Positions 1 to 64,000 of a stretch of DNA of 64,000 nt are shown here, piece by piece; the stretch's first letter is position 1, and each line of letters begins with the position of its first letter. Made by a program: the position numbers and the translations under genes. The notes beneath the pieces were generated by a model. It was given only the letters and a program-made list of their open reading frames with translations. It searched no databases and was not told where the DNA came from. This stretch comes from Caldithrix abyssi DSM 13497 (GTDB taxonomy: Bacteria; Electryoneota; AABM5-125-24; Hatepunaeales; Hatepunaeaceae), in NCBI GenBank assembly GCA_945865405.1, contig CAMBDS010000005.1:1-64000 (forward strand). Reading direction: 5' to 3'.

Positions 1-27
1 GTGAGGGCTATACAAGCTGCCTATTTA

Positions 28-51
28 GTTGTCAGACTTAAGCCTGACAAC
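28..51. repeat. Short inverted repeat (hairpin)
   Basis: GTTGTCAG and CTGACAAC form an 8-bp stem around an 8-nt loop. It belongs to the same general class of small intergenic hairpins seen throughout the window. A second small palindrome (GCCGTC...GACGGC) lies at 115-131. No gene is visible in bases 1-223. Confidence 0.6.
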
Positions 52-61
52 ACGTAAAGAA

Positions 62-100
62 CAACCCCCCTTAATCCCCCCCGCAAACGGTGGGGAGATA
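62..100. repeat. Family A C-rich repeat, copy 1
   Basis: First of six copies of a roughly 40-nt element: a C-run, a short spacer, a second C-run, GCAAGCGG (here GCAAACGG), then TGGGGAGA. The second C-run can pair with the terminal GGGG. Other copies are at 7162-7200, 13369-13407, 16645-16688, 18565-18608 (inside hemW) and 25291-25331 (inside a secreted protein). Confidence 0.8.
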
Positions 101-223
101 GAGCTACTTGAAAAGCCGTCGAGACGACGGCGAAACATGCCACCGGGACGGCGGCGTTACGGGCGGACAAGATTGTCCTCCCCAGACAAATGAATTGCAG
201 ATTTAACTTCCGTTGATTGAATA

Positions 224-502
224 ATGCCGGTTAACAAGCGTTGGGTACAGCGAACTATCGCACTGTTCAATGCGGTGGCGATTGGGTTTCTGATTGACCG
301 CATCAGTCACTCGCCATTGTGGGGAGTTGCGGCAGGAATTCTATCTGCCTTCATTTTATGGAATTTGGTTTCCAAACCACCGGTAATTGGTCGTATATTA
401 AAGATTGACCGCGACGGAAGCGAGACGTTGCGCACGGTCTTAATGAGCCTCTTTTTCTTCGTCGTCTGTACAGTAGCGGCGATGCTGACACTTTCGCAGT
501 AA
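224..502 (+). CDS. Small hypothetical membrane protein
   Basis: I do not recognise this 92-residue protein. It has a basic N-terminus, hydrophobic stretches at about residues 12-49 (possibly two short membrane segments separated by DRISHS) and a clear segment at about 69-90. A basic loop (KPPVIGRILKIDRDG) lies between them. It sits 29 nt upstream of rpsP on the same strand and may be co-transcribed with the ribosomal operon. No good Shine-Dalgarno precedes the ATG, so the start is tentative. Confidence 0.55.
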   Translation: MPVNKRWVQRTIALFNAVAIGFLIDRISHSPLWGVAAGILSAFILWNLVSKPPVIGRILKIDRDGSETLRTVLMSLFFFVVCTVAAMLTLSQ

Positions 503-531
503 ATACTTTTCCTTAGGATAGAGAAACAACA

Positions 532-1188
532 TTGTCCGTTAAACTTAGATTAAGCCGCATGGGGCGCAAAAAACGCCCTTACTACCGTATCGTAGCAGTT
601 GACAGCCGCCGCAAACGCGACGGCGCGTTCATCGAAAAGGTCGGTTACTACCACCCACTCGAAAACCCGGTCAAAGTAGAGATCGAGTCCGATAAAGCCC
701 TGAAGTGGCTTCGTGACGGTGCGATCCCTTCGGACACCGTCCTAAGCCTTTTCCGTCAGGAGGGGTTGTGGCTCCGGTTCCGCCTTGAGAAGCGAGGTCT
801 TCCCGAGGCCCAGATCGACACGATGATGAACGAATGGTTCACGACGCACAAGAAGGACAAGGCTGTCGCTCCGGCCAAAAAAGCCGCCGCCAAAGCCGCA
901 CCTGCTCCTGCACCCAAAGCTGCCGAACCTATAGCCGCAATTACTGCCGCACCAGTAGTTGCAGCGGTTGTTGCAGCCGTTGCTGCTCCTATCGTTGCAG
1001 AACCAGAACCGGCACCTGTTGCCGCCGAGCCTGTCGCCGCTGAGACTACACCGATTGTCGAGGAGGCTGCTCCGGCCGTCGAAGCTGTGTCGATTGTCGA
1101 AGAAGCTGCGCCGGCTGTAGAAGAAGTCGCCGAGGCTCCCGCTGTCAAAGAAGTCGCTACTCCAGACGCGTCAACAGAACCTAACTAA
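532..1188 (+). CDS. rpsP: 30S ribosomal protein S16 with long C-terminal Ala/Pro/Glu tail
   Basis: The first roughly 85 residues are a normal bS16 (VKLRLSRMGRKKRPYYRIVA, then DSRRKRDG and KVGYYHPL). bS16 sits in the 30S body and helps assembly. The start is TTG at 532; AGGAT lies about 12 nt upstream. The protein is 218 residues, more than twice the usual 80-90. Residues from about 108 on are low-complexity Ala/Pro/Val/Glu, with the motif IVEEAAPAVE occurring twice, and are probably disordered. Gene order rpsP-rimM-trmD-rplS is the classical translation operon. The tail is in frame with no break and looks genuine. Confidence 0.95.
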   Translation: MSVKLRLSRMGRKKRPYYRIVAVDSRRKRDGAFIEKVGYYHPLENPVKVEIESDKALKWLRDGAIPSDTVLSLFRQEGLWLRFRLEKRGLPEAQIDTMMNEWFTTHKKDKAVAPAKKAAAKAAPAPAPKAAEPIAAITAAPVVAAVVAAVAAPIVAEPEPAPVAAEPVAAETTPIVEEAAPAVEAVSIVEEAAPAVEEVAEAPAVKEVATPDASTEPN

Positions 1189-1246
1189 GCCTCCCGCACC
1201 GAAAACCGGACTACCTTTCAAGAGAACTGCCGCGCCAACTGACGCT

Positions 1247-1744
1247 GTGGTCATTGGAAAAATCGTCAGGCCTATCGGAGTCAAAGGAGAGGTGAAGGTT
1301 ATCTTCGATTCGGGAGATTCAGAGCGACTGGACGGAATGGATAGCGTGATTGTCAGCCTTAGAGACGGATGTTACACTTTCGATATCGAATCGTCGCACG
1401 CGCTTAATGGATACGCGAGAGTAGCTCTCGCTGGAGTCGATAGCATCGACCACGCAGAGCTGATCCGCAATGGCGAGCTGGTCGTATCGGATAAAGATCT
1501 ACCACCGCTTGACGATGATGAATTCTACATCGACCGCCTGATTGGATGCAACGTAGAAGCTGACGACGGCGAAGTGCTGGGTACAGTGCAGGAAGTGATC
1601 GACCAGGGTCATCACGATATCTGGAGCGTCCTCGGGCCGAAAGGGGAAATCCTGATCCCGGCAAGAACTGAGTTCATCGTGCGAGTCGAATTGGATGCGA
1701 GGTTGGTGGTTGTCAAGCGAATACCGGGTCTTTGGGACGAATGA
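1247..1744 (+). CDS. rimM: Ribosome maturation factor RimM
   Basis: 165 residues. RimM binds S19 and assists maturation of the 30S head. The N-terminal barrel begins VIGKIVRPIGVKGEVKV, and the C-terminal PRC-barrel contains EFYIDRLIGCNVEADDG and ends IPGLWDE, as expected. The GTG at 1247 is the only canonical start near the conserved N-terminus; no strong Shine-Dalgarno precedes it. The stop overlaps trmD in an ATGA arrangement (1741-1744), indicating translational coupling. Confidence 0.93.
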   Translation: MVIGKIVRPIGVKGEVKVIFDSGDSERLDGMDSVIVSLRDGCYTFDIESSHALNGYARVALAGVDSIDHAELIRNGELVVSDKDLPPLDDDEFYIDRLIGCNVEADDGEVLGTVQEVIDQGHHDIWSVLGPKGEILIPARTEFIVRVELDARLVVVKRIPGLWDE

Positions 1745-2421
1745 TGAAGGTTGAGATCGTCACGCTCTTTCCCAACCTGCTCAATTCGTTTTTTTCGGAA
1801 AGCATGATGGCGCGGGCTGTCAGCAACGGGCATCTCGAAATCGTTCTTCACAACCTGCGTGACTACTGCCACGACAAGCATAAACAGGCTGACGATTACC
1901 GGTTCGGGGGTGGGCCTGGAATGCTGATGAAGCCGGAACCGTTCTTCAGAGTTCTGGAAAAAATTAGAAGTGAGGCCCCAAAGCGGCCTCTGATCGTCTT
2001 TCCGACTCCGCAAGGCAAGCAGTTTGTTCAGGATGACGCAGCAGAACTTTCCCGAGAGCACCACCTGGTGTTCATCTGCGGTCATTACAAGGGAATCGAT
2101 CAGCGCGTTATTGAGCGCTGGGTTGACAGGCAATACTCGCTGGGGGATTTTATTCTGACCGGTGGCGAGTTAGCCACTGCGGTGATTGTCGATGCCGCGG
2201 CGAGGTTGTTGCCGGGGGTTTTGGGGGACTTCGACAGCGCACGAGGGGATAGCTTTTATGAAGGGGTGCTCGATGCGCCACACTATACGCGTCCTGAGGA
2301 GTTTGAGGGTGGAAGCGTTCCAGGGGTATTGGCGGGGGGAAATCATAAGAACATTGTTCATTGGCGGAATGCCCTCGCAAAGTTTATCACTGGGCGGCAC
2401 AGGCCTGATCTTTTGAAGTAG
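1741..2421 (+). CDS. trmD: tRNA (guanine-37-N1)-methyltransferase TrmD
   Basis: TrmD methylates G37 of tRNAs with S-adenosylmethionine and prevents +1 frameshifting. Diagnostic motifs are present: KVEIVTLFP at the N-terminus, [22 protein letters not shown], and [12 protein letters not shown] of the trefoil-knot cofactor site. ATG 1741 overlaps the rimM stop (ATGA); a second ATG follows at 1744. About 226 residues, slightly shorter than the 240-250 usual. A TTG at 1732 is in frame but lies inside rimM and is not needed. Confidence 0.95.
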
Positions 2422-2440
2422 GAATTTTTAGCTTTTTCTG

Positions 2441-2511
2441 CTGGCTGACGCCCTCGTCTGCCAGCATTAAGTACAGTTATTCCGTCAGACGAGGGCGTCT
2501 GACGGCGGAAT
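2441..2511. repeat. Family B paired hairpins (trmD-rplS gap)
   Basis: Two successive hairpins built on the word CAGACG...CGTCTG: one contains GACGCCCTCGTC, the second is CCGTCAGACG...CGTCTGACGG followed by CGGAA. The same two-hairpin unit recurs at 10060-10182, 32852-32923 and 36400-36505. It fills almost the whole gap between trmD and rplS. Confidence 0.8.
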
Positions 2512-2531
2512 CCAAAATCGGAAACAAGAAA

Positions 2532-2885
2532 ATGGAATTGTGGAAAGAACCCATAAAGGGTCAAATGAAGACAGACCTGCCAGTCTTTAATCCGGGCGAT
2601 CAGGTCGATGTTCATTACCGGGTCGTCGAAGGTGACAAGGAGCGAATCCAGCTCTTCAGCGGCATCGTAATCAAGATGCGCGGAACAGACCTCAGCTCGA
2701 CCTTTACCGTTCGCAAAATTTCAGGCGGTATCGGCGTCGAAAGAATTTTCCCGAAGCACAGCCCGTTCATCGCCGATATCAAAGTGAAGCGCCTCGGCTC
2801 GGTTCGTCGCGCCAAGCTTTACTACCTGCGCGGCTTGAAGGGTAAAGCGGCACGTATCAAGGAAAAGGCTCCCAAGGTCGGTTAG
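2532..2885 (+). CDS. rplS: 50S ribosomal protein L19
   Basis: 117 residues, the normal length. bL19 lies at the 30S-50S interface. Recognisable by [51 protein letters not shown] and the basic C-terminus [23 protein letters not shown] at 2532. Last gene of the rpsP-rimM-trmD-rplS operon; a GC-rich hairpin follows at 2986-3017. Confidence 0.96.
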
Positions 2886-2921
2886 TTAAGGAAATTACTC
2901 CGACTGAATACCCACATTTAG

Positions 2922-2960
2922 TCTGGATTGACTGCGCAAGCTTGTCCCGTTCCGTTCCCG
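2922..2960. repeat. 39-nt dispersed repeat, copy 1
   Basis: The stretch starting CTGGATTGACTGCGCAAGC is repeated at 8223-8261 with one mismatch in 39 (T to G near the end). The core GCGCAAGCTTGT also occurs in reverse orientation near 52205-52220. It lies in the intergenic region after rplS. Confidence 0.8.
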
Positions 2961-2985
2961 CTTGCGCCGGAGTGGAAACTTGATT

Positions 2986-3017
2986 ACCCCCCTTCCGCCC
3001 AATTGGCAAGGGGGGTT
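2986..3017 (+). terminator. Probable terminator hairpin after rplS
   Basis: ACCCCCCTT...GCC / GGC AAGGGGGGT forms a long GC-rich stem with a small CC bulge and a 5-nt loop. Only a short T-rich tract (TTGCTTT) follows, so factor-independent termination is likely but not certain. Bases 2886-3124 hold no gene otherwise. Confidence 0.5.
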
Positions 3018-3124
3018 GCTTTAATCATAGACCTATAAACGACAACCGTCCATCGCCGCACAACAACCCACAGATAAGCCGGAGAGCCCCCACACGACGG
3101 GACGCTTCGCCTTTAAAAGGCTAC

Positions 3125-3640
3125 ATCCTTACTGCCTTGTTCGCCGCAGCTGCGACGGCGGTCGGTTACCTCAAGATGGCGCTGGTTGGGATACCAAACG
3201 TCGAACTATTCACGCTGACGCTGTTTGCCGCAGGGACGACTCTCGGTTTGTCAAAAGGTATCTCAGCGTCGCTCACCGCCTGCCTGCTCTTTTTCGGAAT
3301 GAATCCTCAGGGGGGACTATTCCCACCCCTCCTGATCTCACAGATGATCGGAGCAATGATTTTCCCGGTGGCGGGAGTTGTCTGGGGGAGGCTACACCTG
3401 AATCTTTGGTGGCGACGAGCAATTGCCGGGTTATTCGGATTCTTGGTGACCCTTTGGTACGATCTGGTCACCAATCTCGCCTACCCGTTCTCAGCTGGAT
3501 TCGATCTGACTCAGGTCTGCGTGACGCTGGTTGCGGGAATTCCCTTCGCAGTAATCCATATTGTCTCCAACACAGTAATCTTCTTCCTGCTCGCAGTCCC
3601 TCTGCAAAACCTGATCGACCGCAGGCACCTCACCGTCTGA
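3125..3640 (+). CDS. ECF-transporter S-component-like membrane protein
   Basis: About 171 residues and almost entirely hydrophobic, with roughly five to six membrane segments. The pattern (ALFAAAATAVGYLKM, IPNVELFTLTLFAAG, GLSKGISASLTACLLFFGMN, then a short loop and GAMIFPVAGVVWGR) resembles substrate-binding S-components of energy-coupling-factor vitamin transporters. The substrate cannot be inferred and no ATPase/T-component is adjacent. The only canonical start is TTG 3137, 16 nt past the Shine-Dalgarno; AAAAGG (3115-3120) sits 4 nt before ATC 3125, which may be the true start. The stop overlaps the next gene. Confidence 0.55.
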   Translation: MLTALFAAAATAVGYLKMALVGIPNVELFTLTLFAAGTTLGLSKGISASLTACLLFFGMNPQGGLFPPLLISQMIGAMIFPVAGVVWGRLHLNLWWRRAIAGLFGFLVTLWYDLVTNLAYPFSAGFDLTQVCVTLVAGIPFAVIHIVSNTVIFFLLAVPLQNLIDRRHLTV

Positions 3641-5454
3641 AGGCTTTTTTCACCGCAATTCTACTTTTCATAATCACGATTCCATCAATTTTATTGGCAA
3701 TTGAGACCGAACCGGAGTTCGTGAAACGGTTTGGGCATCCTCTTTTTGCCAGTTTTGACTCGACGGAACTCACACCTTTCGACGTATGGCGGCTTAGTCA
3801 ACAGAGTCGCGCAACGCTCAACCTTCGCAACTCAGTAGACCTTTTTTCATCAGATATTCGATTTTACTCTCCTGACCTCGTCACCCCCGGTCGAGAGGCT
3901 GTTCTGTCACCACTGGGAGCAGGAGTCAACTGGTCGAAGGTGATCTGGAACGACAGACCTTGGCGAGATGCGCGAACGAACCGGGCTGACCTGAACCTTT
4001 TGCCGCCGATGATGATTGGATCGGCAGAAAGCACCACCAGCGGCTCAATCGACGGTGAAGTCGGTATGGGGTTGCAACAGGTTGCTCCCGTTGATGCGGT
4101 ATCGAGGCAGTCGTTGACATCCCTTCATCACCGGTTAGGCTTTTACGGATTTGGGCCAGTTGAGTTTATCCATCTCAGGCCGCTTAGCGAAACGTCACGA
4201 ATTACTCTTGGCGGCTACTTTCCCTCTTCGACAGGTCGATTTCCCCCCCATTCAGCATATAGTGGGCAGACACTGTGGGGCAGATATGCTCGCGATTGGA
4301 AAGAGGGGCGAAGACTTGCGGTTATGGCAATGGACGGGCTGCACAAAGTCGAGTCACCCTATCAGGTTTCCCGAAGCAACGCCCACAGGAACGACATCGA
4401 TGCTCAATATTCCGCAAGCCTTTTAGCCCTGCCGATGACGGCAAATATCTACCGATCAGAAACCCGTTACACGACTCAGCCCGACAAGACTTACGGGCGT
4501 GAGTTAGGACTGGGGATTAGACTTGGTGATGAGAGGTTATCGGCGAAAATTCGAGTTGTGATGAAGGACGGAATCCTTGGGAAAGGGACTGACTATGCCG
4601 AGGAAGAACTCTCTGCTGTTGCATCTACGGGACGTACGTTCGGCGACTTGAGTTTTACTGGAAGCGCGGGGCTGGAGGGGCTAATCTCGGACGACCTCCA
4701 CCCTGTCGCCGGGTTACGGGTTGCGTTTGCGTCGGGGCAGTTGACTCCTTTTCTGAAAGCGAACCAATCGGTCGATGCGCATTCGCCGGAACAACGCTAC
4801 GCCAGATACCGGTCTTCGACAATCGAGGAGCCGCTGGAACCACTTCGGGTGCTCAATCCGAACCTCCCGGTCAAAGGTCATCAGATTGAGGCAACTCTGA
4901 TCAGATCGGCGGAAATCGGGGCGACGACGTCACTGCTTAGAGGAACGGTCACTGCTTCGGTTTTCGGGTGGCAGGAGGCACATTCAGCGGGGTGGGTGCT
5001 TGACGGTGATACTGCTCTCGTCTGGTCAAATACAATCGACCGTTCTGCCGAGGGGTGGCTGGCGGAATATCGGTACAATCAAGGTGGGTGGCGAGGTAGC
5101 GTTGCGGCGACAGGTATGAACAGACACGGCTTTGTTGCGGTTTATGACCCGGAGCCACCGGTGCGGGTCGTTTGGGAGATCGGGCGGCACAAGTTTTTCT
5201 ACAACAACGCTTTCGAGACAGATATCGTCGTATCAGGGAAGTACTTTGCCTCGTTCAACTCGATTGCTGAAAAGCCGGGAGAATCGCTTGGAGGTGGGTT
5301 CCCGATAGACGCCCGATTCACGGCAAAGATCAGCAGGTTTACGTTCCATTATGCTCTGCACAACCTGAACGGATCGAAATATAGTCTTATCCCGGGCTAC
5401 CGGATGATGCATAAGGAAGAGTACTGGGGCGTCGAGTGGTTGCTGATTGATTGA
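3637..5454 (+). CDS. Predicted outer-membrane beta-barrel protein
   Basis: About 605 residues, not recognised by family. A signal peptide is visible (LKAFFTAILLFIITIPSILLA, cleavage near AIETE). The rest alternates short polar and aromatic strands, ending GYRMMHKEEYWGVEWLLID, which suggests a beta-barrel. No plug or TonB box was recognised. The frame has no ATG/GTG/TTG near the signal peptide. CTG 3637 overlaps the upstream TGA as CTGA and is the best start candidate; the in-frame ATG at 3406 lies deep in the upstream gene and is rejected. Probably translationally coupled to the S-component-like gene. Confidence 0.6.
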   Translation: MKAFFTAILLFIITIPSILLAIETEPEFVKRFGHPLFASFDSTELTPFDVWRLSQQSRATLNLRNSVDLFSSDIRFYSPDLVTPGREAVLSPLGAGVNWSKVIWNDRPWRDARTNRADLNLLPPMMIGSAESTTSGSIDGEVGMGLQQVAPVDAVSRQSLTSLHHRLGFYGFGPVEFIHLRPLSETSRITLGGYFPSSTGRFPPHSAYSGQTLWGRYARDWKEGRRLAVMAMDGLHKVESPYQVSRSNAHRNDIDAQYSASLLALPMTANIYRSETRYTTQPDKTYGRELGLGIRLGDERLSAKIRVVMKDGILGKGTDYAEEELSAVASTGRTFGDLSFTGSAGLEGLISDDLHPVAGLRVAFASGQLTPFLKANQSVDAHSPEQRYARYRSSTIEEPLEPLRVLNPNLPVKGHQIEATLIRSAEIGATTSLLRGTVTASVFGWQEAHSAGWVLDGDTALVWSNTIDRSAEGWLAEYRYNQGGWRGSVAATGMNRHGFVAVYDPEPPVRVVWEIGRHKFFYNNAFETDIVVSGKYFASFNSIAEKPGESLGGGFPIDARFTAKISRFTFHYALHNLNGSKYSLIPGYRMMHKEEYWGVEWLLID

Positions 5455-5586
5455 GGTGAAGCTTTGAGCATTTATTCGCAATGCTGGAGTTGCAAGCTTA
5501 ACCCGTTGCAGAAGCGGTTTGCAATCGGTAAATTTGATTTGTAGATTATATTTAATCGAAGAGATCGTTATTCAGAAGGTTGAAAT

Positions 5587-6003
5587 ATGATCAATATAGA
5601 AGTCTGCTGCCCTTTCTGCCAGAAAAGCTTGATGAACAAGCACCACCGCATAAAGGACGTGCCGTCGGTAGAACTGGTCGGCAAGCTACCAGCGGAGGCT
5701 GGCGCGACGGAAGGGACTATCCGGCTTTCGGCTTTTTACGGCGACTATCAGGTCGAAACAAATCTGGTGATCCCACCGAACACCATCGTCAATTTCAAAT
5801 GCCCGTACTGCCACAAGGACCTGACGTCATCCCGCCTGTGCGACGCTTGTATGTCGCCGATGGTGGCGCTTGAGTTTCCACGAGGCGGCAAGGTGCAATT
5901 CTGTTCGAAGCGAGGTTGCAAAAAGCACCTGATAGAGTTCGAAGATCCTGAGGAAGAGTTGCGTGCATTTTATGAGGACAACTCGTCTGGCCCCGAAGCA
6001 TAA
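5587..6003 (+). CDS. Zinc-ribbon-like hypothetical protein
   Basis: 138 residues with three cysteine clusters: CCPFC at the N-terminus, CPYCHKDLTSSRLCDAC in the middle, and CSKRGCKKH near the C-terminus, probably two structural zinc sites. The final segment EFEDPEEELRAFYED is acidic. Strong Shine-Dalgarno AGAAGG at 5574-5579, 7 nt before the ATG. It precedes serC by about 60 nt on the same strand. Function unknown; no catalytic motif seen. Confidence 0.7.
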   Translation: MINIEVCCPFCQKSLMNKHHRIKDVPSVELVGKLPAEAGATEGTIRLSAFYGDYQVETNLVIPPNTIVNFKCPYCHKDLTSSRLCDACMSPMVALEFPRGGKVQFCSKRGCKKHLIEFEDPEEELRAFYEDNSSGPEA

Positions 6004-6063
6004 ATCAGACTCAGTTTGTATCCTCCAAGGGTGCGAGCACTGCATAATAACAACGGAGTATCA

Positions 6064-7155
6064 ATGAATTACAATCGCATTTGGAATTTCAACGCCGGGC
6101 CTGCCGCGTTACCGCTTGAGGTATTGGAAAAGATCCACAAAGACTGGTTCAACTACCCCAATGCCGGCATGAACGTAATGGAAATGTCGCACCGTGGCAA
6201 AGACTACGAAACGATTCACAACGGCGCAATTACCAGTCTGAAGAAGTTGCTGAATCTCAACGACAGCTACCACATTCTGTTCCTGCAGGGCGGCGCAAGC
6301 CTTCAGTTCGCAATGGTTCCGATGAACTTCCTGACCGAAGGTAAAACTGCCGACTACATCCATACCGGAGCTTGGGCGGGCAAGGCGATCAAAGAAGCGA
6401 AGCTGTTCGGCAAAGTAAACGTCGCTTACGACGGGAAGTCGATCAACTACTCGCGTGTACCCCGTCAGGACGAAGTAAGTCTGACTCCCGGTGCAGCTTA
6501 CGTCCATGTCACTTCCAACGAGACCATCGGCGGTATCGAGTTCTTCGACTACTTGAAAGCAAGCAACGCCCCACTGATCTGCGACATGTCGAGCGATATC
6601 CTCTCGCACGACTTCGACGCCAAGCCGTTCTCGATGATCTATGCTGGCGCTCAGAAGAACCTTGGGCCTTCCGGCGTCACGCTCGTCATCATTCGTGACG
6701 ATTTCCTGAAGACTGCCAAGACGACTGGCATCCCGACAATGCTGTCTTACCAGACACACATCGACGAGAACAGTCTCTACAACACTCCGCCGACATTCGG
6801 CATTTACACGATGAGTCTTGTCTTGCAGTGGATAGAGGGTCAGGGCGGGCTTCCCGGTATCGAAAAGATCAACCGCACCAAAGCCGACACGCTCTATTCC
6901 GCAATCGACAACTCAGGTGGGTTTTACAAAGGCACAGTTGAGGTTGGCTCACGATCCATTATGAACATCTGCTTCACAATGGCATCCGAGGAGTTGGAAG
7001 ATAAGTTCATCAAGGAAGCCAAAGGGGCGGGGTTCGTCGGACTGAAGGGACATCGGTCGGTTGGCGGGATCAGAGTTTCAGCGTACAATGCAGTGCCACT
7101 CGCCGCGATAGAAGCTCTGACGAAGTTTATGGGTGAGTTCAAGTGGAAGAATTGA
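6064..7155 (+). CDS. serC: Phosphoserine aminotransferase SerC
   Basis: PLP-dependent enzyme that converts 3-phosphohydroxypyruvate and glutamate to phosphoserine in serine synthesis. 363 residues. Motifs: NFNAGPAALP at the N-terminus, GGASLQFAMVP (phosphate binding), and the Schiff-base lysine K198 in YAGAQKNLGPSG. GGAG at 6055-6058 precedes ATG 6064 by 5 nt; an in-frame ATG at 6016 would add a tail not found in the family. Adjacent serA supplies its substrate. Confidence 0.96.
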   Translation: MNYNRIWNFNAGPAALPLEVLEKIHKDWFNYPNAGMNVMEMSHRGKDYETIHNGAITSLKKLLNLNDSYHILFLQGGASLQFAMVPMNFLTEGKTADYIHTGAWAGKAIKEAKLFGKVNVAYDGKSINYSRVPRQDEVSLTPGAAYVHVTSNETIGGIEFFDYLKASNAPLICDMSSDILSHDFDAKPFSMIYAGAQKNLGPSGVTLVIIRDDFLKTAKTTGIPTMLSYQTHIDENSLYNTPPTFGIYTMSLVLQWIEGQGGLPGIEKINRTKADTLYSAIDNSGGFYKGTVEVGSRSIMNICFTMASEELEDKFIKEAKGAGFVGLKGHRSVGGIRVSAYNAVPLAAIEALTKFMGEFKWKN

Positions 7156-7161
7156 GCGGTA

Positions 7162-7226
7162 ACACCCCCCCTTGATCCTCCCCGCAAGTGGTGGGGAGAC
7201 GAAGCGCGGGTTAAAATCCCGCGCTC
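7162..7226. repeat. Family A repeat copy 2 plus short hairpin (serC-serA gap)
   Basis: 7162-7200 is a family A copy (GCAAGTGG variant). It is followed directly by a palindrome, GCGCGGGTTAAAATCCCGCGC (7204-7224 approximately), of the same style as the GCGGACT..AGTCCGC hairpins at 13420, 31087 and 36480. Confidence 0.75.
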
Positions 7227-7262
7227 AAGGAATTAGAGCGAGCGAAAAATTACAGGACAGCA

Positions 7263-8165
7263 ATGAAAATATTGATCAACGATGGTCTTTCCCACGAGGG
7301 GATCGACGCCCTTCGCAAAGCCAATTTCGAAGTCTTCGACTTAAAAATCCCGCAGGATGAACTACCTGCTCATATCGCCGAATACGACGCAATCGTCGTT
7401 CGCAGCGCCACCAAGGTCAACGCCGCTATCATCGATGCCGGAAAGAACCTGAAGGTCGTCGTTCGCGGCGGCGTCGGCGTCGATAACATCGATGTGAAAT
7501 ATGCCGAAGGTAAGGGCGTTAAGGTGTTCAACACCCCGACCGCCTCATCCGCCTCCGTCGCCGAACTGGCGCTCGCGCACATCTTCGCTCTGGCACGCTT
7601 TATTCCCGACGCCAATATCACCATGCGCGCCGGACTTTGGGAGAAGAAGAAGTACGCCAAAGGGATCGAAGTCGGTGGCAAGACGCTCGGTATCCTCGGC
7701 CTCGGACGGATTGGCCGCGAGCTCGCCAAAAGAGCCGTCGCCCTTGGGATGAAGGTTATCGCATTCGACCCGTACGTCGTTTCGGTCGATATTCCGGTGA
7801 CACTCATGAGCAAGGAAGACTTGCTCGCCAATTCGCACTTCATCTCCCTCCATATGCCGAAGGACCCGGCAGGATATGTGATAGGCGAGCCTGAAATCGC
7901 CAAAATGAAGGACGGTGCTTTCATCATCAATTGCGCCCGTGGCGGGGTGATGGATGAGAAGGCAGTCTTGATCGCCCTCAACAGCGGCAAGCTTGCCGGG
8001 GCAGGCGTCGATGTTTTCGAGCAGGAACCATCCGACCATATCGCATTCATGAGCCACCCGAAAGTCTCGGTCACACCCCATATCGGTGCAAATACCGAAG
8101 AGGCTCAGGAACGCGTTGGGGCTGAGGTCGCCAAAGTTTTGATTGAGTTCTTCAAGAAAGCCTGA
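7263..8165 (+). CDS. serA: D-3-phosphoglycerate dehydrogenase, short form
   Basis: NAD-dependent oxidation of 3-phosphoglycerate, first step of serine synthesis. 300 residues; this is the short type with no ACT or ASB regulatory domain, so classical serine feedback through ACT is not expected. Nucleotide-binding GLGRIG at 146-151; catalytic residues R226 (NCARGG), E255 (DVFEQEP) and H273 (TPHIGA). AGGA lies 5 nt before ATG 7263. Downstream of serC with a repeat-filled gap of about 107 nt. Other D-2-hydroxyacid dehydrogenases look similar, but the serC neighbour supports serA. Confidence 0.9.
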   Translation: MKILINDGLSHEGIDALRKANFEVFDLKIPQDELPAHIAEYDAIVVRSATKVNAAIIDAGKNLKVVVRGGVGVDNIDVKYAEGKGVKVFNTPTASSASVAELALAHIFALARFIPDANITMRAGLWEKKKYAKGIEVGGKTLGILGLGRIGRELAKRAVALGMKVIAFDPYVVSVDIPVTLMSKEDLLANSHFISLHMPKDPAGYVIGEPEIAKMKDGAFIINCARGGVMDEKAVLIALNSGKLAGAGVDVFEQEPSDHIAFMSHPKVSVTPHIGANTEEAQERVGAEVAKVLIEFFKKA

Positions 8166-8180
8166 CGATTATCAGTATTC

Positions 8181-8261
8181 CATCCCCGCGAAAGCGGGGA
8201 TCCAGATTCTAATTTTTTCAAACTGGATTGACTGCGCAAGCTTGTCCCGTTCCGGTCCCGC
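8181..8261. repeat. CCCCGC hairpin and second copy of the 39-nt repeat
   Basis: CCCCGCGAAAGCGGGG near 8183-8200 is a perfect 6-bp stem with a 4-nt loop. 8223-8261 is the second copy of the element at 2922-2960 (38 of 39 identical). The region 8166-8346 between serA and the HAD gene holds no other recognisable feature. Confidence 0.75.
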
Positions 8262-8356
8262 ATACGCGAGAATGGAAAGTAGAGTTACCCTCGCGGGAAC
8301 GGAAAACTGAAGGACGGTTAGCACTTCTACAATTTCACTGAACTTGAAAGGCAAGT

Positions 8357-9016
8357 ATCGCCAAGATTTCAGCAGTCCTCTTCGATCTCGATGGTGTCCT
8401 GATCGATTCTCCGTCAATCCATGCCTGGGCGTGGGCAGAGATGTTTCGTCCTTTTGGGATAGAGTTGCCTCCGGAAAGACTCCATCGCGAAGAGGGTCGT
8501 AAGTCAGAGATGATCGCCGAGGGGATCTTGCAAGAGTTTGGCATTGTGATACCGGAACCAGAATTGACTGACCTGCTGAACAAAAAGCGGGCACTTTACC
8601 GATCAGCCTCGCCAAAAGGCATGCGCCGCGATTCGCTCCGGGCGGTAAAGGATTTGAAAGCACTTGGCTTCAAAATCGGGCTGGTGTCAGGTTCGGCACT
8701 CGAGAATGTGACCGGAATTCTTGAACCCGCAGAGACAGCACTTTTTGATGTTTTGATTACGGCGGAAGAGTATAAACATGGAAAGCCCGATCCAGAACCT
8801 TATCTTACCGGATGTGACAGGCTGGGAATTTCGCCTGAAAACGGAGCAGCAGTAGAAAATGCTCCGCTGGGGATAACATCTGCCAAGGCGGCGGGACTGT
8901 ACGTTGTGGGAGTCACCACGACACTCGAAGCCTCCGAGTTGTCAGAAGCGGACGCATTGTTGCCAGATCTGACCTGCCTGATCGAACTATTACAAACAAT
9001 TAACATCACGCGTTGA
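8357..9016 (+). CDS. HAD-superfamily phosphatase (beta-phosphoglucomutase-like)
   Basis: 219 residues if started at ATC 8357. HAD motif I is VLFDLDGVLIDS (D10, D12), motif II is LVSGS, motif III is the Lys of EYKHGKPDP, and motif IV is VENAPLGI, where family members usually have E-D: the Asp is Asn here. Motif I lies upstream of the first ATG (8441), so that ATG cannot be the start. The frame opens after TGA 8345-8347 with no canonical start; AAAGG (8347-8351) is 5 nt before ATC 8357. It follows serC-serA and could supply phosphoserine phosphatase, but the fold subclass fits sugar phosphatases equally well. Confidence 0.8.
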   Translation: MAKISAVLFDLDGVLIDSPSIHAWAWAEMFRPFGIELPPERLHREEGRKSEMIAEGILQEFGIVIPEPELTDLLNKKRALYRSASPKGMRRDSLRAVKDLKALGFKIGLVSGSALENVTGILEPAETALFDVLITAEEYKHGKPDPEPYLTGCDRLGISPENGAAVENAPLGITSAKAAGLYVVGVTTTLEASELSEADALLPDLTCLIELLQTINITR

Positions 9017-9024
9017 ATAACTAA

Positions 9025-10047
9025 ATGTTCGAACTTTTCACTCTCAACAGACATATCCTCGAAACCCAGCGAGCCTTCCCTCACGCGACGGGGAGCTTCA
9101 CCGGGTTGCTTCAGTATATCGCGACGGCGGCGAAAGTTGTGGCTCGAGAAGTACGTCAGGCAAACCTTGCAGAGCACCTTGGTACCTCTGGTGCCGTCAA
9201 TGTGCAGGGCGAAGTACAACAAAAGCTCGACATCCTCGCACACAATGTACTCGCCAAACTGATGGTCGAGTCGGGCTACCTTGCGGCGATGGGATCGGAA
9301 GAAGAAGACCACGAGATCATCACCCCCAACGACCATCGCCGGGGCCAGTACGTCGTCAACTTCGATCCGCTCGATGGGTCATCGAACCTCGACGCCAACA
9401 TCCCGACAGGGACGATCTTTTCGATACTTCCGCGCATCTCCTCCAGCAAAGAGGAGCCGAACGTCACCGACTGCATGCAACCGGGCCGTCGTCAGGTTGC
9501 CGCCGGGTATATCCTTTACGGTTCGGCGACGATGTTTGTCTATACAACAGGCGCTGGTGTACATGGTTTTACACTCGACCCGACCATCGGCGAGTTTCTT
9601 CTGACCCATCCCAACATTAAAACGCCTGATTACGGTACCTATTACAGTGCCAACCTTGGCAACAGGCTTTTCTGGTCAGAGGGAGTGCGACGTTATCTCG
9701 ACGACCTGAACCTCGACGATAAAGAGCACGGCAAGCCGTTTTCGTGCCGCTACGTTGGGTCATTGGTGGCTGACTTTCATCGGAATTTACTGTATGGGGG
9801 AATTTACCTATACCCTTCTGACTCCAAAGCCAATCCTGGCAAGCCGAAGCCGAAATTGCGGCTACTCTACGAAGCCAACCCGTTGGCGATGCTGGTAGAA
9901 CAGGCGGGTGGCAAAGCTTCGGATGGACACAGGCATATTTTGGATATTGTGCCGCAGGGACTTCATCAGCGAGTGCCGCTATTTATTGGGAGCCGGCAAA
10001 ATGTGGAAGAGTTGGAGTCGTATATTAACAGGTATGAGCGGTCTTAG
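9025..10047 (+). CDS. fbp: Fructose-1,6-bisphosphatase class I
   Basis: Hydrolyses fructose-1,6-bisphosphate in gluconeogenesis. 340 residues, normal length. Metal and substrate motifs: GSEEEDHEI, VNFDPLDGSSNLD, RYVGSLVADFHRNLLYGG, and KLRLLYEANPLAMLVEQAGG. Starts 8 nt after the HAD gene with ATG 9025; no strong Shine-Dalgarno, consistent with coupling to the gene before. Confidence 0.96.
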   Translation: MFELFTLNRHILETQRAFPHATGSFTGLLQYIATAAKVVAREVRQANLAEHLGTSGAVNVQGEVQQKLDILAHNVLAKLMVESGYLAAMGSEEEDHEIITPNDHRRGQYVVNFDPLDGSSNLDANIPTGTIFSILPRISSSKEEPNVTDCMQPGRRQVAAGYILYGSATMFVYTTGAGVHGFTLDPTIGEFLLTHPNIKTPDYGTYYSANLGNRLFWSEGVRRYLDDLNLDDKEHGKPFSCRYVGSLVADFHRNLLYGGIYLYPSDSKANPGKPKPKLRLLYEANPLAMLVEQAGGKASDGHRHILDIVPQGLHQRVPLFIGSRQNVEELESYINRYERS

Positions 10048-10059
10048 GGAATAATCTTC

Positions 10060-10182
10060 CGCTGGCAGACGCCCTCGTCTGCCAGCGGAATTCTTAATCC
10101 TTTTTCTAGCACTGGCAGACGAGACATCTGCCAGCACCAAACACAGTTGTTCCGTCAGACGATGGCGTCTGACGGCGGAATT
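10060..10182. repeat. Family B hairpins, three units
   Basis: Three hairpins in a row: GCTGGCAGACG...CGTCTGCCAGC, then ACTGGCAGACGAGACATCTGCCAGC, then CCGTCAGACGATGGCGTCTGACGG followed by CGGAATTC. They separate fbp from the tRNA gene. Some of the base changes between units are on both sides of the stem. Confidence 0.8.
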
Positions 10183-10192
10183 CTTTACCCTT

Positions 10193-10278
10193 GCGAGAGT
10201 GGCGGAACTGGCAGACGCGCCGGACTTAGGATCCGGTCCGCCGAAAGGTGGATGGGGGTTCGACTCCCCCCTTTCGCA
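10193..10278 (+). tRNA. tRNA-Leu (anticodon UAG)
   Basis: Acceptor GCGAGAG pairs with CTTTCGC (one G-U). Anticodon stem CCGGA/TCCGG with loop CTTAGGA, giving anticodon TAG at 10227-10229. A long variable arm (GGTCCGCCGAAAGGTGGAT region) and T-arm GGGGG TTCGACT CCCCC make this a class II tRNA-Leu of 86 nt. The CCA end is not encoded. Confidence 0.95.
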
Positions 10279-10303
10279 CAATTGAACAAGTACATTTTTC
10301 GAT

Positions 10304-11239
10304 GTGGCTATGCCCGGAAACCTGGAGCGCGAAGCTTCTGAAATCTACGCGGTCACCCGCCTCGGGATGATCGCCAACTCTCTCCTCGCCATTGCCAAGC
10401 TGGTCGTCGGCTACTTCGTCGGGTCGCTCGCTCTGATCGCCGACGGCTTCAACTCCCTTGCCGACATGATCACCGATTTCGCCGTCCTTGTCGGCACTGC
10501 CCTCGGCGCGAAACCGGCTGACAGCTCCCACCCCTACGGTCACGGCAAAATCGAAACGATAGTCGCACTGATTGTCGAACTTGGCATATTCGGTGTCGGT
10601 CTGGGCATTATCTACACTGCGATAACTTCGTTGATTGCCCACCCGGAAATCCCATCAAGCGGACTTGCCGTCGTTCTTATTTCCGCAATTACCATCGTCA
10701 CCAAAGAAATTCTCTTCCGCAAAACGACTCTGGTCGCAGATAGATGTCGATCTGCAGCACTTCACGCCAAAGCTTGGGATCATCGTGCCGACGTGGCAGT
10801 TTCGGTTGTGGTTTTGTGCGGTGGAATTGGGTCAATATACGGGTGGGTGCATGCCGATGCAATCGCCGGTCTGGGCGTTGGGTTGGTGGTAATTGCAGTC
10901 GGTACACGGCTCGCATTCGAGACATTGATCGAGTTAACCGAGGGTTCGGCAGGGGGAAATACTCATGCTCAAATTGACCGTCTTTTGGAGAGCGTACCCG
11001 AAGTAAAAGGCTGGCATAAGTTGCGCACGCGGCGGATCGGTCGGGAGCTATTGATGGACGTTCATATCTTGCTTGACCCGCACCTGACAGTCGAGTCGTC
11101 GCACCAGATCGTCAGGCGGATCGAAAATTTGCTGGCGACCTCGCTCGATTGGCCGATCAATTTGACGATTCACATCGACCCAAACAACGATGAGATTCGC
11201 GCCAGACGACTCGCTGCCGGGGACAATACGCTTCGTTGA
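10304..11239 (+). CDS. Cation diffusion facilitator (CDF) metal/proton antiporter
   Basis: 311 residues. Exports divalent cations (Zn, Fe, Mn or Co; which one cannot be told). About six membrane segments followed by a cytosolic C-terminal domain of about 100 residues. Motifs: GSLALIADGFNSLADMITD in segment 2, HPYGHGKIET after segment 3, and WDHRADVAVS in segment 5, whose Asp/His residues form the transport site. The Asn after GF occupies a position that influences metal preference in the family. Start is GTG 10304 or ATG 10310. It begins 26 nt after tRNA-Leu. Confidence 0.9.
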   Translation: MAMPGNLEREASEIYAVTRLGMIANSLLAIAKLVVGYFVGSLALIADGFNSLADMITDFAVLVGTALGAKPADSSHPYGHGKIETIVALIVELGIFGVGLGIIYTAITSLIAHPEIPSSGLAVVLISAITIVTKEILFRKTTLVADRCRSAALHAKAWDHRADVAVSVVVLCGGIGSIYGWVHADAIAGLGVGLVVIAVGTRLAFETLIELTEGSAGGNTHAQIDRLLESVPEVKGWHKLRTRRIGRELLMDVHILLDPHLTVESSHQIVRRIENLLATSLDWPINLTIHIDPNNDEIRARRLAAGDNTLR

Positions 11240-11278
11240 TTAGATACTAACAAACGGAGCGCGCATGCTTGGTTGCGC

Positions 11279-13372
11279 TTACTTTATACATACCACCTTC
11301 CTAAGCCTCACCGAACCAGCAGCTTCCATCCTCATCAAATAGACCCCGGCAGGAATGCCTTCGAAACCGACGACCTCTCGATGGACTCCAACTGATAGTG
11401 ACTCGTGGCGTTTTTGCCAGACAACCTTCCCTGTCGGATCAAAGATCATAAACGAAACCGGGCCATTGCCAACATACTGATACTCAATGGTTACGGTCGA
11501 ATTGAACGGTTGTGGGTAGCATGTTAACAATTCAGCAGGTAGCAACGTCTCCTTTTCGTCGCCCACTCCCATGCCTCGCACTGTAAGTTCTATCGGAAGA
11601 ATAACATCGTCGTAATAGTCCTCCACCGCCAACCTTAACTGCCCGAAATACTGACCCCCTCTGAGAAGTGTACCTCCTGCCTCATCCACGGTAGCGATGT
11701 TCAACCGAAATTCCTGTACATCGCTCGAATCGACAACTCCTTCTTCAGGCTCAATCTCCACATACGAAGGCGCTTCCCAAGCTCGCCCGCTATCTGCTGC
11801 CTCGACCGACATCGACCAGATAATGGGGAGGGCGCTGTGGCTTTGTAATGAGAAGTCAAAAGAGGCGTTCTCGCTTGAGACGAGGTCAGCAAAGAATCTA
11901 TATCGCGTCAATTCAAAGGGGTATATCTCAAGGATAGTCGCGTGACTGGTGATACCACCCGCAACCAAATGCACCGTCCCATGGGCGTTACGGGACTCTG
12001 AAGCACGTATCAGGAGGTCGGCGGAGGCCCAGAGTAATGTTTTTTGGAGTGCGACTCCGGTCCAGTTACCATCCTGATTGGTTTCAGTCCTAAGTAATTG
12101 ATCGCCATTACGCGTTAGGATTACTTCTGCTCCAGCGACTGGCTGGCCGAAACGGAGATCTTTCACATTCCCGTAGATTGATGCGGGAAAACCGCCGAAA
12201 GGCATACCACCAAGGTCTGCGCGGGAATTGTCGGGGTCGGGCGAAGAGTTTTCATCGCCAGCATTTATGCATGGGCTATTTTCGGAAAGTCCGTAATTTC
12301 CGTTATCTACATCGACAAAATTAGGATCCGAATTGAAATTGTTTTCACCCCATAAAAGGTTAATTCTGCCGTTTAATTGTATGGTATTGCGCTCACCTTC
12401 GATGTTGCAATAATCGAAATGAGCAGTAACTTCAATTGCCCCATCACCCAGTGAAATCAAGCGGTTAGCCTCGCCTCTGACAATGGAATTTATCAAATTG
12501 AAACGCGGTAACGCAAGCCCGCCGCTCGCATTTATTACACGCAATAATGTCGCATTTTCGGCGTTGCTTGAGATGAAAGTTACTCTATCAAAGGTCGTTA
12601 CTTCTCCCCCATTGCCCCCTCTGACATACACAGCGTCCGATGCAAGATCACCATTATCAATAGTTACGCGAAGGAGGGATGGGTGGGAGTATATGTAGAG
12701 GAGATTCACGTTGGTGTTCCACGCAAATTGACAATTTTCCAATATCGGTTTTGAGAAGTATGAGTATATCCCGCCAGCATTTTGTGCTGAGTTATTGGTG
12801 AAAGTGCAGTATTCGTAAGTATTTTGTGCCTCGTATTCTGTGACTGCTCCGCCAACACGAGCACGGTTGTTGTCAAAATTGACGCGACGGAAAGTTGGCG
12901 AAGAGTCGAAATAACAATAAGCTCCGCCCCCCATCTGGGATACTTCATTATCTACAACCCGCAAATCCTCGAAGACAGGCCGCGTCGAATCCCAACACAT
13001 GATGCCGCCGCCGTAGTCGGTCATCCCCCCTGTTACCGTGAAGCCGCGCATCAAAGGCGAGCCGACCCCACCGCCATCGGCACGAATTACGGGGCTGCCT
13101 GTGTCCGTCCCGTCGATGATCGTTTCATCGATGTACGCAGGGTCGCCGCTAGTCACCAGATGACTACCTAACACAAAATCGACCGATCGTAGCCTGACGG
13201 ACTCGTTGTAGGTTCCCGGCGCGACGAGAACTGTGTCACCGCGGCGGGCAAACTCGACGGCGACGTGAATTTGGTCGTAGTCGCCGGGGACGAGGATGAG
13301 GCGGGCGAGGGAAAGGGAGGGAAGGAGGGAAAATAATGAAAAGGTTAAAAATAATAGAATTAAGTGGTACAC
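11279..13372 (-). CDS. Secreted right-handed beta-helix protein with C-terminal sorting domain
   Basis: About 697 residues. Signal peptide VYHLILLFLTFSLFSLLPSLSLA, then a beta-helix region with PGDYDQIHVAVEFARRGDTV and repeated GGG-rich rungs (residues about 60-350). A short carboxypeptidase-regulatory-like segment follows (NVKDLRFGQPVAGAEVILTR). The C-terminal type-IX-like sorting domain is YPQPFNSTVTIEYQY ... GIPAGVYLMRM ... KVVCIK. The frame stays open to 13507, but the sensible start is GTG 13372, just before the signal peptide; a family A repeat supplies the G-rich sequence in front of it. Substrate unknown. Confidence 0.75.
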   Translation of the reverse strand: MYHLILLFLTFSLFSLLPSLSLARLILVPGDYDQIHVAVEFARRGDTVLVAPGTYNESVRLRSVDFVLGSHLVTSGDPAYIDETIIDGTDTGSPVIRADGGGVGSPLMRGFTVTGGMTDYGGGIMCWDSTRPVFEDLRVVDNEVSQMGGGAYCYFDSSPTFRRVNFDNNRARVGGAVTEYEAQNTYEYCTFTNNSAQNAGGIYSYFSKPILENCQFAWNTNVNLLYIYSHPSLLRVTIDNGDLASDAVYVRGGNGGEVTTFDRVTFISSNAENATLLRVINASGGLALPRFNLINSIVRGEANRLISLGDGAIEVTAHFDYCNIEGERNTIQLNGRINLLWGENNFNSDPNFVDVDNGNYGLSENSPCINAGDENSSPDPDNSRADLGGMPFGGFPASIYGNVKDLRFGQPVAGAEVILTRNGDQLLRTETNQDGNWTGVALQKTLLWASADLLIRASESRNAHGTVHLVAGGITSHATILEIYPFELTRYRFFADLVSSENASFDFSLQSHSALPIIWSMSVEAADSGRAWEAPSYVEIEPEEGVVDSSDVQEFRLNIATVDEAGGTLLRGGQYFGQLRLAVEDYYDDVILPIELTVRGMGVGDEKETLLPAELLTCYPQPFNSTVTIEYQYVGNGPVSFMIFDPTGKVVWQKRHESLSVGVHREVVGFEGIPAGVYLMRMEAAGSVRLRKVVCIK

Positions 13373-13475
13373 CCCCCCCTGCCCCCCCCGCAAGCGGTGG
13401 GGAGATCGGGATGACAAGAGCGGACTGAATGTCCGCTCTCCAAGATTTTTGCTGCCACCTACGGCGAGGTGGCAG
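13369..13475. repeat. Family A repeat copy 3 and two following hairpins
   Basis: 13369-13407 is a family A copy lying at the start of the beta-helix gene. It is followed by GAGCGGACTGAATGTCCGCTC (13420-13440) and CTGCCACCTACGGCGAGGTGGCAG (about 13451-13474). The last type also appears inside the secreted protein gene at 25388-25416 and in degenerate form near 31120. Confidence 0.75.
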
Positions 13476-13497
13476 TAGAATTGAAAGGGGCGTTGCA

Positions 13498-15264
13498 TCA
13501 GAACCATATCGGGAGGTTGGCGAAACGTTTTTTCATGCTCTTGGAACAGAACGCCTCCATTTCGCGAGCACTTTGGATTTTTTGTGCTTTGTTGGCAAAA
13601 GCCTTGGCGTCGGCAAAAGTCATCGAGCGGATCAGCTTCTTGATCTCAGGTAGAGCGACCGGACTGACGGAAAGCTCATCCAAGCCAAGCCCAACCAACA
13701 GCATCGTCGCGACAGGACTGGCGGCTAACTCGCCGCAGAGGGCAACCTTAATGCCTGCCTTGTGCCCCGCCAGAACGGTCTTGGCGATAAGCTGGACGAC
13801 AGAAGGGTGTAGCGGCTTGTAGCGATCCCTGACGCGCTCGTTACCCCTATCGACGGCGAGGGTGAACTGCGTCAGGTCGTTCGTCCCGATGCTAAAGAAA
13901 TCGACCTCTTTTGCCATCCTCCCTGCTTGTAAGACTGCCGAAGGGAGCTCGACCATAATGCCGATTTTAATCTTGTCATCGAAGCGGATTCGCTCGCCGC
14001 GCAGGTCGTCCTTAACGGCATTGAAATGTTCCAACAATTCGTGCAGTTCGTCAAGCCCGGAAATCAACGGGAACATGATCTTCGCCGAGCCGTGCACGGC
14101 GGCTCGCAAGATCGCCCGTAACTGCGTCCGGAAGAGCTGTGGGTGATCGAGGCAAACCCTGATCGCGCGCCAACCAAGTACGGGATTGGATTCGGCGGGG
14201 GTTGGAAGCTCGGGGAACATCTTGTCGCCGCCGACGTCGAAGGTGCGGATTGTAACCGGACGCGGAGCGGAAAGCTCGATGACGCGGCGGTAATCCTCGT
14301 ACTGTTCCTGCTCGTTAGGAAGTCTCCGTCGCGCCAGTAGCAGGTACTCCGAGCGGAACAAGCCGATTCCGTCGCTACCTTTGGCAATGGCAGATTTCGC
14401 TTCGTTGGGAAGCTCGATGTTGGCGTTCAGCGTGATCCGCACACCGTCCAGCGTCTCTGCGGGGAGTTTTTCGATGTCCTCAAGGCTGGTGACGTAAAGC
14501 TGGTACTTTTCGCGCTTGGCTTCGTATTCGGGGATCGTTTCAGGCGAGGGGTGGATGATGACCTTGCCGGAATTGCCGTTGACAATGATCTGGTCGCCGG
14601 TTTTGACGAGACGGCTGACCTCTTTCAAGCCAACGACAGCCGGGACTTCGAGTGATTTCGTCAGAATTGCGGTGTGTGACGCAGCTCCACCGAGGTCGGT
14701 CGCCACGGCTACGACGTTTTCGCGCATCAAGTGGATCACGTCGGAAGGCAACAAGTCGTCGGCGACGAGGATATGTGGACGGTCGATGGGGCCTATGGAG
14801 GCATCGCTAAGTCCCAGCAAATTCTTGACGATTCGCAAGCCGATATCGACGACGTCTTGAGCACGCTGATGGAAGAAACTCCCCTCCAGCTTGGCGAGCT
14901 TGTCGCGATATTCCTCAGTGACGCGAGAGACGAGCACCTCTGCGTTGACGCCGCTCTTGTTGATGCCGCTTTCGATCCGGCCCAGCATTTCGACGTCTTC
15001 GAGGATCAGCAACTGGGCGTCGAAGATGCGCGCGGCGGTCTCGCCAGCCTGTACGGCGAGCCTATCGCGGAGATCGGTGAGCTGTCGCTTTGTCTCCTGA
15101 AGCGCCTGACGGAAGCGCGCGAGTTCGCGCTCGCGACCCTCCGGCGGGATGCGGAACTCGCGGAACTGCGGAACGTCGTGGCGGTAGAGGAAAACCTCAC
15201 CGATGGCGACGCCGGGGGCGGTTGGTACGCCGTGAAAGACCCGCTCTTGCGGAGGAGAAGACAT
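13498..15264 (-). CDS. ptsI: Phosphoenolpyruvate-protein phosphotransferase (PTS enzyme I)
   Basis: 588 residues. Transfers phosphate from PEP to HPr. N-terminal HPr-binding/His domain with the phosphorylated H197 in GGAASHTAIL (most enzymes have GGRTSH); PEP-binding TIM barrel with GIGLFRSEYL, RTFDVGGDKMFPE, GIMVELPSAV, FFSIGTNDLTQFTLAVDRGN and the catalytic Cys in CGELAASP. No HPr or sugar-specific enzyme II lies in the window, so a regulatory PTS or distant partners are possible. No Shine-Dalgarno is visible before the ATG. Confidence 0.93.
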   Translation of the reverse strand: MSSPPQERVFHGVPTAPGVAIGEVFLYRHDVPQFREFRIPPEGRERELARFRQALQETKRQLTDLRDRLAVQAGETAARIFDAQLLILEDVEMLGRIESGINKSGVNAEVLVSRVTEEYRDKLAKLEGSFFHQRAQDVVDIGLRIVKNLLGLSDASIGPIDRPHILVADDLLPSDVIHLMRENVVAVATDLGGAASHTAILTKSLEVPAVVGLKEVSRLVKTGDQIIVNGNSGKVIIHPSPETIPEYEAKREKYQLYVTSLEDIEKLPAETLDGVRITLNANIELPNEAKSAIAKGSDGIGLFRSEYLLLARRRLPNEQEQYEDYRRVIELSAPRPVTIRTFDVGGDKMFPELPTPAESNPVLGWRAIRVCLDHPQLFRTQLRAILRAAVHGSAKIMFPLISGLDELHELLEHFNAVKDDLRGERIRFDDKIKIGIMVELPSAVLQAGRMAKEVDFFSIGTNDLTQFTLAVDRGNERVRDRYKPLHPSVVQLIAKTVLAGHKAGIKVALCGELAASPVATMLLVGLGLDELSVSPVALPEIKKLIRSMTFADAKAFANKAQKIQSAREMEAFCSKSMKKRFANLPIWF

Positions 15265-15270
15265 GGGATT

Positions 15271-15298
15271 AATTAAGAATTAAAAATTAAGAATTAAA
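15271..15298. repeat. Heptamer tandem repeat (AATTAAR)4
   Basis: Four 7-bp units in perfect register: AATTAAG, AATTAAA, AATTAAG, AATTAAA. It lies just upstream of ptsI. Other 7-bp arrays in the window are at 25207-25234, 43196-43223, 49584-49611, 54377-54404 and 55715-55742. Bases 15299-15487 hold nothing else I recognise. Confidence 0.85.
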
Positions 15299-15487
15299 GT
15301 TCACGTCATGTTTCAAAGACGAAGTCTGTAACATGGCGGGAAGTTGTCGCCGACAAGTTACTGCCGAAGGGTCGGCATTGAAACCTGATGGTAAAGTACT
15401 GCAAACCAAACCGTACAGCCAAGATTGACGGCAATCTACAGAGCGTAACCTGCGTTGATTCAACGTTACAGTTTCGGGACCAGAATT

Positions 15488-16453
15488 TCATTTCGAAAAC
15501 CACACCTTTTCTACTTCTGTCTCAGGGATTTCCTTAAATTTTATTATTCCTGGAATATCAAAGTAAATGTTCTCCCAACTATCACTCGCCATCACGCAAT
15601 TCAAAGAAAATTCTTCAGTCGATTCGATGATTGTTGAGTTTGCCTCGGATTGTGTTATACGGCACTTAATTCGAGCCTTCGAGATTCCTCTGCTACCGTT
15701 ATTATAGAACCAAAATTGTAATGTGGTTGTGTCCTTCTTCGTGTTGAATGACTTAAGGAATGTTGTCGTGGCACCGGTATAGTTGGTTGACTCCATCTTT
15801 AAGGGTGGCGGCGGCGGTGGCGGTTTATATCCTGGGGTCGCAATAATCTCTTTTGCAATCCTAACTATTGAGTCAGTTGAATCCCGAGTAGCGGTCACCA
15901 ATGAGTCAACGAAAGTATTTGAGATTAAAGACCTATTTACTGCACCAATTCTCGTACCTATCAATTCATCAATCTCTTCGAATCGCTCTAACACTCTCGT
16001 CAATTCAGCCTGAGAAAGGGTCAATTCATTACCTGCCTTCTGTCTTGTGGATTCATCTTCGTACGCGGCATATGTAGAGTAAAATGATTGCGCAGATCCT
16101 GAGCCATTAAAGCAACTTCTTAATACAGATTCTCTGTTGTCAATCCATGACACGCAATCAGTGAAAAGAGAGTCTATAAGAAGGCGATAGTTAGCGAATT
16201 TAGGGGTCAGAGTTGCTCCTGCAAGCTCACTTCGTAACAACAGAACGCGCTCTCTTTGTTTCAGATAGAATTCTTTATATGATAATCGACTAAGCTCTTC
16301 TTCTTTGCTCTGTTCACCATGAACAGAGTCCCATGTAACATTAAACTTCCTAACCACGGAAGATAACGACTCTCTACTTACTTTGTCCGCCTCGGATTCC
16401 CCGCATCCCATAAACAATCCCAGACCAGCCAAGATTATCAGAGCTTTTCGCAT
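15488..16453 (-). CDS. Hypothetical lipoprotein
   Basis: 321 residues, family not recognised. Lipoprotein signal MRKALIILAGLGLFMGC with the lipobox Cys at 17. The middle (about 30-200) is predicted helical, with many Glu/Arg/Ser residues and several scattered Thr/Ser-rich loops. A run of seven prolines (KPPPPPPPL, about residue 214) separates it from a C-terminal beta-rich domain (TTLQFWFYNNGSRGISKARIKCRI) resembling an immunoglobulin-like or FxLYD-type fold. AAAGG lies 5 nt before the ATG. Monocistronic. Confidence 0.65.
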   Translation of the reverse strand: MRKALIILAGLGLFMGCGESEADKVSRESLSSVVRKFNVTWDSVHGEQSKEEELSRLSYKEFYLKQRERVLLLRSELAGATLTPKFANYRLLIDSLFTDCVSWIDNRESVLRSCFNGSGSAQSFYSTYAAYEDESTRQKAGNELTLSQAELTRVLERFEEIDELIGTRIGAVNRSLISNTFVDSLVTATRDSTDSIVRIAKEIIATPGYKPPPPPPPLKMESTNYTGATTTFLKSFNTKKDTTTLQFWFYNNGSRGISKARIKCRITQSEANSTIIESTEEFSLNCVMASDSWENIYFDIPGIIKFKEIPETEVEKVWFSK

Positions 16454-16936
16454 TTTGCCCTTTGCTTTTTAAATTGTGGTGAGATTGCCTTTGATTGACA
16501 GATTTCTTAACACAATATATGGCAGTTCGAGCGGTAAGGCAAGGAGTGGGGGCGATTCGTTGGGAATAAAGCGTGGGGGATGGGCGTTGTAGGGGCGCAT
16601 TGGAATGCGCCCCTACGCGGAAGCAAGCTTCAGCACTCCGGAAAAAGGACACCCCCCCTTAGTCCCCCCCGCAAGCGGTGGGGAGATGTCCCGGCCCTCG
16701 AAGAGTGGCGGGGGGCTTGCCTTATGGGCTAACAATGCGTATTATTAAGGGAAGTAATCGGGGCTCGTAAACGGCCCCTACGGAAGAGGGCGAAGACAAG
16801 CTTCGCCCGTACCGAATAAGGTGTCGGGCAGGATGCCCGACCTACGCGTAAGTAGACAGGTTTGGAAACCTGTCGTACCGACAGAAATAAGGTGACAGAC
16901 TGAAGTCTGTCGTACTGACTTTTCAAGGAATTGAAC
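16454..16936. repeat. Repeat-packed intergenic region with six hairpins and a family A copy
   Basis: No gene. In order: GTAGGGGCGCATT palindrome (16589-16616, again at 46141-46168), family A copy 4 (16645-16688), GGGGC...GCCCC (16760-16782, again inside a gene at 49725-49747), GGGCGAAG...CTTCGCCC (16788-16808), GTCGGGCA...TGCCCGAC plus CTACGCG (16823-16848, again reversed at 47328-47353), GACAGGTTT..AAACCTGTC (16855-16874) and GACAGACT..AGTCTGTC (16894-16911, again reversed at 52293-52310). Loops are as short as 2 nt, and the 3' flank is repeatedly (C/G)TACG or (C/G)TACCG. Confidence 0.85.
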
Positions 16937-18280
16937 ATGGTCGATGAAAGCAGATTGAAGCAGTTGTCGGATGCGGCACTCGGGTTGACTAAAGGGTATG
17001 AAGCGGAGCTGATCTTCTCGATTGGCGAAAGCGCCCTGACCCGCTTCGGCAATAACGTCATCACTCAAAACGTGGCTCAAGGCAGCGCGGGAGTCTCGGT
17101 GCGGTTAATGAAAGCTGGCAGGATGGGCAAGGCTCACACCGGCAACCTGACCGAAAAAGGAATCGCATCCTGCATCGCCGCCGCTAAAGAGACGCTCGAA
17201 TTTGCGGCTCCTGATAAGGAACTGCTACCGCTCATTTCGGCGCAGACGTATCAGCAAAAAGAGAGCTACAACCCGGCAACGGTTGCGTTTTCGCCGGAAG
17301 AACGAGCGGACGGCGTGGTACGGGCTGTCAATCGCTTCAAAAGGGACGACTGCATCGGAGCGGGAATCTTCTCAAGCGGGGCCAGTGCGCTGGCGATTGC
17401 CAACTCCAACGGAGTCTGGGCATACCAGCAGAAGAGCGACTCATCGTTTTCCGTCACCGCAATAGACAAAGACTCGTCGGGCTGGGCTCAAGCGGCTGAC
17501 AAGGACGCTCTGGCAATCGACATCGACGGCATTGCCGAAACTGCGGCGCGAAAAGCCGTCGCGTCGCGCAACCCGCAAGTGGTCAAGCCGGGCGAGTGGA
17601 CGGTGATCCTCGAACCTGCCGCTGTCGCCGACGCGCTGATGTACCTGGCTTGGGTAGGCTTCAGTGGCAAACCGCTGGTCGAGGGACGCAGTCCGTTTTC
17701 AGGAAAGACGGGGCAAAAGGTTGTCGGGGAGAACATCACCATCGTCGATGACGCTTTCCACCCGATGACGCCGGGCCAGCCGTTCGACTATGAAGGTATG
17801 CCACGCAAGAGGGTGAGCTTGATCGAAAAGGGAGTCTTCGTCGGAGGAGTTCATGACCGGGCGACGGGAGCCAAGGCGGGCGTGGCTTCGACGGGACACG
17901 CGATGCCTCAGCCAGACGCCGGGGGGCCTGTGCCGGTCAATCTGATTATCTCTGGCGGTGACAAGACGTTGGAGGAGATGATCGCATCGACGGAAAAAGG
18001 GCTACTGGTGACGAGACTGCACTACACAAACATCCTCGACCCGATGAAGATGACGATCACGGGGATGACGCGCGACGGGCTGTTCCTGATCGAAAAGGGG
18101 CGGGTTGTGCGGGGGGTGAAGAACATGCGCTTCACCGAGTCGATCCTGACGATGCTGGCTAACGTCGAGATGCTGACCAGTAGCCTCTACAAGACCGAGA
18201 CGTTCTGGGGCGGCGGGGGGACGGTGACTCCGGCGATGAAGGTGAATAAGTTTCATTTCACGAGCGCGACGGAGAATTAA
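16937..18280 (+). CDS. TldD/PmbA-family metalloprotease-like protein
   Basis: 447 residues. The family includes TldE/PmbA and TldD, which process peptides such as microcin B17 and CcdA. The fold is recognisable from AELIFSIGESALTRFGNN at the N-terminus, GVSVRLMKAGRMGKAHTGN, and the C-terminal TRLHYTNILDPMKMTITGMTRDG, GGHAMPQPDAG-like and NMRFTESILTML segments. I see no HExxxH zinc motif, which points to the TldE (PmbA) rather than TldD subunit. AAGGAA lies 6 nt before ATG 16937. No partner subunit is adjacent. Confidence 0.85.
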   Translation: MVDESRLKQLSDAALGLTKGYEAELIFSIGESALTRFGNNVITQNVAQGSAGVSVRLMKAGRMGKAHTGNLTEKGIASCIAAAKETLEFAAPDKELLPLISAQTYQQKESYNPATVAFSPEERADGVVRAVNRFKRDDCIGAGIFSSGASALAIANSNGVWAYQQKSDSSFSVTAIDKDSSGWAQAADKDALAIDIDGIAETAARKAVASRNPQVVKPGEWTVILEPAAVADALMYLAWVGFSGKPLVEGRSPFSGKTGQKVVGENITIVDDAFHPMTPGQPFDYEGMPRKRVSLIEKGVFVGGVHDRATGAKAGVASTGHAMPQPDAGGPVPVNLIISGGDKTLEEMIASTEKGLLVTRLHYTNILDPMKMTITGMTRDGLFLIEKGRVVRGVKNMRFTESILTMLANVEMLTSSLYKTETFWGGGGTVTPAMKVNKFHFTSATEN

Positions 18281-18298
18281 ATGACATCGCACCTTTGA
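18281..18298 (+). CDS. Possible 5-codon leader overlapping hemW
   Basis: ATG 18281 immediately follows the stop of the preceding gene and is 6 nt after GGAG (18271-18274). It reads MTSHL and stops at TGA 18296-18298, which overlaps the hemW TTG as TTGA. It may be a coupling minicistron, or the remnant of the original hemW start after a one-base change. Confidence 0.3.
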   Translation: MTSHL

Positions 18299-19461
18299 CC
18301 TCATTCTCGCTATACATTCACTACCCGTTCTGCATCAAGCGCTGCCCGTACTGCGGGTTTGCGACAGCAGTCGAAAAGGAAGACCTCGCGATCCGATACC
18401 GCGAGGTCTTGTTGCTTGAACTGAAGAGGCGAGCTGAAGAACCACCTTGGCGGGGCGGGACTGTCAGGACGATCTACTTTGGCGGAGGCACGCCATCGCT
18501 GATGCCGCCGGAATATGTCGGGGAAGTGATTGATTTGGTGGGGAGATTGTGGAAAATCGAGGATAAGGACACCCCCCCTTTGTCCCCCCCGCAAGCGGTG
18601 GGGAGATGGGACATTGAGATTACCCTCGAAGCGAACCCGGAAACGCGGGACATCAAGGCGTTCAGAGGCTTCCGCGAAGCAGGCGTCAACCGCCTCTCGA
18701 TGGGGGTGCAGTCGTTCGACCCGGAGGAACTGAAGCTATTAGGCAGAGCGCATTCGGCGGGAGGAGTCGGCGAGGCGGTCGCTATCGCTCGCGAGGCGGG
18801 TTTCGACAACCTTAGCCTCGACCTGATCTACGGCGTGCCGGGGCAGACAGTTGAGTCGTTTCGTCGCTCCGTAGAGTTCGCATTGGGGCTTGGTATCGAG
18901 CACCTTTCGACCTACACCCTCTCCATCGAAGAAGGAACTCCCTTTGCCCGTTCGGTGAAGGAGAAGCGTCTCCCTTACCCCGACCCAGACCTTATGGCTG
19001 ACCAATACGACGTATTGATCGATTTAACACGGCAAGCAGGCCTCGACCACTACGAGCTGACAAACTACGGCAAGCCGGGGCTTACCTCGCGCCACAACAG
19101 CGCATACTGGCAGAGAACGCCTTATCTCGGCGTAGGGTGTGGTGCTCACTCGTTCGACGGGACGACGCGCTTCTGGAACCGACGCGATACCCGCCAGCAC
19201 ATCAGCGCCGTTCACTCCGGCAATGACCCCCGCGAAGGCGAGGAGTCGCTCACTCAGGCTGATGTCAGGCAGGAAGAGCTTTACCTTGAACTTAGGCAAT
19301 CTCGCGGTCTCGAGGCTGGTGAAGTTGAACGGCTCTGCAAGCCAGAGGTTGTGGAGGAATTGCTTGCCTCAGGCTTCCTCGTTTGGGACGATTCACGCCT
19401 CCGAGTCGATGAACGGAAGTGGCTGATGTTGGATGAGATTGTGCTGCGTCTTCTGAAATGA
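18295..19461 (+). CDS. hemW: Radical SAM heme chaperone HemW-like protein carrying a repeat-encoded insert
   Basis: 388 residues. Radical SAM protein related to coproporphyrinogen dehydrogenase; HemW is thought to deliver heme. The cluster motif is C13-x3-C17-x2-C20 (CIKRCPYC), followed by TIYFGGGTPSLM, LEANPET, GVQSFDPEELKLLGR and LDLIYGVPGQT. Between the helix ending GRLWKIED and the strand IEITLEANP lies a segment of about 15 residues (DTPPLSPPQAVGRWD) encoded by a family A repeat (18565-18608). The start is TTG 18295 with no Shine-Dalgarno of its own. The HemN-type alternative is less likely, as HemN is longer. Confidence 0.88.
   Translation: MTSFSLYIHYPFCIKRCPYCGFATAVEKEDLAIRYREVLLLELKRRAEEPPWRGGTVRTIYFGGGTPSLMPPEYVGEVIDLVGRLWKIEDKDTPPLSPPQAVGRWDIEITLEANPETRDIKAFRGFREAGVNRLSMGVQSFDPEELKLLGRAHSAGGVGEAVAIAREAGFDNLSLDLIYGVPGQTVESFRRSVEFALGLGIEHLSTYTLSIEEGTPFARSVKEKRLPYPDPDLMADQYDVLIDLTRQAGLDHYELTNYGKPGLTSRHNSAYWQRTPYLGVGCGAHSFDGTTRFWNRRDTRQHISAVHSGNDPREGEESLTQADVRQEELYLELRQSRGLEAGEVERLCKPEVVEELLASGFLVWDDSRLRVDERKWLMLDEIVLRLLK
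18565..18608 (+). repeat. Family A repeat copy 5, inside hemW
   Basis: 44 nt, identical at 43 positions to the intergenic copy 16645-16688 only 1.9 kb upstream. The reading frame stays open through it, and it adds a proline-rich loop to the protein. Confidence 0.9.
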
Positions 19462-20010
19462 CTAATTTACACTTATCAATTCGTTAGCCAATGTCTCCAT
19501 CTCAACAACCTCACCCAACTCCAGTCGCCTGATCTCTTCCAAGTTAAACTTGTCGCTCATCGAAATATAGGCAACTTGCGGCAATTGCTGGCTTGCCATA
19601 GGGTAGAGAATATTATCCTCTTTGTAGATGTGATTCCTGAGTAATTCGGCATACCCACAAATCGCATTTACCACCGCCTGTCGTTCCGGAGCAGTCAATT
19701 CACGCTGCTCCAACGATGCTTCATGCAGGAATTTGACGTATTTACGGCCTTCGACATGTTCGTGAAGCATCATCGCAACCGGTCCTATCTGCTTCGAAAA
19801 ACCGTGTTCCACCATCGCTTCAAACAGGATATCTTCCTCTTTGGCATGATGGTATTTGTCTGCGTATTGCTGAATGAACCTGACGTAGTTGCCAAGTTTT
19901 TTGTTGTCGCAAGACTCGTTTTTCCTGATTACTTCAGCGAAACTGGTAAACGAGTTCAATACCGCAAGAATGGTGCGATGTTCTTCCACAAGTTTTTTGA
20001 TCGGGTCCAT
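19462..20010 (-). CDS. Hemerythrin-domain protein
   Basis: 182 residues. A four-helix HHE domain binding a di-iron centre, with the expected His/Glu ligands in EEHRTIL, KYHHAKEEDILF, MLHEHVEGRKYV and LLRNHIYKEDNILYP. It probably binds O2 or NO or senses iron/redox state. The start is ATG 20010, directly after a strong AGGAAGGA; the longer frame to 20058 lacks a ribosome-binding site. Last gene of a minus-strand group with the Ric-like gene and a polyferredoxin. It ends one base after hemW, tail to tail. Confidence 0.9.
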   Translation of the reverse strand: MDPIKKLVEEHRTILAVLNSFTSFAEVIRKNESCDNKKLGNYVRFIQQYADKYHHAKEEDILFEAMVEHGFSKQIGPVAMMLHEHVEGRKYVKFLHEASLEQRELTAPERQAVVNAICGYAELLRNHIYKEDNILYPMASQQLPQVAYISMSDKFNLEEIRRLELGEVVEMETLANELISVN

Positions 20011-20073
20011 GTAATTCCTTCCTGAATTGTTATCGGTCTGATTTGTAAGATTTGACATGTTTTGTTAGGACGA

Positions 20074-20784
20074 TTAAACTGCCTCTTTCATCGCCTTGGG
20101 AAAAAGAAGATTGTTCTCCTTGTGTACGTGCAGGTGCGTATCCTGCTCGAGCGTCATCAAGCCATGCAACGCCACGCGATAGGTCTCGCAGCCATCAGCA
20201 GGCATGTGGTAGCCGTCAGTCAGGCTTGAGAGCCTTGCCAGCATTGCACCAACGACGATATGCTCCTCCTCCATCTTTTGGATGTTACCCCGGGCAGTAT
20301 CGGTCAGCATCGTAAAATCCCCGCCCGAATTGAGAAGCCGTAAGGTGGGGAAGACAGACTCTTCCTCTTCCTTCAGATGCGTTTCCAGTTCCGCTCGCAA
20401 TCTGGCGAAAACAGTTTTGACCTCGTGAAGTGCCGGGTGATTGTCTCCGTGTGCAGAAGCAATTTTTTCGGTAAGATATGTGAGACGAGGGAGCTCCAAT
20501 TTCAGGTAATTGTGGTGCGTTGAAATGATTTCATCGATCAGCTTGTTGACCGGAAGAGCCTGCCAGTCAACTTCGACTGTTTTGTTCTCTGCCTCGTCCG
20601 ATTTGATCAATTCAGAAATAACTTTCACCGAATCGATCCCTTTCTCTGAGCAAGATTCAGCAAGGCTTTTCCCACCACCGCAACAGTAATCAAGGCCGTA
20701 CCATTCGAAGACTCGCGCCCGCCCAATCTGATGTGAAACGAGGTTGCCGAGTGTCTGGTTAGTTTCGATCTTAGAGTGAACCAT
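20074..20784 (-). CDS. ric: Iron-sulfur cluster repair di-iron protein (Ric/YtfE/ScdA)
   Basis: 236 residues. The N-terminal ScdA domain has the cysteine motif GLDYCCGGGKSLAE (about 31-44), and the C-terminal di-iron hemerythrin-like domain has EIISTHHNYLKLELP, LETHLKEEEESVFP, EEEHIVVGAML and EQDTHLHVHKENNLLFP. Family members repair iron-sulfur clusters damaged by NO or peroxide. AAGGA lies 7 nt before ATG 20784. With the neighbouring hemerythrin it forms a stress module. Confidence 0.93.
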   Translation of the reverse strand: MVHSKIETNQTLGNLVSHQIGRARVFEWYGLDYCCGGGKSLAESCSEKGIDSVKVISELIKSDEAENKTVEVDWQALPVNKLIDEIISTHHNYLKLELPRLTYLTEKIASAHGDNHPALHEVKTVFARLRAELETHLKEEEESVFPTLRLLNSGGDFTMLTDTARGNIQKMEEEHIVVGAMLARLSSLTDGYHMPADGCETYRVALHGLMTLEQDTHLHVHKENNLLFPKAMKEAV

Positions 20785-20867
20785 TAGAAATTCCTTTATT
20801 ATTATGTTATCAACTATCTATTAATTGATTCTTGAGGGAGTCTGACTTACTCTCAATCTATGAAGCA

Positions 20868-21941
20868 CTATCGACCGGGATGGCCATATTCTTCCCCGTC
20901 CCTGTTTTGGATATGATACCGATAATCGTCGTCGGTCAAGCCGCTACTCCATACCCCACCAACCCGTGCCGCTGAATAGCCAATCACGAAAAACAAGACT
21001 ATCAACACTGCAAGCCTTTTCGCATTGAAAGATCGCTCAGGGATACCGATCAGCAGTGCTCCCTTGACCGGACAACTGGTGACGCAATCGGCACAACCGA
21101 TGCACTCCGGGCTGATGATCTCAAGCTTGGTCATAACGGGTAAGCGCGCCGGGCAGACCTTGTCGCATAATCCACAGTCGATGCAGGAGATCGGATCGCG
21201 CCGGACTTTGAAAGGAGAAATCCAACTGAAGAGCCCCAGCAATGCCCCATAAGGACAGAGATAACGGCACCAAAAGCCTTGAATAAAGATTGACAGTCCC
21301 GCTAATGCTGCCAAAATGATCCCACCGACCTTGCCGATGTTGACGAAGAAGAGCATCATTTTGATGTCAGCGATTTTGTTATAAGGGCTTTCGATGAAGG
21401 AATGGAGGGCTGTCGGCGTCATCGAAAAGATTGCCCAGACGAAGAAGCCGAGCAGCAGGTACTTGATTGACCGGAGTGGATTATCGATAATCCCGGAAGG
21501 TCTGAAGTTTCGCCCGAATATTAACTGGCCGACTCTGGCAAGATTTTCCGAGATGAAACCAACCGGACATATCCAGCCGCAGAATGCTTTCCGCAAGAGA
21601 ATTGACATGCCGAGAAACGTCAGGAAAAGTATCGTAGCTGCTGGATGAACGATATTGAGCGAACCTTGGTAAAACCAATCAATTGCTCCCATCAGTCCGC
21701 TGATCGGCAGGTATCCCTCGACTCCGGGAGGGCGGTAAGAGAGGTCGCCAGTAGTGGTCGTTACTGCCGCCGAATAAAAGCGCCAGAATTGCCAACCCAT
21801 GAAGAGCGACGAAAGCAGGAAGCCCGTTTGTACGGCAAGACGCCAACCCGACGTCCAACTCGATGTCCTGACGCGAAGTGAAAAGGTCTTCCTGATCCAT
21901 TTAAATGGTGTACTTTTTTTATGGTTAACGGAATTGTTCAT
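20868..21941 (-). CDS. NapH/MauN-type membrane polyferredoxin
   Basis: 357 residues from ATG 21941. Several membrane segments enclose two CxxxCP motifs (CGWICPVG and CRYLCPYG), typical of the NapH/NosR/CcoG family, followed by two [4Fe-4S] ferredoxin clusters (CIDCGLCDKVCPA and CIGCADCVTSCPV). It probably passes electrons across or along the membrane to a reductase that is not in the window. The longer frame from 22058 would begin in the T-rich tail of the terminator for the upstream regulator, so it is rejected. Shared orientation with ric and the hemerythrin gene suggests a common role. Confidence 0.85.
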   Translation of the reverse strand: MNNSVNHKKSTPFKWIRKTFSLRVRTSSWTSGWRLAVQTGFLLSSLFMGWQFWRFYSAAVTTTTGDLSYRPPGVEGYLPISGLMGAIDWFYQGSLNIVHPAATILFLTFLGMSILLRKAFCGWICPVGFISENLARVGQLIFGRNFRPSGIIDNPLRSIKYLLLGFFVWAIFSMTPTALHSFIESPYNKIADIKMMLFFVNIGKVGGIILAALAGLSIFIQGFWCRYLCPYGALLGLFSWISPFKVRRDPISCIDCGLCDKVCPARLPVMTKLEIISPECIGCADCVTSCPVKGALLIGIPERSFNAKRLAVLIVLFFVIGYSAARVGGVWSSGLTDDDYRYHIQNRDGEEYGHPGR

Positions 21942-22069
21942 TTTTGTCTCTAATATTTGATAGGTCACCGAATTGATCCTCATTCGATTACCTACCATAA
22001 GATAGATATTGCAGGGAGTAATTGATTTAACATTGGGTAAATTGGGAGATAGTGACATAAAATAGAAAT

Positions 22070-22089
22070 CCCAACCTTATAGGGTCGGG
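22070..22089 (-). terminator. Terminator hairpin after the Crp/Fnr gene
   Basis: Read on the minus strand: CCCGACC-CTATAA-GGTTGGG (seven pairs, one G-U), then ATTTCTATTTTAT. It sits about 40 nt after the regulator stop and separates it from the polyferredoxin group. Confidence 0.7.
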
Positions 22090-22127
22090 AGATCTAATCA
22101 AGTCTATTTATTTGAATCGCATAAATC

Positions 22128-22832
22128 TTACTCTAACGGCGGCAAAGTCATTCTTCTAAGAGAGGCGATGTTCTTTAGTATTATTGTCTTGCCAACAACT
22201 TCGATCAAGTCCTCATCCTGCATCTTCCGAAAAATTCTTGAAAGCGATGGCAATTGCATATTCAGCAACCTCGCCAATTCGCCTTTCTTCACTGGTAGCG
22301 TGACTTTGGGAGAAGATAGCGAAATGCCCGGCTTGGATTTCTCGTGCAGATCGATCAGGTAGCGCGAGAGGCGTGCGGCGGCGTCGCTTGTTGTAAGCTC
22401 TTCGATCCTACCAACCAGTCGCCTAAGCCAGAGCGACATATTACCAATAAACCAGCGGGCAAATTTGCCATTGCGTTCGATCAATTCAAATGCGGCTGCC
22501 TTCGAGAGGAAAAGCAACTCCGAATCTTCCGCCGCTTCGGCCGTCGCCGGATACTTGCCCATAAAGATTGCCGCCTCAGCTATTAGTGTCGGCGCTTCAG
22601 CAATATGCAGGATCGTCTCGCGACCATCACGAGTAAGCCGCAACAGTTTTACTCGCCCTTTGAGGATCAGAAAAATGCCGGAGGCGGGATCACCTTCCTG
22701 AAAAAACCTCCCCCCTGTGCTCCGCTTCTTCAAGTCACAAGCTTCGACGAACGACCGCATCCCCTGCTCGCCAAAGATAGCCCCTATACCACTACCAATT
22801 AGAAATTGAAGCTGATCCTCTTTTATTCGCAT
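22128..22832 (-). CDS. Crp/Fnr-family transcription regulator
   Basis: 234 residues. N-terminal cyclic-nucleotide-binding-like barrel (FFQEGDPASGIFLILKGRVKLLR, DGRETILHIAEAP) and C-terminal winged helix with recognition helix KKGELARLLNMQLPSLSRIFRKM. There is no N-terminal Cys cluster, so it is not a classical Fe-S FNR; a heme/NO-sensing DNR-like or other effector type is possible. Its ATG overlaps the stop of the upstream transglycosylase by one base. Next to NO/O2-linked genes, it is the likely regulator of that group. Confidence 0.88.
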   Translation of the reverse strand: MRIKEDQLQFLIGSGIGAIFGEQGMRSFVEACDLKKRSTGGRFFQEGDPASGIFLILKGRVKLLRLTRDGRETILHIAEAPTLIAEAAIFMGKYPATAEAAEDSELLFLSKAAAFELIERNGKFARWFIGNMSLWLRRLVGRIEELTTSDAAARLSRYLIDLHEKSKPGISLSSPKVTLPVKKGELARLLNMQLPSLSRIFRKMQDEDLIEVVGKTIILKNIASLRRMTLPPLE

Positions 22833-24985
22833 CAGTCGGGAATACGCAACTTTTCACCAGGTCTAATGACCGAATTTTTACTCAGACCGTTTGCACGTAA
22901 AAGTTCGGATTCGCGCTTTCCGTACTTTCTGGCAATTTTCCCGATCGTATCGCCACGCTTCACAACATGAGTATCCCTGACAGACGCCGACGCCATTTGC
23001 ACCTCGTCGCCGCCACTACCGCGCAATTTCAACTTCATACCGACAAATAACTTGCGAGGATCGTCGATATCGTTGATGCGCATCAGGTCTTTGGTGTAAA
23101 CATGATACTTGGTCGCAATTTCGGAGAGGACTTCACCTTTCTTGACGACATGGTAGGTCGGGGACTCCTGCGCTTGGGGGGGAGCCTCGTCGGATGCGGT
23201 AGCAGTCGAAGACTTGCCAGCCTGGATGATGAGCTTCTGCCCGGCAAAGATCTTATTGGATTTGTAAAGCCGGTTGTTGGCTTTGATGGCACTGACGGTC
23301 GTTCCAAACTTTGACGCAATCGCCGAGAGGTTGTCACCCCTCTTCACCTTGTAGGTAACTTGCTTCCCAAGCGATCCCGACTCGGCCGCCACTTTGTACT
23401 CGGAGGCGGTTTCTTTGTAGTGCGAAGGCGCGACCGGAAGGATGATCTCCTGACCGATCAAAAGAGTGTTGTTTTTTCGGATCCGGTTCTCTTTGACCGC
23501 AAGGATCTCACTGACTGTTGTGCCGTATTTCTTGGCAATCGCGGCGAGGGTCTCGCCCTTGCGCACCGTGTGAATCGACTGGGCGATGCGCCTCTGATCT
23601 TCGGGGATTGCGGCATAAGCGACCTTGAAACTATCGGCAGTCCCGTCCGGGAGGATCAGCCAGAGGTCTTCATCGGGCGGGGTTGACCAACGGAGGCACC
23701 ACGGGTTGAGCGCCTTCAATGTCTGGTAATCGCTTCCGACCAGACTGGCGGCAAGCTTCAGATCGACAGACTCGGTCACCCATACCGAATCGACCGGATC
23801 CGACAGGCGGTAGTTGATAGGCTCGAAGCCGTACTCAGTCGGGTTTTGAGCCATGATCGCGGCGGCGATGTAGGTTGGAACGTAATTTCTGGTCTCGTGA
23901 GGTAGCTTGCTCATTTTCCAGAAATCTCTCTGCCCGGTTTTCCTAATCTGTCGGGCGACGTTTCCTTCACCGCAGTTGTAGGAGGCCATGGCGAGATCCC
24001 AGTCACCAAACTGGAGGTAAAGCTTTCTAAAATATTGACATGCGGCGCGGGTTGCTTTTTCGGGATCGCGTCGCTCGTCGTACCACCAGTTGATTTTCAG
24101 ACCGAAAATCCTGCCGGTCGATTGAATGAACTGCCAAGGGCCTGCCGCGTTAGCGGAGGAATAGGCGGTATAATTGAAGCCCGACTCAATCATCGCGATA
24201 TAGACAAGCTCATCGGGAATCCCCTCCTCACGCAGGATCTTCGTCATGAACGGGATGTTGTACTCAGCACGCTTCAACCAGCGCCCGAAGACCTTCCGGC
24301 CTTTTCCTTGAAAAAACTTCATCGCATTTTCGACCTGACGGTTACGTTCCAGCTCGACCCCCGGCAACTTCCTGACCGAGCTAATAGCCTCGGCGAGTGC
24401 CGTCGTATCGACTTCCCCGCGCTCGATCTGGACAATTTCGTCCAGAGTCGGCAAAGTGTCGCCCTCAGCCTCTTCGATACCGGCGATGATCGCTTCGGGG
24501 GGGGAATCGGCAGGGAGTACGGGCGAGCGGGCGACGTAATCGTCGTAAAAATGATCGACATCACTCGCCAGATCGCGGTAAAACTCGGCTGTCGAGTCGT
24601 CCAAGGCATCTGCATCGACCATCGAAACGATCATTCGCGCCAAAGTGAAGCTGTATCCGGCGGTGGCAAACTGGTCGGATTCGAGATAGTAGCGTGCGGT
24701 TTCGAGCAGGCGGGCGGCGATCTCAAGCTTCGAATTTATCGTTGTATCAAGCAACTCCTCTTCGAATACGAGAGATCTCAGAAGCAGGTCACTGTTTGAC
24801 GGGTGCGGCGACTGAGTCGAATCGACGGCGACTTCGAGCGTATCCTCTGAAATTTCAAGGGTATCGACCGGTGCAAACTCGGCATAGGCAAGGATTGGGC
24901 AAACTGATAAGCCTGCCGCAACGGAGAGGAGCAGTGCGCGAATGAATTTCAAAGGGCTATTTATTCCGGTTTGAATTGCCTTCAT
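22832..24985 (-). CDS. Membrane-bound lytic murein transglycosylase with four LysM domains (MltD-like)
   Basis: About 717 residues. Signal sequence (residues about 10-35), a helical region, then a transglycosylase domain with the catalytic Glu in IAMIESGFNYTAYSSANAAG, followed by GPWQFIQSTGRIFGL and MASYNCGEGNVARQI. The C-terminal third holds four LysM repeats starting HTVRKGETL, YKVKRGDNL, YHVVKKGEV and HVVKRGDTI, which bind peptidoglycan. ATG 24985 follows TTGGAG closely; a further ATG at 25030 is possible. The stop overlaps the Crp/Fnr start. Confidence 0.92.
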   Translation of the reverse strand: MKAIQTGINSPLKFIRALLLSVAAGLSVCPILAYAEFAPVDTLEISEDTLEVAVDSTQSPHPSNSDLLLRSLVFEEELLDTTINSKLEIAARLLETARYYLESDQFATAGYSFTLARMIVSMVDADALDDSTAEFYRDLASDVDHFYDDYVARSPVLPADSPPEAIIAGIEEAEGDTLPTLDEIVQIERGEVDTTALAEAISSVRKLPGVELERNRQVENAMKFFQGKGRKVFGRWLKRAEYNIPFMTKILREEGIPDELVYIAMIESGFNYTAYSSANAAGPWQFIQSTGRIFGLKINWWYDERRDPEKATRAACQYFRKLYLQFGDWDLAMASYNCGEGNVARQIRKTGQRDFWKMSKLPHETRNYVPTYIAAAIMAQNPTEYGFEPINYRLSDPVDSVWVTESVDLKLAASLVGSDYQTLKALNPWCLRWSTPPDEDLWLILPDGTADSFKVAYAAIPEDQRRIAQSIHTVRKGETLAAIAKKYGTTVSEILAVKENRIRKNNTLLIGQEIILPVAPSHYKETASEYKVAAESGSLGKQVTYKVKRGDNLSAIASKFGTTVSAIKANNRLYKSNKIFAGQKLIIQAGKSSTATASDEAPPQAQESPTYHVVKKGEVLSEIATKYHVYTKDLMRINDIDDPRKLFVGMKLKLRGSGGDEVQMASASVRDTHVVKRGDTIGKIARKYGKRESELLRANGLSKNSVIRPGEKLRIPD

Positions 24986-25107
24986 GACTCCAAATCGATT
25001 TAACAGAATGGTTTCAATAAGATAAAGCATTGAGGCGAAAGAAGCAAAGAAATGAGACAGGGATTGAAAATAATTACTGTTCAGTTTTCCAAAAGTTGGG
25101 AAATGTT

Positions 25108-27294
25108 TTAGCGGAGCAGGACGACTTTTTGAGTGGAAACGTCGGTGCCGGACTGGAGGCGGACGAGATAGACTCCGGCGGGGACGGAAGAGGCGTCCCA
25201 GATAAGTTTGGAATTTGGAGTTTGGAGTTTGGAGTGAGGAAGGTCGAGCAGATCGATGACGAGACGGCCGGAAATGTCGTAGATACGTAATGAGACCCCC
25301 CCTACCCCCCCTGCAATAGCATGGGGAGATGCCGAAAACCGTATCGTCAGCATTGAGTTGAAGGGGTTGGGAGAGACGGAAAGAAGAGCTGCCGACCGCG
25401 GCGGGTCGGCAGTGGAACCGTCATGCGGGACGGCAAGGTCCCGCACCGTCACCTCCCACGTCACAGTATCGGCCTCGACAGAGTCTGCTACTACGCACTG
25501 CACTTGGTAAGGCGGACAGCTGTCCGCTTCACCGCCCGCAATACCAAACGCCCACTCCAGCGCAACAGTATCCTCCGCCGCCAACTCCCCATCCACCAGC
25601 CATTGAATGCTTAAGCTTTCATTCTCAGGCTCGCTCGGCACAATCTCGAAGTGGACGACGCTGTCGGGTTCAACGTCTAAGGTCAAAGCCTCCGGCACGT
25701 ACGCCCAAATAGCGCCTCGCACAGCGACATTCCAGATGACTTTGTCCGACGACTCATCGCGGAAAACTTTGCCTTCTACGGTGTAATTACCAGACCAAGG
25801 GAAGTCGATGGTTGCGTGTGAGTTTTGACCTAAATCTTCGGATTGATTGAGATTGAGATCGGTTTTTGTCCAGTTGTATTCCGGTTCGCCACCGGGAGAG
25901 TAGCGTATCTCGTCAATAGCAAAATCGAGTTCTGCGCCTCGCCGGAGGGTAAGGTCGAGAGTGTCGGGTGTGATGACGGAGATGATAACGTCGGTGACAG
26001 TAACGTGCCAACGCACAAAAACTTCTCGCTCTTCCCCGGGTTTCATCACACGACATTCGACTATATGTTCACCAACTTCATCAAAATTCTTAACAGCAAG
26101 AGTATCTATCGACATGGTATCGTCACCCAGTTTCCAGAGGTAATTAAGGTCGTTCCAATCCATATTGCGTGGGACGACGGTAAACTCAATCTCTGTTCCG
26201 GTTAAGACTTTCTGTATCGTATCAACAGGTGTATATACAAGATACTGAAGATGAAGTATATCGGGCTGAACTTTCATTAAGATGCCTTGACCATTAGAAT
26301 CGCCAACGACATACGCGGTTCCATCATCCAGTGTCACAATTGACTGCCATCCATAGCCACCTATCTCATTATCTTCTCTTCGCCATTGTTCAGTCCCCTC
26401 CTGATCGATTCGTAAAAGAGAATGTCCATAGGCATAAGCACAGATAACAAAGCCGCCGTCAGGCATTCGAGCTACCCCGCTGGCGACCCCGGCAAAATTG
26501 TAGTCCTGCCGCCAATCAAGGTCACCATCCTGAGCAAGCTTCAATGCTATAATGACAGCATTCACACCACTACCGACTGCCATAAATCCTCCCGGACAGG
26601 AGACAATGGCACGGAGCCCCCCTCGACCATGATAAAAAAAATCGATAACTTCACCTTCATGATCGAGGTGACAGACGAGCGATTGTCCTCCGCTTCCATG
26701 ACCAACAAGCATGTAACCATCCTCAGTTTCGCGCAAACCCCAAAAAAAGAAGTCATCAACGAATACCCTTGTCCAAAGTGTATCGCCTCCGGTATCGACT
26801 TTCACTACAAATGCTCCGCCGCCACCTCGTCCGCAAGCGACGAAATTACCCGCCTTTTCTTCGATGATTGCATTGCATTGCCCGCCTCCATACTCTTTCC
26901 ACCATATCAAACCTCCATCCTCATCAGTTCTAACAATTCCGAATTTTGTTGGAAACATTCCATCACTTCGGAGGTCACCTCCTATGACGTATCCACCCTC
27001 ATCGTCCTGAATGATAGTGCGTCCAAGGCAAAACGGAGTATTAAATCCTACCGGGTGCATACTCTGATGAATCAGCGCTCCATTGCGATCTGTCACTGCC
27101 AGCCACATAAAACGATCACGCCCGTTAGTCGCGCCAGTCATTGCGAAACCACCCTCTGCCGTCTTGAAAATATCGTAGAAAGCGCCGCCACGGTTTTCGG
27201 GGCCATCGTATCTGCGCACCCAATCGACCCGTGCTTGAGCGACCAGAAGCCCGGGTAGGAGAAGGTGAAGGAGCAGTAAAACGGTGAATTTCAT
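25108..27294 (-). CDS. Secreted repeat-propeller-like protein with sorting domain built partly from genomic repeats
   Basis: 728 residues. Signal peptide MKFTVLLLLHLLLPGLLVAQA. Residues about 25-350 are repeats of the form (E)DGG(F/Y)...GxxN/D..G, likely beta-propeller blades; then three PKD/Ig-like domains (about 370-600), and a C-terminal type-IX-like sorting domain (SVSPNPFNSMLTIRF ... VPAGVYLVRLQSG ... KVVLLR). The closest paralogue in the window is 41059-42480. The sorting region contains a family A repeat and a heptamer array as coding sequence (see repeats). Function unknown. Confidence 0.8.
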   Translation of the reverse strand: MKFTVLLLLHLLLPGLLVAQARVDWVRRYDGPENRGGAFYDIFKTAEGGFAMTGATNGRDRFMWLAVTDRNGALIHQSMHPVGFNTPFCLGRTIIQDDEGGYVIGGDLRSDGMFPTKFGIVRTDEDGGLIWWKEYGGGQCNAIIEEKAGNFVACGRGGGGAFVVKVDTGGDTLWTRVFVDDFFFWGLRETEDGYMLVGHGSGGQSLVCHLDHEGEVIDFFYHGRGGLRAIVSCPGGFMAVGSGVNAVIIALKLAQDGDLDWRQDYNFAGVASGVARMPDGGFVICAYAYGHSLLRIDQEGTEQWRREDNEIGGYGWQSIVTLDDGTAYVVGDSNGQGILMKVQPDILHLQYLVYTPVDTIQKVLTGTEIEFTVVPRNMDWNDLNYLWKLGDDTMSIDTLAVKNFDEVGEHIVECRVMKPGEEREVFVRWHVTVTDVIISVITPDTLDLTLRRGAELDFAIDEIRYSPGGEPEYNWTKTDLNLNQSEDLGQNSHATIDFPWSGNYTVEGKVFRDESSDKVIWNVAVRGAIWAYVPEALTLDVEPDSVVHFEIVPSEPENESLSIQWLVDGELAAEDTVALEWAFGIAGGEADSCPPYQVQCVVADSVEADTVTWEVTVRDLAVPHDGSTADPPRSAALLSVSPNPFNSMLTIRFSASPHAIAGGVGGVSLRIYDISGRLVIDLLDLPHSKLQTPNSKLIWDASSVPAGVYLVRLQSGTDVSTQKVVLLR
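25207..25234 (-). repeat. Heptamer array (TTTGGAR)4 inside a gene
   Basis: Four units on the plus strand, TTTGGAA then TTTGGAG three times. On the coding strand they give HSKLQTPNSKL within the sorting domain, between DLLDLP and IWDASSVPAG. Confidence 0.9.
25291..25331 (-). repeat. Family A repeat copy 6, inside a secreted-protein gene
   Basis: Diverged copy (TGCAATAGCATGGGGAGA end). It encodes ASPHAIAGGVGGVS between two core strands of the sorting domain. The reverse-strand reading resembles SPHRLRGGQGGV, which the copy at 13369-13407 would encode. Confidence 0.8.
25388..25530 (-). repeat. Two further palindromes inside the same gene
   Basis: CTGCCGACC...GGTCGGCAG at 25391-25414 matches the style of 13451-13474. 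GCGGACAGCTGTCCGC at 25511-25526, preceded by GGTAAGG, matches the element in the groES-groEL gap (50465-50492), which also begins GGTAAGGCG. Confidence 0.65.
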
Positions 27295-27496
27295 TTGGCT
27301 TTCAGAATTGAATCGAGAAGAAATTTGTAGGGTGAAAGTAACCGACGCTTATATATGCAAAATAATGAGTTAAATAGCAAGTGCATTTGATGAAATTCTT
27401 GAAATTATTTTAGGGGAGAATCGGACTATTCTATACAAATGTACTTAGAAGTTAAGAGACCTTAAGACATTAGAAATTAGTATGCGTATTAATCCT

Positions 27497-28951
27497 TCAC
27501 CACTTCAATACAAAATCCGTGACTTTCTCATTCGCGAACGGATTCTTCGACTCATACGTCGCCGTGAAAGTCGCTTTGATGCGGTACTCGCCGTTGGGAA
27601 GCTTCTCGCCCGGTTTGTATGGAGGTGGCAATGTAGGCGAAGGCCTGCCATCGGGCAACTCCGTCGGGATCACAAGACCCCAGGAGACGTGGTGTAATCC
27701 GGCAGAATAGCGCATGTCCTGAAGAATCCGCGCAACAAACTGACCGTGATCGTCAACCAGATCGAAATCGACATAGGCAGGCTCAGTGATCTTGAAGTCA
27801 ATCAAAAGATTACGCAAGACCGAATCGGTGCTGACATCCGCCGTAAACAGTGGCACATCGACCGCTACTAAAAGGCGTTGCAGCTGCTCGCGCTCGACTA
27901 CAAACATCTGCCCCGATTGCGGATCGATGGCAATTCCACGAGGTTGATCGAACTGGTAATCGCCAGTGCCAGACTCGCCGAATCGTGTCAGATAGTTTAG
28001 GTCCTTATCCAATTTATGAATGCAGCCGTTGTTCCGGTCAGTGATGTAAGTCTGCTGGTGTCCGTCTATTGCGACAAAATTCAGTTCGGGAGTCAACGGT
28101 GCGTTCCACTTCATCGCATCGACACGGGCGAGGACGTTGCCGTTATAGTCGCACTTTGTGACGCGACGGTCGAGAGAATCGATGACGATCAGAAAATCCG
28201 GTGACTTGCCGGAGTCGGGCAACTTCGACCCTGCCTGATATGACGCGGCTATCGAGACCGGCTCGTCCAAGCCGTCCCAATAGTTTAGAACTTCGCCCTT
28301 GTCGTTCATAATAGTCACCCGGTCAAGGCTGTTATCGACGACTGCAATCAATCCCTCCCCAGCAACCGAGACACCTCGTGGGTCGAGGAACTGGCCTGGC
28401 TCGGATCCTTCTCCGCCAATCTGTCCTTCGAACAACAACTCACCGGCAGTTGTGGTTTCTGTGGAATATCTGAACTTCACCAGACGCGAATTACCACGAT
28501 CTACTACATACACATTCCCCACTCCATCTACAGCTATCCCCCAAGGGATCCTCAGTCTCCCCTCTCCTGTCAAGTTCTTCCCATAAATCTGCAAGCTGTG
28601 TGGCGTCCGCAAACCGTGGCTGTTCAGGGAAAAGCGTGACCGGTTGTAAACGATAACGTTTTGCCCCGAATTAACCCAAAAGGAGACCGGACTCCCACCT
28701 TTTGGGGTGAAAATCGTGATCCCCTGAGGATTGTCAAACCGGGTTTTGTTGCCGAGAAGTAGCCGCAGATCGAACACTCCCAAGCGGGCAAAACCCCAAT
28801 GGCTTGCAAGAGGGGGGTAGATAAAGGAGGTGTTGGAGGAGAGACCGTCCCTACCACAACCAGAAACCAGTGGTATTATCAATAAGAGGCAGGCAATGTA
28901 TCGAAACACCCTCATTCGAAATATCAACAACCATTTCTTTATCAGCGTCAT
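27497..28951 (-). CDS. NHL-repeat lipoprotein
   Basis: 484 residues. Lipoprotein signal with lipobox IIPLVSGC (from MRVFRYIACLL, preceded by a 12-residue extension MTLIKKWLLIFR). The body is a six-bladed NHL-type propeller with IPWGIAVDGVGNVYVVDRGNSRLVKF, FLDPRGVSVAGEG and FDQPRGIAIDPQSGQMFVVE blades, and the C-terminus carries a FlgD-like Ig segment (LHHVSWGLVI...LPNGEYRIK). The start at 28951 is one base after the uvrC stop, with AAGG upstream, so it is coupled to uvrC. Bases 27295-27496 hold no recognisable feature. Confidence 0.8.
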   Translation of the reverse strand: MTLIKKWLLIFRMRVFRYIACLLLIIPLVSGCGRDGLSSNTSFIYPPLASHWGFARLGVFDLRLLLGNKTRFDNPQGITIFTPKGGSPVSFWVNSGQNVIVYNRSRFSLNSHGLRTPHSLQIYGKNLTGEGRLRIPWGIAVDGVGNVYVVDRGNSRLVKFRYSTETTTAGELLFEGQIGGEGSEPGQFLDPRGVSVAGEGLIAVVDNSLDRVTIMNDKGEVLNYWDGLDEPVSIAASYQAGSKLPDSGKSPDFLIVIDSLDRRVTKCDYNGNVLARVDAMKWNAPLTPELNFVAIDGHQQTYITDRNNGCIHKLDKDLNYLTRFGESGTGDYQFDQPRGIAIDPQSGQMFVVEREQLQRLLVAVDVPLFTADVSTDSVLRNLLIDFKITEPAYVDFDLVDDHGQFVARILQDMRYSAGLHHVSWGLVIPTELPDGRPSPTLPPPYKPGEKLPNGEYRIKATFTATYESKNPFANEKVTDFVLKW

Positions 28952-28952
28952 C

Positions 28953-30908
28953 TCAAGCCTTCACGTTTTCAAGTGCTGTCTTTACAATATCAGCAAATCG
29001 TTTACTGAATCCTGGAACCTCTGTCAACTCATCAATCGACGCCGCAGCGATCCGCTTCACCGACCCGAAATGCTTCAGCAACGCCGCTCGTCTGGTTGGG
29101 CCTATGCCCTCGATCTCGTCGAGACGCGACTTGACCTGTCGCTTGCCGCGCAGCAGCCGCTGTCTCGTTACAGCGAAGCGATGAGCTTCATCTCGTAGGT
29201 GCTGGAGCAAACGAAGAGCAGAGGAACTTCGGCTAAGGAGCAACGGCTCAGGCTCGCCGAGGATGTAGATTTCCTCCAGCCGTTTTGCCAGACCAACAAC
29301 TGGCAGATCGTTTAACCCAAGCCTATCCAACACCTGCCGCGCCCGGTTCAACTGGCCGATCCCGCCATCGATCAAGACAAGATCAGGGAAAGTCTTATCG
29401 GCAAAGGTCTTGTCATCGATTTCCACTTCTTCATCGCCCTCGTCTATTGCCTCGGGATCGACATCAGCGACGTTTGCCTGCTCCATCAAGAGCCGGGAAT
29501 AGCGCCGCTCGACAGCTTCACCGATGGAGCTGAAGTCATCGATACCGGCAACAGTCCTGATTTTGAAGATTCGATAGCCGGCTTTGAAAGGCTTGCCATC
29601 TTTGAATGTCACCATCGAGGCGACGGTGTCGGACCCGGCCAGATGTGAAATATCGAACGCTTCAATCTTTTGTGGCGGGGTTGGGAGTTTCAAGTGGTCT
29701 TGCAACGCCTTGATTGAGCGGGGGACAAAGTCTCGTTTATCTGCCATCGTCCGGTGCTCGAGCAGTAAATGTTCGGCGTTGGTGCGGGCGATGTCGATCA
29801 GATGTTTTTTTTGGCCACGTTGCGGAACCTGAAGCGAGACTCTCTTACCGGCAAGCTCAGACAGATAGCTGAGAATTGGCGCAGGGTCGGCGATTTGGGC
29901 GGAGAGGTAGATCGTCACAGGCACAGAATCGGCAATTTCGTAGTGGCGCACGAGAAACGCCTCCAGAACGGCTCCATTGTCGAGGCCATCGGTGCGGTCC
30001 ATGTGGAAAGGACTCTGCCCGATAATCCTGCCATGGCGAACTTTGATAAGCGAAATTGCGGCGTAAGAATCTTCCCTGACCATTCCTACGGCGTCGCAAT
30101 CGATGGGGTTGGGGGCTACCTTGGGCTGTCGCTCGGCAAAGCGTCGCGCGGCGGCGATCCTGTCTCGGGCAAAAGCAGCATCCTCGAAGCGCAAGTTTGC
30201 AGAGTAGTCCTTCATCTCGGCTTCAAGCTCGGTAATGGTCTCCTCGTTGTGACCTTTCAGGATTTTACCGAAACGCTGGATGTTTTGCCGGTAGTCAGCC
30301 ACGCCAACCTTTCCTTCGCAAGGACCGCCACAGCGACCGATATGGTAGTCGAGGCAGAGGCGAAATTTTCCCTGTGCGATCTTTTCCTCAGTCAGAGGAA
30401 GGGCGCAGTCTCTTATCTGCAGGACGCCTTTCAGCGTTCTGAGGAGGGCGCGGGTGCCTTTGACGTCGGTGAAGGGGCCATAGACATCGCCCGGTGGGGA
30501 CTCCTGCGGTTTGCGGGTCAGGAGGACTCGCGGGAAAGGTTCGCGGGTGATTTTGATGAAGGGGAAGCTTTTGTCGTCGCGGAGATCGACGTTGAAACGA
30601 GGTTTGTGATGGCGAATCAGGCTCGCTTCGGTCTTTAAGGCTTCGACTTCGCTGGTTGTGAGGAAGAGGTCGAAATCGCGGATGGAAGCAATGAGGCGGG
30701 GATATTGGTAACGACCGTCGTCAGTAGCATTGAAGTAACTGCGGACGCGGGCGCGAAGGCTTTTGGCTTTGCCAATGTAGATGATCTGACCAAGGGAGTT
30801 CTTGAAAACATAGACTCCCGGCTTATCGGGAAGGAGACCGAGCTTCTCAGCAAGGTAGGGCGCGATTTTCCGCGTGAGGGCGGCTTTGTTGTCAATCGAT
30901 TCATTCAT
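28953..30908 (-). CDS. uvrC: Excinuclease ABC subunit C
   Basis: 651 residues. Makes both incisions in nucleotide-excision repair. N-terminal GIY-YIG nuclease (GVYVFKNSLGQIIYIGKAKSLRARVRSYF), UvrB-binding UVR motif around LEAEMKDYSANLRFEDAAFARDRI, central Cys/His region, RNase-H-like C-terminal nuclease (EAFDISHLAGSDTVASMVTF, DLVLIDGGIGQLNRA), and a final HhH2 domain (IEGIGPTRRAALLKHFGSVKRI). Complete. Confidence 0.96.
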   Translation of the reverse strand: MNESIDNKAALTRKIAPYLAEKLGLLPDKPGVYVFKNSLGQIIYIGKAKSLRARVRSYFNATDDGRYQYPRLIASIRDFDLFLTTSEVEALKTEASLIRHHKPRFNVDLRDDKSFPFIKITREPFPRVLLTRKPQESPPGDVYGPFTDVKGTRALLRTLKGVLQIRDCALPLTEEKIAQGKFRLCLDYHIGRCGGPCEGKVGVADYRQNIQRFGKILKGHNEETITELEAEMKDYSANLRFEDAAFARDRIAAARRFAERQPKVAPNPIDCDAVGMVREDSYAAISLIKVRHGRIIGQSPFHMDRTDGLDNGAVLEAFLVRHYEIADSVPVTIYLSAQIADPAPILSYLSELAGKRVSLQVPQRGQKKHLIDIARTNAEHLLLEHRTMADKRDFVPRSIKALQDHLKLPTPPQKIEAFDISHLAGSDTVASMVTFKDGKPFKAGYRIFKIRTVAGIDDFSSIGEAVERRYSRLLMEQANVADVDPEAIDEGDEEVEIDDKTFADKTFPDLVLIDGGIGQLNRARQVLDRLGLNDLPVVGLAKRLEEIYILGEPEPLLLSRSSSALRLLQHLRDEAHRFAVTRQRLLRGKRQVKSRLDEIEGIGPTRRAALLKHFGSVKRIAAASIDELTEVPGFSKRFADIVKTALENVKA

Positions 30909-30949
30909 GAGAATAAACTACTATAACAATTCCACTTGGGCAAGAGAGA

Positions 30950-31130
30950 CGGTGGGATTCTTTTGCGGAAATTCGGAGTGCTGAAGCTCGCTTCATCTGT
31001 TATTCGATTGGCGCAAGCAAGCTTGCACACGCCGGATGCTGACATCGCGCAAGGATGCAATTGAAGCTCGTGTAAAACAGAAAGAGGGCGGATTGAAATC
31101 CGCCCTCCAGGAAGTGAAAGTAGTGCTACC
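30950..31130. repeat. Intergenic hairpin group upstream of uvrC
   Basis: Contains a GGCGCAAGCAAGCTTGC hairpin near 31014-31030, GGGCGGATTGAAATCCGCCC (31087-31106), and a degenerate CTACCACC...GGCGGCAG palindrome near 31123-31148. No reading frame of note. Confidence 0.55.
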
Positions 31131-31158
31131 ACCGAAGGCGAGGCGGCAGCGGAGTAAG

Positions 31159-31779
31159 TTAATCGCTATCGTGACCATGACCATGGCCCCTGTGATGATT
31201 GTCGTCGTCGTCGTCATCATCGTCGTCATCGCCGCCACATTCTTCACAGCCTCTTCCTTTGCCCATGCCACGACCCTTCATGAACCCCTTGCCGGGACCA
31301 TCGTGTCCCATATTGCCGTCAAGGATACTTTGGTCGAACTTGACGCGTTGCTCAGGAGTCAACATCTCACGAACTTCGTGCATATTTTTTGCACGCATCT
31401 GAACGCCGTCCTGATGAATCTTGCCCATCTTGGCGGCTATATCGTCGATCTCATTCTGATTATACTTATCGGCGACCATGGCGAGCTTTAACTTGGTCTG
31501 AAGATCCAACATCATCGATTTTTTTTCGAGGTGGTTCTTTTTCCCTTCAAGGCGCATTTTGTCGATCTTGGCCTGCTGCTCATCGGTGAACTTAACGCCG
31601 TGCATGCATTTCATGCAAGCTCCGTCACCACAATCCATGTGCATACCCATACCCATTGGCGGGTGTCCGGGCGGCATCATTCCGGGCATCGGCGCGTCCA
31701 TGCCTTTGCCGTGTTGAGCGAAGCTTACAGTCGTGCCGATCAATATCAGCGCGATTGCCGTGTAGAGGACTCTTTTCAT
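31159..31779 (-). CDS. Spy/CpxP-like periplasmic protein with poly-Asp/His tail
   Basis: 206 residues from ATG 31779 (AGGAAC 7 nt upstream; the frame to 31881 overlaps the gene before). Signal peptide MKRVLYTAIALILIGTTVSFAQ. A Met/Pro/Gly/His-rich segment (MPGMMPPGHPPMGMGMHMDCGDG), then a helical LTxxQ-like core (FTDEQQAKIDKMRLE ... LTPEQRVKFDQ) typical of Spy/CpxP/ZraP metal-responsive proteins. The tail has ten consecutive Asp followed by NHHRGHGHGHDSD, clearly able to bind metal. Third gene of an anti-sigma group. Confidence 0.8.
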   Translation of the reverse strand: MKRVLYTAIALILIGTTVSFAQHGKGMDAPMPGMMPPGHPPMGMGMHMDCGDGACMKCMHGVKFTDEQQAKIDKMRLEGKKNHLEKKSMMLDLQTKLKLAMVADKYNQNEIDDIAAKMGKIHQDGVQMRAKNMHEVREMLTPEQRVKFDQSILDGNMGHDGPGKGFMKGRGMGKGRGCEECGGDDDDDDDDDDNHHRGHGHGHDSD

Positions 31780-31837
31780 TGTCTGTTCCTGTTGTTTGTC
31801 AGAGTTGGGAATTGTCTGATTGTTAAGATTAGAATAA

Positions 31838-32314
31838 TTATTCCGGTTCATGATGGCGCATTTTCCGGTGATGCTTACCACCAGCGATTTTACCTATCAT
31901 GTGGGTATAGACCTTTTTGCGCTCTTCCGGGGAAAGCGTGCCGTGCAGAGTCACCATCTGAGAAATCATCGCCTGCTGTATCCGGCAACGCATAATGCCA
32001 AGGGAATCGGTGAGGGATTGTAGTCTGATCGTATCGAGGACATCAGCAGTTAGGGTCTCGAGGAGAACTTTCGAAATACTGTGCTGTCCTGCCATCAACG
32101 GTTCGACCTCACGATGGAGCGTCGCACGGAATTCTTCCGACATGCCCGGGGGAGGCGGCTCCTTTGATTTGTCAAGACGTTCGAATGGCTCTCCAAAAGG
32201 CGGTCGATGTTCGCCGTGCGACCTTTTCGAATACATAAGGGCGATACCCATCGCGACGTTTAGAGTCCAGGAGATCACCAATAACGTTCCAATAATCCGG
32301 TTTCGAGTCAACAC
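31838..32314 (-). CDS. Membrane-anchored periplasmic metal-sensor-like protein (CnrX/ZraP type)
   Basis: About 158 residues. One N-terminal membrane segment (IIGTLLVISWTLNVAMGIALMY), a His/Pro-rich linker (HGEHRPPFGEPFERL), then a helical hairpin ending LSPEERKKVYTHMIGKIAG and a His-rich tail (GGKHHRKMRHHEPE). This matches the heavy-metal-resistance/CnrX and Spy group by layout. GTG 32314 lies 4 nt after the anti-sigma stop with GGGAG upstream; a TTG at 32350 is the alternative. It is placed as CnrX is relative to CnrY. Confidence 0.7.
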   Translation of the reverse strand: MLTRNRIIGTLLVISWTLNVAMGIALMYSKRSHGEHRPPFGEPFERLDKSKEPPPPGMSEEFRATLHREVEPLMAGQHSISKVLLETLTADVLDTIRLQSLTDSLGIMRCRIQQAMISQMVTLHGTLSPEERKKVYTHMIGKIAGGKHHRKMRHHEPE

Positions 32315-32318
32315 CTGC

Positions 32319-32774
32319 TTAGTCTCCCTGATCTTCTGCCAGATCGGCAATAAAGGTATCGATATCGTCGGTGACAGTCAGCGAGGCGATCTCTTCTGTC
32401 GGCTTAGAGATAGTGATGAATTGGACTCCGCTTTCGTCGTTCCAGACCAACAGAAGGCCAAGAAATACTCCTGCAAAGGCTGCAGAAGATCCCCAGGCAA
32501 AATCGCCCAATCGGAACAATCGCGACTTCCGCTTACCAGAGATTCTCGACATGACTGAAGCGCGAACCCAAACCGGAGCTGGGTCGGGGATTAACCGGAT
32601 GACTTCGATGAGCTCTTTATCAGCCTTGAGCAGGCTGTTGCAGCTATCGCAATGCCCGGCATGAGCCTCCCATCGGTAACGTTCGGGATCACTGAGCGGG
32701 AGTTCCAGCAATCTTGCAACCGATTGCTCGGGGTACTCGTGACAGGCTTGATATGTTGATTGGTTGTTTTTCAT
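32319..32774 (-). CDS. Anti-sigma factor with putative zinc finger
   Basis: 151 residues. Cytosolic N-terminus with the zinc-binding anti-sigma motif H38-x3-C42-x2-C45 (HAGHCDSC), one membrane segment at about 91-110 (WGSSAAFAGVFLGLLLVW) and a short periplasmic tail. Such proteins hold an extracytoplasmic-function sigma factor at the membrane. AGAAGGA lies 5 nt before ATG 32774. No sigma factor gene is upstream, where one is usually found; the next 166 nt are family B hairpins and then maf. Confidence 0.78.
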   Translation of the reverse strand: MKNNQSTYQACHEYPEQSVARLLELPLSDPERYRWEAHAGHCDSCNSLLKADKELIEVIRLIPDPAPVWVRASVMSRISGKRKSRLFRLGDFAWGSSAAFAGVFLGLLLVWNDESGVQFITISKPTEEIASLTVTDDIDTFIADLAEDQGD

Positions 32775-32851
32775 TTTTCCTTCTAACCTTGAAACGATCC
32801 CATCGACAAAATCACGCGGTCACTTTGAAAAATTTACAAATGACTTGGGTT

Positions 32852-32923
32852 CTGCCGTCAGACGAGGGCATCTGGCGGAAAGAGTCTGCCTAATGCTGTC
32901 AGACGAGGGCGTCTGACAGCGGA
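32852..32923. repeat. Family B paired hairpins upstream of the anti-sigma gene
   Basis: CCGTCAGACGAGGGCATCTGGCGG and then CTGTCAGACGAGGGCGTCTGACAG, ending GCGGAAA. The first arm pair is damaged by one change. Confidence 0.75.
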
Positions 32924-32940
32924 AAACGTGGCGGTATGAT

Positions 32941-33552
32941 TCACCAACCTTGTAGCGGAGTGCCGCGGTCCTTCATCCATGTACGAATTGTCTCCCAAAA
33001 CCTTGCAACTGGCAGACCCATCACATTGAAAAAACAGCCGTCAATTCTCTCGACCAACATCGATCCGCGTTCCTGAATTCCGTAAGCGCCAGCTTTGTCG
33101 AGCGGTTCGCCTGTTGCGACGTAGGCCCTGATTTCGTTAACACCAAGCTTACGGAAATGGACGAACGACGTTTCAACAACATTATATGCCAGATGTTTCT
33201 CCGGCTCAACAAAGTGAAAGGCAGTATGGACGTAGTGGTTCCTTCCCGAAAGGCGGGTCAGCATCAAAACAGCGTCTGACACATCAACCGGTTTTCCGAG
33301 TGGTTCACCGTCGAGATCGACAATGGTATCGAGGCCGAGTAAAGCCCTGCCAGCGGCTAATTCAACCACCGACTCGGCCTTAATCCGTGCGTTGAGCAGA
33401 GCGACACCGCGACAATTCCCGTGATCGGGAACGACTTCATCTGCTGTTGGGGATATGACGATATGAGGCAGACCGATACGCTCCAGCAACAGCTTACGTC
33501 GGGGAGAGGTAGAAGCGAGGACGATTTCGGGGATCGGGAGTTTATCCGACAT
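32941..33552 (-). CDS. maf: Maf-like nucleotide pyrophosphatase
   Basis: 203 residues. Hydrolyses dTTP/UTP and modified nucleotides to monophosphates (house-cleaning; linked to septum control in Bacillus). Motifs: LASTSPRRKLLLERIG, GLDTIVDLDGEPLGKP and DKAGAYGIQERG, with normal length. Its ATG overlaps the upstream ubiA-family stop by 11 nt, so maf, ubiA and rsmE are one operon. Confidence 0.92.
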   Translation of the reverse strand: MSDKLPIPEIVLASTSPRRKLLLERIGLPHIVISPTADEVVPDHGNCRGVALLNARIKAESVVELAAGRALLGLDTIVDLDGEPLGKPVDVSDAVLMLTRLSGRNHYVHTAFHFVEPEKHLAYNVVETSFVHFRKLGVNEIRAYVATGEPLDKAGAYGIQERGSMLVERIDGCFFNVMGLPVARFWETIRTWMKDRGTPLQGW

Positions 33553-34381
33553 AAAGCGAGATTAATCCGGTTATCATGATGAGTTTAAGGTAAAGACTGG
33601 TCTGTTTGACGCCAACCGACTGGACACCAAGTAGTATTGAGATAGCGATAATCAGCAACGGGATGGCAACCGTTAAGGTGACTAAAACGAGGTATTTTAG
33701 AGTGTAAATACCGAATAACCAGGGCAATGGAGTTGAGCATGCCAGAACGATTAGTACTACAGCGGTGACAATCAATGCGCTTCGCCTGCCTGAGACTATC
33801 GGGAGCGTCCTTGCTCCGGCGGCAAGATCCCCGGCGATGTCATCGACATCCTTGACGATTTCGCGCGCGAGGTGGATCATGAAGGCGAATGCGGCAGGTA
33901 TTAGCGAGGCTGAGACCTTGCCGACTGCCAATCCGCCATAGATGAATGCCGCGCCTCCACAAAGCGCGACGGCAAAATTGCCCAATAGGTAGGTGCGTTT
34001 CAGGGACTTATTGTATAGCCAAAGCAAAGTTGCGACAATAAATGCCACCCAACCCAATTCGATTGCCAAACGAAACCCAAGAGTGACTCCGGCGATCATC
34101 AGCAACCAGCCCCAAGCCGCCGCCCCGGTGCGGCTGATCCTTCCCGAAGGAATCGGTCGATCAGGACAGTTTATCAGGTCGATGGCGAGGTCATGGAAGT
34201 CGTTCAAGGCGTTTGCTCCCGCTGCAACTAATCCAGCCGATAACCCGGCGAGAATTAGGACGAATGCTGAATAATCGGCGCCGCCGCTGGCGATAACTCC
34301 GCCAACGAAAACAGTCAACCCGGTAATCAACACATTACCGGGCCGGGTAAGCTGTAAAAAGGCGGGCATTGCGAAACTCAT
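33542..34381 (-). CDS. UbiA-family prenyltransferase, archaeal DGGGP-synthase-like
   Basis: 279 residues, about nine membrane segments. Two Asp-rich prenyl-diphosphate/Mg sites: N60-D61-x2-D64-x3-D68 (NALNDFHDLAIDLIN) followed by RPIPSGRIS, and REIVKDVDDIAGD (173-185) followed by GARTLPI. This combination matches geranylgeranylglyceryl-phosphate geranylgeranyltransferase of archaea and homologues in FCB bacteria more than MenA or UbiA proper. It would add a second prenyl chain to a glycerol-phosphate ether, but other aromatic acceptors remain possible. ATGA overlap with rsmE. Confidence 0.82.
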   Translation of the reverse strand: MSFAMPAFLQLTRPGNVLITGLTVFVGGVIASGGADYSAFVLILAGLSAGLVAAGANALNDFHDLAIDLINCPDRPIPSGRISRTGAAAWGWLLMIAGVTLGFRLAIELGWVAFIVATLLWLYNKSLKRTYLLGNFAVALCGGAAFIYGGLAVGKVSASLIPAAFAFMIHLAREIVKDVDDIAGDLAAGARTLPIVSGRRSALIVTAVVLIVLACSTPLPWLFGIYTLKYLVLVTLTVAIPLLIIAISILLGVQSVGVKQTSLYLKLIMITGLISLYVG

Positions 34382-35112
34382 CGATCTTTCAGGTGGGATT
34401 TTGCCATCACCAGTGCCGCAACGAGGGCCGTCTCGGTTCGGAGAGGATGGGAACCGAGCGAGATGAACCGGGTGCCGATCGTGCGGAAAAACTGGCGCTC
34501 TTCATCCGAGAACCCTCCCTCCGGGCCTATAAGAATGAGAATACCTTCGCGGTGATCCGTCACGCCTAAACTGGCCAAAGCACCAAAATCGGTTAGTGGT
34601 ATCGCGTCATCGGTAAGATCGAACACCCAGACACTTTGGTATTTTTGCACGGGAAGATCGGCTATCGCCATGAGATATTCGATTTTCATCAGGGTCAACC
34701 GGCGTGACTGCTTGGCGGCGGCAACGGCGATGTTTTTCCAACGCCGCGAGCGACCTTCACCCGGTTCGACGACGGCATAGCGCGTCTTGAGCGGGATGAA
34801 CGCCGAAGCGCCTAACTCAGCAGCCTTTTCGACTGCCCATTCCATGCGGGGACCTTTTACTGCTCCGATGGCAACCGTTATCGATTTTCGCTCAGTTTCG
34901 ACGGGAAGTTTTTCCAATACCCGTGCTTTCAGTTCACGCTTCGATACTCCGACAATTTCAGCTTGCCAGCCGTTACCCACGCCGTCGATGGCGACAAACC
35001 TGTCACCTGGCGAGAAGCGAAGAACCTTGGTCAGATGGTTGGCTTCGTCATCGGGGATAGCGAGAAAGCCTTCGCTATCGGGAGGTGAAGTGAGGATAAA
35101 TGGTTCGCGCAT
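34378..35112 (-). CDS. rsmE: 16S rRNA m3U1498 methyltransferase
   Basis: 244 residues. SPOUT-class enzyme. N-terminal PUA-like domain (FLAIPDDEANHLTKVLRFSPGD), then KGPRMEWAVEKAAELGA, AAKQSRR, and the knot motifs LIGPEGGFSDEE and SLGSHPLRTETA. Complete and of normal length. Confidence 0.94.
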   Translation of the reverse strand: MREPFILTSPPDSEGFLAIPDDEANHLTKVLRFSPGDRFVAIDGVGNGWQAEIVGVSKRELKARVLEKLPVETERKSITVAIGAVKGPRMEWAVEKAAELGASAFIPLKTRYAVVEPGEGRSRRWKNIAVAAAKQSRRLTLMKIEYLMAIADLPVQKYQSVWVFDLTDDAIPLTDFGALASLGVTDHREGILILIGPEGGFSDEERQFFRTIGTRFISLGSHPLRTETALVAALVMAKSHLKDR

Positions 35113-35113
35113 C

Positions 35114-36394
35114 TTAAAATGTCACTCCTGAGCGGACCAAGAACATCGGATGGCTGCGAGTTTCGGGATCCCAACCGACGAGAACGTGGCCCGCCTCAAC
35201 ATAAGGAAGCTGGAATTGAAGCCCGAAACCACAGGCAGTAAATCCGGAATAGTGCGTACCCTCAGTGTAGTCGAGATAACCGCGGTCAAGGAAGAGTAGT
35301 CCTTCTAACGAAAACTTGAGTTTTTGTAAATAACGCCCGGCGAGCGGAATCTCGCCAAAACTGAAGTATCTGATCGGCATGATGTTAAAGCGCACCTCAA
35401 AATTGGTCGAAAAGTAGCTCGTCCCTTTCAGCCCAAGAGCGCTGTTCGAACGGAGTTCGGAGGTGGCTAACTCAGGCTTACGATACCATGGTATTGTCTT
35501 CTGCGTCAGTTGGCCGCTGCTCCGCAGCGCCAATGTGATCCTGCCGAAAGACCTGTAGATGCGCCAATCGGCGTGTTCATCGTAAAAAGCGTGTGTCGTA
35601 TCGACCATGTGGTTAACACCTGAGACAAAGGTGAAGTAATAGCCTTTGCGGGGATAATAGACATAATTGCGCTTTTCAGTTTCATAGTAGATCCTACCGA
35701 TCAGGAGACGATCCCGCCCGCTTTCACTGAGGGTATAAAATGGTCCTTTCGAGGATCGCTCCTGCCACTCACCCTCAAGCCCTACCCAACGGTCACGGCC
35801 AAGGCGTTTTTGAAGCCTTAGCGCGAATGATTCGGTTGCTGCTCGATAGGCTATTCCTTCCGGGGATGTTACCTCAACATCATTGAAAATAATATGCGTC
35901 CTGAGACCGTACTTACCGCCGATTGAGAACCACGGGTCACGGTGAAGAATGTACATTCCGCGCTCGTAGCCGTCCCACCAACCGAATGAGAGCCTTTCGG
36001 CATATCCTCTGTAATTATAGTGACTGACGATGATGCCATAGACCCGATGCAACGGATTTTTCGGGTCATAGCGGAATATCGGGTAAGGGTAGATGTAAAA
36101 ACGCTCGGTAACACGGACCAGAACAACCGCCCGCCCAAGATCAGAGATAATCGTAAGTTCGACATGGTTGAAGACACCGAGAGAGAGGAGGTGAAACCGG
36201 TCAGCCTCCAGCAGTTCGGGGTCGGCTCGCTTGCCTGGCGCAAGCTTCATCTCGCGCAAGATCAGGTTCTCGTTAGTGACGTCGTTCCCGACGACTTTTA
36301 TTGCATAGATTTCGGGGTAGTCAGTGACAATAATCTGCGCATTTGTGAAAGAACTGACGAGAGAAAAAACAATTGCCAAGACTAAACGGTGAAT
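35114..36394 (-). CDS. BamA/TamA-like outer-membrane protein with one POTRA domain
   Basis: About 426 residues. Signal peptide (HRLVLAIVFSLVSSFTNAQ), one POTRA-like domain (IYAIKVVGNDVTNENLILREMKLAPG ... VELTIISDLGRAVVLVRVTE), and a C-terminal beta-barrel ending GWDPETRSHPMFLVRSGVTF, with the terminal aromatic Phe needed for barrel insertion. The start is unclear: the frame stays open through family B repeats to TTG 36526, which overlaps the preceding stop as TTGA. The signal peptide argues for ATT 36394 (GCGGAA upstream, from the repeat) or TTG 36379. Ends one base before rsmE. Confidence 0.75.
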   Translation of the reverse strand: MHRLVLAIVFSLVSSFTNAQIIVTDYPEIYAIKVVGNDVTNENLILREMKLAPGKRADPELLEADRFHLLSLGVFNHVELTIISDLGRAVVLVRVTERFYIYPYPIFRYDPKNPLHRVYGIIVSHYNYRGYAERLSFGWWDGYERGMYILHRDPWFSIGGKYGLRTHIIFNDVEVTSPEGIAYRAATESFALRLQKRLGRDRWVGLEGEWQERSSKGPFYTLSESGRDRLLIGRIYYETEKRNYVYYPRKGYYFTFVSGVNHMVDTTHAFYDEHADWRIYRSFGRITLALRSSGQLTQKTIPWYRKPELATSELRSNSALGLKGTSYFSTNFEVRFNIMPIRYFSFGEIPLAGRYLQKLKFSLEGLLFLDRGYLDYTEGTHYSGFTACGFGLQFQLPYVEAGHVLVGWDPETRSHPMFLVRSGVTF

Positions 36395-36399
36395 TTGCG

Positions 36400-36505
36400 T
36401 TCCGCCGTCAGACGCCCTCGTCTGACGGAAGCCACTTATTGTGTGCAGGCAGACGAGGGCGTCTGCCTGCAGAAGCGAGAGCGGACTAATAGTCCGCCCT
36501 CCAAG
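36400..36505. repeat. Family B paired hairpins plus GCGGACT palindrome
   Basis: CCGTCAGACGCCCTCGTCTGACGG, then GCAGGCAGACG...CGTCTGCCTGC, then GAGCGGACTAATAGTCCGCCCTCC. It lies between two outer-membrane protein genes; the first hairpin supplies the GGCGGAA in front of the likely start at 36394. Confidence 0.8.
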
Positions 36506-36522
36506 GATGTATGGTATAGTTC

Positions 36523-38388
36523 TCAAAGCGTCCAGATCAGCGTAAAGTTAACATCAGGCAGATACTCGCGCGGTCTGTCCGGCTGAATCGTTGTAAGGTA
36601 CGTGGCGACAAACTCAATCCGCACCTGATCAGCAGGAGCCATAAAAACCCTTACAACTGGCCCACTTGACCGGACATCCTCGCCGGTGATGTCTTGGCCG
36701 TTATCTTGCAGGAGAGTCGAAAAGCGCCTGTGCATTAACCAACCTATTGCAATCTCGGAGCCCGATGTCCTTCGAAAAGGGAGGGCTGTCACGGTGTATG
36801 AATAGCCTCGTTCCGACACATTCTGAATCCATTCCGACCAATCGAGATCGCCGTGGTCGTTGAGTTGGCCTGAGCCGGAGACTTCCGCTCCCCAGCCATC
36901 AGGCAATGCCAACCGAAACGTGTCGAGAGCGGTGAACGTCCGAAACAGTCTGCTCTCGGTCAGATCGTAAGGCGAAAAGTCGTAATCGGTGTAGTGAGCA
37001 GAGACGGCAAACCGAGCTGTATTTTCGATGGGAGCTTCCCGCCAGGGAACCTCCCCAAAGAGAGTGAATTGCCGCATCCAGCGGTTCTCGCCACTTCTGC
37101 TGCGGTGAATATAGACGAGATGGTTCAGGTTCGCCTCGATGCCACCTTTCAACTCTAAGGCCGGAGTGAGATGCCGACCAGCTCGCAAAGCTGCCCTCCA
37201 GCGAAGTTCATCACGGTCGTTGAAATCGAGTTCATCGGGCGTGTCGAAGCGATAATGCGCTACCGAAGTTTCGATCAGGCTACTATCATTCATCGATGTT
37301 TCAAACCCGGAAGCGATCTGAAGCCGGCTGTTGCGCCCCTGCGTCAAGCCGCCAGCGTACTCCTGCTGTTGCACGTCGATACCTCCGGCAACAAGCACAA
37401 ACTTTTCTCCCAACGACCAGGCTCCCCCCAACTGATTTTGCCAGTTGAACTCGCGATCCTGCCTTTTCGAGGATGGACCATTATTTTCGGTTGTTCGGGT
37501 GATGAGGTTGCTACCCCAGCTAAAATTCATTACTTCGGAAACCTCAACTGCCAGATTGTTGGCTAACTCGACCCGCCTGTCGTTGCGTCTGCCGTCAATA
37601 TTGCCGACCGCTGAAAACTCGCGACGACTGCCCGATTGGTAGTTGGCTCGGAACTGGTCGTTTGCCGCGTTACTCAACGCGTAGTAGCCATTTGCTTCCA
37701 GCGCGAGATTGTGATCGTCACCCGAACCGTAATGGCCAAGCCAACCCTCACCACTCCAGTGGATGCTGTCGGTCTTGAAACCATAGTTGAAGTCGTACTT
37801 AATCCCCTCCTGCGAGACACCACCGCGATGCTCGAAGATCGGGCCTACGCGCCCTTCGAGGGCAATCCCGTTTTCGGTTACCAACCTTCCGCCAACACTG
37901 AGATTTATGTTGCCAATTCCGTCATCGTTGAAGGTACTATTGAAAAATTCCGCATTGGCGAGCCGACTATCATCCGGGAAGAAAGGAGATTGGGTTACCC
38001 TACCGCTGCGGTAACGTCTGGTTGACTGATCGCGATATTCCTGCTGAGAGACGGCAAGCACCAATCCGCTGGAGGTTGAGAGAGGGTGGTCATAGTGAAA
38101 CTTGAGGGTCTGATCTGTTTTCCAACGCGGTTGGTACCCTGGAATACTGTAAAAACGTAACTTTAGTCGCTCATCCAATTTGGCGACGCCGCCGCTTCGC
38201 AGGAGTTCATCGGAGTTAACCTCGCCATCCCAGCCGTCGAAGTCGAGCCCCTTCAGTACTCGTAAAGTCAGTTGTGTTCCGGCATGAGTCGAAGCGTCAG
38301 ACTGATCGGCAAAGCCTTGTAATGGCAGTAATATCGAAACAAGAAACAGGCACAACCAGCCTGAAGCTTGGCAGGTACGACGACGCAT
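36523..38388 (-). CDS. Predicted outer-membrane beta-barrel protein
   Basis: 621 residues, family not recognised. Signal peptide MRRRTCQASGWLCLFLVSILLPLQGFA. The mature part is rich in alternating aromatic/polar strands (KLRFYSIPGYQPRWKTDQTLKF, FAVSAHYTDYDFSPYDL) and ends REYLPDVNFTLIWTL, consistent with a large barrel. Its ATG overlaps the stop of the DUF502 gene, so it belongs to that operon. A role in surface or envelope transport is a guess. Confidence 0.65.
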   Translation of the reverse strand: MRRRTCQASGWLCLFLVSILLPLQGFADQSDASTHAGTQLTLRVLKGLDFDGWDGEVNSDELLRSGGVAKLDERLKLRFYSIPGYQPRWKTDQTLKFHYDHPLSTSSGLVLAVSQQEYRDQSTRRYRSGRVTQSPFFPDDSRLANAEFFNSTFNDDGIGNINLSVGGRLVTENGIALEGRVGPIFEHRGGVSQEGIKYDFNYGFKTDSIHWSGEGWLGHYGSGDDHNLALEANGYYALSNAANDQFRANYQSGSRREFSAVGNIDGRRNDRRVELANNLAVEVSEVMNFSWGSNLITRTTENNGPSSKRQDREFNWQNQLGGAWSLGEKFVLVAGGIDVQQQEYAGGLTQGRNSRLQIASGFETSMNDSSLIETSVAHYRFDTPDELDFNDRDELRWRAALRAGRHLTPALELKGGIEANLNHLVYIHRSRSGENRWMRQFTLFGEVPWREAPIENTARFAVSAHYTDYDFSPYDLTESRLFRTFTALDTFRLALPDGWGAEVSGSGQLNDHGDLDWSEWIQNVSERGYSYTVTALPFRRTSGSEIAIGWLMHRRFSTLLQDNGQDITGEDVRSSGPVVRVFMAPADQVRIEFVATYLTTIQPDRPREYLPDVNFTLIWTL

Positions 38389-39107
38389 CAGCTCAGTTCC
38401 GGTTTTTTCTCAGGCGGAATGACGATACCGCCGGAGATCACAATCTTCATCGCATCTTCGACGGGCATGTCCAGTTCGATCAAATCTTTGCGAGCGACGA
38501 AGATCTGAAAACCTGTCGTAGGGTTGGGGGTTGTCGTGATAAAAACGCTGACCGACTGTTCCGGCAGGTACTTCTGCATTGCTCCGACGGTGTCGGCGGT
38601 AATTACTCCAATGGAGTATAGCCCCTTGCCCGGATATTGCACAAGCACGGCGCGTTTGAACATATCCTTGCGACCCGAAAAAAGCGCCTGACTGATCTGG
38701 TCGAAGGTCTTATAAACATTGTTGACAAGGGGTATCCGGTCGAGGATAAGCTGACTGCGCCTGATGACCCAACGCCCGATGAAGTTCCGCGCTCCCCAAC
38801 CGGTAAATAGCACAAGTAATATCAGCGCGATCAGCCCAAGCCCGGGAATCGGATCGCTTCCCAGAATATGTTCGCCAAAACCTTGTCGCAAAAGGTAGTC
38901 GATGAAACGGGATAGAATCCCGTCAAGGAAGAGGAAGAGGTAGTAGAGCAGGTAAATAGTCAGCGCAATCGGGCCGATGATCAGCGTGCCTGTGATAAGA
39001 TTTCTGCGGAAAATTTGCAGAAAGCTTAGCTTTGTTTTTGCCAGTGACAGAAGCGACGCTTCACCGGTCGCCTCAGGGTTATGGTTTATCTGATCCGACT
39101 CGCTCAT
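38388..39107 (-). CDS. DUF502 family membrane protein
   Basis: 239 residues. Two to three membrane segments (NLITGTLIIGPIALTIYLLYYLFLFLD and GLIALILLVLFTGWGA), then the conserved DUF502 stretch RIPLVNNVYKTFDQISQALF and VLVQYPGKGLYSIGVITAD ... VSVFITTTPNPTTGF. Function in bacteria is unknown. Starts 5 nt after the YhaO-like gene. Confidence 0.9.
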   Translation of the reverse strand: MSESDQINHNPEATGEASLLSLAKTKLSFLQIFRRNLITGTLIIGPIALTIYLLYYLFLFLDGILSRFIDYLLRQGFGEHILGSDPIPGLGLIALILLVLFTGWGARNFIGRWVIRRSQLILDRIPLVNNVYKTFDQISQALFSGRKDMFKRAVLVQYPGKGLYSIGVITADTVGAMQKYLPEQSVSVFITTTPNPTTGFQIFVARKDLIELDMPVEDAMKIVISGGIVIPPEKKPELS

Positions 39108-39112
39108 CGGCG

Positions 39113-40327
39113 TTAGACCCGCCGCGGGCTGATTGAGCGGCCATGCAATGCGTCAAGCCCATAGTACATCGCGTTCTGAAGCCGTTTTACCTCGGCATCG
39201 TCGCCGCGGTCGGAGGCGTCCTCCATCATCTTGTGGATGCGGGTGCGGAAGAGTGCCTCGGTCGTGCGGGGGTTGAGGGAGTCGGGGGTGCTCATCGACC
39301 ACTCCTGCAAAACTCCGGAAGTTTCGACACGGCAATGCCAGCAGAGCCCGCGCTGGAACTCCTCGCTGAGGGTGATGCGGTTGCCTTGCGGGTAGGTGCC
39401 GGTCAGCTCGATGTAGAGCATATCATTCTGTGTGATCTTTCGCTCGAAGGCAATCGAGTTTATCTTTTCTTCGACGGCATGGACATGCGAAAGACCTGAA
39501 ACGTCAAGGCCTATGACGTGAATCTGGCGGTTGTCGAGCGGGATAAACTTCATCTCATCGGGTTTGACGCCACCGGCTCGGATCGTTCCGACAAAGACGC
39601 CATGCTCGCCGTCTTCCTCAATCGAGAGGGCGGCCGTCGATCCGGTGTAGGCTCCCCGAACCCGATCTTGAGCGTCGCGGATCTCGCTCCGTTTGTGGTA
39701 ATGACCGAGGGCGGTGTAGTCGAATGGCTGGGCGAGCAGTTCTTCGATGCTGAACGGCAGTGTGCGCATTTTGCCGGGCGGAATGCTGTCGTCCCGCGAG
39801 CCGTGGATCATGGCGATATGGATGTCGGTCGAGGCACGCTTGACTTTCTCGGCGAGCTTTCGACCTTGCACAGCGAGGTTGGAGTGATAGGCGAGCCCGG
39901 TGATCGAAACGTCATCGAGATCCGGTATCTGAACGGTTGTCAGCTCATAGTACTGAAAAATAGTGACGTTCTTAGGCCATTCCTTGCCGAAGCGAGCCTT
40001 GATGATGTCGCTGGAGTAATGCCCGGCTGGCGAGTGGAAGTCATGATTACCGGGGGCGATAACCACCGGGACTCCCGCCGCGCCGAGTCGTTCGAGGACG
40101 TATTGCACCGTTTCGGGCGAGAGTTCCTCCTCTTCCCAGAGGTCACCGGGAATGAGGATCACTTCGACGTTTTCGGTGCGAGCCGACTCGACAGCCCGGC
40201 CGAGGATCTCGCGCAGTTCACGGCGACGCTGCTCGGCTTTGTCGAACGGCAGTTTCAGCTTCCCGCCGCTGAACGACCGGTCGAGGTGCAGGTCAGCGAG
40301 GTGAAGGAATTTTAGGGATGAACGCAT
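39113..40327 (-). CDS. YhaO/SbcD-like DNA repair exonuclease
   Basis: 404 residues. Calcineurin-like metallophosphoesterase with all metal motifs: FLHLADLHLD, LIPGDLWEEE, APGNHDFHS, MIHGSR and LGHYHKR. Length and C-terminal region fit YhaO of Firmicutes, the nuclease partner of the SbcC-like YhaN. The YhaN homologue is on the same strand at 43227-46100, but separated by a 2.9-kb toxin-antitoxin-rich island instead of being adjacent. Confidence 0.85.
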   Translation of the reverse strand: MRSSLKFLHLADLHLDRSFSGGKLKLPFDKAEQRRRELREILGRAVESARTENVEVILIPGDLWEEEELSPETVQYVLERLGAAGVPVVIAPGNHDFHSPAGHYSSDIIKARFGKEWPKNVTIFQYYELTTVQIPDLDDVSITGLAYHSNLAVQGRKLAEKVKRASTDIHIAMIHGSRDDSIPPGKMRTLPFSIEELLAQPFDYTALGHYHKRSEIRDAQDRVRGAYTGSTAALSIEEDGEHGVFVGTIRAGGVKPDEMKFIPLDNRQIHVIGLDVSGLSHVHAVEEKINSIAFERKITQNDMLYIELTGTYPQGNRITLSEEFQRGLCWHCRVETSGVLQEWSMSTPDSLNPRTTEALFRTRIHKMMEDASDRGDDAEVKRLQNAMYYGLDALHGRSISPRRV

Positions 40328-40333
40328 AAAGTT

Positions 40334-40380
40334 ACATGGTTAAAAGGTTACAAGGTTCTAAAGTTGAAAGCCGAAAGTCA
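40334..40380. repeat. Left flank of the island: degenerate heptamer repeat
   Basis: GGTTAAAAGGTTACAAGG then TAAAGTTG, AAAGCCG, AAAGTCA. The reverse complement of the right flank (43191-43227) begins GGTTAAAGG and ends GGTTGAAAG, so related arrays border the island in opposite orientation. Confidence 0.6.
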
Positions 40381-40415
40381 CGAGTCGAAACGTACGATAG
40401 GCGTCCCTGCCCGTT

Positions 40416-40811
40416 TTAAGGCTCAAGAAACCGTGGATCTCGAAGTAGGTCTTTATCGAATGTCATAACGAGCGCGCAATTTGCATCAAATGCTTGTACA
40501 CCAATGAAATAATCTGCGAAGTCAGCCGGACCGGATGCATAGCTTTCCAAGGCAGACCGGACTTTCTCGCGATCCTCGATTTCGATATAGTCGCTACTGA
40601 GAATCATCCAAAGTTCTTTGACGATATCCTGCCGGTCGAATCTATACCGTTTGGATAACACCCAGACTAACTCAACGATGACGGTTGTAGTCAAATAGAT
40701 TCGGTCACCGGTATCGACTATTCGTGCAACGACTGCATCCACGCGATTAGCTTGTTTTTCGTCATCACGCAGAATAAACCGGGCAATAACGTTTGTATCG
40801 AACGCAATCAC
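40416..40811 (-). CDS. vapC: VapC-type PIN-domain toxin
   Basis: 131 residues from GTG 40811, which overlaps the antitoxin stop as GTGA. PIN-domain ribonuclease with acidic residues D5 (AFDTNV), E47 (VIVELVWVL), D97/D100 (ADFADYFIG) and D119 (TFDKDLLRD). Longer upstream reading (to 40913) lies inside the antitoxin in another frame and is not used. Toxins of this type cleave tRNA or rRNA; the target is unknown. Confidence 0.9.
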   Translation of the reverse strand: MIAFDTNVIARFILRDDEKQANRVDAVVARIVDTGDRIYLTTTVIVELVWVLSKRYRFDRQDIVKELWMILSSDYIEIEDREKVRSALESYASGPADFADYFIGVQAFDANCALVMTFDKDLLRDPRFLEP

Positions 40812-41050
40812 AGACCTGCTCCGGCTTCCGCGATGGCTTCTTCCATCTCTTCGATGGTCGAATGGATGCCTCTGGGATTCAGCGACCCGCGAAGATCCCA
40901 GATGCTTATGCACGGCTCCAGGACAAACTCACCAGAAGGTAGCTCACGCAACCTGACGCTGGTTCCTACGCTTGCGCCGAGCCGTTTCAAGACGTCTCCT
41001 GGTAGTTCTATCTTCCCGGATCGTTCGACGAGTAGTGCTTTGGTTGTCAT
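40808..41050 (-). CDS. vapB: AbrB-type antitoxin
   Basis: 80 residues. SpoVT/AbrB swapped-hairpin fold: ALLVERSGKIELPGDVLKRLGASVGTSVRLREL. The C-terminal acidic helix (STIEEMEEAIAEAGAGL) is the likely toxin-neutralising part. Operon with vapC through a GTGA overlap; such pairs usually repress their own promoter. Only 8 nt separate it from the upstream secreted-protein gene. Confidence 0.88.
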   Translation of the reverse strand: MTTKALLVERSGKIELPGDVLKRLGASVGTSVRLRELPSGEFVLEPCISIWDLRGSLNPRGIHSTIEEMEEAIAEAGAGL

Positions 41051-41058
41051 TGTTACCT

Positions 41059-42480
41059 CTATTTAATCAGTATGACGCTCTGATTCACCGCCCCCTGCGG
41101 CGTCTTCAGATTGACAAAATAATTCCCCGCAGGCATCGCCCCCGCATCCCAGACTACCTTCCGACTGTTTGCCTCGATGAACTGCGGCAAACAAACTTCC
41201 CGCCCGACGCCATCGAAGACACTGAGGGTAGCGCGTCGATTTATCACGCCTTCCCAAGTGATGTTCAACGAGCTGTTGAACGGGTTGGGGTAGGTGGAAA
41301 GAAGGGTCAAATTTTGGGGGCGTAGAACCTGATTATTGTGCGAGACTGAATTCGGTTCAAGCGTTAGCTTGTGGAGATAAACATCCTCCCCGCTACCAAC
41401 ACCCGAAACCGATAATTCGTTTTCTGCTACACTGAGCAACGTAATTGGCGTCCAGACCTCTTCGGGACATTCCAAAGCCCATACCGAATCACCTTCGAGG
41501 TTGGTTTTGAGCAGGCCAGATTGACAGGCAAAAACCAGCCCGGCGTCACTCAATTCAATGACCGCAGAGAACCCGTAGTTCTGTCGGTTGTTGTAACATC
41601 GCCGCATGACCTCCTCTCCTTCGTTATCAGTCATAAAAAATGAGGGAAAGCGCACCCTTCCGTCACCGTGGCGAAATGATTCTCCGGCTAAAATGAAGCC
41701 CCCCTGATCAAGACTTAAAAAGGTTCTGCATCGGTTGAACGCACTATCTCCATACACATGCTCCCATCCGATTTCATATTCAGACGTGAGTTTTGTAAGA
41801 AACATCTTCTCGATCCCTTCTTCAGGTCCCCTTTCCCCCGCAATAATGAAGCCGCCATCTGCAATAGAAGTCAAAGCACTTGTAACATAACGGCCATAGG
41901 GGTATAGTTCATCAAAATGATGGAACGCTACCATATCACCATCATTTGTAATCTCCCATACAGTCAACCAAGTCCAATCTGAGACGCCTAACATTAGATA
42001 TGTGCTATCAGATGTTTCGCAAAACGCTCCGAAGCCCGCCTCGTTCTCTTCACCATCATCATACGCTCGCGACCAAGCTACCTCACCATCGGAGGTGAGT
42101 TGGATTAACCTAATCCGACTAAAATTATCTACCGTGAACGTCCTCGCGGCAATGAAACCTCCACTGCTTAACTGGTAAAAGCTAAATGGTCCTCTTCCGG
42201 GAAACTGAGGCGGAGGATCCTCATTTTCGATGTGAGTTGTCAAGATCATTTCACCGAGACTATCGGCCAATGCGAAAGTAATCCCGCCTGCCTCGTCGTC
42301 CTGATAATTGGCAAGCAGCGCAAAACCTCCATTATCGGTTCTGAATGAACGGGCACCAAATTGCGATTCATCGAGTTCGGTTTCATATCTGCGAGACCAA
42401 TTGAATTGTGGTTGGGCATATAGTTCTGGTGCAAATTGTGGTAGAACAACCACCAGCAGCGCAACGATAAATGGTCTCAT
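41059..42480 (-). CDS. Secreted propeller-like protein with sorting domain
   Basis: 473 residues. Signal peptide MRPFIVALLVVVLPQFAPELYAQ. Repeated units such as FRTDNGGFALLANYQDDE, ISIADGGFIIAGERG-like and LDQGGFILAGES suggest beta-propeller blades. The C-terminus has a sorting domain (LLSTYPNPFNSSLNITW ... AMPAGNYFVNLKT ... SVILIK). Paralogue of 25108-27294 but without inserted repeats. Its ATG overlaps the HEPN reading frame. Why it sits among toxin-antitoxin genes is unclear. Confidence 0.8.
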   Translation of the reverse strand: MRPFIVALLVVVLPQFAPELYAQPQFNWSRRYETELDESQFGARSFRTDNGGFALLANYQDDEAGGITFALADSLGEMILTTHIENEDPPPQFPGRGPFSFYQLSSGGFIAARTFTVDNFSRIRLIQLTSDGEVAWSRAYDDGEENEAGFGAFCETSDSTYLMLGVSDWTWLTVWEITNDGDMVAFHHFDELYPYGRYVTSALTSIADGGFIIAGERGPEEGIEKMFLTKLTSEYEIGWEHVYGDSAFNRCRTFLSLDQGGFILAGESFRHGDGRVRFPSFFMTDNEGEEVMRRCYNNRQNYGFSAVIELSDAGLVFACQSGLLKTNLEGDSVWALECPEEVWTPITLLSVAENELSVSGVGSGEDVYLHKLTLEPNSVSHNNQVLRPQNLTLLSTYPNPFNSSLNITWEGVINRRATLSVFDGVGREVCLPQFIEANSRKVVWDAGAMPAGNYFVNLKTPQGAVNQSVILIK

Positions 42481-42863
42481 TTCAGGTCTCCTTCTATTCT
42501 TTTTTCAATTGCTTCGACAATTTCTTTCACTCGATTGATATGCACTGCTGCATCATCTGTCGTAACCTCGACAAGAGCTTCATAATCACCGGTCATTCTT
42601 GCCTTGAAACCATCGAGTAAATATCTGTGATATTTTGTAGGGAAAATACCCGATTTAATGTAGTTTAGGGCAAATGCCGAGATAACTGCAGAATGTTTTG
42701 AAAAGGACATTTCTCCTGATAATAGCAGTGCTTCTACTGCATAGAACATTGCATAATAGGCTCTCGCTGCTGCAAAACCCGGATAACCATGTTGGAGAAT
42801 GTTTTCTGCTACGATTACACTATCCTAAGCCTTGGATAATAATTTCACCTGCTCTTCACGCAA
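42477..42863 (-). pseudogene. HEPN-domain protein interrupted by an amber codon
   Basis: From TTG 42863 the frame reads LREEQVKLLSKA, then TAG (42827-42825, codon 13), then DSVIVAENILQHGYPGFAAARAYYAMF and on to the end. The full product would be about 128 residues and a typical HEPN partner of MNT nucleotidyltransferases (conserved RAYYAMFYAVEALLL and FSKHSAVISAF). The start overlaps the upstream nucleotidyltransferase stop. Translation could only resume at ATG 42749, which would lose the first helix and half the second. TAG is an ordinary stop elsewhere here (trmD, rplS). Confidence 0.8.
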
Positions 42864-43197
42864 TTGCGACTCCTTCACGCCTAACATTAATACAGAATGG
42901 ACTTAAACGACGATTGTACCGCGACTCATCTATGGTAAACAGTGAGACTAGCAAGCCAAATTTAAGATTAAACTCCATCTCAATAGGCACATCATCATAG
43001 AGTCCGGGTAAATCGGAATCTGATCCCTTCAGCACCACCAGCACATCGATATCCGAATCAGGATCATTATCTCCACGCGCACGGGACCCGAAGAGTACCA
43101 GCTTCGCCAGTTTCTCTCCGTAGAATTCCCGTAGCCTCGTCTTAAGCTCATCGAGGATCGGCGCTATGTCTTCTGGAATTTTCTTCAAGACTTTCAA
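42856..43197 (-). CDS. MNT-type minimal nucleotidyltransferase
   Basis: 113 residues. Nucleotidyltransferase core with GSRARG (37-42) and the catalytic pair D49/D51 (PDSDIDVLVV). In MNT/HEPN toxin-antitoxin modules the nucleotidyltransferase is the antitoxin and AMPylates the HEPN RNase. The HEPN partner follows immediately but carries a stop codon, so this half may be without a functional toxin. Confidence 0.9.
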   Translation of the reverse strand: MKVLKKIPEDIAPILDELKTRLREFYGEKLAKLVLFGSRARGDNDPDSDIDVLVVLKGSDSDLPGLYDDVPIEMEFNLKFGLLVSLFTIDESRYNRRLSPFCINVRREGVAIA

Positions 43198-43227
43198 CCT
43201 TAACCCTTTAACCTTAAACCTTTAACC
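43191..43227. repeat. Right flank of the island: heptamer array (AACCTTW)
   Basis: Units AACCTTA, ACCCTTT, AACCTTA, AACCTTT in register from 43196 to 43223. It fills the gap between the YhaN-like and nucleotidyltransferase genes. Confidence 0.75.
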
Positions 43228-46100
43228 TACCTAAGCACCAGCTTATGCACCTTCTCGTCGAAGATCACCGGAATCCGACCTGCAAGCCAGCGGTGGCGCT
43301 CCTCGTGGCACGACATAATCAGCAACTGATGCCTCGTCGAAAGCTGTTGCAGGAAAAACCGCATCCCCGATACAAACTTCTCGTCATCGACAGCGGCAAG
43401 CGGCTCGTCAAGCACTATCGGCATAGCACCTTTCGCCCCTCTTGCCAGATAGCATGCGATCCCCAGCCTCGCCGCAAGGAAAATCTCGTCCCTCGCACCG
43501 CTGGAAAGGACAGCCTCCGCTTCCGCCGACGTGAGCAACTTATTTGCACCCTTGTCCCGCACGACGAACGTCAAGTCCTCGTGAAATTGCAGGTCACAGT
43601 AGCGCGGGTTGAGCGCCTCAAGGAACGGAGCCGCCTCTTCTGAAAGTGCCGCCGCCCACGACCGATAGACCTCGCGGGAGATGTCGTTCATGATCTGGAC
43701 CGCCATATCGATTTCGGCACGGAATGCTTCGGCCTGGCTAACCTTCTCATCGAGATCTTCTACCCGCCTTCTGAGGTCGGGGTACTGCGACTGGTAGCGT
43801 TCATAAGTGACGCCGATTTGCCGGTTGATCGCCTCGCGGGAATGACGGATTTTCTCCTCCTCACGACCTTTTTGTTCTGCGAGGTCGCGATAGTACTCTT
43901 TTTGGTGCTCCAATTCCGGAACGGTGTCGCCCAATGAGGTTTTGGCAACTAATTGCGCCAGCCGTTCATTCTTCGCGGCAAGATCGACCTCCGGCAGCAA
44001 CTCTTTGCGCAGGCGGGGCAGTTTCTCAACGGCAACATCGGCATAACGCTTGTGGTTTTCCAGCCCTGCCTTAAACTTCTCGACGGCTTCATCGAGCGGG
44101 TCGATCTTGTCGATCCCGGCTTGTCGCAAAATATCCTCGCACGTCTGCCGGTTCGGGTCACGGTCGCGCTTAACTCTGGTAAGCTCCGCGTCGATCTCGT
44201 CACGCTTGATTTTGGCGGCTTTAAACTCCCCGCTCAATTTCACAACTTCACGATATCTATTCAATAGCGTCTTCGCCTCATCCACTGCCTTCCCCTCCGG
44301 CGGCAGATTATCCCCCGCCCTCGAGAAAAACGGGGCAAGTTGATCGAGCGAAGCCTTGAATTCTTCGTTGGTTCGGTCAGCCTCTTTGGAAGCTATTATG
44401 AGCGGCTCGACCTTCTCTTTCATATCGTCGAACTGGAAGTATTCGGCGAGCAACTCGTGCCCGCCCTCAAAGCCCAATCTGCTCGCAATTTCGGTCAGGT
44501 CCCTGCCAATTTTTTCGACTTTTGCGTGGGATTCGTCCTCGCCCTTTATCACTTCGGCAAGGTCAACCTCCAGCTTTTTGAGTGCACCTGTGTCTCCACC
44601 TCCAGCCATCCCCCTCGTTATCGCTCCTATTGCCCCAAAAACGACGCCAAGCCCCGCCAGAACCTGCCCGAGCCACTCGCCTTGCGTCAGCAAAATCAAT
44701 GTTCCACCGGAAAATACCATCACCGCCGCCATCAGGAAAAAGAGCCTCGCAGTGTTGATAATTTTATTTTGACGTCCCACTATCAACCCTCTCTCCCTCT
44801 CGTTCCACTCTCTGCGGGTCTTCAGCTCGCGGTACAAGGCCTCCTCTTCAGCATAAGCGGCCCGGAAATGCTCAATGAAGCGACGCTCGTCGGTGGTGAC
44901 TCCAGAAAAGATCTGTTGTAGACGCGAGAAGCGATCCTTGTCGAGACCCACCGCCTTAAGCTCCTGCTCCAACTTCTCCTTGACACGCTCAGCCTGATCG
45001 AGTCTCTCCCGCCGGTCATTCAGCCTGTTGACGCCCGACTCAAGGTCACGCGCCTCTGCCTCAGTTATGCCCGCAAGATCACGCTGGCTCTGCAGTTCGG
45101 TCTCAAGCTTTGTCAGCGGGACTTCCACTTCTTCCTTCAACCGAGTTTCGAGCTTACTCGCGCTTGCCGTCAGGTCGTTGACCCGTTGCGACGAGCTGAG
45201 AAGCTGCTCCCACTTGTTCGCCGGAAACGACTCGTATGTCTTTAACTCTTCAGCGGTTTTGGCGAGCGATTCGATCTCTTCACGCTTCTTCTTTTGAGCG
45301 TCAATAAGGTGCCGAAGCTCTCTTATATCAGCGATATCGCCCTGCCTGATAGCCGTTTCGCGCTCGGTGCGCAGACGCTCGATCTCTGCCTCGATCTGCT
45401 TCAGCCGTTCCGCTTCCGGCTCCATGTCATTTCGGGCGCGCTCGAGCTTCTCTATCTCGACGAGGCAACTTTCTCGGTCCGTCTGCAAGCGTTTGATAGC
45501 GTTTTCGATCTTCAGTCCGTCGCGGCTGCCCTCAAACGGATAGCGGTCGCGAGTGTCGCGTAGGCGTTGAATGGCCAGCTCCGACGAAGTTCCTCCCTCC
45601 AGCGCCGTTGCGACACCCTGGATGTAGTGAGTCAACCCCTTCGATTCACGGATTTCAAGGATCTCTTCCTGCTTCAAGTAAAAGCTTTTCAGGAACTCAT
45701 CGACTGGCAAGCCGATAAGCTCCTCGCCGATCATGTAGGTTCCCCGCCCGCGGTGGTAATCGGCTGCATGGTCACGACCGGTGTCGCGGTCGATCAGATG
45801 CACCTCGCCGGAGTTGAAGTCGCGCTCGATTCGCCAGCGGCGCGATTCGTTGGTGAAGTCGAGTTCGATCCCGAATTCTTCCGGGTTTTCCCACGGAATA
45901 ACATGGCGGCGATGCGGACGCTTGTCACGACGGTCGCGGAGATCTTCGACGATACCGTAAAAGGCGGCGAGGATCGACGCAATCAGGGTTGACTTGCCGG
46001 TCTCGTTATCGGCAACGGCAAGGTTCACCCTGTCGGTAGCGAACGTGACCGTAGTCCTCAGGCAGCCGAAGCCGCGTATGTTAAGACGTTCCAGAAACAA
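43227..46100 (-). CDS. YhaN/SbcC-like SMC-type ATPase with internal membrane segments
   Basis: 957 residues. Walker A variant A30-D-N-E-T-G-K-S-T, ABC-like signature region (LLTSAEAEAVLSSGARDEI, near residue 840) and Walker B MPIVLDEPLAAVDDEKF near the C-terminus. Two long coiled-coil arms with, in the middle (about 450-500), two hydrophobic segments (LFFLMAAVMVFSGGTLILL and GQVLAGLGVVFGAIGAI), a hallmark of YhaN rather than SbcC. It probably acts with the YhaO-like nuclease in DNA end processing. Start TTG 46100 after GAGGTAAG. Confidence 0.88.
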   Translation of the reverse strand: MFLERLNIRGFGCLRTTVTFATDRVNLAVADNETGKSTLIASILAAFYGIVEDLRDRRDKRPHRRHVIPWENPEEFGIELDFTNESRRWRIERDFNSGEVHLIDRDTGRDHAADYHRGRGTYMIGEELIGLPVDEFLKSFYLKQEEILEIRESKGLTHYIQGVATALEGGTSSELAIQRLRDTRDRYPFEGSRDGLKIENAIKRLQTDRESCLVEIEKLERARNDMEPEAERLKQIEAEIERLRTERETAIRQGDIADIRELRHLIDAQKKKREEIESLAKTAEELKTYESFPANKWEQLLSSSQRVNDLTASASKLETRLKEEVEVPLTKLETELQSQRDLAGITEAEARDLESGVNRLNDRRERLDQAERVKEKLEQELKAVGLDKDRFSRLQQIFSGVTTDERRFIEHFRAAYAEEEALYRELKTRREWNERERGLIVGRQNKIINTARLFFLMAAVMVFSGGTLILLTQGEWLGQVLAGLGVVFGAIGAITRGMAGGGDTGALKKLEVDLAEVIKGEDESHAKVEKIGRDLTEIASRLGFEGGHELLAEYFQFDDMKEKVEPLIIASKEADRTNEEFKASLDQLAPFFSRAGDNLPPEGKAVDEAKTLLNRYREVVKLSGEFKAAKIKRDEIDAELTRVKRDRDPNRQTCEDILRQAGIDKIDPLDEAVEKFKAGLENHKRYADVAVEKLPRLRKELLPEVDLAAKNERLAQLVAKTSLGDTVPELEHQKEYYRDLAEQKGREEEKIRHSREAINRQIGVTYERYQSQYPDLRRRVEDLDEKVSQAEAFRAEIDMAVQIMNDISREVYRSWAAALSEEAAPFLEALNPRYCDLQFHEDLTFVVRDKGANKLLTSAEAEAVLSSGARDEIFLAARLGIACYLARGAKGAMPIVLDEPLAAVDDEKFVSGMRFFLQQLSTRHQLLIMSCHEERHRWLAGRIPVIFDEKVHKLVLR

Positions 46101-46140
46101 GGCTTACCTCGTTAAGGTTGGAAAGTTGTAAGTTGTGGTC

Positions 46141-46320
46141 GTAGGGGCGCATTGCAATGCGCCCCTACGTTTGCTGTCGCAGGGTGTCCCCACCCTGCGA
46201 CAATTTATTGCTTCGTGTAGGGTCGATTTCCAAATTATCGATCCGTCAGGTCTTGAACGAAGTGGAGACCTGACGGGAAATACCTGTCAGTTCACGCCTT
46301 TCAGGCTAAGAACTGACAGA
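46141..46320. repeat. Hairpin cluster downstream of the PorV-like gene
   Basis: GTAGGGGCGCATT palindrome (46141-46168; one base from the copy at 16589-16616), CTGTCGCAGGGTG..CACCCTGCGACA (about 46174-46203), CAGGTCT...AGACCTG (about 46247-46273) and CTGTCAGTTC...GAACTGACAG (about 46284-46320). No gene. Confidence 0.75.
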
Positions 46321-46351
46321 ACATAAATCCCGCTCTACGCGGCTTTTGCTC

Positions 46352-47410
46352 CTACCACGACATCCTGCCGGGATTCGAAGGAGTACCTGCCCGGACGTGA
46401 TAACCGTAGGTCAGGAAGTGAGCAAAAGAGTTCTTATCACCCGGCTCCATGATGATCGCGTACTCGATCAGGCTCGACTTCTTGCCCATTGGGTAACCGA
46501 GCCCCGCCGTGTACTGCACAATCCCCCGTTCCCGGATCAACCCGGCGCGAACCTCTGGGCCGATAGGATCGCTCGGCATCAGTCGCGCTCCGATGCGGTA
46601 GTTTTCGGAAATGTAGTCGAGCTTGAAAGGCTTGTCGAGGCGCACTTGCATGTACATCCGCAGGCGATTCTCTTCGCTGCCCGACTTGATGCCCCCCCAC
46701 GTGTCCCACTGGAACGCTCGCAAGTTACTGCCGATGGCATTCTGCATCGCAAAGGCCAGCACCATGCCCGACTTGCGGTGAGTTTGCATCGAGACGCCGA
46801 GGTCGATTTTCATCCCGTAAACCCAATTATCGCCGTAGTTTTCGGCGACGAACTTTGGCGTGAAGCCCCAGGCAATGTTGCTGCGCAACCCTCTGTATGC
46901 CAGAGGATTCAGTACTTCGAACGAGGTGAATTCCCCACCGGCGTTGGACGATCTGCGCCTGACAAACCCCAACCCGAATTGGCTCGCCTGCCCGTGAGCG
47001 CTGTTGGCGATCAGCACCGACCACGAGGCGGGTTTGCTGCCTTCGAACGACGTGACCGTCAACTGCGCCGACATCTGGTTCATCAAGGCGATTCCTGCCG
47101 GGTTCCAGAAGACGGTAGCGGCATCGTCACCTTCGGCAAGCGTCGCCAGACCGGCTCCGACGGACGCACTGCTGAGCGGTGGCAGATGGTACGGGAAGGG
47201 TGCAGCGATGAGTGCAGAGTGCAAGACACAAAGTGCAATGATCGCGTAGAGCCTGCCCCCGACCTGTTCGGGGGTCGGGCCGCTGAGCCCGACATTTCTC
47301 GCGTAGGTTAAGCGTCCCGCTTGACTCGCGTAGGTCGGGCATCCTGCCCGACTGATCCGGAAGACTATTTTTGACCCGAAAAGCCTTAATCGGCGGTTTA
47401 TGGATTCCAT
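46352..47410 (-). CDS. PorV/UPF0164-like outer-membrane protein with repeat-encoded N-terminal insert
   Basis: 352 residues from ATG 47410. The core is FadL-like/PorV-like: SSASVGAGLATLAEGDDAATVFWNPAGIALM, then strands such as VLNPLAYRGLRSNIAWGFTPKF and TAGLGYPMGKKSSLIEYAI, ending FLTYGYHVRAG. PorV-type proteins are part of type IX secretion. Residues about 20-55 are encoded by at least three adjacent hairpin repeats (47275-47353). Without them, the basic MESINRRLRLFGSKIVFRIS would join RLYAIIALCVLHSALIAAP as an ordinary signal peptide. Translation from ATC 47246 or so, after the repeats, is the alternative. Confidence 0.65.
   Translation of the reverse strand: MESINRRLRLFGSKIVFRISRAGCPTYASQAGRLTYARNVGLSGPTPEQVGGRLYAIIALCVLHSALIAAPFPYHLPPLSSASVGAGLATLAEGDDAATVFWNPAGIALMNQMSAQLTVTSFEGSKPASWSVLIANSAHGQASQFGLGFVRRRSSNAGGEFTSFEVLNPLAYRGLRSNIAWGFTPKFVAENYGDNWVYGMKIDLGVSMQTHRKSGMVLAFAMQNAIGSNLRAFQWDTWGGIKSGSEENRLRMYMQVRLDKPFKLDYISENYRIGARLMPSDPIGPEVRAGLIRERGIVQYTAGLGYPMGKKSSLIEYAIIMEPGDKNSFAHFLTYGYHVRAGTPSNPGRMSW
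47255..47353. repeat. Three to four adjacent hairpins at the 5' end of the PorV-like gene
   Basis: 47328-47353 is the exact reverse complement of 16823-16848 (26 of 26). 47301-47326 is a sister element (CGCGTAGGTTAAGCG...), closely matched at 50077-50102 in the groES leader. 47276-47294 (GTCGGGCCGCTGAGCCCGAC) and CCCCCGACCTGTTCGGGGG next to it complete the cluster. Confidence 0.85.
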
Positions 47411-47548
47411 AGCCTTAAGTATAACACTTGCGCAAGGTTTAAGCAAGCTTGATGCGCCAAAGTTCTAAAGCTCTCACCTGCCCGAATAACAAATTCCGCA
47501 CTGTCCTCACACTTGCGTCTAACCGTATTCCTCTCTATATTGTTAGCT

Positions 47549-47863
47549 ATGAGTACTCTCATCCACATCAAGCAACTGGTGATTCGCCACAAGGTTGCAT
47601 TCACCGAAAAGGCACGCATAGAAATGGCGCGCGACGGCGTAACGAGGGAAATGGTGTATGAGGCATTGTTAAACGCTCCGGCGATTGTTAAGTCCATCCG
47701 TTCACGCAATCCACAATCCGGACGCGCAGAAAAGCTCCACGTTATCATAAGCCCGACGTATGGTGGAATTTACCTCTACACAAAAGGGCGAATAAGCGTC
47801 GAGGATGGAGCCGAGACACTTTACATTCTAATATCTTCCAAACGCAATTTTGAGAATATCTAA
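47549..47863 (+). CDS. DUF4258-like putative toxin
   Basis: 104 residues. Small basic alpha/beta protein: FTEKARIEMARDGVTREMVYEALLNAP and YGGIYLYTKGRISVEDGAETLYILISSKRN. This resembles DUF4258/RelE-BrnT-like small toxins, typically encoded directly before a YgiT-type zinc-finger protein, as here. ATG 47549 (MSTLIHIKQL) is preferred over the upstream in-frame ATG at 47513. The stop is one base before the next ATG. Toxic activity is inferred from context only. Confidence 0.7.
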   Translation: MSTLIHIKQLVIRHKVAFTEKARIEMARDGVTREMVYEALLNAPAIVKSIRSRNPQSGRAEKLHVIISPTYGGIYLYTKGRISVEDGAETLYILISSKRNFENI

Positions 47864-47864
47864 T

Positions 47865-48080
47865 ATGGACATCACTTTCAAAAAATGCCCTGAGTGCGGT
47901 TCGGACAAAATCCGCATTGTAGCGAGCGACTTCAAGGAACCAGACGGTTTGGTAGTTAGCCGACTCGAGCGTTGGGTCTGTCCCGATTGCCAGGCGATTT
48001 ATTATGACGACTCGGCTATGCGCCGAATCGAGGCGGCAAGAACGCCAGCAAAGTCACGTAGCCGTTCACTTGTCGCTTAG
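47865..48080 (+). CDS. YgiT-type zinc-finger protein, putative antitoxin
   Basis: 71 residues. Two CxxC pairs (KCPECGS near residue 8 and WVCPDCQ near residue 42) make an MqsA/YgiT-type zinc ribbon without the DNA-binding HTH of full MqsA. Basic C-terminus (RRIEAARTPAKSRSRS). One base after the DUF4258-like gene, so they form one operon. Confidence 0.75.
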   Translation: MDITFKKCPECGSDKIRIVASDFKEPDGLVVSRLERWVCPDCQAIYYDDSAMRRIEAARTPAKSRSRSLVA

Positions 48081-48132
48081 GATAAACGAACTCTTTACAG
48101 CGAACAGACACTAAAGCTAAGGAACGAATCTC

Positions 48133-49863
48133 ATGCGCATCCTCCTACTCCAGCTTATTCTCATTATCCTTCTTCTCACCTTCGACCACGCCTCCGCCCG
48201 CATCCTCAACGTCCCCGACGACCACAATACCATTCAGGCAGGCATCGACGCCGCCGAGGATGGGGATACGGTGCTTGTGCAGCCGGGGGTGTACACAGAA
48301 CTCGTCAGCATTGAGGATAGAAGCCTGACTCTGGCCGGCAGATTTATTCTCTCAGGAGACATGCGTGACGTTGACTCAACTTATGTGAATGGAGACCGTC
48401 AAGGAAATGTCGTTAGCATTATTGGAAGAAACGAAGCGAATGTAAAGTTAGTAGGAATTACAGTTATTAATGGTGAATCACGGCAGTATGAGGGGGCAGG
48501 TGGAATATGTGTGGAAAATCACAGTCAAGAAAATCCCCAACCACTTATTACTGCAGAAATTTTGGGTTGCATTGTCACGGGCAACGACGGTGATATGCAT
48601 GGAGGTGGGATTTCCGCAAGCGGTATGATTGTTCTTTCTCTGGCAAATTGTGAGATATTGGACAACAGGGGTGAATTTGGGGGAGGCCTCTATCTCGACG
48701 ATAAAGTAGTTGCAAATATTGAGTCTTGTTCATTTTATGCGAACGTGGCAAGTTATGGGGGAGCAATCAGTACGTCTGGTACAATTGACTTGAGCAATGT
48801 TGTAGTTGCATCGAATGACACCAGATTCGGCGGCGGATGTCTTGATTTCCAGTATTGTGACGTAACACTGAACATTGTCACAATCGCCAATAATTCAGGC
48901 AGCGGCTTACAATACACAAATGATAGTGATAGAATACGGTTGTCATTGACGAACTCAATACTTTATGGGAACTCTGAAGATCAATTGATTTACGATTCGG
49001 TTGAAGATGCAACAAGTTCATGTTTCTTAATGTATTGCGATATTGAAGGTGGTGAGGATGGAATTGTTGACTCAGGGGCCGTTTCGCCAGTACTGGGGGA
49101 AGGCAACCTCGACTCCGACCCCCTCTTCCTTGACCCCGAAAACGGCGACTACCACCTAAGCCCCGACTCCCCCTGCATCGACACTGGCGACCCGGAAGCT
49201 CCTCTCGACCCCGACGGTACTCGCGCCGATATGGGGGCGTTTTATTTTCATCAGAAAGACATCGAGGTCTATCCTCCAGATCTGGCTTTTGGGCAGTTGC
49301 CCTTCGGTGAAGTTGACAGCCAACTCGTTGTCATCGCCAATACCGGTGGAACAGAGTTGAACTTTCAGATAAGCTCAAGCAACCCCAATAGTAACATCAC
49401 TATTCGACAGGCTGACGGTCGCGATCTGGTCGTCGAGCCTAATTCAGGCAGAGGACTCTGGGCGTTCTACCGCCCGGCAGAGGGTTTAAGTGGCAACCAA
49501 ACGTTCCTTGTCACCAGCGACGACCCCGACGAGCCGGAATTCACCATCGAGGCTACTGAGGTTCTTACCGCCTCCGACCCCACGCTTTCTGTTTTCGACT
49601 TTCAGCTTTCCTCCGCCTATCCTAATCCGTTCAACTCAACGACCAAGATAACGTTCTCGGTAGGCGCGATAAATCGCAGCGCTACTAAGCTTGCGGTGTA
49701 CGACCTCTCCGGTCGTTTGGTGCAGGGGCTCGTAAACGGCCCCTACGCGGCGGGTGAGCACTCAGTCCTCTGGAACGCCGAGGGTCTGCCCGGCGGAGTC
49801 TATCTGGTAAGACTTGAGGCGGGATTGCAGACAAACACATCCAAGGCCGTCCTGCTCAAATAG
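48133..49863 (+). CDS. Secreted right-handed beta-helix protein with sorting domain
   Basis: 576 residues. AAGGAA precedes the ATG. Signal peptide MRILLLQLILIILLLTFDHASA, beta-helix beginning ILNVPDDHNTIQAGIDAAEDG and continuing with GGG-rich rungs to about residue 350, PCIDTGDPEAPLDPDGTRADMGAF, then an Ig-like domain and a sorting domain (SSAYPNPFNSTTKITF ... GLPGGVYLVRLEAG ... KAVLLK). A heptamer array (49584-49611) encodes the linker SVFDFQLS, and a palindrome shared with 16760-16782 encodes part of RLVQGLVNGPYAAG. Sister of 52641-54650. Confidence 0.85.
   Translation: MRILLLQLILIILLLTFDHASARILNVPDDHNTIQAGIDAAEDGDTVLVQPGVYTELVSIEDRSLTLAGRFILSGDMRDVDSTYVNGDRQGNVVSIIGRNEANVKLVGITVINGESRQYEGAGGICVENHSQENPQPLITAEILGCIVTGNDGDMHGGGISASGMIVLSLANCEILDNRGEFGGGLYLDDKVVANIESCSFYANVASYGGAISTSGTIDLSNVVVASNDTRFGGGCLDFQYCDVTLNIVTIANNSGSGLQYTNDSDRIRLSLTNSILYGNSEDQLIYDSVEDATSSCFLMYCDIEGGEDGIVDSGAVSPVLGEGNLDSDPLFLDPENGDYHLSPDSPCIDTGDPEAPLDPDGTRADMGAFYFHQKDIEVYPPDLAFGQLPFGEVDSQLVVIANTGGTELNFQISSSNPNSNITIRQADGRDLVVEPNSGRGLWAFYRPAEGLSGNQTFLVTSDDPDEPEFTIEATEVLTASDPTLSVFDFQLSSAYPNPFNSTTKITFSVGAINRSATKLAVYDLSGRLVQGLVNGPYAAGEHSVLWNAEGLPGGVYLVRLEAGLQTNTSKAVLLK
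49584..49611 (+). repeat. Heptamer array (GCTTTCN-type)4 inside a gene
   Basis: Units GCTTTCT, GTTTTCG, ACTTTCA, GCTTTCC. It encodes the linker just before SAYPNPFNS, as does the array at 54377-54404. Confidence 0.85.
49725..49747 (+). repeat. Palindrome copy inside the sorting domain
   Basis: 23 nt (GGGGCTCGTAAACG then GCCCCTACG) identical to intergenic bases 16760-16782. Encodes GLVNGPY. Confidence 0.92.
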
Positions 49864-49942
49864 TTTAACTACCAAGAGACGAAGGGACGAAGATTCTGAT
49901 TTGATTCTTCGTCCCTTTATGGTCAATCCCCCCCACTGTCAC

Positions 49943-49971
49943 TTGACAACTCCACTTTCTGCTATTATATT
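49943..49971 (+). promoter_or_regulatory. Sigma-70-type promoter of groES-groEL
   Basis: -35 TTGACA (49943-49948), 17-nt spacer, -10 TATATT (49966-49971). Transcription would start at about 49978, at the edge of the CIRCE operator. Confidence 0.85.
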
Positions 49972-49979
49972 ACGCCTTG

Positions 49980-50006
49980 TTAGCACTCGGACAGTTAGAG
50001 TGCTAA
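49980..50006 (+). promoter_or_regulatory. CIRCE operator (HrcA binding site)
   Basis: Perfect TTAGCACTC-N9-GAGTGCTAA inverted repeat directly downstream of the promoter. HrcA binding here represses the chaperonin operon until heat shock. hrcA itself is not in the window. Confidence 0.96.
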
Positions 50007-50160
50007 TTTCGGGAACCGAACCTCGTATCATAGCGTATGAAGGACATCTAACCCGGTCAATCGCGACGATTAACTACGCGTAGGATAAGTGTCCCGCTTG
50101 TCTCCCGCGACACGACCCTAACAGAATAGAAAACCACAACCCTTTACCAAAGGAACCCAA

Positions 50161-50454
50161 ATGACCATTCAACCCATTGATGAACGGGTACTTATCAAGC
50201 CCGTCGAACAGGAAGAGCGCAAAGTCGGCAGCATCATCATCCCCGACACCGCCAAGGAACGCCCCCAGATCGGCGAAGTCGTCGCAGTCGGTGACGACGT
50301 CGCTCATGAAAAAGAATCGAAGCGCAAGCTTTCCGAAATCGTCAAAGTCGGCGACAAAGTCGTCTATGCCCGCTACGGAGGCACAGAAGTCAAAATCGAC
50401 AACGTCGAGTTCTTGATCGTCTCCCGTAACGACATTCTCGCAGTAGTCAAATAA
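50161..50454 (+). CDS. groES: Co-chaperonin GroES
   Basis: 97 residues. Heptameric lid of the chaperonin. IQPIDERVLIKPVEQEER, mobile loop region GSIIIPDTAKERPQIGEVVAVG, and VGDKVVYARYGGTEVKIDN. AAAGGA 6-7 nt before the ATG. Expressed from the CIRCE-controlled promoter through a leader of about 180 nt. Confidence 0.97.
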   Translation: MTIQPIDERVLIKPVEQEERKVGSIIIPDTAKERPQIGEVVAVGDDVAHEKESKRKLSEIVKVGDKVVYARYGGTEVKIDNVEFLIVSRNDILAVVK

Positions 50455-50464
50455 TTGCAATTGG

Positions 50465-50492
50465 TAAGGCGAGCTGCTGTTCGCCATACCCC
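50465..50492. repeat. Hairpin in the groES-groEL gap
   Basis: GGTAAGGCGA ... TTCGCCATACC pairs over most of its length. The element shares its GGTAAGGCG start and layout with 25504-25530 inside a secreted-protein gene. It could adjust groES/groEL ratios as an mRNA hairpin. Confidence 0.6.
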
Positions 50493-50508
50493 AAAATTTA
50501 CCACTTAG

Positions 50509-52164
<1,656 letters not shown>

Positions 52165-52242
52165 GAGTAGTTCCATCCTCTCATCATTCCAACGTCTCGC
52201 AGAGAACAAGCTTGCGCAGTTAATGTTGGAATCCAGAACGAA

Positions 52243-52276
52243 AAACGCCCCGGTCTCCTTCGAGATCGGGGCGTTT
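52243..52276 (+). terminator. Rho-independent-type terminator of groEL
   Basis: AAACGCCCCGGTCTC-CTTC-GAGATCGGGGCGTTT forms a near-perfect 15-bp stem. The trailing T-tract is short. Confidence 0.75.
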
Positions 52277-52320
52277 GCATTGAATCCAGTATGACAGACT
52301 TCAGTCTGTCCCCTTATGCG

Positions 52321-52359
52321 AAAGCCGTCATCCCTCTGGGGTTGACGGCTTTCTTCTTT
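52321..52359 (+). terminator. Second terminator-like hairpin
   Basis: AAAGCCGTCA and TGACGGCTTT form a 10-bp stem with a 12-nt loop, followed by CTTCTTT. Confidence 0.6.
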
Positions 52360-52640
52360 GGAGTACTGAAGCTTGCTTCAGCCTTTCTTCCGGTATGGCA
52401 GACTTTTCGTTCTGTCGGGTCTTAGACTGAAAGGCGTGACCCGACAGTTTCCAGCACTACTACCGACCCCCTGCGGTCGGCAAATCACCCAACACCATAC
52501 CCTAAATCCATCACTTTCGACACAATCGTCACTCCGATCATGGGGACAAGGTTAAAGAGCTTTATCCCCTTTCTTTTGCTTTTCGTTGGAACGTTCCCTA
52601 TATTGATATTACAATCAATTCAACTTCAAAGGACCACTCA

Positions 52641-54650
52641 ATGCATTCGCTCAGATTATTTTTTATCGTCATCATGCTTACAAGGTTATGCACGGTGGCG
52701 CAAGGACGGTTACTGAATGTGCCAGAAGAATATGAGACCATTCAGGCAGGGATTGATGCAGCGGAAGAGGGAGATACGGTGCTGGTGGCTCCGGGAGTGT
52801 ATCAAGAAAATATCGTTCTGCGCACCGCCGACATCACGCTTGGAAGTAAGCTTCTGATGACTGGAGAATCCGAAACAATTGACTCGACAATTATCGATGG
52901 CAGAGGGCGCGATTGTGTGATTTCAATTGAACTGGAAAACGAAGATAGCATTATCCTTCGTGGCTTCACCGTGTGTAATGGCACGCAAGAGTATGGTGGA
53001 GGGATTGATTGCCAAGGTGGAAATCCACACATCGAAGATATGGTAATAAAAGAAAATAGAAGCGGTTCGCGAGGCGGAGGGGTATGGGTGACCGGGAGTT
53101 CGCACGCGATTTTGAGGAGATGCCGTATCATAGGAAACGAAACCAGTAGTAATGGCGGCGGAATAGGTGTTTTTCGTTCATATGCCTTATTGGAAAATTG
53201 CCAGATAATAGGAAATCAGTCTTTGGTATATGGCGGAGGCATTTATTGTACCGGTTCAGATGAATTTCCACTTGCCTTGACCTTGAACAATGTTCTCATT
53301 GTCGATAATCGAGCGCAAGAAGGAGGTGGCGGAGGCTCAGTTGAATATGGGCAATTGGAAGTAAACCACTGCACAGTCACTCGCAATTCGGGAGGCTTCA
53401 ATAACGGTTGGCATGGGGCTGCGAGAATCGAAGTGAATAACTCAATTTTTTACAGCAATGGACGAGGTGCTGATATTATTGGTGGGTACGAGCCGATAAC
53501 GATTAGTTATTCCGTCATAGAAGGAGGCGAGGGAGGCGTCGCGTTTGATGTAGATGGAGAATTAGAATGGGGCAACGGAAACATCGACGCCGACCCACTC
53601 TTCAGGGATGCGGAAAATGGAGATTTCCGTCTGGCCGAAGACTCGCCCTGCATCGACGCCGGTGACCCCGATTCCGAGCCTGATCCGGATGGTTCAAGAG
53701 CGGATATGGGAGCTTTTTATTTTCATCACAACAGAGCACCGGAAATAGTAAGGGAGATTGCCGATATGGTCGTCGATGAGGATTGCGGTTATGGTGCATT
53801 TGCTTCACTTGATACACTCTATGTCGATCCAGATGGCGATGAGCTTGGGTTTACCGTCGAAGGCTCTGAGGAACTTGGCTTGACCTTTGACGAAGAAGGC
53901 GTGCTCGGTCTGGAGCCTGCGCTGAATTTCTTTGGGGATAGTTTGGTGGTGACGATTAGCGCTTTTGATGCAGAAGATACAACTTCGTACAGCTTCAGTG
54001 TGACGGTGAACCCGATCAACGATGCGCCGATGGAGTTTGGGTTGATTTCGCCAGCAAATGGTGAAGGAATAATAGGTGATTTTAGTACACGGTTTCTCTG
54101 GGAAGAATCATCTGATCCCGATCTTAATTCTAACATTACATACGTAATTCGGATGCTTCATATTGACGCTTTTGATGACAGCATAATCTATCATGATTGG
54201 ATGTTCGAAACAGACACATCGGTTTTCGAAGCCAGATTTGATACGATGACATTTGGTTCTGATATGGCACATAGATTGGAATGGTGGGTTGTTACAATTT
54301 CAGGTCAGGATTCTGTCGAATCGAGAGAACATTTTTGGAATGAGCTGGCGGTTGGCGGCAGCGTAAACGACCCTCAGCTTTCTGCTTTCAGTTTTCAGCT
54401 TTCTTCCGCCTACCCCAATCCCTTCAACTCACAAATCGCAATTGAATTCGACATTCCTAAACATACTGATTTTTCGATAAAGCTGTATGATAATCTCGGC
54501 AGACGACTCAACACACTTTATCATGGAGCGGTTGCAGCTGGTTCACACCGCCTTACCGCCGATCTTAGAAACTATCCAACTGGTGTATATTTGCTTGTTC
54601 TCGAGAGCGACGACGCTCGTTCGGTGAGGAAGGTAGAGTTGTTGAAATGA
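52641..54650 (+). CDS. Secreted beta-helix protein with cadherin-like domain and sorting domain
   Basis: 669 residues. AAAGGA precedes the ATG. Signal peptide MHSLRLFFIVIMLTRLCTVAQG, beta-helix starting LLNVPEEYETIQAGIDAAEEG (to about residue 360), PCIDAGDPDSEPDPDGSRADMG, a cadherin/Ig-like region with DPDGDELGFTV, INDAPMEFGLISPANG and a further Ig domain, and the sorting domain (SSAYPNPFNSQIAIEF ... YPTGVYLLVLES ... KVELLK). The linker LSAFSFQLS is encoded by a heptamer array. It overlaps the next gene as ATGA. Confidence 0.85.
   Translation: MHSLRLFFIVIMLTRLCTVAQGRLLNVPEEYETIQAGIDAAEEGDTVLVAPGVYQENIVLRTADITLGSKLLMTGESETIDSTIIDGRGRDCVISIELENEDSIILRGFTVCNGTQEYGGGIDCQGGNPHIEDMVIKENRSGSRGGGVWVTGSSHAILRRCRIIGNETSSNGGGIGVFRSYALLENCQIIGNQSLVYGGGIYCTGSDEFPLALTLNNVLIVDNRAQEGGGGGSVEYGQLEVNHCTVTRNSGGFNNGWHGAARIEVNNSIFYSNGRGADIIGGYEPITISYSVIEGGEGGVAFDVDGELEWGNGNIDADPLFRDAENGDFRLAEDSPCIDAGDPDSEPDPDGSRADMGAFYFHHNRAPEIVREIADMVVDEDCGYGAFASLDTLYVDPDGDELGFTVEGSEELGLTFDEEGVLGLEPALNFFGDSLVVTISAFDAEDTTSYSFSVTVNPINDAPMEFGLISPANGEGIIGDFSTRFLWEESSDPDLNSNITYVIRMLHIDAFDDSIIYHDWMFETDTSVFEARFDTMTFGSDMAHRLEWWVVTISGQDSVESREHFWNELAVGGSVNDPQLSAFSFQLSSAYPNPFNSQIAIEFDIPKHTDFSIKLYDNLGRRLNTLYHGAVAAGSHRLTADLRNYPTGVYLLVLESDDARSVRKVELLK
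54377..54404 (+). repeat. Heptamer array (GCTTTCN-type)4 inside a gene
   Basis: Units GCTTTCT, GCTTTCA, GTTTTCA, GCTTTCT, directly before the codons for SAYPNPFNS. Confidence 0.88.
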
Positions 54651-55552
54651 CAACCAGATCATTTATCCCGGTTCTCGTGATCTTGAGTCTCCTAATCTGC
54701 ACACAAACTGCATTCAGTCTCAGGCGAGTTACTGTAGAGTGGGAGCCAGCACCTCTGATAGAAGACCACGAGGCGATGGTGACGATCTTCGGATCCGATT
54801 GGGTATTATATAGTTGGGACTCAATCGTCTTTAATCGGCAGGAATTTGTTTTAAATGCCACTTTCTATGACACTGCTTGGGTATGGGAAGAGGAAGATGA
54901 AATTATTGAATTTCAGGCATCGCATAATTGGGGTGAATTGGAGGCTGGTGAATACACCTTATGGGTAGATGTCAACTTGGGGAGCTCTTGGGATGGCGAA
55001 TTTTTCCGCAGTCTTGTTTATCACCGGGCATTCCAAGTAGAGGTATTCCGTCAATCGAGCGAAATTGGACTTGAATTAGCGCAAGGATGGAACCTATCGT
55101 CCCTCTATGTAGAACCACTTGAAGCAGATATTCCAACCATGTTTTCCGCACTTCTCGAAGATGGAACTTTACAGATTGTCAAAGATTTTCAAGGAAACTT
55201 CTACCTCCCCGCGCGCAACTTCAACAATATCCCCAACTGGGATTTCCATCAGGGTTACTTTATTAGGCTCTCTGATCAAGATGAGCTACAAGTTGAAGGT
55301 ATTAACGTCCCGTTCGATGAACCTATTCCACTCCGTTACGGCTGGAATATTGCCGCTTATTTTCCTGACTCAGATGTCGAAGCGCCCGATGCCTTCAGGA
55401 ATATTGTCAACAACATCATTATGGTCAAGGACGGTGATGGGCACTTCTACATCCCCGAGCGAAACTTCAATAATTTACCTCCTCTTATACGTGGACAAGG
55501 ATATCAGATCAAAGTTAATGATGATGTCGATTTGATCTGGTTTGTCCCATAA
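54647..55552 (+). CDS. Secreted protein with two internal repeats
   Basis: 301 residues, not recognised. Signal peptide MTTRSFIPVLVILSLLICTQTAFS. An N-terminal beta-domain (to about 140) precedes two copies of a roughly 75-residue unit: GWNLSSLYVEP ... IVKDFQGNFYLPARNFNNIP ... GYFIRL and GWNIAAYFPDS ... MVKDGDGHFYIPERNFNNLP ... GYQIKV. No sorting domain. Coupled to the preceding secreted-protein gene by an ATGA overlap, so the two may work together on the surface. Confidence 0.7.
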   Translation: MTTRSFIPVLVILSLLICTQTAFSLRRVTVEWEPAPLIEDHEAMVTIFGSDWVLYSWDSIVFNRQEFVLNATFYDTAWVWEEEDEIIEFQASHNWGELEAGEYTLWVDVNLGSSWDGEFFRSLVYHRAFQVEVFRQSSEIGLELAQGWNLSSLYVEPLEADIPTMFSALLEDGTLQIVKDFQGNFYLPARNFNNIPNWDFHQGYFIRLSDQDELQVEGINVPFDEPIPLRYGWNIAAYFPDSDVEAPDAFRNIVNNIIMVKDGDGHFYIPERNFNNLPPLIRGQGYQIKVNDDVDLIWFVP

Positions 55553-55993
55553 GACTCACATATGTAAGTCTCAGCATCGTAGCCCGGCTTCTCCGAAGCC
55601 GGGATTCCCTTCTACTTTTCACATTCTACTTTCTTTTATACCCAACAACACTTGCATTTATACCCAATATTTCGTATATTACATACAATTCCTAATTCGT
55701 CATTCCCCAATTTCATTCGTAATTCGTAATTTGTAATTCGTAATTAGTTTTACTGTGATCGATTTTATGTTGAATCACAAATCGATCACGCCTGTAGCCA
55801 CTATCTGATAAGCCTTTCCAGCATTCTGTGACTCAGTGATCGATTTTTGACTAATGCCCCCTATCCTGTGAAGTTAGTGAAGATAATAAAAAACAAAAAT
55901 CGCCACAAACCCCTATCTTATAAGGCTTGTGACGATTGTGACGATGTGAAGACAATTTGAGGCGCTCTTACCTAATGAACGATAAATACAACA
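55553..55993. other. Intergenic region with heptamers and iteron-like GTGATCGATTT repeats
   Basis: No gene. Contains GCCCGGCTT..AAGCCGGG hairpin (about 55582-55604); heptamer array ATTCGTA, ATTCGTA, ATTTGTA, ATTCGTA (55715-55742); inverted pair GTGATCGATTT (55755-55765) and AAATCGATCAC (55779-55789) with a third direct copy at 55836-55846; and TGTGACGAT twice near 55928-55945. The convergent genes on either side end here. Confidence 0.7.
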
Positions 55994-56581
55994 CTAACCG
56001 CCTCGTAGTGCCTGCTTCACAAGCTGTGCGACGGGAGCTTCTGCCCCCAACGTTTTCTGCGCCTTCCGCACCGCTTCATCTGCTTGCACCAGTGGAATCC
56101 CCAACGTCTCCAGCGCTCGAATCGCTTCCGATACTGCCGAGCCTATCGGCGAAGGCTCGTAACCAGCTCCCGCGCCAGTCGCGCCAAACTTGCCTTTCAA
56201 CTCGACCATCAGCCGTTCCGCCGTCCTCTTGCCCACCCCCGGCACCGTCTGGAATCGGCGCACATCCTGATTCTGAACCACTTCCATCAGCGATTCCGGC
56301 GAGAATCGCGAGAGTATTGCCAGTCCCATCTTGGGGCCAACCCCGTTTATCGCAATCAGTTGCAGGAACATTTCGCGTGCCGCAACCGATTCGAACCCAT
56401 ACAACTGCAATATGTCTTCGCGGACATGAAGGTAGGTCATTAGGGTCGCCTCTGATCCAACCGCCCCTAACCACTCCCAAGTCGTCAACGGAATAGCAAC
56501 CGAAAAAGCTATCCCGCCCACCTCAATCACCGCGTTGGCAGGCGTCTTGGCGATCAATTTGCCCCGAATTCGTTCGATCAT
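55994..56581 (-). CDS. ruvA: Holliday junction helicase subunit RuvA
   Basis: 195 residues from ATG 56581, which overlaps the ruvC stop (ATGA). OB-fold IERIRGKLIAKTPANAVIEVGG, HhH motifs AINGVGPKMGLAIL and TVPGVGKRTAERLMVELKGK, and the C-terminal RuvB-binding domain. The longer frame to 56680 lies inside ruvC. RuvA targets the RuvB motor to junctions; ruvB does not follow in this window. Confidence 0.95.
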   Translation of the reverse strand: MIERIRGKLIAKTPANAVIEVGGIAFSVAIPLTTWEWLGAVGSEATLMTYLHVREDILQLYGFESVAAREMFLQLIAINGVGPKMGLAILSRFSPESLMEVVQNQDVRRFQTVPGVGKRTAERLMVELKGKFGATGAGAGYEPSPIGSAVSEAIRALETLGIPLVQADEAVRKAQKTLGAEAPVAQLVKQALRGG

Positions 56582-57123
56582 TTCTTCACCTGCATAGCCA
56601 AAACCTTTAACAGCGCCTCGTTGGTCTTCCTGACTGAACCGCGATTTGCGGGCTGCAAACCTTGCTTCATAATGCAACAAATCGCTACCGCCAACGCATC
56701 AGAGGCGTCGGGCAACATCTTCTGCTCGGATAGCCCTAATAGCCTGAAAACCATATACTCTACCTGCTTTTTCGAAGCCCCACCACGACCAGCAACAGCT
56801 TGCTTGACGCTATTTGCCGGATACTCCCTTACCGGATATCCATAAAGACCTGCCGCAAGCAGAGCAACCCCTCGCGCATGACCCAACAGGAGCGCGCTAC
56901 GAGGATTCTTTGCAAGGAAAATCTCTTCGACCGCCACAAGATCGGGTTTTTGCTCCGTAATCAAGTCTCTTAGTTTGAGGTGAATTTCACCAAGACGTCC
57001 GGCAAGTGTCTCTTCGTTGGAGCGAATAACCCCCCAGGTAAGGGGGGTCATTCTGTTTCCAGTCTGTTCGACAACACCGTATCCGGTTGCTGTGAGTCCG
57101 GGGTCAATTCCGACAACTCTCAC
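56578..57123 (-). CDS. ruvC: Holliday junction resolvase RuvC
   Basis: 181 residues. Catalytic acidic residues are visible: D7 in VGIDPGLTATGYGVVE, the Glu in VAVEEIFLAKNPRSA, and D in LPDASDALAVAIC. GTG start at 57123 overlaps the yebC stop (GTGA). Operon order yebC-ruvC-ruvA is common. Confidence 0.95.
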   Translation of the reverse strand: MRVVGIDPGLTATGYGVVEQTGNRMTPLTWGVIRSNEETLAGRLGEIHLKLRDLITEQKPDLVAVEEIFLAKNPRSALLLGHARGVALLAAGLYGYPVREYPANSVKQAVAGRGGASKKQVEYMVFRLLGLSEQKMLPDASDALAVAICCIMKQGLQPANRGSVRKTNEALLKVLAMQVKK

Positions 57124-57863
57124 AGAGTCGCCATTAGCTCGTCGGGGATATCGAAGTTCGACCAGACGTGTTGTACGTCGTCGTGGTCTTCCAAAGTTTC
57201 CATCAACTTGATATTGGCCCGCGCGCCGTTTGCATCGACTGGAATAAGGTTCTTCGGGATCATTTGGATTTCCGCAGATTCGACAGTCATCCCGGCTGTG
57301 GTCAAGACTGTGCGGACATTTTCAAGTTGATCTGAGGGAGTCGTTACGATGTAAGATTCGCCCTCAAGCCTTACATCCTCTGCCCCGGCATCGAGAGAGG
57401 CAAGCATAATACTGTCTTCGTCGATCCCGGTAGCCAGTACGGAGATCACTCCCCGACGCTGAAACATGTAGGCGACTGAACCGGTTTCACCCAGATTACC
57501 GTTGTTCTTGGAGATCATGTGCCGAATTTCGCCGACGGTACGGTTGCGGTTATCGGTCACAGCCTCAATTAATATCGCTGTGCCGCCGGGGCCATAAGCC
57601 TCGTATGTAATTTCGTCATAATTGACACCTTCAAGCTCGCCAGTCCCCTTTTTGATCGCTCGGTCAACATTGGTTGACGGCATGTTGGCGGCTTTGGCGG
57701 CTGATATGGCGGTTCGAAGACGGGGATTGGAAGAGATATCGCCGCCGCCCATCCTGGCTGCGACGGTGATTTCCTTGATTAACTTGGAAAATGTTGCGCC
57801 GCGAGCGGAGTCGTTTTTCTCCTTATCGCGTCGAATTGTTGCCCATTTTGAGTGGCCGGACAT
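57120..57863 (-). CDS. yebC: YebC/PmpR-family protein
   Basis: 247 residues. SGHSKWATIRRDKEKNDSARGATFSKLIKEI and YEAYGPGGTAILIEAVTDNRNRT are diagnostic. Members are DNA-binding regulators or, as recent work on bacterial TACO1 homologues indicates, factors relieving ribosome stalling. AGAGGT lies 7 nt before the ATG. Confidence 0.94.
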   Translation of the reverse strand: MSGHSKWATIRRDKEKNDSARGATFSKLIKEITVAARMGGGDISSNPRLRTAISAAKAANMPSTNVDRAIKKGTGELEGVNYDEITYEAYGPGGTAILIEAVTDNRNRTVGEIRHMISKNNGNLGETGSVAYMFQRRGVISVLATGIDEDSIMLASLDAGAEDVRLEGESYIVTTPSDQLENVRTVLTTAGMTVESAEIQMIPKNLIPVDANGARANIKLMETLEDHDDVQHVWSNFDIPDELMATL

Positions 57864-57890
57864 GGTAGTACCTCTAAGATCTCAGTTACG

Positions 57891-58313
57891 TTAAACTTCC
57901 GCGGCAAGCCGGTGAGATTTAAACCAGTTGCGAATATACTCTATCGGTTCTGAAACGGGAGTTCCAGGCCCAAAAAGCCTGCCGACTCCTATTTCTTCAA
58001 GTTCCTTGACTTCTTCGGCAGGGATGATGCCTCCACCGGTAAGCAATACGTCATCGAGTCCCTTTTCAACCATCAGCTTCCGTACCCGAGGGAAAATGGT
58101 CATGTGGGCACCGGAAAGAATTGAAAGTGCGATTACGTCGGCATCTTCCTGAATGGTAGCTTCGACAATCATTTCGGGCGTTTGGCGGAGTCCGAGATAG
58201 ATGACTTCCATACCGGCGTCACGAAAGGCGGCGGCAAGAACTTTCGCACCACGATCATGGCCATCAAGGCCCGGTTTGGCGATAATAATGCGAATGCGTT
58301 GGGTTTGTTCGAT
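57891..58313 (-). CDS. B12-binding protein, methylmalonyl-CoA mutase small/C-terminal subunit-like
   Basis: About 140 residues. Cobalamin-binding Rossmann domain with DxHxxG ([10 protein letters not shown]), the SxL segment (LSILSGAH) and the GG segment (LLTGGGII). Matches the separately encoded B12 subunit of methylmalonyl-CoA mutase-type enzymes. The catalytic subunit is not in the window. The first ATG (58211) lies after the DxHxxG motif. The frame upstream back to TGA has no ATG/GTG/TTG; ATC 58313 has AGGAAG 5 nt in front and gives the expected length. Confidence 0.88.
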
Positions 58314-58473
58314 GGTGTCTTCCTGAAAGAATGTCGTTAACGATCAGAAATAAAAAGTGCAATCATCAATATAGGTTTTGCCGTCGCCTAAGTCAAGATT
58401 ACCGGAGCACCTTTAGCTCGTTGACGTTGGACTTGGCAGCACTCTGTAAAGTTTGATTAAGTGGCTTCAATTA

Positions 58474-59124
58474 TCAGATCTTCTGTCCGGTTTTCTGCCA
58501 GTCGCTTAGGAACTTCTCCAGACCGGCGTCGGTCAACGGGTGATTCAACAATTTGCCGATAACTTCGTAGGGGATCGTCGCTACGTGAGCTCCCATGAGT
58601 GCCGACTGAACAAGGTGGATCGGGTGCCTGACTGAGGCGACCAAAACTTGCGTTCCGAACTCATAGTTGTCGTAAATCTGGACGATGTCCCGGATAAGCT
58701 CCATACCGTCCTGAGCAATATCGTCAAGACGACCGACAAAGGGGCTGACAAACGAAGCGCCAGCCTTGGCGACGATGAGCGCTTGGGTCGCTGAGAAGAC
58801 GAGGGTCATGTTGGTGTGGATGCCTTCCCTGACAAGTGCGACGCAGGCTTTTATTCCTTCGCGGGTAGTGGGTAGTTTGACAACGATATTCGGGTGAATC
58901 TTTGCCAGTTTTTTGCCCTCTTTGATCATCGTGTCAGATTCAGTGGCAACAACTTCTGCGGAAACAGGCCCATCAACAATCTCGCAAATCTCCTTAAGGA
59001 TTTTATTGAGCGGCTTGTTCTCTTTGGAGATCAGCGAGGGATTGGTGGTGACCCCGTCGAGAATCCCGAGCGATGCAGCGTCCTTGATCTGGTCAATATT
59101 GGCAGTATCGATAAAAAATTTCAA
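58474..59124 (-). CDS. Small transaldolase (TalC/FSA family)
   Basis: 216 residues. KFFIDTANIDQIKDAASLGILDGVTTNPSLI, Schiff-base Lys in NIVVKLPTT, NMTLVFSATQALIVAKAGASFVSPFVGRLDD. Acts in the pentose phosphate pathway as transaldolase or in fructose-6-phosphate aldol reactions; which one cannot be decided from motifs alone. TTG 59124 with GGAG 6 nt upstream is the start; the frame to 59178 adds an atypical tail. Confidence 0.92.
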   Translation of the reverse strand: MKFFIDTANIDQIKDAASLGILDGVTTNPSLISKENKPLNKILKEICEIVDGPVSAEVVATESDTMIKEGKKLAKIHPNIVVKLPTTREGIKACVALVREGIHTNMTLVFSATQALIVAKAGASFVSPFVGRLDDIAQDGMELIRDIVQIYDNYEFGTQVLVASVRHPIHLVQSALMGAHVATIPYEVIGKLLNHPLTDAGLEKFLSDWQKTGQKI

Positions 59125-59205
59125 TGAAGTCTCCGTTGGCTTGGTTTGTTTTGTGATTAAATAAATTAGAGATAACAAATTGCAATGGGAAAAACTATCA
59201 GTAAG

Positions 59206-60597
59206 CTACTCATCTGCAGAGTGCTCTATATCGACGATATCATTTGATCCGGCGTAAGGTTTGGTCTCGATACGAACGATCTTTTTCATCTGTTCAAGAA
59301 GTAAAACCATCCTGACAACCGAAGGCTCTATTTTTCGCAACAGATCCTCCTGCGCGTGAATCGTCAAGCCAGGATGACCAAGCAGATCGACGATTGTCGT
59401 CAAGCCTTGCAGTGGTTGACTGAACTCGTGCGCCAACCCGCCGGCAATCTTCCGCACTGCATCAAGTTTTTCAATTCGCAACCGCTCAATTTCCAACACT
59501 TTCTGCTGGGATATGTCGCGGCATGACGCAATAAAGACCTTTCGCCCTTCGAAGTCGGTGGCGACCGCACTGATCTGCACGAGAATCTCGGTACCCAACT
59601 TCGTCAGATTGATTCCTTCGATGGTGTTGTTCTCCCCAATTCCCAGCGACCCAAAATCTCTCTCCATTGCACAACGTCGAGCATAGGGAGTGATGTCGTC
59701 CATGTTCAAACCGACCAATTCCGAATGCGAGTAACATAATTGTGATTCAGCGGCCGCATTTGCATCGATGATTTTTCGGGTACCGGCGTCGATAATCAAC
59801 GTCGGATCAGCCGTCCTGTCGAAAAGCAACCGGTAACGGGTCTCAAGATCGACCAGCGCACGATTGATAAACACTCGCTGTGTCATGTCGGTTACGATCC
59901 ACATCCAGGCAATCACTTGCTTGTCGGAGGATGTGATCTCGATAATTCCATGTAGTGCGGGGAAAAATGTGCCGTTTGCACGACACATTTCCAAATCAAT
60001 GTGAACCGACTTCAAGATAGGAAGCTTTGCCACGACCATTGAACTAATTTCACCTACTCGGGATTGGTTAGCAAGGAGGCTCAGAACATTTTGATTAAAA
60101 AGTGATTCATTGGATAATCCGAAGATTCGGGAGGCCGCTTGATTAGCACGCTTGATCAACATGCTTTGAGGCTCCAGAATAAATATGCCATCCTCAACCG
60201 CCTCGAAAACCGAGTTCAAAAGCCACTGCAGGTCGCCTTCATTATTCTCCGCCTTACGCTCTACCCTCTTGATGGAACCAACCAAAATGTTCGAATCTAC
60301 TTGTTTATTAAGCGAAATACTGACATCAAAATCGTCTCCAGTTGCAGAGCGAACAGCTAAAACAACCTCTCCCGTTTTTCGATTGTCCAACATCTCAAAT
60401 AAATCGGCTCTGTCTTTCGCATCCGCGATCATTCCGATCTGTTCCGAAAATTGTTGTAAAGTCAGAATATTCGCAGGTAATTCGATCAAATTTTGCAGCA
60501 CTTTGTTGGAGTAAAAGTCGCCATCACCGTCAATAGCAAATACTCCATCTTCTATTAGATCGAGTACTTCCGCAAGGTAAGTATTTTCCGGACTCAT
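59206..60597 (-). CDS. PAS-domain histidine kinase lacking a visible ATPase domain
   Basis: 463 residues, cytoplasmic. Three PAS domains: about 5-110 (EVLDLIEDGVFAIDGDGDF), about 125-240 (SVFEAVEDGIFILEPQSML) and about 255-370 (RLLFDRTADPTLIIDAGTRKII). Then a HisKA-like dimerisation helix pair with the phosphoacceptor His in KIAGGLAHEFSQPLQGL. The protein ends about 75 residues after that His (VDIEHSADE) with no N-, G1- or G2-box. No receiver or response regulator is adjacent. It may need a partner kinase or act as a phosphate-accepting sensor. Confidence 0.82.
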   Translation of the reverse strand: MSPENTYLAEVLDLIEDGVFAIDGDGDFYSNKVLQNLIELPANILTLQQFSEQIGMIADAKDRADLFEMLDNRKTGEVVLAVRSATGDDFDVSISLNKQVDSNILVGSIKRVERKAENNEGDLQWLLNSVFEAVEDGIFILEPQSMLIKRANQAASRIFGLSNESLFNQNVLSLLANQSRVGEISSMVVAKLPILKSVHIDLEMCRANGTFFPALHGIIEITSSDKQVIAWMWIVTDMTQRVFINRALVDLETRYRLLFDRTADPTLIIDAGTRKIIDANAAAESQLCYSHSELVGLNMDDITPYARRCAMERDFGSLGIGENNTIEGINLTKLGTEILVQISAVATDFEGRKVFIASCRDISQQKVLEIERLRIEKLDAVRKIAGGLAHEFSQPLQGLTTIVDLLGHPGLTIHAQEDLLRKIEPSVVRMVLLLEQMKKIVRIETKPYAGSNDIVDIEHSADE

Positions 60598-60676
60598 ATC
60601 GCCGAATTACCTTTTAAATGCATGCAATGTTGTTGCGTTTGATGATATTGAAACTCTTCATTAGTTCTGAGTATCA

Positions 60677-62653
60677 TTAATTTTCCTCTATGGTGATGCT
60701 TTTCGCCAACTTACGCACTCGTTCTGCGAGAGGGGAGTTGGGAAAGTCGAGCAACAAATTATCGTAGTATTTCCTCGCTCGAATCTGGTCTGACAGAACA
60801 GTCTGAGCCAATACCCCAGCTTCGTAAAGGGCTTTGTCTTTGCGGATTACTTCACCATCAATGGCGATCAACCTGTCAAGATCCTTCAACACCAGCGCAG
60901 TCTCTCCACGTTCATATTGCAAGTCGATTTTTCGCCAAAGCGCTTCCTCAACTATTCGTGAATTAGCTCCTTTCGAGGCAAGGCTATCGAGCAACATCGA
61001 CGCCTCTTTCGGCTTGCCAAGCAATGCCAGCATATCTGCCTGTCCCAGCAACTTCAAGACTTCAGGCGACTCCTTCAAACCATCGAGGAGCGATGCAAGT
61101 TCCAACACCTCATTGCTCATTTCAGCGGAAGGGTCGGCGGCGAGCAACGCGTCTGCCTGTTTTTTAGCCTCTTCAAGATCACCTTGCCTGAAGGCGAGTC
61201 TTGCAAGTTCGAAGCGAGCTTGAGGGGCTGCATTGGCACGTGTCCCTGAAAGCTTGACGACCTTTTCGAGTTCCTTACGGGCGAGGTCGAATCGCGCCTC
61301 CAACTGGTAGGTCAACGCAAGCGCTATCTCGACCTCTTCCAGATTGACTCCAGGTGCCACGGATCCTTTGCGGGCAAGCGAGAGAGCTTTCTCGAAGTAT
61401 TCACGGGAAACTGCAGGAGGCTGACGCTTTAGAACTGAGTATTTGCCGAGCAGGTAGTTCGCCTCGATAATGGCATCAAGCGGCGCTCCGGGAACAAGTA
61501 CCAGCCTGCTCGATGCTTCAGCACTGTCAATTTTGGAAAGACTTTCCCAAGTCTTTGCTATTTTTAGCAAGGTTCGGTAGCGAGTCTCTGTTGGAACATC
61601 ACCTTTTAGAAACTCATTGTAAGCAGATAATGCAAGAATCGGCTCATCTTCCTCCGCCAATTTCTGCGCGATTTCCAAAAGGATTTTGCGGTCAGAGCTG
61701 CCTGTCTGATCGAGTTGACGATACGCCACGAGGGAATTGGCGTAGTCGCGTGAACGAAAAAGTAAATTGGCCTTGAGCTCTAAGAATGGAGCTATGGTTC
61801 TCTTGTCGGTGCTTTTCAACCGAAGGTCGATAGTCTTCAGGACAAGCGAATCGCCACCTGGTTCATTCATGATATCGCCGAGAGTCCCCGTAACGTAGGA
61901 GAGGTTCTCGGTCGCCTCTTCGAGGTTTAGCAAATACTCTGCTACCGCAGTTTCCCAGTCCATCCTAACTTCGGCAAACTGAGCAATTTCTCTTGAAAAA
62001 AGATGCTTGTCGTTTGAATCGTTGCGGGCACGCTTTAAAAGGGCAATCGCCTCATCACCGTGACGTTGCGAGTAAAGAACGTTGGCGATGTTGCGGTAGA
62101 TACTTGGCAAGCCTTTGTAAATCGAAATCTGGCGATCAATTTCAGTCATAGCTGCCTGATCTCTGCCTGCTGCGAACAACACCTCAATTTTATCTGCAGC
62201 CATGGTTGCCGGGTCGATCCCCATTGTGCCACTGGCAGCAATTTTGATCGAGGCGTCGATAAACGCAAGCGCTTCATCGAACCTCGATAGACTGGTCAGG
62301 GCGCGACGAATCCCGCCATAAGCTGCATAGTCGTCCTTGCGCTCTTTGCGTATCGATTGCCATAGTTCCAACGCCTTCGACCAATCTCCATCAGCCTCGG
62401 CAAGACGGGCGGCTCGCGAAAGTTTGTAAATCTCCTGGGCTTTGGCTTGCTCTTGAGGATTTGGCTGATTGGATGGATTCGATGCAGGAGGCAGGAGGCG
62501 AGGTGGTCTTGCCGGTGGTGGATCAGCGGCGATTACATTGGAGGCGAAGATAATCGAAAGTAGCAGTGTAAACGAAAGTATCCTATCTCGAACGACGAAA
62601 TAGCGACACAAGAAAGTTTCGCAGTCGGACAGCATGGCGTCAAATATAGACAT
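60677..62653 (-). CDS. TPR-repeat secreted/periplasmic protein
   Basis: 658 residues. Signal peptide (RDRILSFTLLLSIIFASNVIAA), a Pro-rich linker (DPPPARPPRLLPPASNPSNQP), then TPR-like helical hairpins to the end (DGDWSKALELWQSIRKERKDD, FLELKANLLFRSRDYANSLVAYR, ARFDLARKELEKVV, ARKYYDNLLLDFPNSPLAERVRKL). Probably a scaffold for envelope proteins. The start may be 62653 or ATG 62632. Confidence 0.8.
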   Translation of the reverse strand: MSIFDAMLSDCETFLCRYFVVRDRILSFTLLLSIIFASNVIAADPPPARPPRLLPPASNPSNQPNPQEQAKAQEIYKLSRAARLAEADGDWSKALELWQSIRKERKDDYAAYGGIRRALTSLSRFDEALAFIDASIKIAASGTMGIDPATMAADKIEVLFAAGRDQAAMTEIDRQISIYKGLPSIYRNIANVLYSQRHGDEAIALLKRARNDSNDKHLFSREIAQFAEVRMDWETAVAEYLLNLEEATENLSYVTGTLGDIMNEPGGDSLVLKTIDLRLKSTDKRTIAPFLELKANLLFRSRDYANSLVAYRQLDQTGSSDRKILLEIAQKLAEEDEPILALSAYNEFLKGDVPTETRYRTLLKIAKTWESLSKIDSAEASSRLVLVPGAPLDAIIEANYLLGKYSVLKRQPPAVSREYFEKALSLARKGSVAPGVNLEEVEIALALTYQLEARFDLARKELEKVVKLSGTRANAAPQARFELARLAFRQGDLEEAKKQADALLAADPSAEMSNEVLELASLLDGLKESPEVLKLLGQADMLALLGKPKEASMLLDSLASKGANSRIVEEALWRKIDLQYERGETALVLKDLDRLIAIDGEVIRKDKALYEAGVLAQTVLSDQIRARKYYDNLLLDFPNSPLAERVRKLAKSITIEEN

Positions 62654-62692
62654 CTGACGCCATGCTGCAGCGAACTGTTTTGCCGGAAAAGG

Positions 62693-64000
62693 TCACCCTT
62701 CGAATGCCTCGAGGACTTGGGCCAACCTTGCCATAAAACGACCTGCCATCGCACCATCGATGATGCGGTGGTCATAAGAAAGGGACATCACCATAATCGG
62801 TTTGATACCGATTACGTCACCCTCGGGGGTCTCGATGACAACGGGGCGCTTCTTGATTGCACCGGTGCCGAGAATTGCCACCTGGGGCTGGTTGATGATT
62901 GGCGCGCCGGCGACGTTTCCAAAGACGCCGACATTCGTCACAGTAAAGGTCCCGCCGGTCACATCGTTCGGGTCGAGACGGCTGGATCGCGCCTTTTCTG
63001 CAAGGTCATTCAAACCTCTGGCAACACCTGTCAAGCTAAGCGCATCGACGCCCTTGATAACAGGTACAATCAAGCCACCACCAGGCAGTTCGACGGCAAA
63101 GCCGAGGTTGATCTGCTTGCGAAGGATCATGTTGTAGCCATCGACCGAAGCATTCACGTAGGGGAATTCTTTCAGTGCCTTGGCTGTGCAGTAGAGCAGG
63201 TAGGAGGTATAGGTAAGATTTACGCCTTCCTGTGCCTTGAAACTGTCCTTGTTCTTCTCACGATGGCGGACAATACGGCTCATGTCAACTTCGGTAAAAG
63301 AGACCACATGCGGCGAAGTGTGAACTGAACGAACCATGTGGTCGGCAATTGCCCGTCTCATGCGATCCATTTCGACAACTGTGTCGTTTGCGCCAACCCA
63401 GACTGACCCGGATGGAGCGGCTGCAGGTGCCGATGGAGCGGTAGGTTTACTGATAACTTTGGCATCGGGAAGTGGTGCTGGCGGCAACGCGCGAGGCTCT
63501 GGTTGAGCCTTACGTTGTGCAACATAGCCAAGCACATCCTGTTTGGTGACGCGGCCTCCCTGACCAGTACCGACCATACTGTTAAGTTCAGTCATGGAGA
63601 CACCTTCGTCCGCCATAATCCTCTGAACCAACGGACTGAGGAAGTTGGAGGTCTTCTCAGCAGGAGCTGCTGCGGGGGCAGTAACCGTAGCAGGTGCCGG
63701 TGCGGGGGCATCCGAGTGCCGCTTGAACTCCTTGATTACGAATCCACCTTCTGCGGAACCGTCGTGAGGGGACGATTCCTGCGATGATGGCCTTCCGACG
63801 ACGACCGTATCGCCGACTGCCTCTTTGCCAGCACCTTGGATGCCAACGTCACTGGCAGCGCCTCGTGCGGCGTCACTTGCAGCAACTTCAGTGCCGGACG
63901 TGCTTATGATAGCCGTAGTTCCACTCGTGCTTGCCGGAGGAGTGGCTGCGGGAGCCGTTGCTTGAGGAGCAGCCGCCTGAGGGGTTGCCGCCGCGGTTGC
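62693..64000 (-). CDS. 2-oxoacid dehydrogenase E2 (dihydrolipoamide acyltransferase), 5' end outside window
   Basis: The frame is open to the window edge; 435 residues are visible. From the edge: an Ala/Pro/Thr-rich linker, a segment EGGFVIKEFKRHS that may belong to a second inter-domain region, a peripheral subunit-binding domain (SNFLSPLVQRIMADEGVSMTEL ... GRVTKQDVLGYV), another Ala/Pro linker, and the catalytic domain with EMDRMRRAIADHMVRS, VVSFTEVDMSRI and the active-site SYDHRIIDGAMAGRF (His/Asp). The N-terminal lipoyl domain is missing. The substrate class (pyruvate, 2-oxoglutarate or branched-chain) cannot be assigned. The TTG at 63631 is internal, not a start. Confidence 0.92.
   Translation of the reverse strand, partial: ATAAATPQAAAPQATAPAATPPASTSGTTAIISTSGTEVAASDAARGAASDVGIQGAGKEAVGDTVVVGRPSSQESSPHDGSAEGGFVIKEFKRHSDAPAPAPATVTAPAAAPAEKTSNFLSPLVQRIMADEGVSMTELNSMVGTGQGGRVTKQDVLGYVAQRKAQPEPRALPPAPLPDAKVISKPTAPSAPAAAPSGSVWVGANDTVVEMDRMRRAIADHMVRSVHTSPHVVSFTEVDMSRIVRHREKNKDSFKAQEGVNLTYTSYLLYCTAKALKEFPYVNASVDGYNMILRKQINLGFAVELPGGGLIVPVIKGVDALSLTGVARGLNDLAEKARSSRLDPNDVTGGTFTVTNVGVFGNVAGAPIINQPQVAILGTGAIKKRPVVIETPEGDVIGIKPIMVMSLSYDHRIIDGAMAGRFMARLAQVLEAFEG

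Follow-up and report, generated by a model that had tools for sequence, protein, structure and literature searches.

The insert in HemW and its repeat

In this study we analysed a window of 64,000 nt, the whole stretch of DNA to which the coordinates of Table 1 refer, in which the gene for the heme chaperone HemW contains a segment that is also found between genes. This raises the question whether the segment is part of the protein proper or a copy of a repeat that has multiplied in the genome. The first-pass annotation of this DNA had described the match between the two copies as 43 of 44 positions, and we find the same at both coordinates, the single mismatch being A/T. A 44-nt pattern allowing up to 3 mismatches detects only these two copies in the window (18565 and 16645), where shuffled sequences lead one to expect 0.00. 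Repeat grouping joins three weaker copies in the window to this pair, at 57, 7158 and 13364. The subfamily B copy listed in Table 1 is not mentioned in the first-pass annotation. An Rfam scan of the window matched tRNA only.

Table 1. Positions of the hemW gene, the repeat copies and the secreted-protein ORF in the window
Feature	Position	Strand	Remarks
subfamily A copy	57..100	+	no long ORF scored across; contig edge
subfamily A copy	7158..7201	+	no long ORF across
subfamily A copy, short-spacer form	13364..13407	+	judged intergenic; just downstream of minus-strand gene 13498-15264
intergenic subfamily A copy	16645..16688	+	43/44 identical to the hemW copy; flanking bases also alike beyond the core
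hemW (radical SAM heme chaperone)	18295..19461	+	388 aa, TTG start
subfamily A copy (TTTGT spacer), in frame in hemW	18565..18608	+	encodes KDTPPLSPPQAVGRW, net +15 residues
746-aa ORF bearing the subfamily B copy	25111..27348	-	C-terminal Por_Secre_tail domain
subfamily B copy, CCCCCTACCCCCCCTGCAATAGCATGGGG type	25296..25326	+	antisense to, and in frame in, the secreted protein ORF: ...RFSASPHAIAGGVGGVSLRIYDISGRLV...

The hemW ORF matches TIGR00539 with 258 bits against a cut-off of 205, and its CxxxCxxC (CIKRCPYC) and HNSAYW motifs are undamaged. It is the sole strong HemW match when its own genome is searched with TIGR00539; a second match, at C26:24870, is a 471-aa radical-SAM ORF that is distantly related. 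We aligned HemW with 27 homologues drawn from the family, the phylum and beyond, a comparison that the first-pass annotation had proposed. The alignment shows a single clean insertion (its peptide is DTPPLSPPQAVGRWD in the register of that annotation), which is found in none of the homologues covering the site. The spacing from GGGTPS to EITLEANP is 39 residues here, compared with 24 in 23 of 26 homologues and 23, 23 and 20 in the remaining three. Thus 15 residues (45 nt) have been added, which agrees with the earlier claim of about 15 residues in a place where the loop is normally short, and the DNA gained by hemW is essentially the 44-nt repeat itself. Relatives carrying the same residues without the DNA repeat, a pattern that the annotation had set against its own reading, were not seen among the HemW homologues. 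In the nearest relative by identity (G007, 63%) a contig ends close to the site, and no element is seen.

In radical-SAM barrels the loop before a barrel strand lies on the face opposite the active site. The loop holding the HemW insert precedes a barrel strand and would face away from the active site. A sequence alignment with HemN (1OLT) likewise places a gap before this same strand.

Our preferred reading, to which we give a probability of about 85%, is that a small palindromic repeat has multiplied in this genome, that its copies lie in intergenic DNA as well as in frame within genes, where they are tolerated, and that the hemW insert is one of these copies.

Layout and distribution of the repeat family

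The genome-wide mapping that the first-pass annotation had called for, carried out with a 66-base query, gave 42 copies of subfamily A in the 2.76-Mb draft genome, and 16 of the 41 copies scored are in frame within long ORFs. The element, whose core measures about 34 nt, consists of a C-run, a short spacer, a second C-run, a hairpin and a G-run. The 41 aligned copies have ACACCCCCCC-spacer-CCCCCCCGCAAGCGGTGGGGA in common and diverge outside it, and the core length is nearly constant (31-34 nt in 37 of them). A looser pattern, which has 173 matches versus 18 for a reversed-pattern control (overlapping counts in both cases), brought out further subfamilies whose hairpins differ, TGCAATAGCA (B) and TTCAATAGAA (C). 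The stems vary yet remain complementary across the subfamilies: TGC/GCA, TTC/GAA, TTT/AAA and CGC/GCG. A hairpin is predicted, but the energies of single copies are unexceptional when compared with shuffles (z -0.8 to -1.7). Inverted pairs of the element are seen in G005, arrays in G019 and one inverted pair in rarA here.

Apart from G006, every same-family genome examined contains the element or its class, which was also found in several further families of this phylum and, beyond it, in G039. In an Anaerolineae MAG more than 20 contigs carry the exact 21-nt core within a larger repeat, inside which the C-run element occurs in both orientations (L109-L132). Single matches to this core in Eremiobacterota, Planctomycetota and Gammaproteobacteria MAGs may be binning errors. 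The exact core was not found in the virus contigs searched.

In-frame copies in other genes

Several of the genes that carry subfamily A copies encode core enzymes, and some of these, alanyl-tRNA synthetase for one, are essential. The hosts alaS, carB, mazG and sucB match curated families above cut-off, while a RarA-type AAA ATPase and a PLP aminotransferase match their families but do not reach the specific cut-offs; the aminotransferase does exceed the cut-off of Pfam Aminotran_1_2. The other hosts are an FG-GAP protein, a Big_7 protein and secreted proteins. Por_Secre_tail is above cut-off in some of the secreted hosts and sub-threshold in others, and C1:323632-325287, with no Pfam match, was assigned by eye. 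When all subfamilies are counted on contigs C1-C3, the contigs covered by the pattern listing and BLAST, 25 of 39 sites lie in long ORFs, with DsbH-like, transglutaminase-like and histone-deacetylase-like proteins among the hosts. This tally is based on ORF length and family matches, with no gene finder; the two replaced a codon-usage score for gene calling around the copies, which failed on known genes including alaS. Of the 21 copies with a TTNNT-type spacer 4 are in genes, compared with 12 of the 20 that have another spacer (a post-hoc count; Fisher p = 0.011).

One could propose that the repeat is in truth a conserved peptide or domain, with the likeness in DNA being secondary. Several secreted-protein tails do contain an identical peptide at the same place. 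Among the host genes, however, the DNA of subfamily A is translated in five of the six frames and in both orientations. The forward frames give PPLSPPQAVG in hemW and alaS, HPPLTPPASGG in secreted tails and the aminotransferase, and PPLDPPRKRWG in carB, and the reverse frames give PPLAGGAGGG in mazG, sucB and rarA and PTACGGDEGG in the C43 protein. No confirmed gene among the subfamily A copies uses the sixth frame (PHRLRGG). Since one DNA sequence yields several different peptides, it is the DNA that is conserved and not the peptide. That unrelated enzymes read this DNA in five frames and from either strand, and that near-identical copies are intergenic, contradicts the peptide explanation for subfamily A, and we regard it as very improbable. 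In subfamily B several copies occupy one site in related secreted-protein tails. Some of them may stem from a single event, and they may have multiplied as the tail domain was duplicated.

Some of the host genes have further unusual features. Both C-run copies of sucB (L144:1472-2782) have a second repeat next to them in frame, which encodes GQVSKPV; it looks as though different repeats insert into, or next to, one another. Two C-run elements and about 30 more extra residues (SPGAPLPVWNRGGEERERV and neighbours) are located between the halves of carB (L137). A subfamily C element, PPQSPPSIEGGVGGV, is also present at a second site in MazG (L134). At a contig end (G000:C20:49143) a copy may be in frame before an ILDAG-like methyltransferase motif (VRKELKRLKDTPPASPPQAGRKMRILDAG, by eye).

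The same loops in other genera

In two enzymes, the loop that holds a copy in our genome also holds an element in a different genus. G002 has a TTCAATAGAA-type element in this loop of AlaRS, and G004 a TGCTGAGCA-type element in the RarA loop that holds the own-genome copies. The AlaRS and RarA loops have been hit independently in other genera, by different subfamilies. The RarA stretch has 67 residues here, 59 in G004, 50 in G005, 74 in G006 and 36-41 in the others. In MazG the stretch has 25 residues versus 16 in most. AlaRS, judged by eye, has hardly changed in net length, which suggests that part of its loop was lost at insertion or trimmed later. With net gains of 15 residues in HemW, 9 in MazG and almost none in AlaRS (by eye), the insertion was not a fixed-length event everywhere. 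The loop that holds the C-run copy in our MazG is occupied in the G007 protein (L216) by an unrelated insert, DDDDDKWRDSTLRIPHSA.

As frames and motifs are intact, the host proteins probably still function. Copies that break genes would have been purged, and the surviving copies would add small Pro/Gly-rich peptides in permissive loops of proteins that still work.

How the element might have spread

The C-run element is very likely mobile, and it would represent non-autonomous mobile DNA. The idea that the hemW copy is merely an assembly artefact has in its favour that short G/C-rich repeats break assemblies and that copies are found at contig ends in another MAG. The hemW site is however well within a contig of 117 kb, the reading frame continues on either side of the copy, and at least 10 other genes as well as other genomes show the same pattern. 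An artefact is therefore the least credible of the explanations that we considered, with a probability close to nil.

Two questions about the edges of the copies are relevant here. A target-site duplication, which the first-pass annotation had suggested looking for, was not found: the mean edge repeat is 2.29 nt, compared with 2.48 nt with shuffled partners. A GGACA direct repeat at the edges of the hemW copy was considered as such a duplication and is within chance. The hemW and 16645 copies also have 12 flanking bases alike at the core edges (7 left, 5 right), the second-highest value of 820 pairs. This likeness beyond the core hints that the two copies are directly related. The annotation had taken the near identity of the two as a sign of recent spread; the identity itself stands, and the flanking bases lend the suggested recency weak support.

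The most likely route, at a little under even odds, would be one in which some enzyme acting in trans copies the element by way of a single-stranded intermediate that forms a hairpin. Its main rival is template switching during replication, or slippage or gene conversion between C- and G-runs, with no transposase involved. Such a process fits the missing target-site duplication, the net lengths that vary by gene and the flanking bases common to hemW and the copy 1.9 kb away. The near-constant core and the unrelated sites on many contigs suit a defined unit better, and we consider this route possible, at roughly one chance in three. It is also conceivable that the element is the REP of one of the Y1 (RAYT) transposases of the genome and is moved by that enzyme. 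The genome has six Y1_Tnp genes, relatives contain the REP-like inverted dimers and arrays described above, and copies in our genome frequently abut other palindromes. On the other hand, all six Y1 genes are flanked by their own, different palindromes, the C-run element is found at 0 of 25 Y1 loci (71 kb, seven genomes), and neither of its ends carries a GTAG or CGTC tag, which makes this origin unlikely. No mobilising enzyme was identified in the own-genome Y1 neighbourhoods and the 25 Y1 loci of the seven genomes.

The palindrome families beside the six Y1 genes (L061-L066), for example TTGGAGCGCGGGATTTCAGCCCGCG, CAGTACGACAGACATTCTTGTCTGTC and TGGCAGACGAGGGCGTCTGCCAGCA, indicate several REP-like systems side by side in this genome. 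Paired palindromes CCGTCAGACGAGGGCGTCTGACGG in the window at 2434-2515, 10057-10181, 32845-32926 and 36391-36475 resemble the repeat beside the Y1 gene in L064.

Relation to known repeat systems

Rickettsia palindromic elements (RPEs) are long stem-loops of 105-146 bp found in 19 reading frames, and a guanylate kinase bearing such an insert is active (PMC2229807). Like RPEs, the palindromic family described here is both intergenic and in frame in conserved protein genes, where it is apparently tolerated. Unlike the longer RPEs, it has a core of 30-35 nt, an insert of 45 nt, a layout based on C-runs and a short hairpin. The proposal of the first-pass annotation that the insert is an RPE-like element of a different, C-rich family therefore holds, given its absence from homologues, the genome-wide family and the many in-frame copies. 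GTAG/CGTC REPs are mostly intergenic, and intragenic ones are documented in repair genes and tRNA synthetases, at times at about the same site in related genes (recB), so that in-gene REPs as such are a known kind (PMC3733652). The C-run element resembles them as a hairpin repeat of 20-40 bp that occurs singly, in inverted dimers and in clusters, with in-gene copies including one in a tRNA synthetase. It differs in the lack of a shared tag, with ACACC and GGGGA at opposite ends of most of the 41 aligned copies, in the lack of a neighbouring Y1 transposase at the loci examined, and in the large share of copies in genes. MITEs such as ERIC/RU-1 and the Correia 107-bp element are likewise small repeats of a non-autonomous kind that form in-frame fusions with ORFs (PMC2229807). 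They measure about 100-200 bp and have terminal inverted repeats, several with a target-site duplication, whereas no duplication was detected for the C-run element.

The C-run class works like both RPEs and GTAG REPs, but we file it with neither, since it lacks the length of the former and the tag and transposase of the latter. A description of the class was not found in the literature on intragenic palindromes, a search limited to papers outside subscription and to text in which sequence motifs are not searchable. Both the C-run family and the extent to which it burdens core genes appear to be new. More tentatively, the C-run palindromes could form a separate class of small mobile DNA that crosses phyla, has its own mobiliser and resides largely in genes, where it would have remodelled the same permissive loops of core enzymes time after time in different genera; we hold this broader proposal to be somewhat doubtful.

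Implications

For annotation, our results are a warning that, in genomes of this kind, a Pro/Gly-rich peptide like PPLAGG or PPASGGG can be repeat DNA. They also extend protein-coding palindromic repeats to an uncultured lineage and to a new element class. With hemW, alaS, carB, rarA, mazG and sucB, a single genome offers a large natural collection of core enzymes that bear in-frame insertions, which allows testing which protein loops accept mobile DNA and whether the inserts are neutral or alter function.
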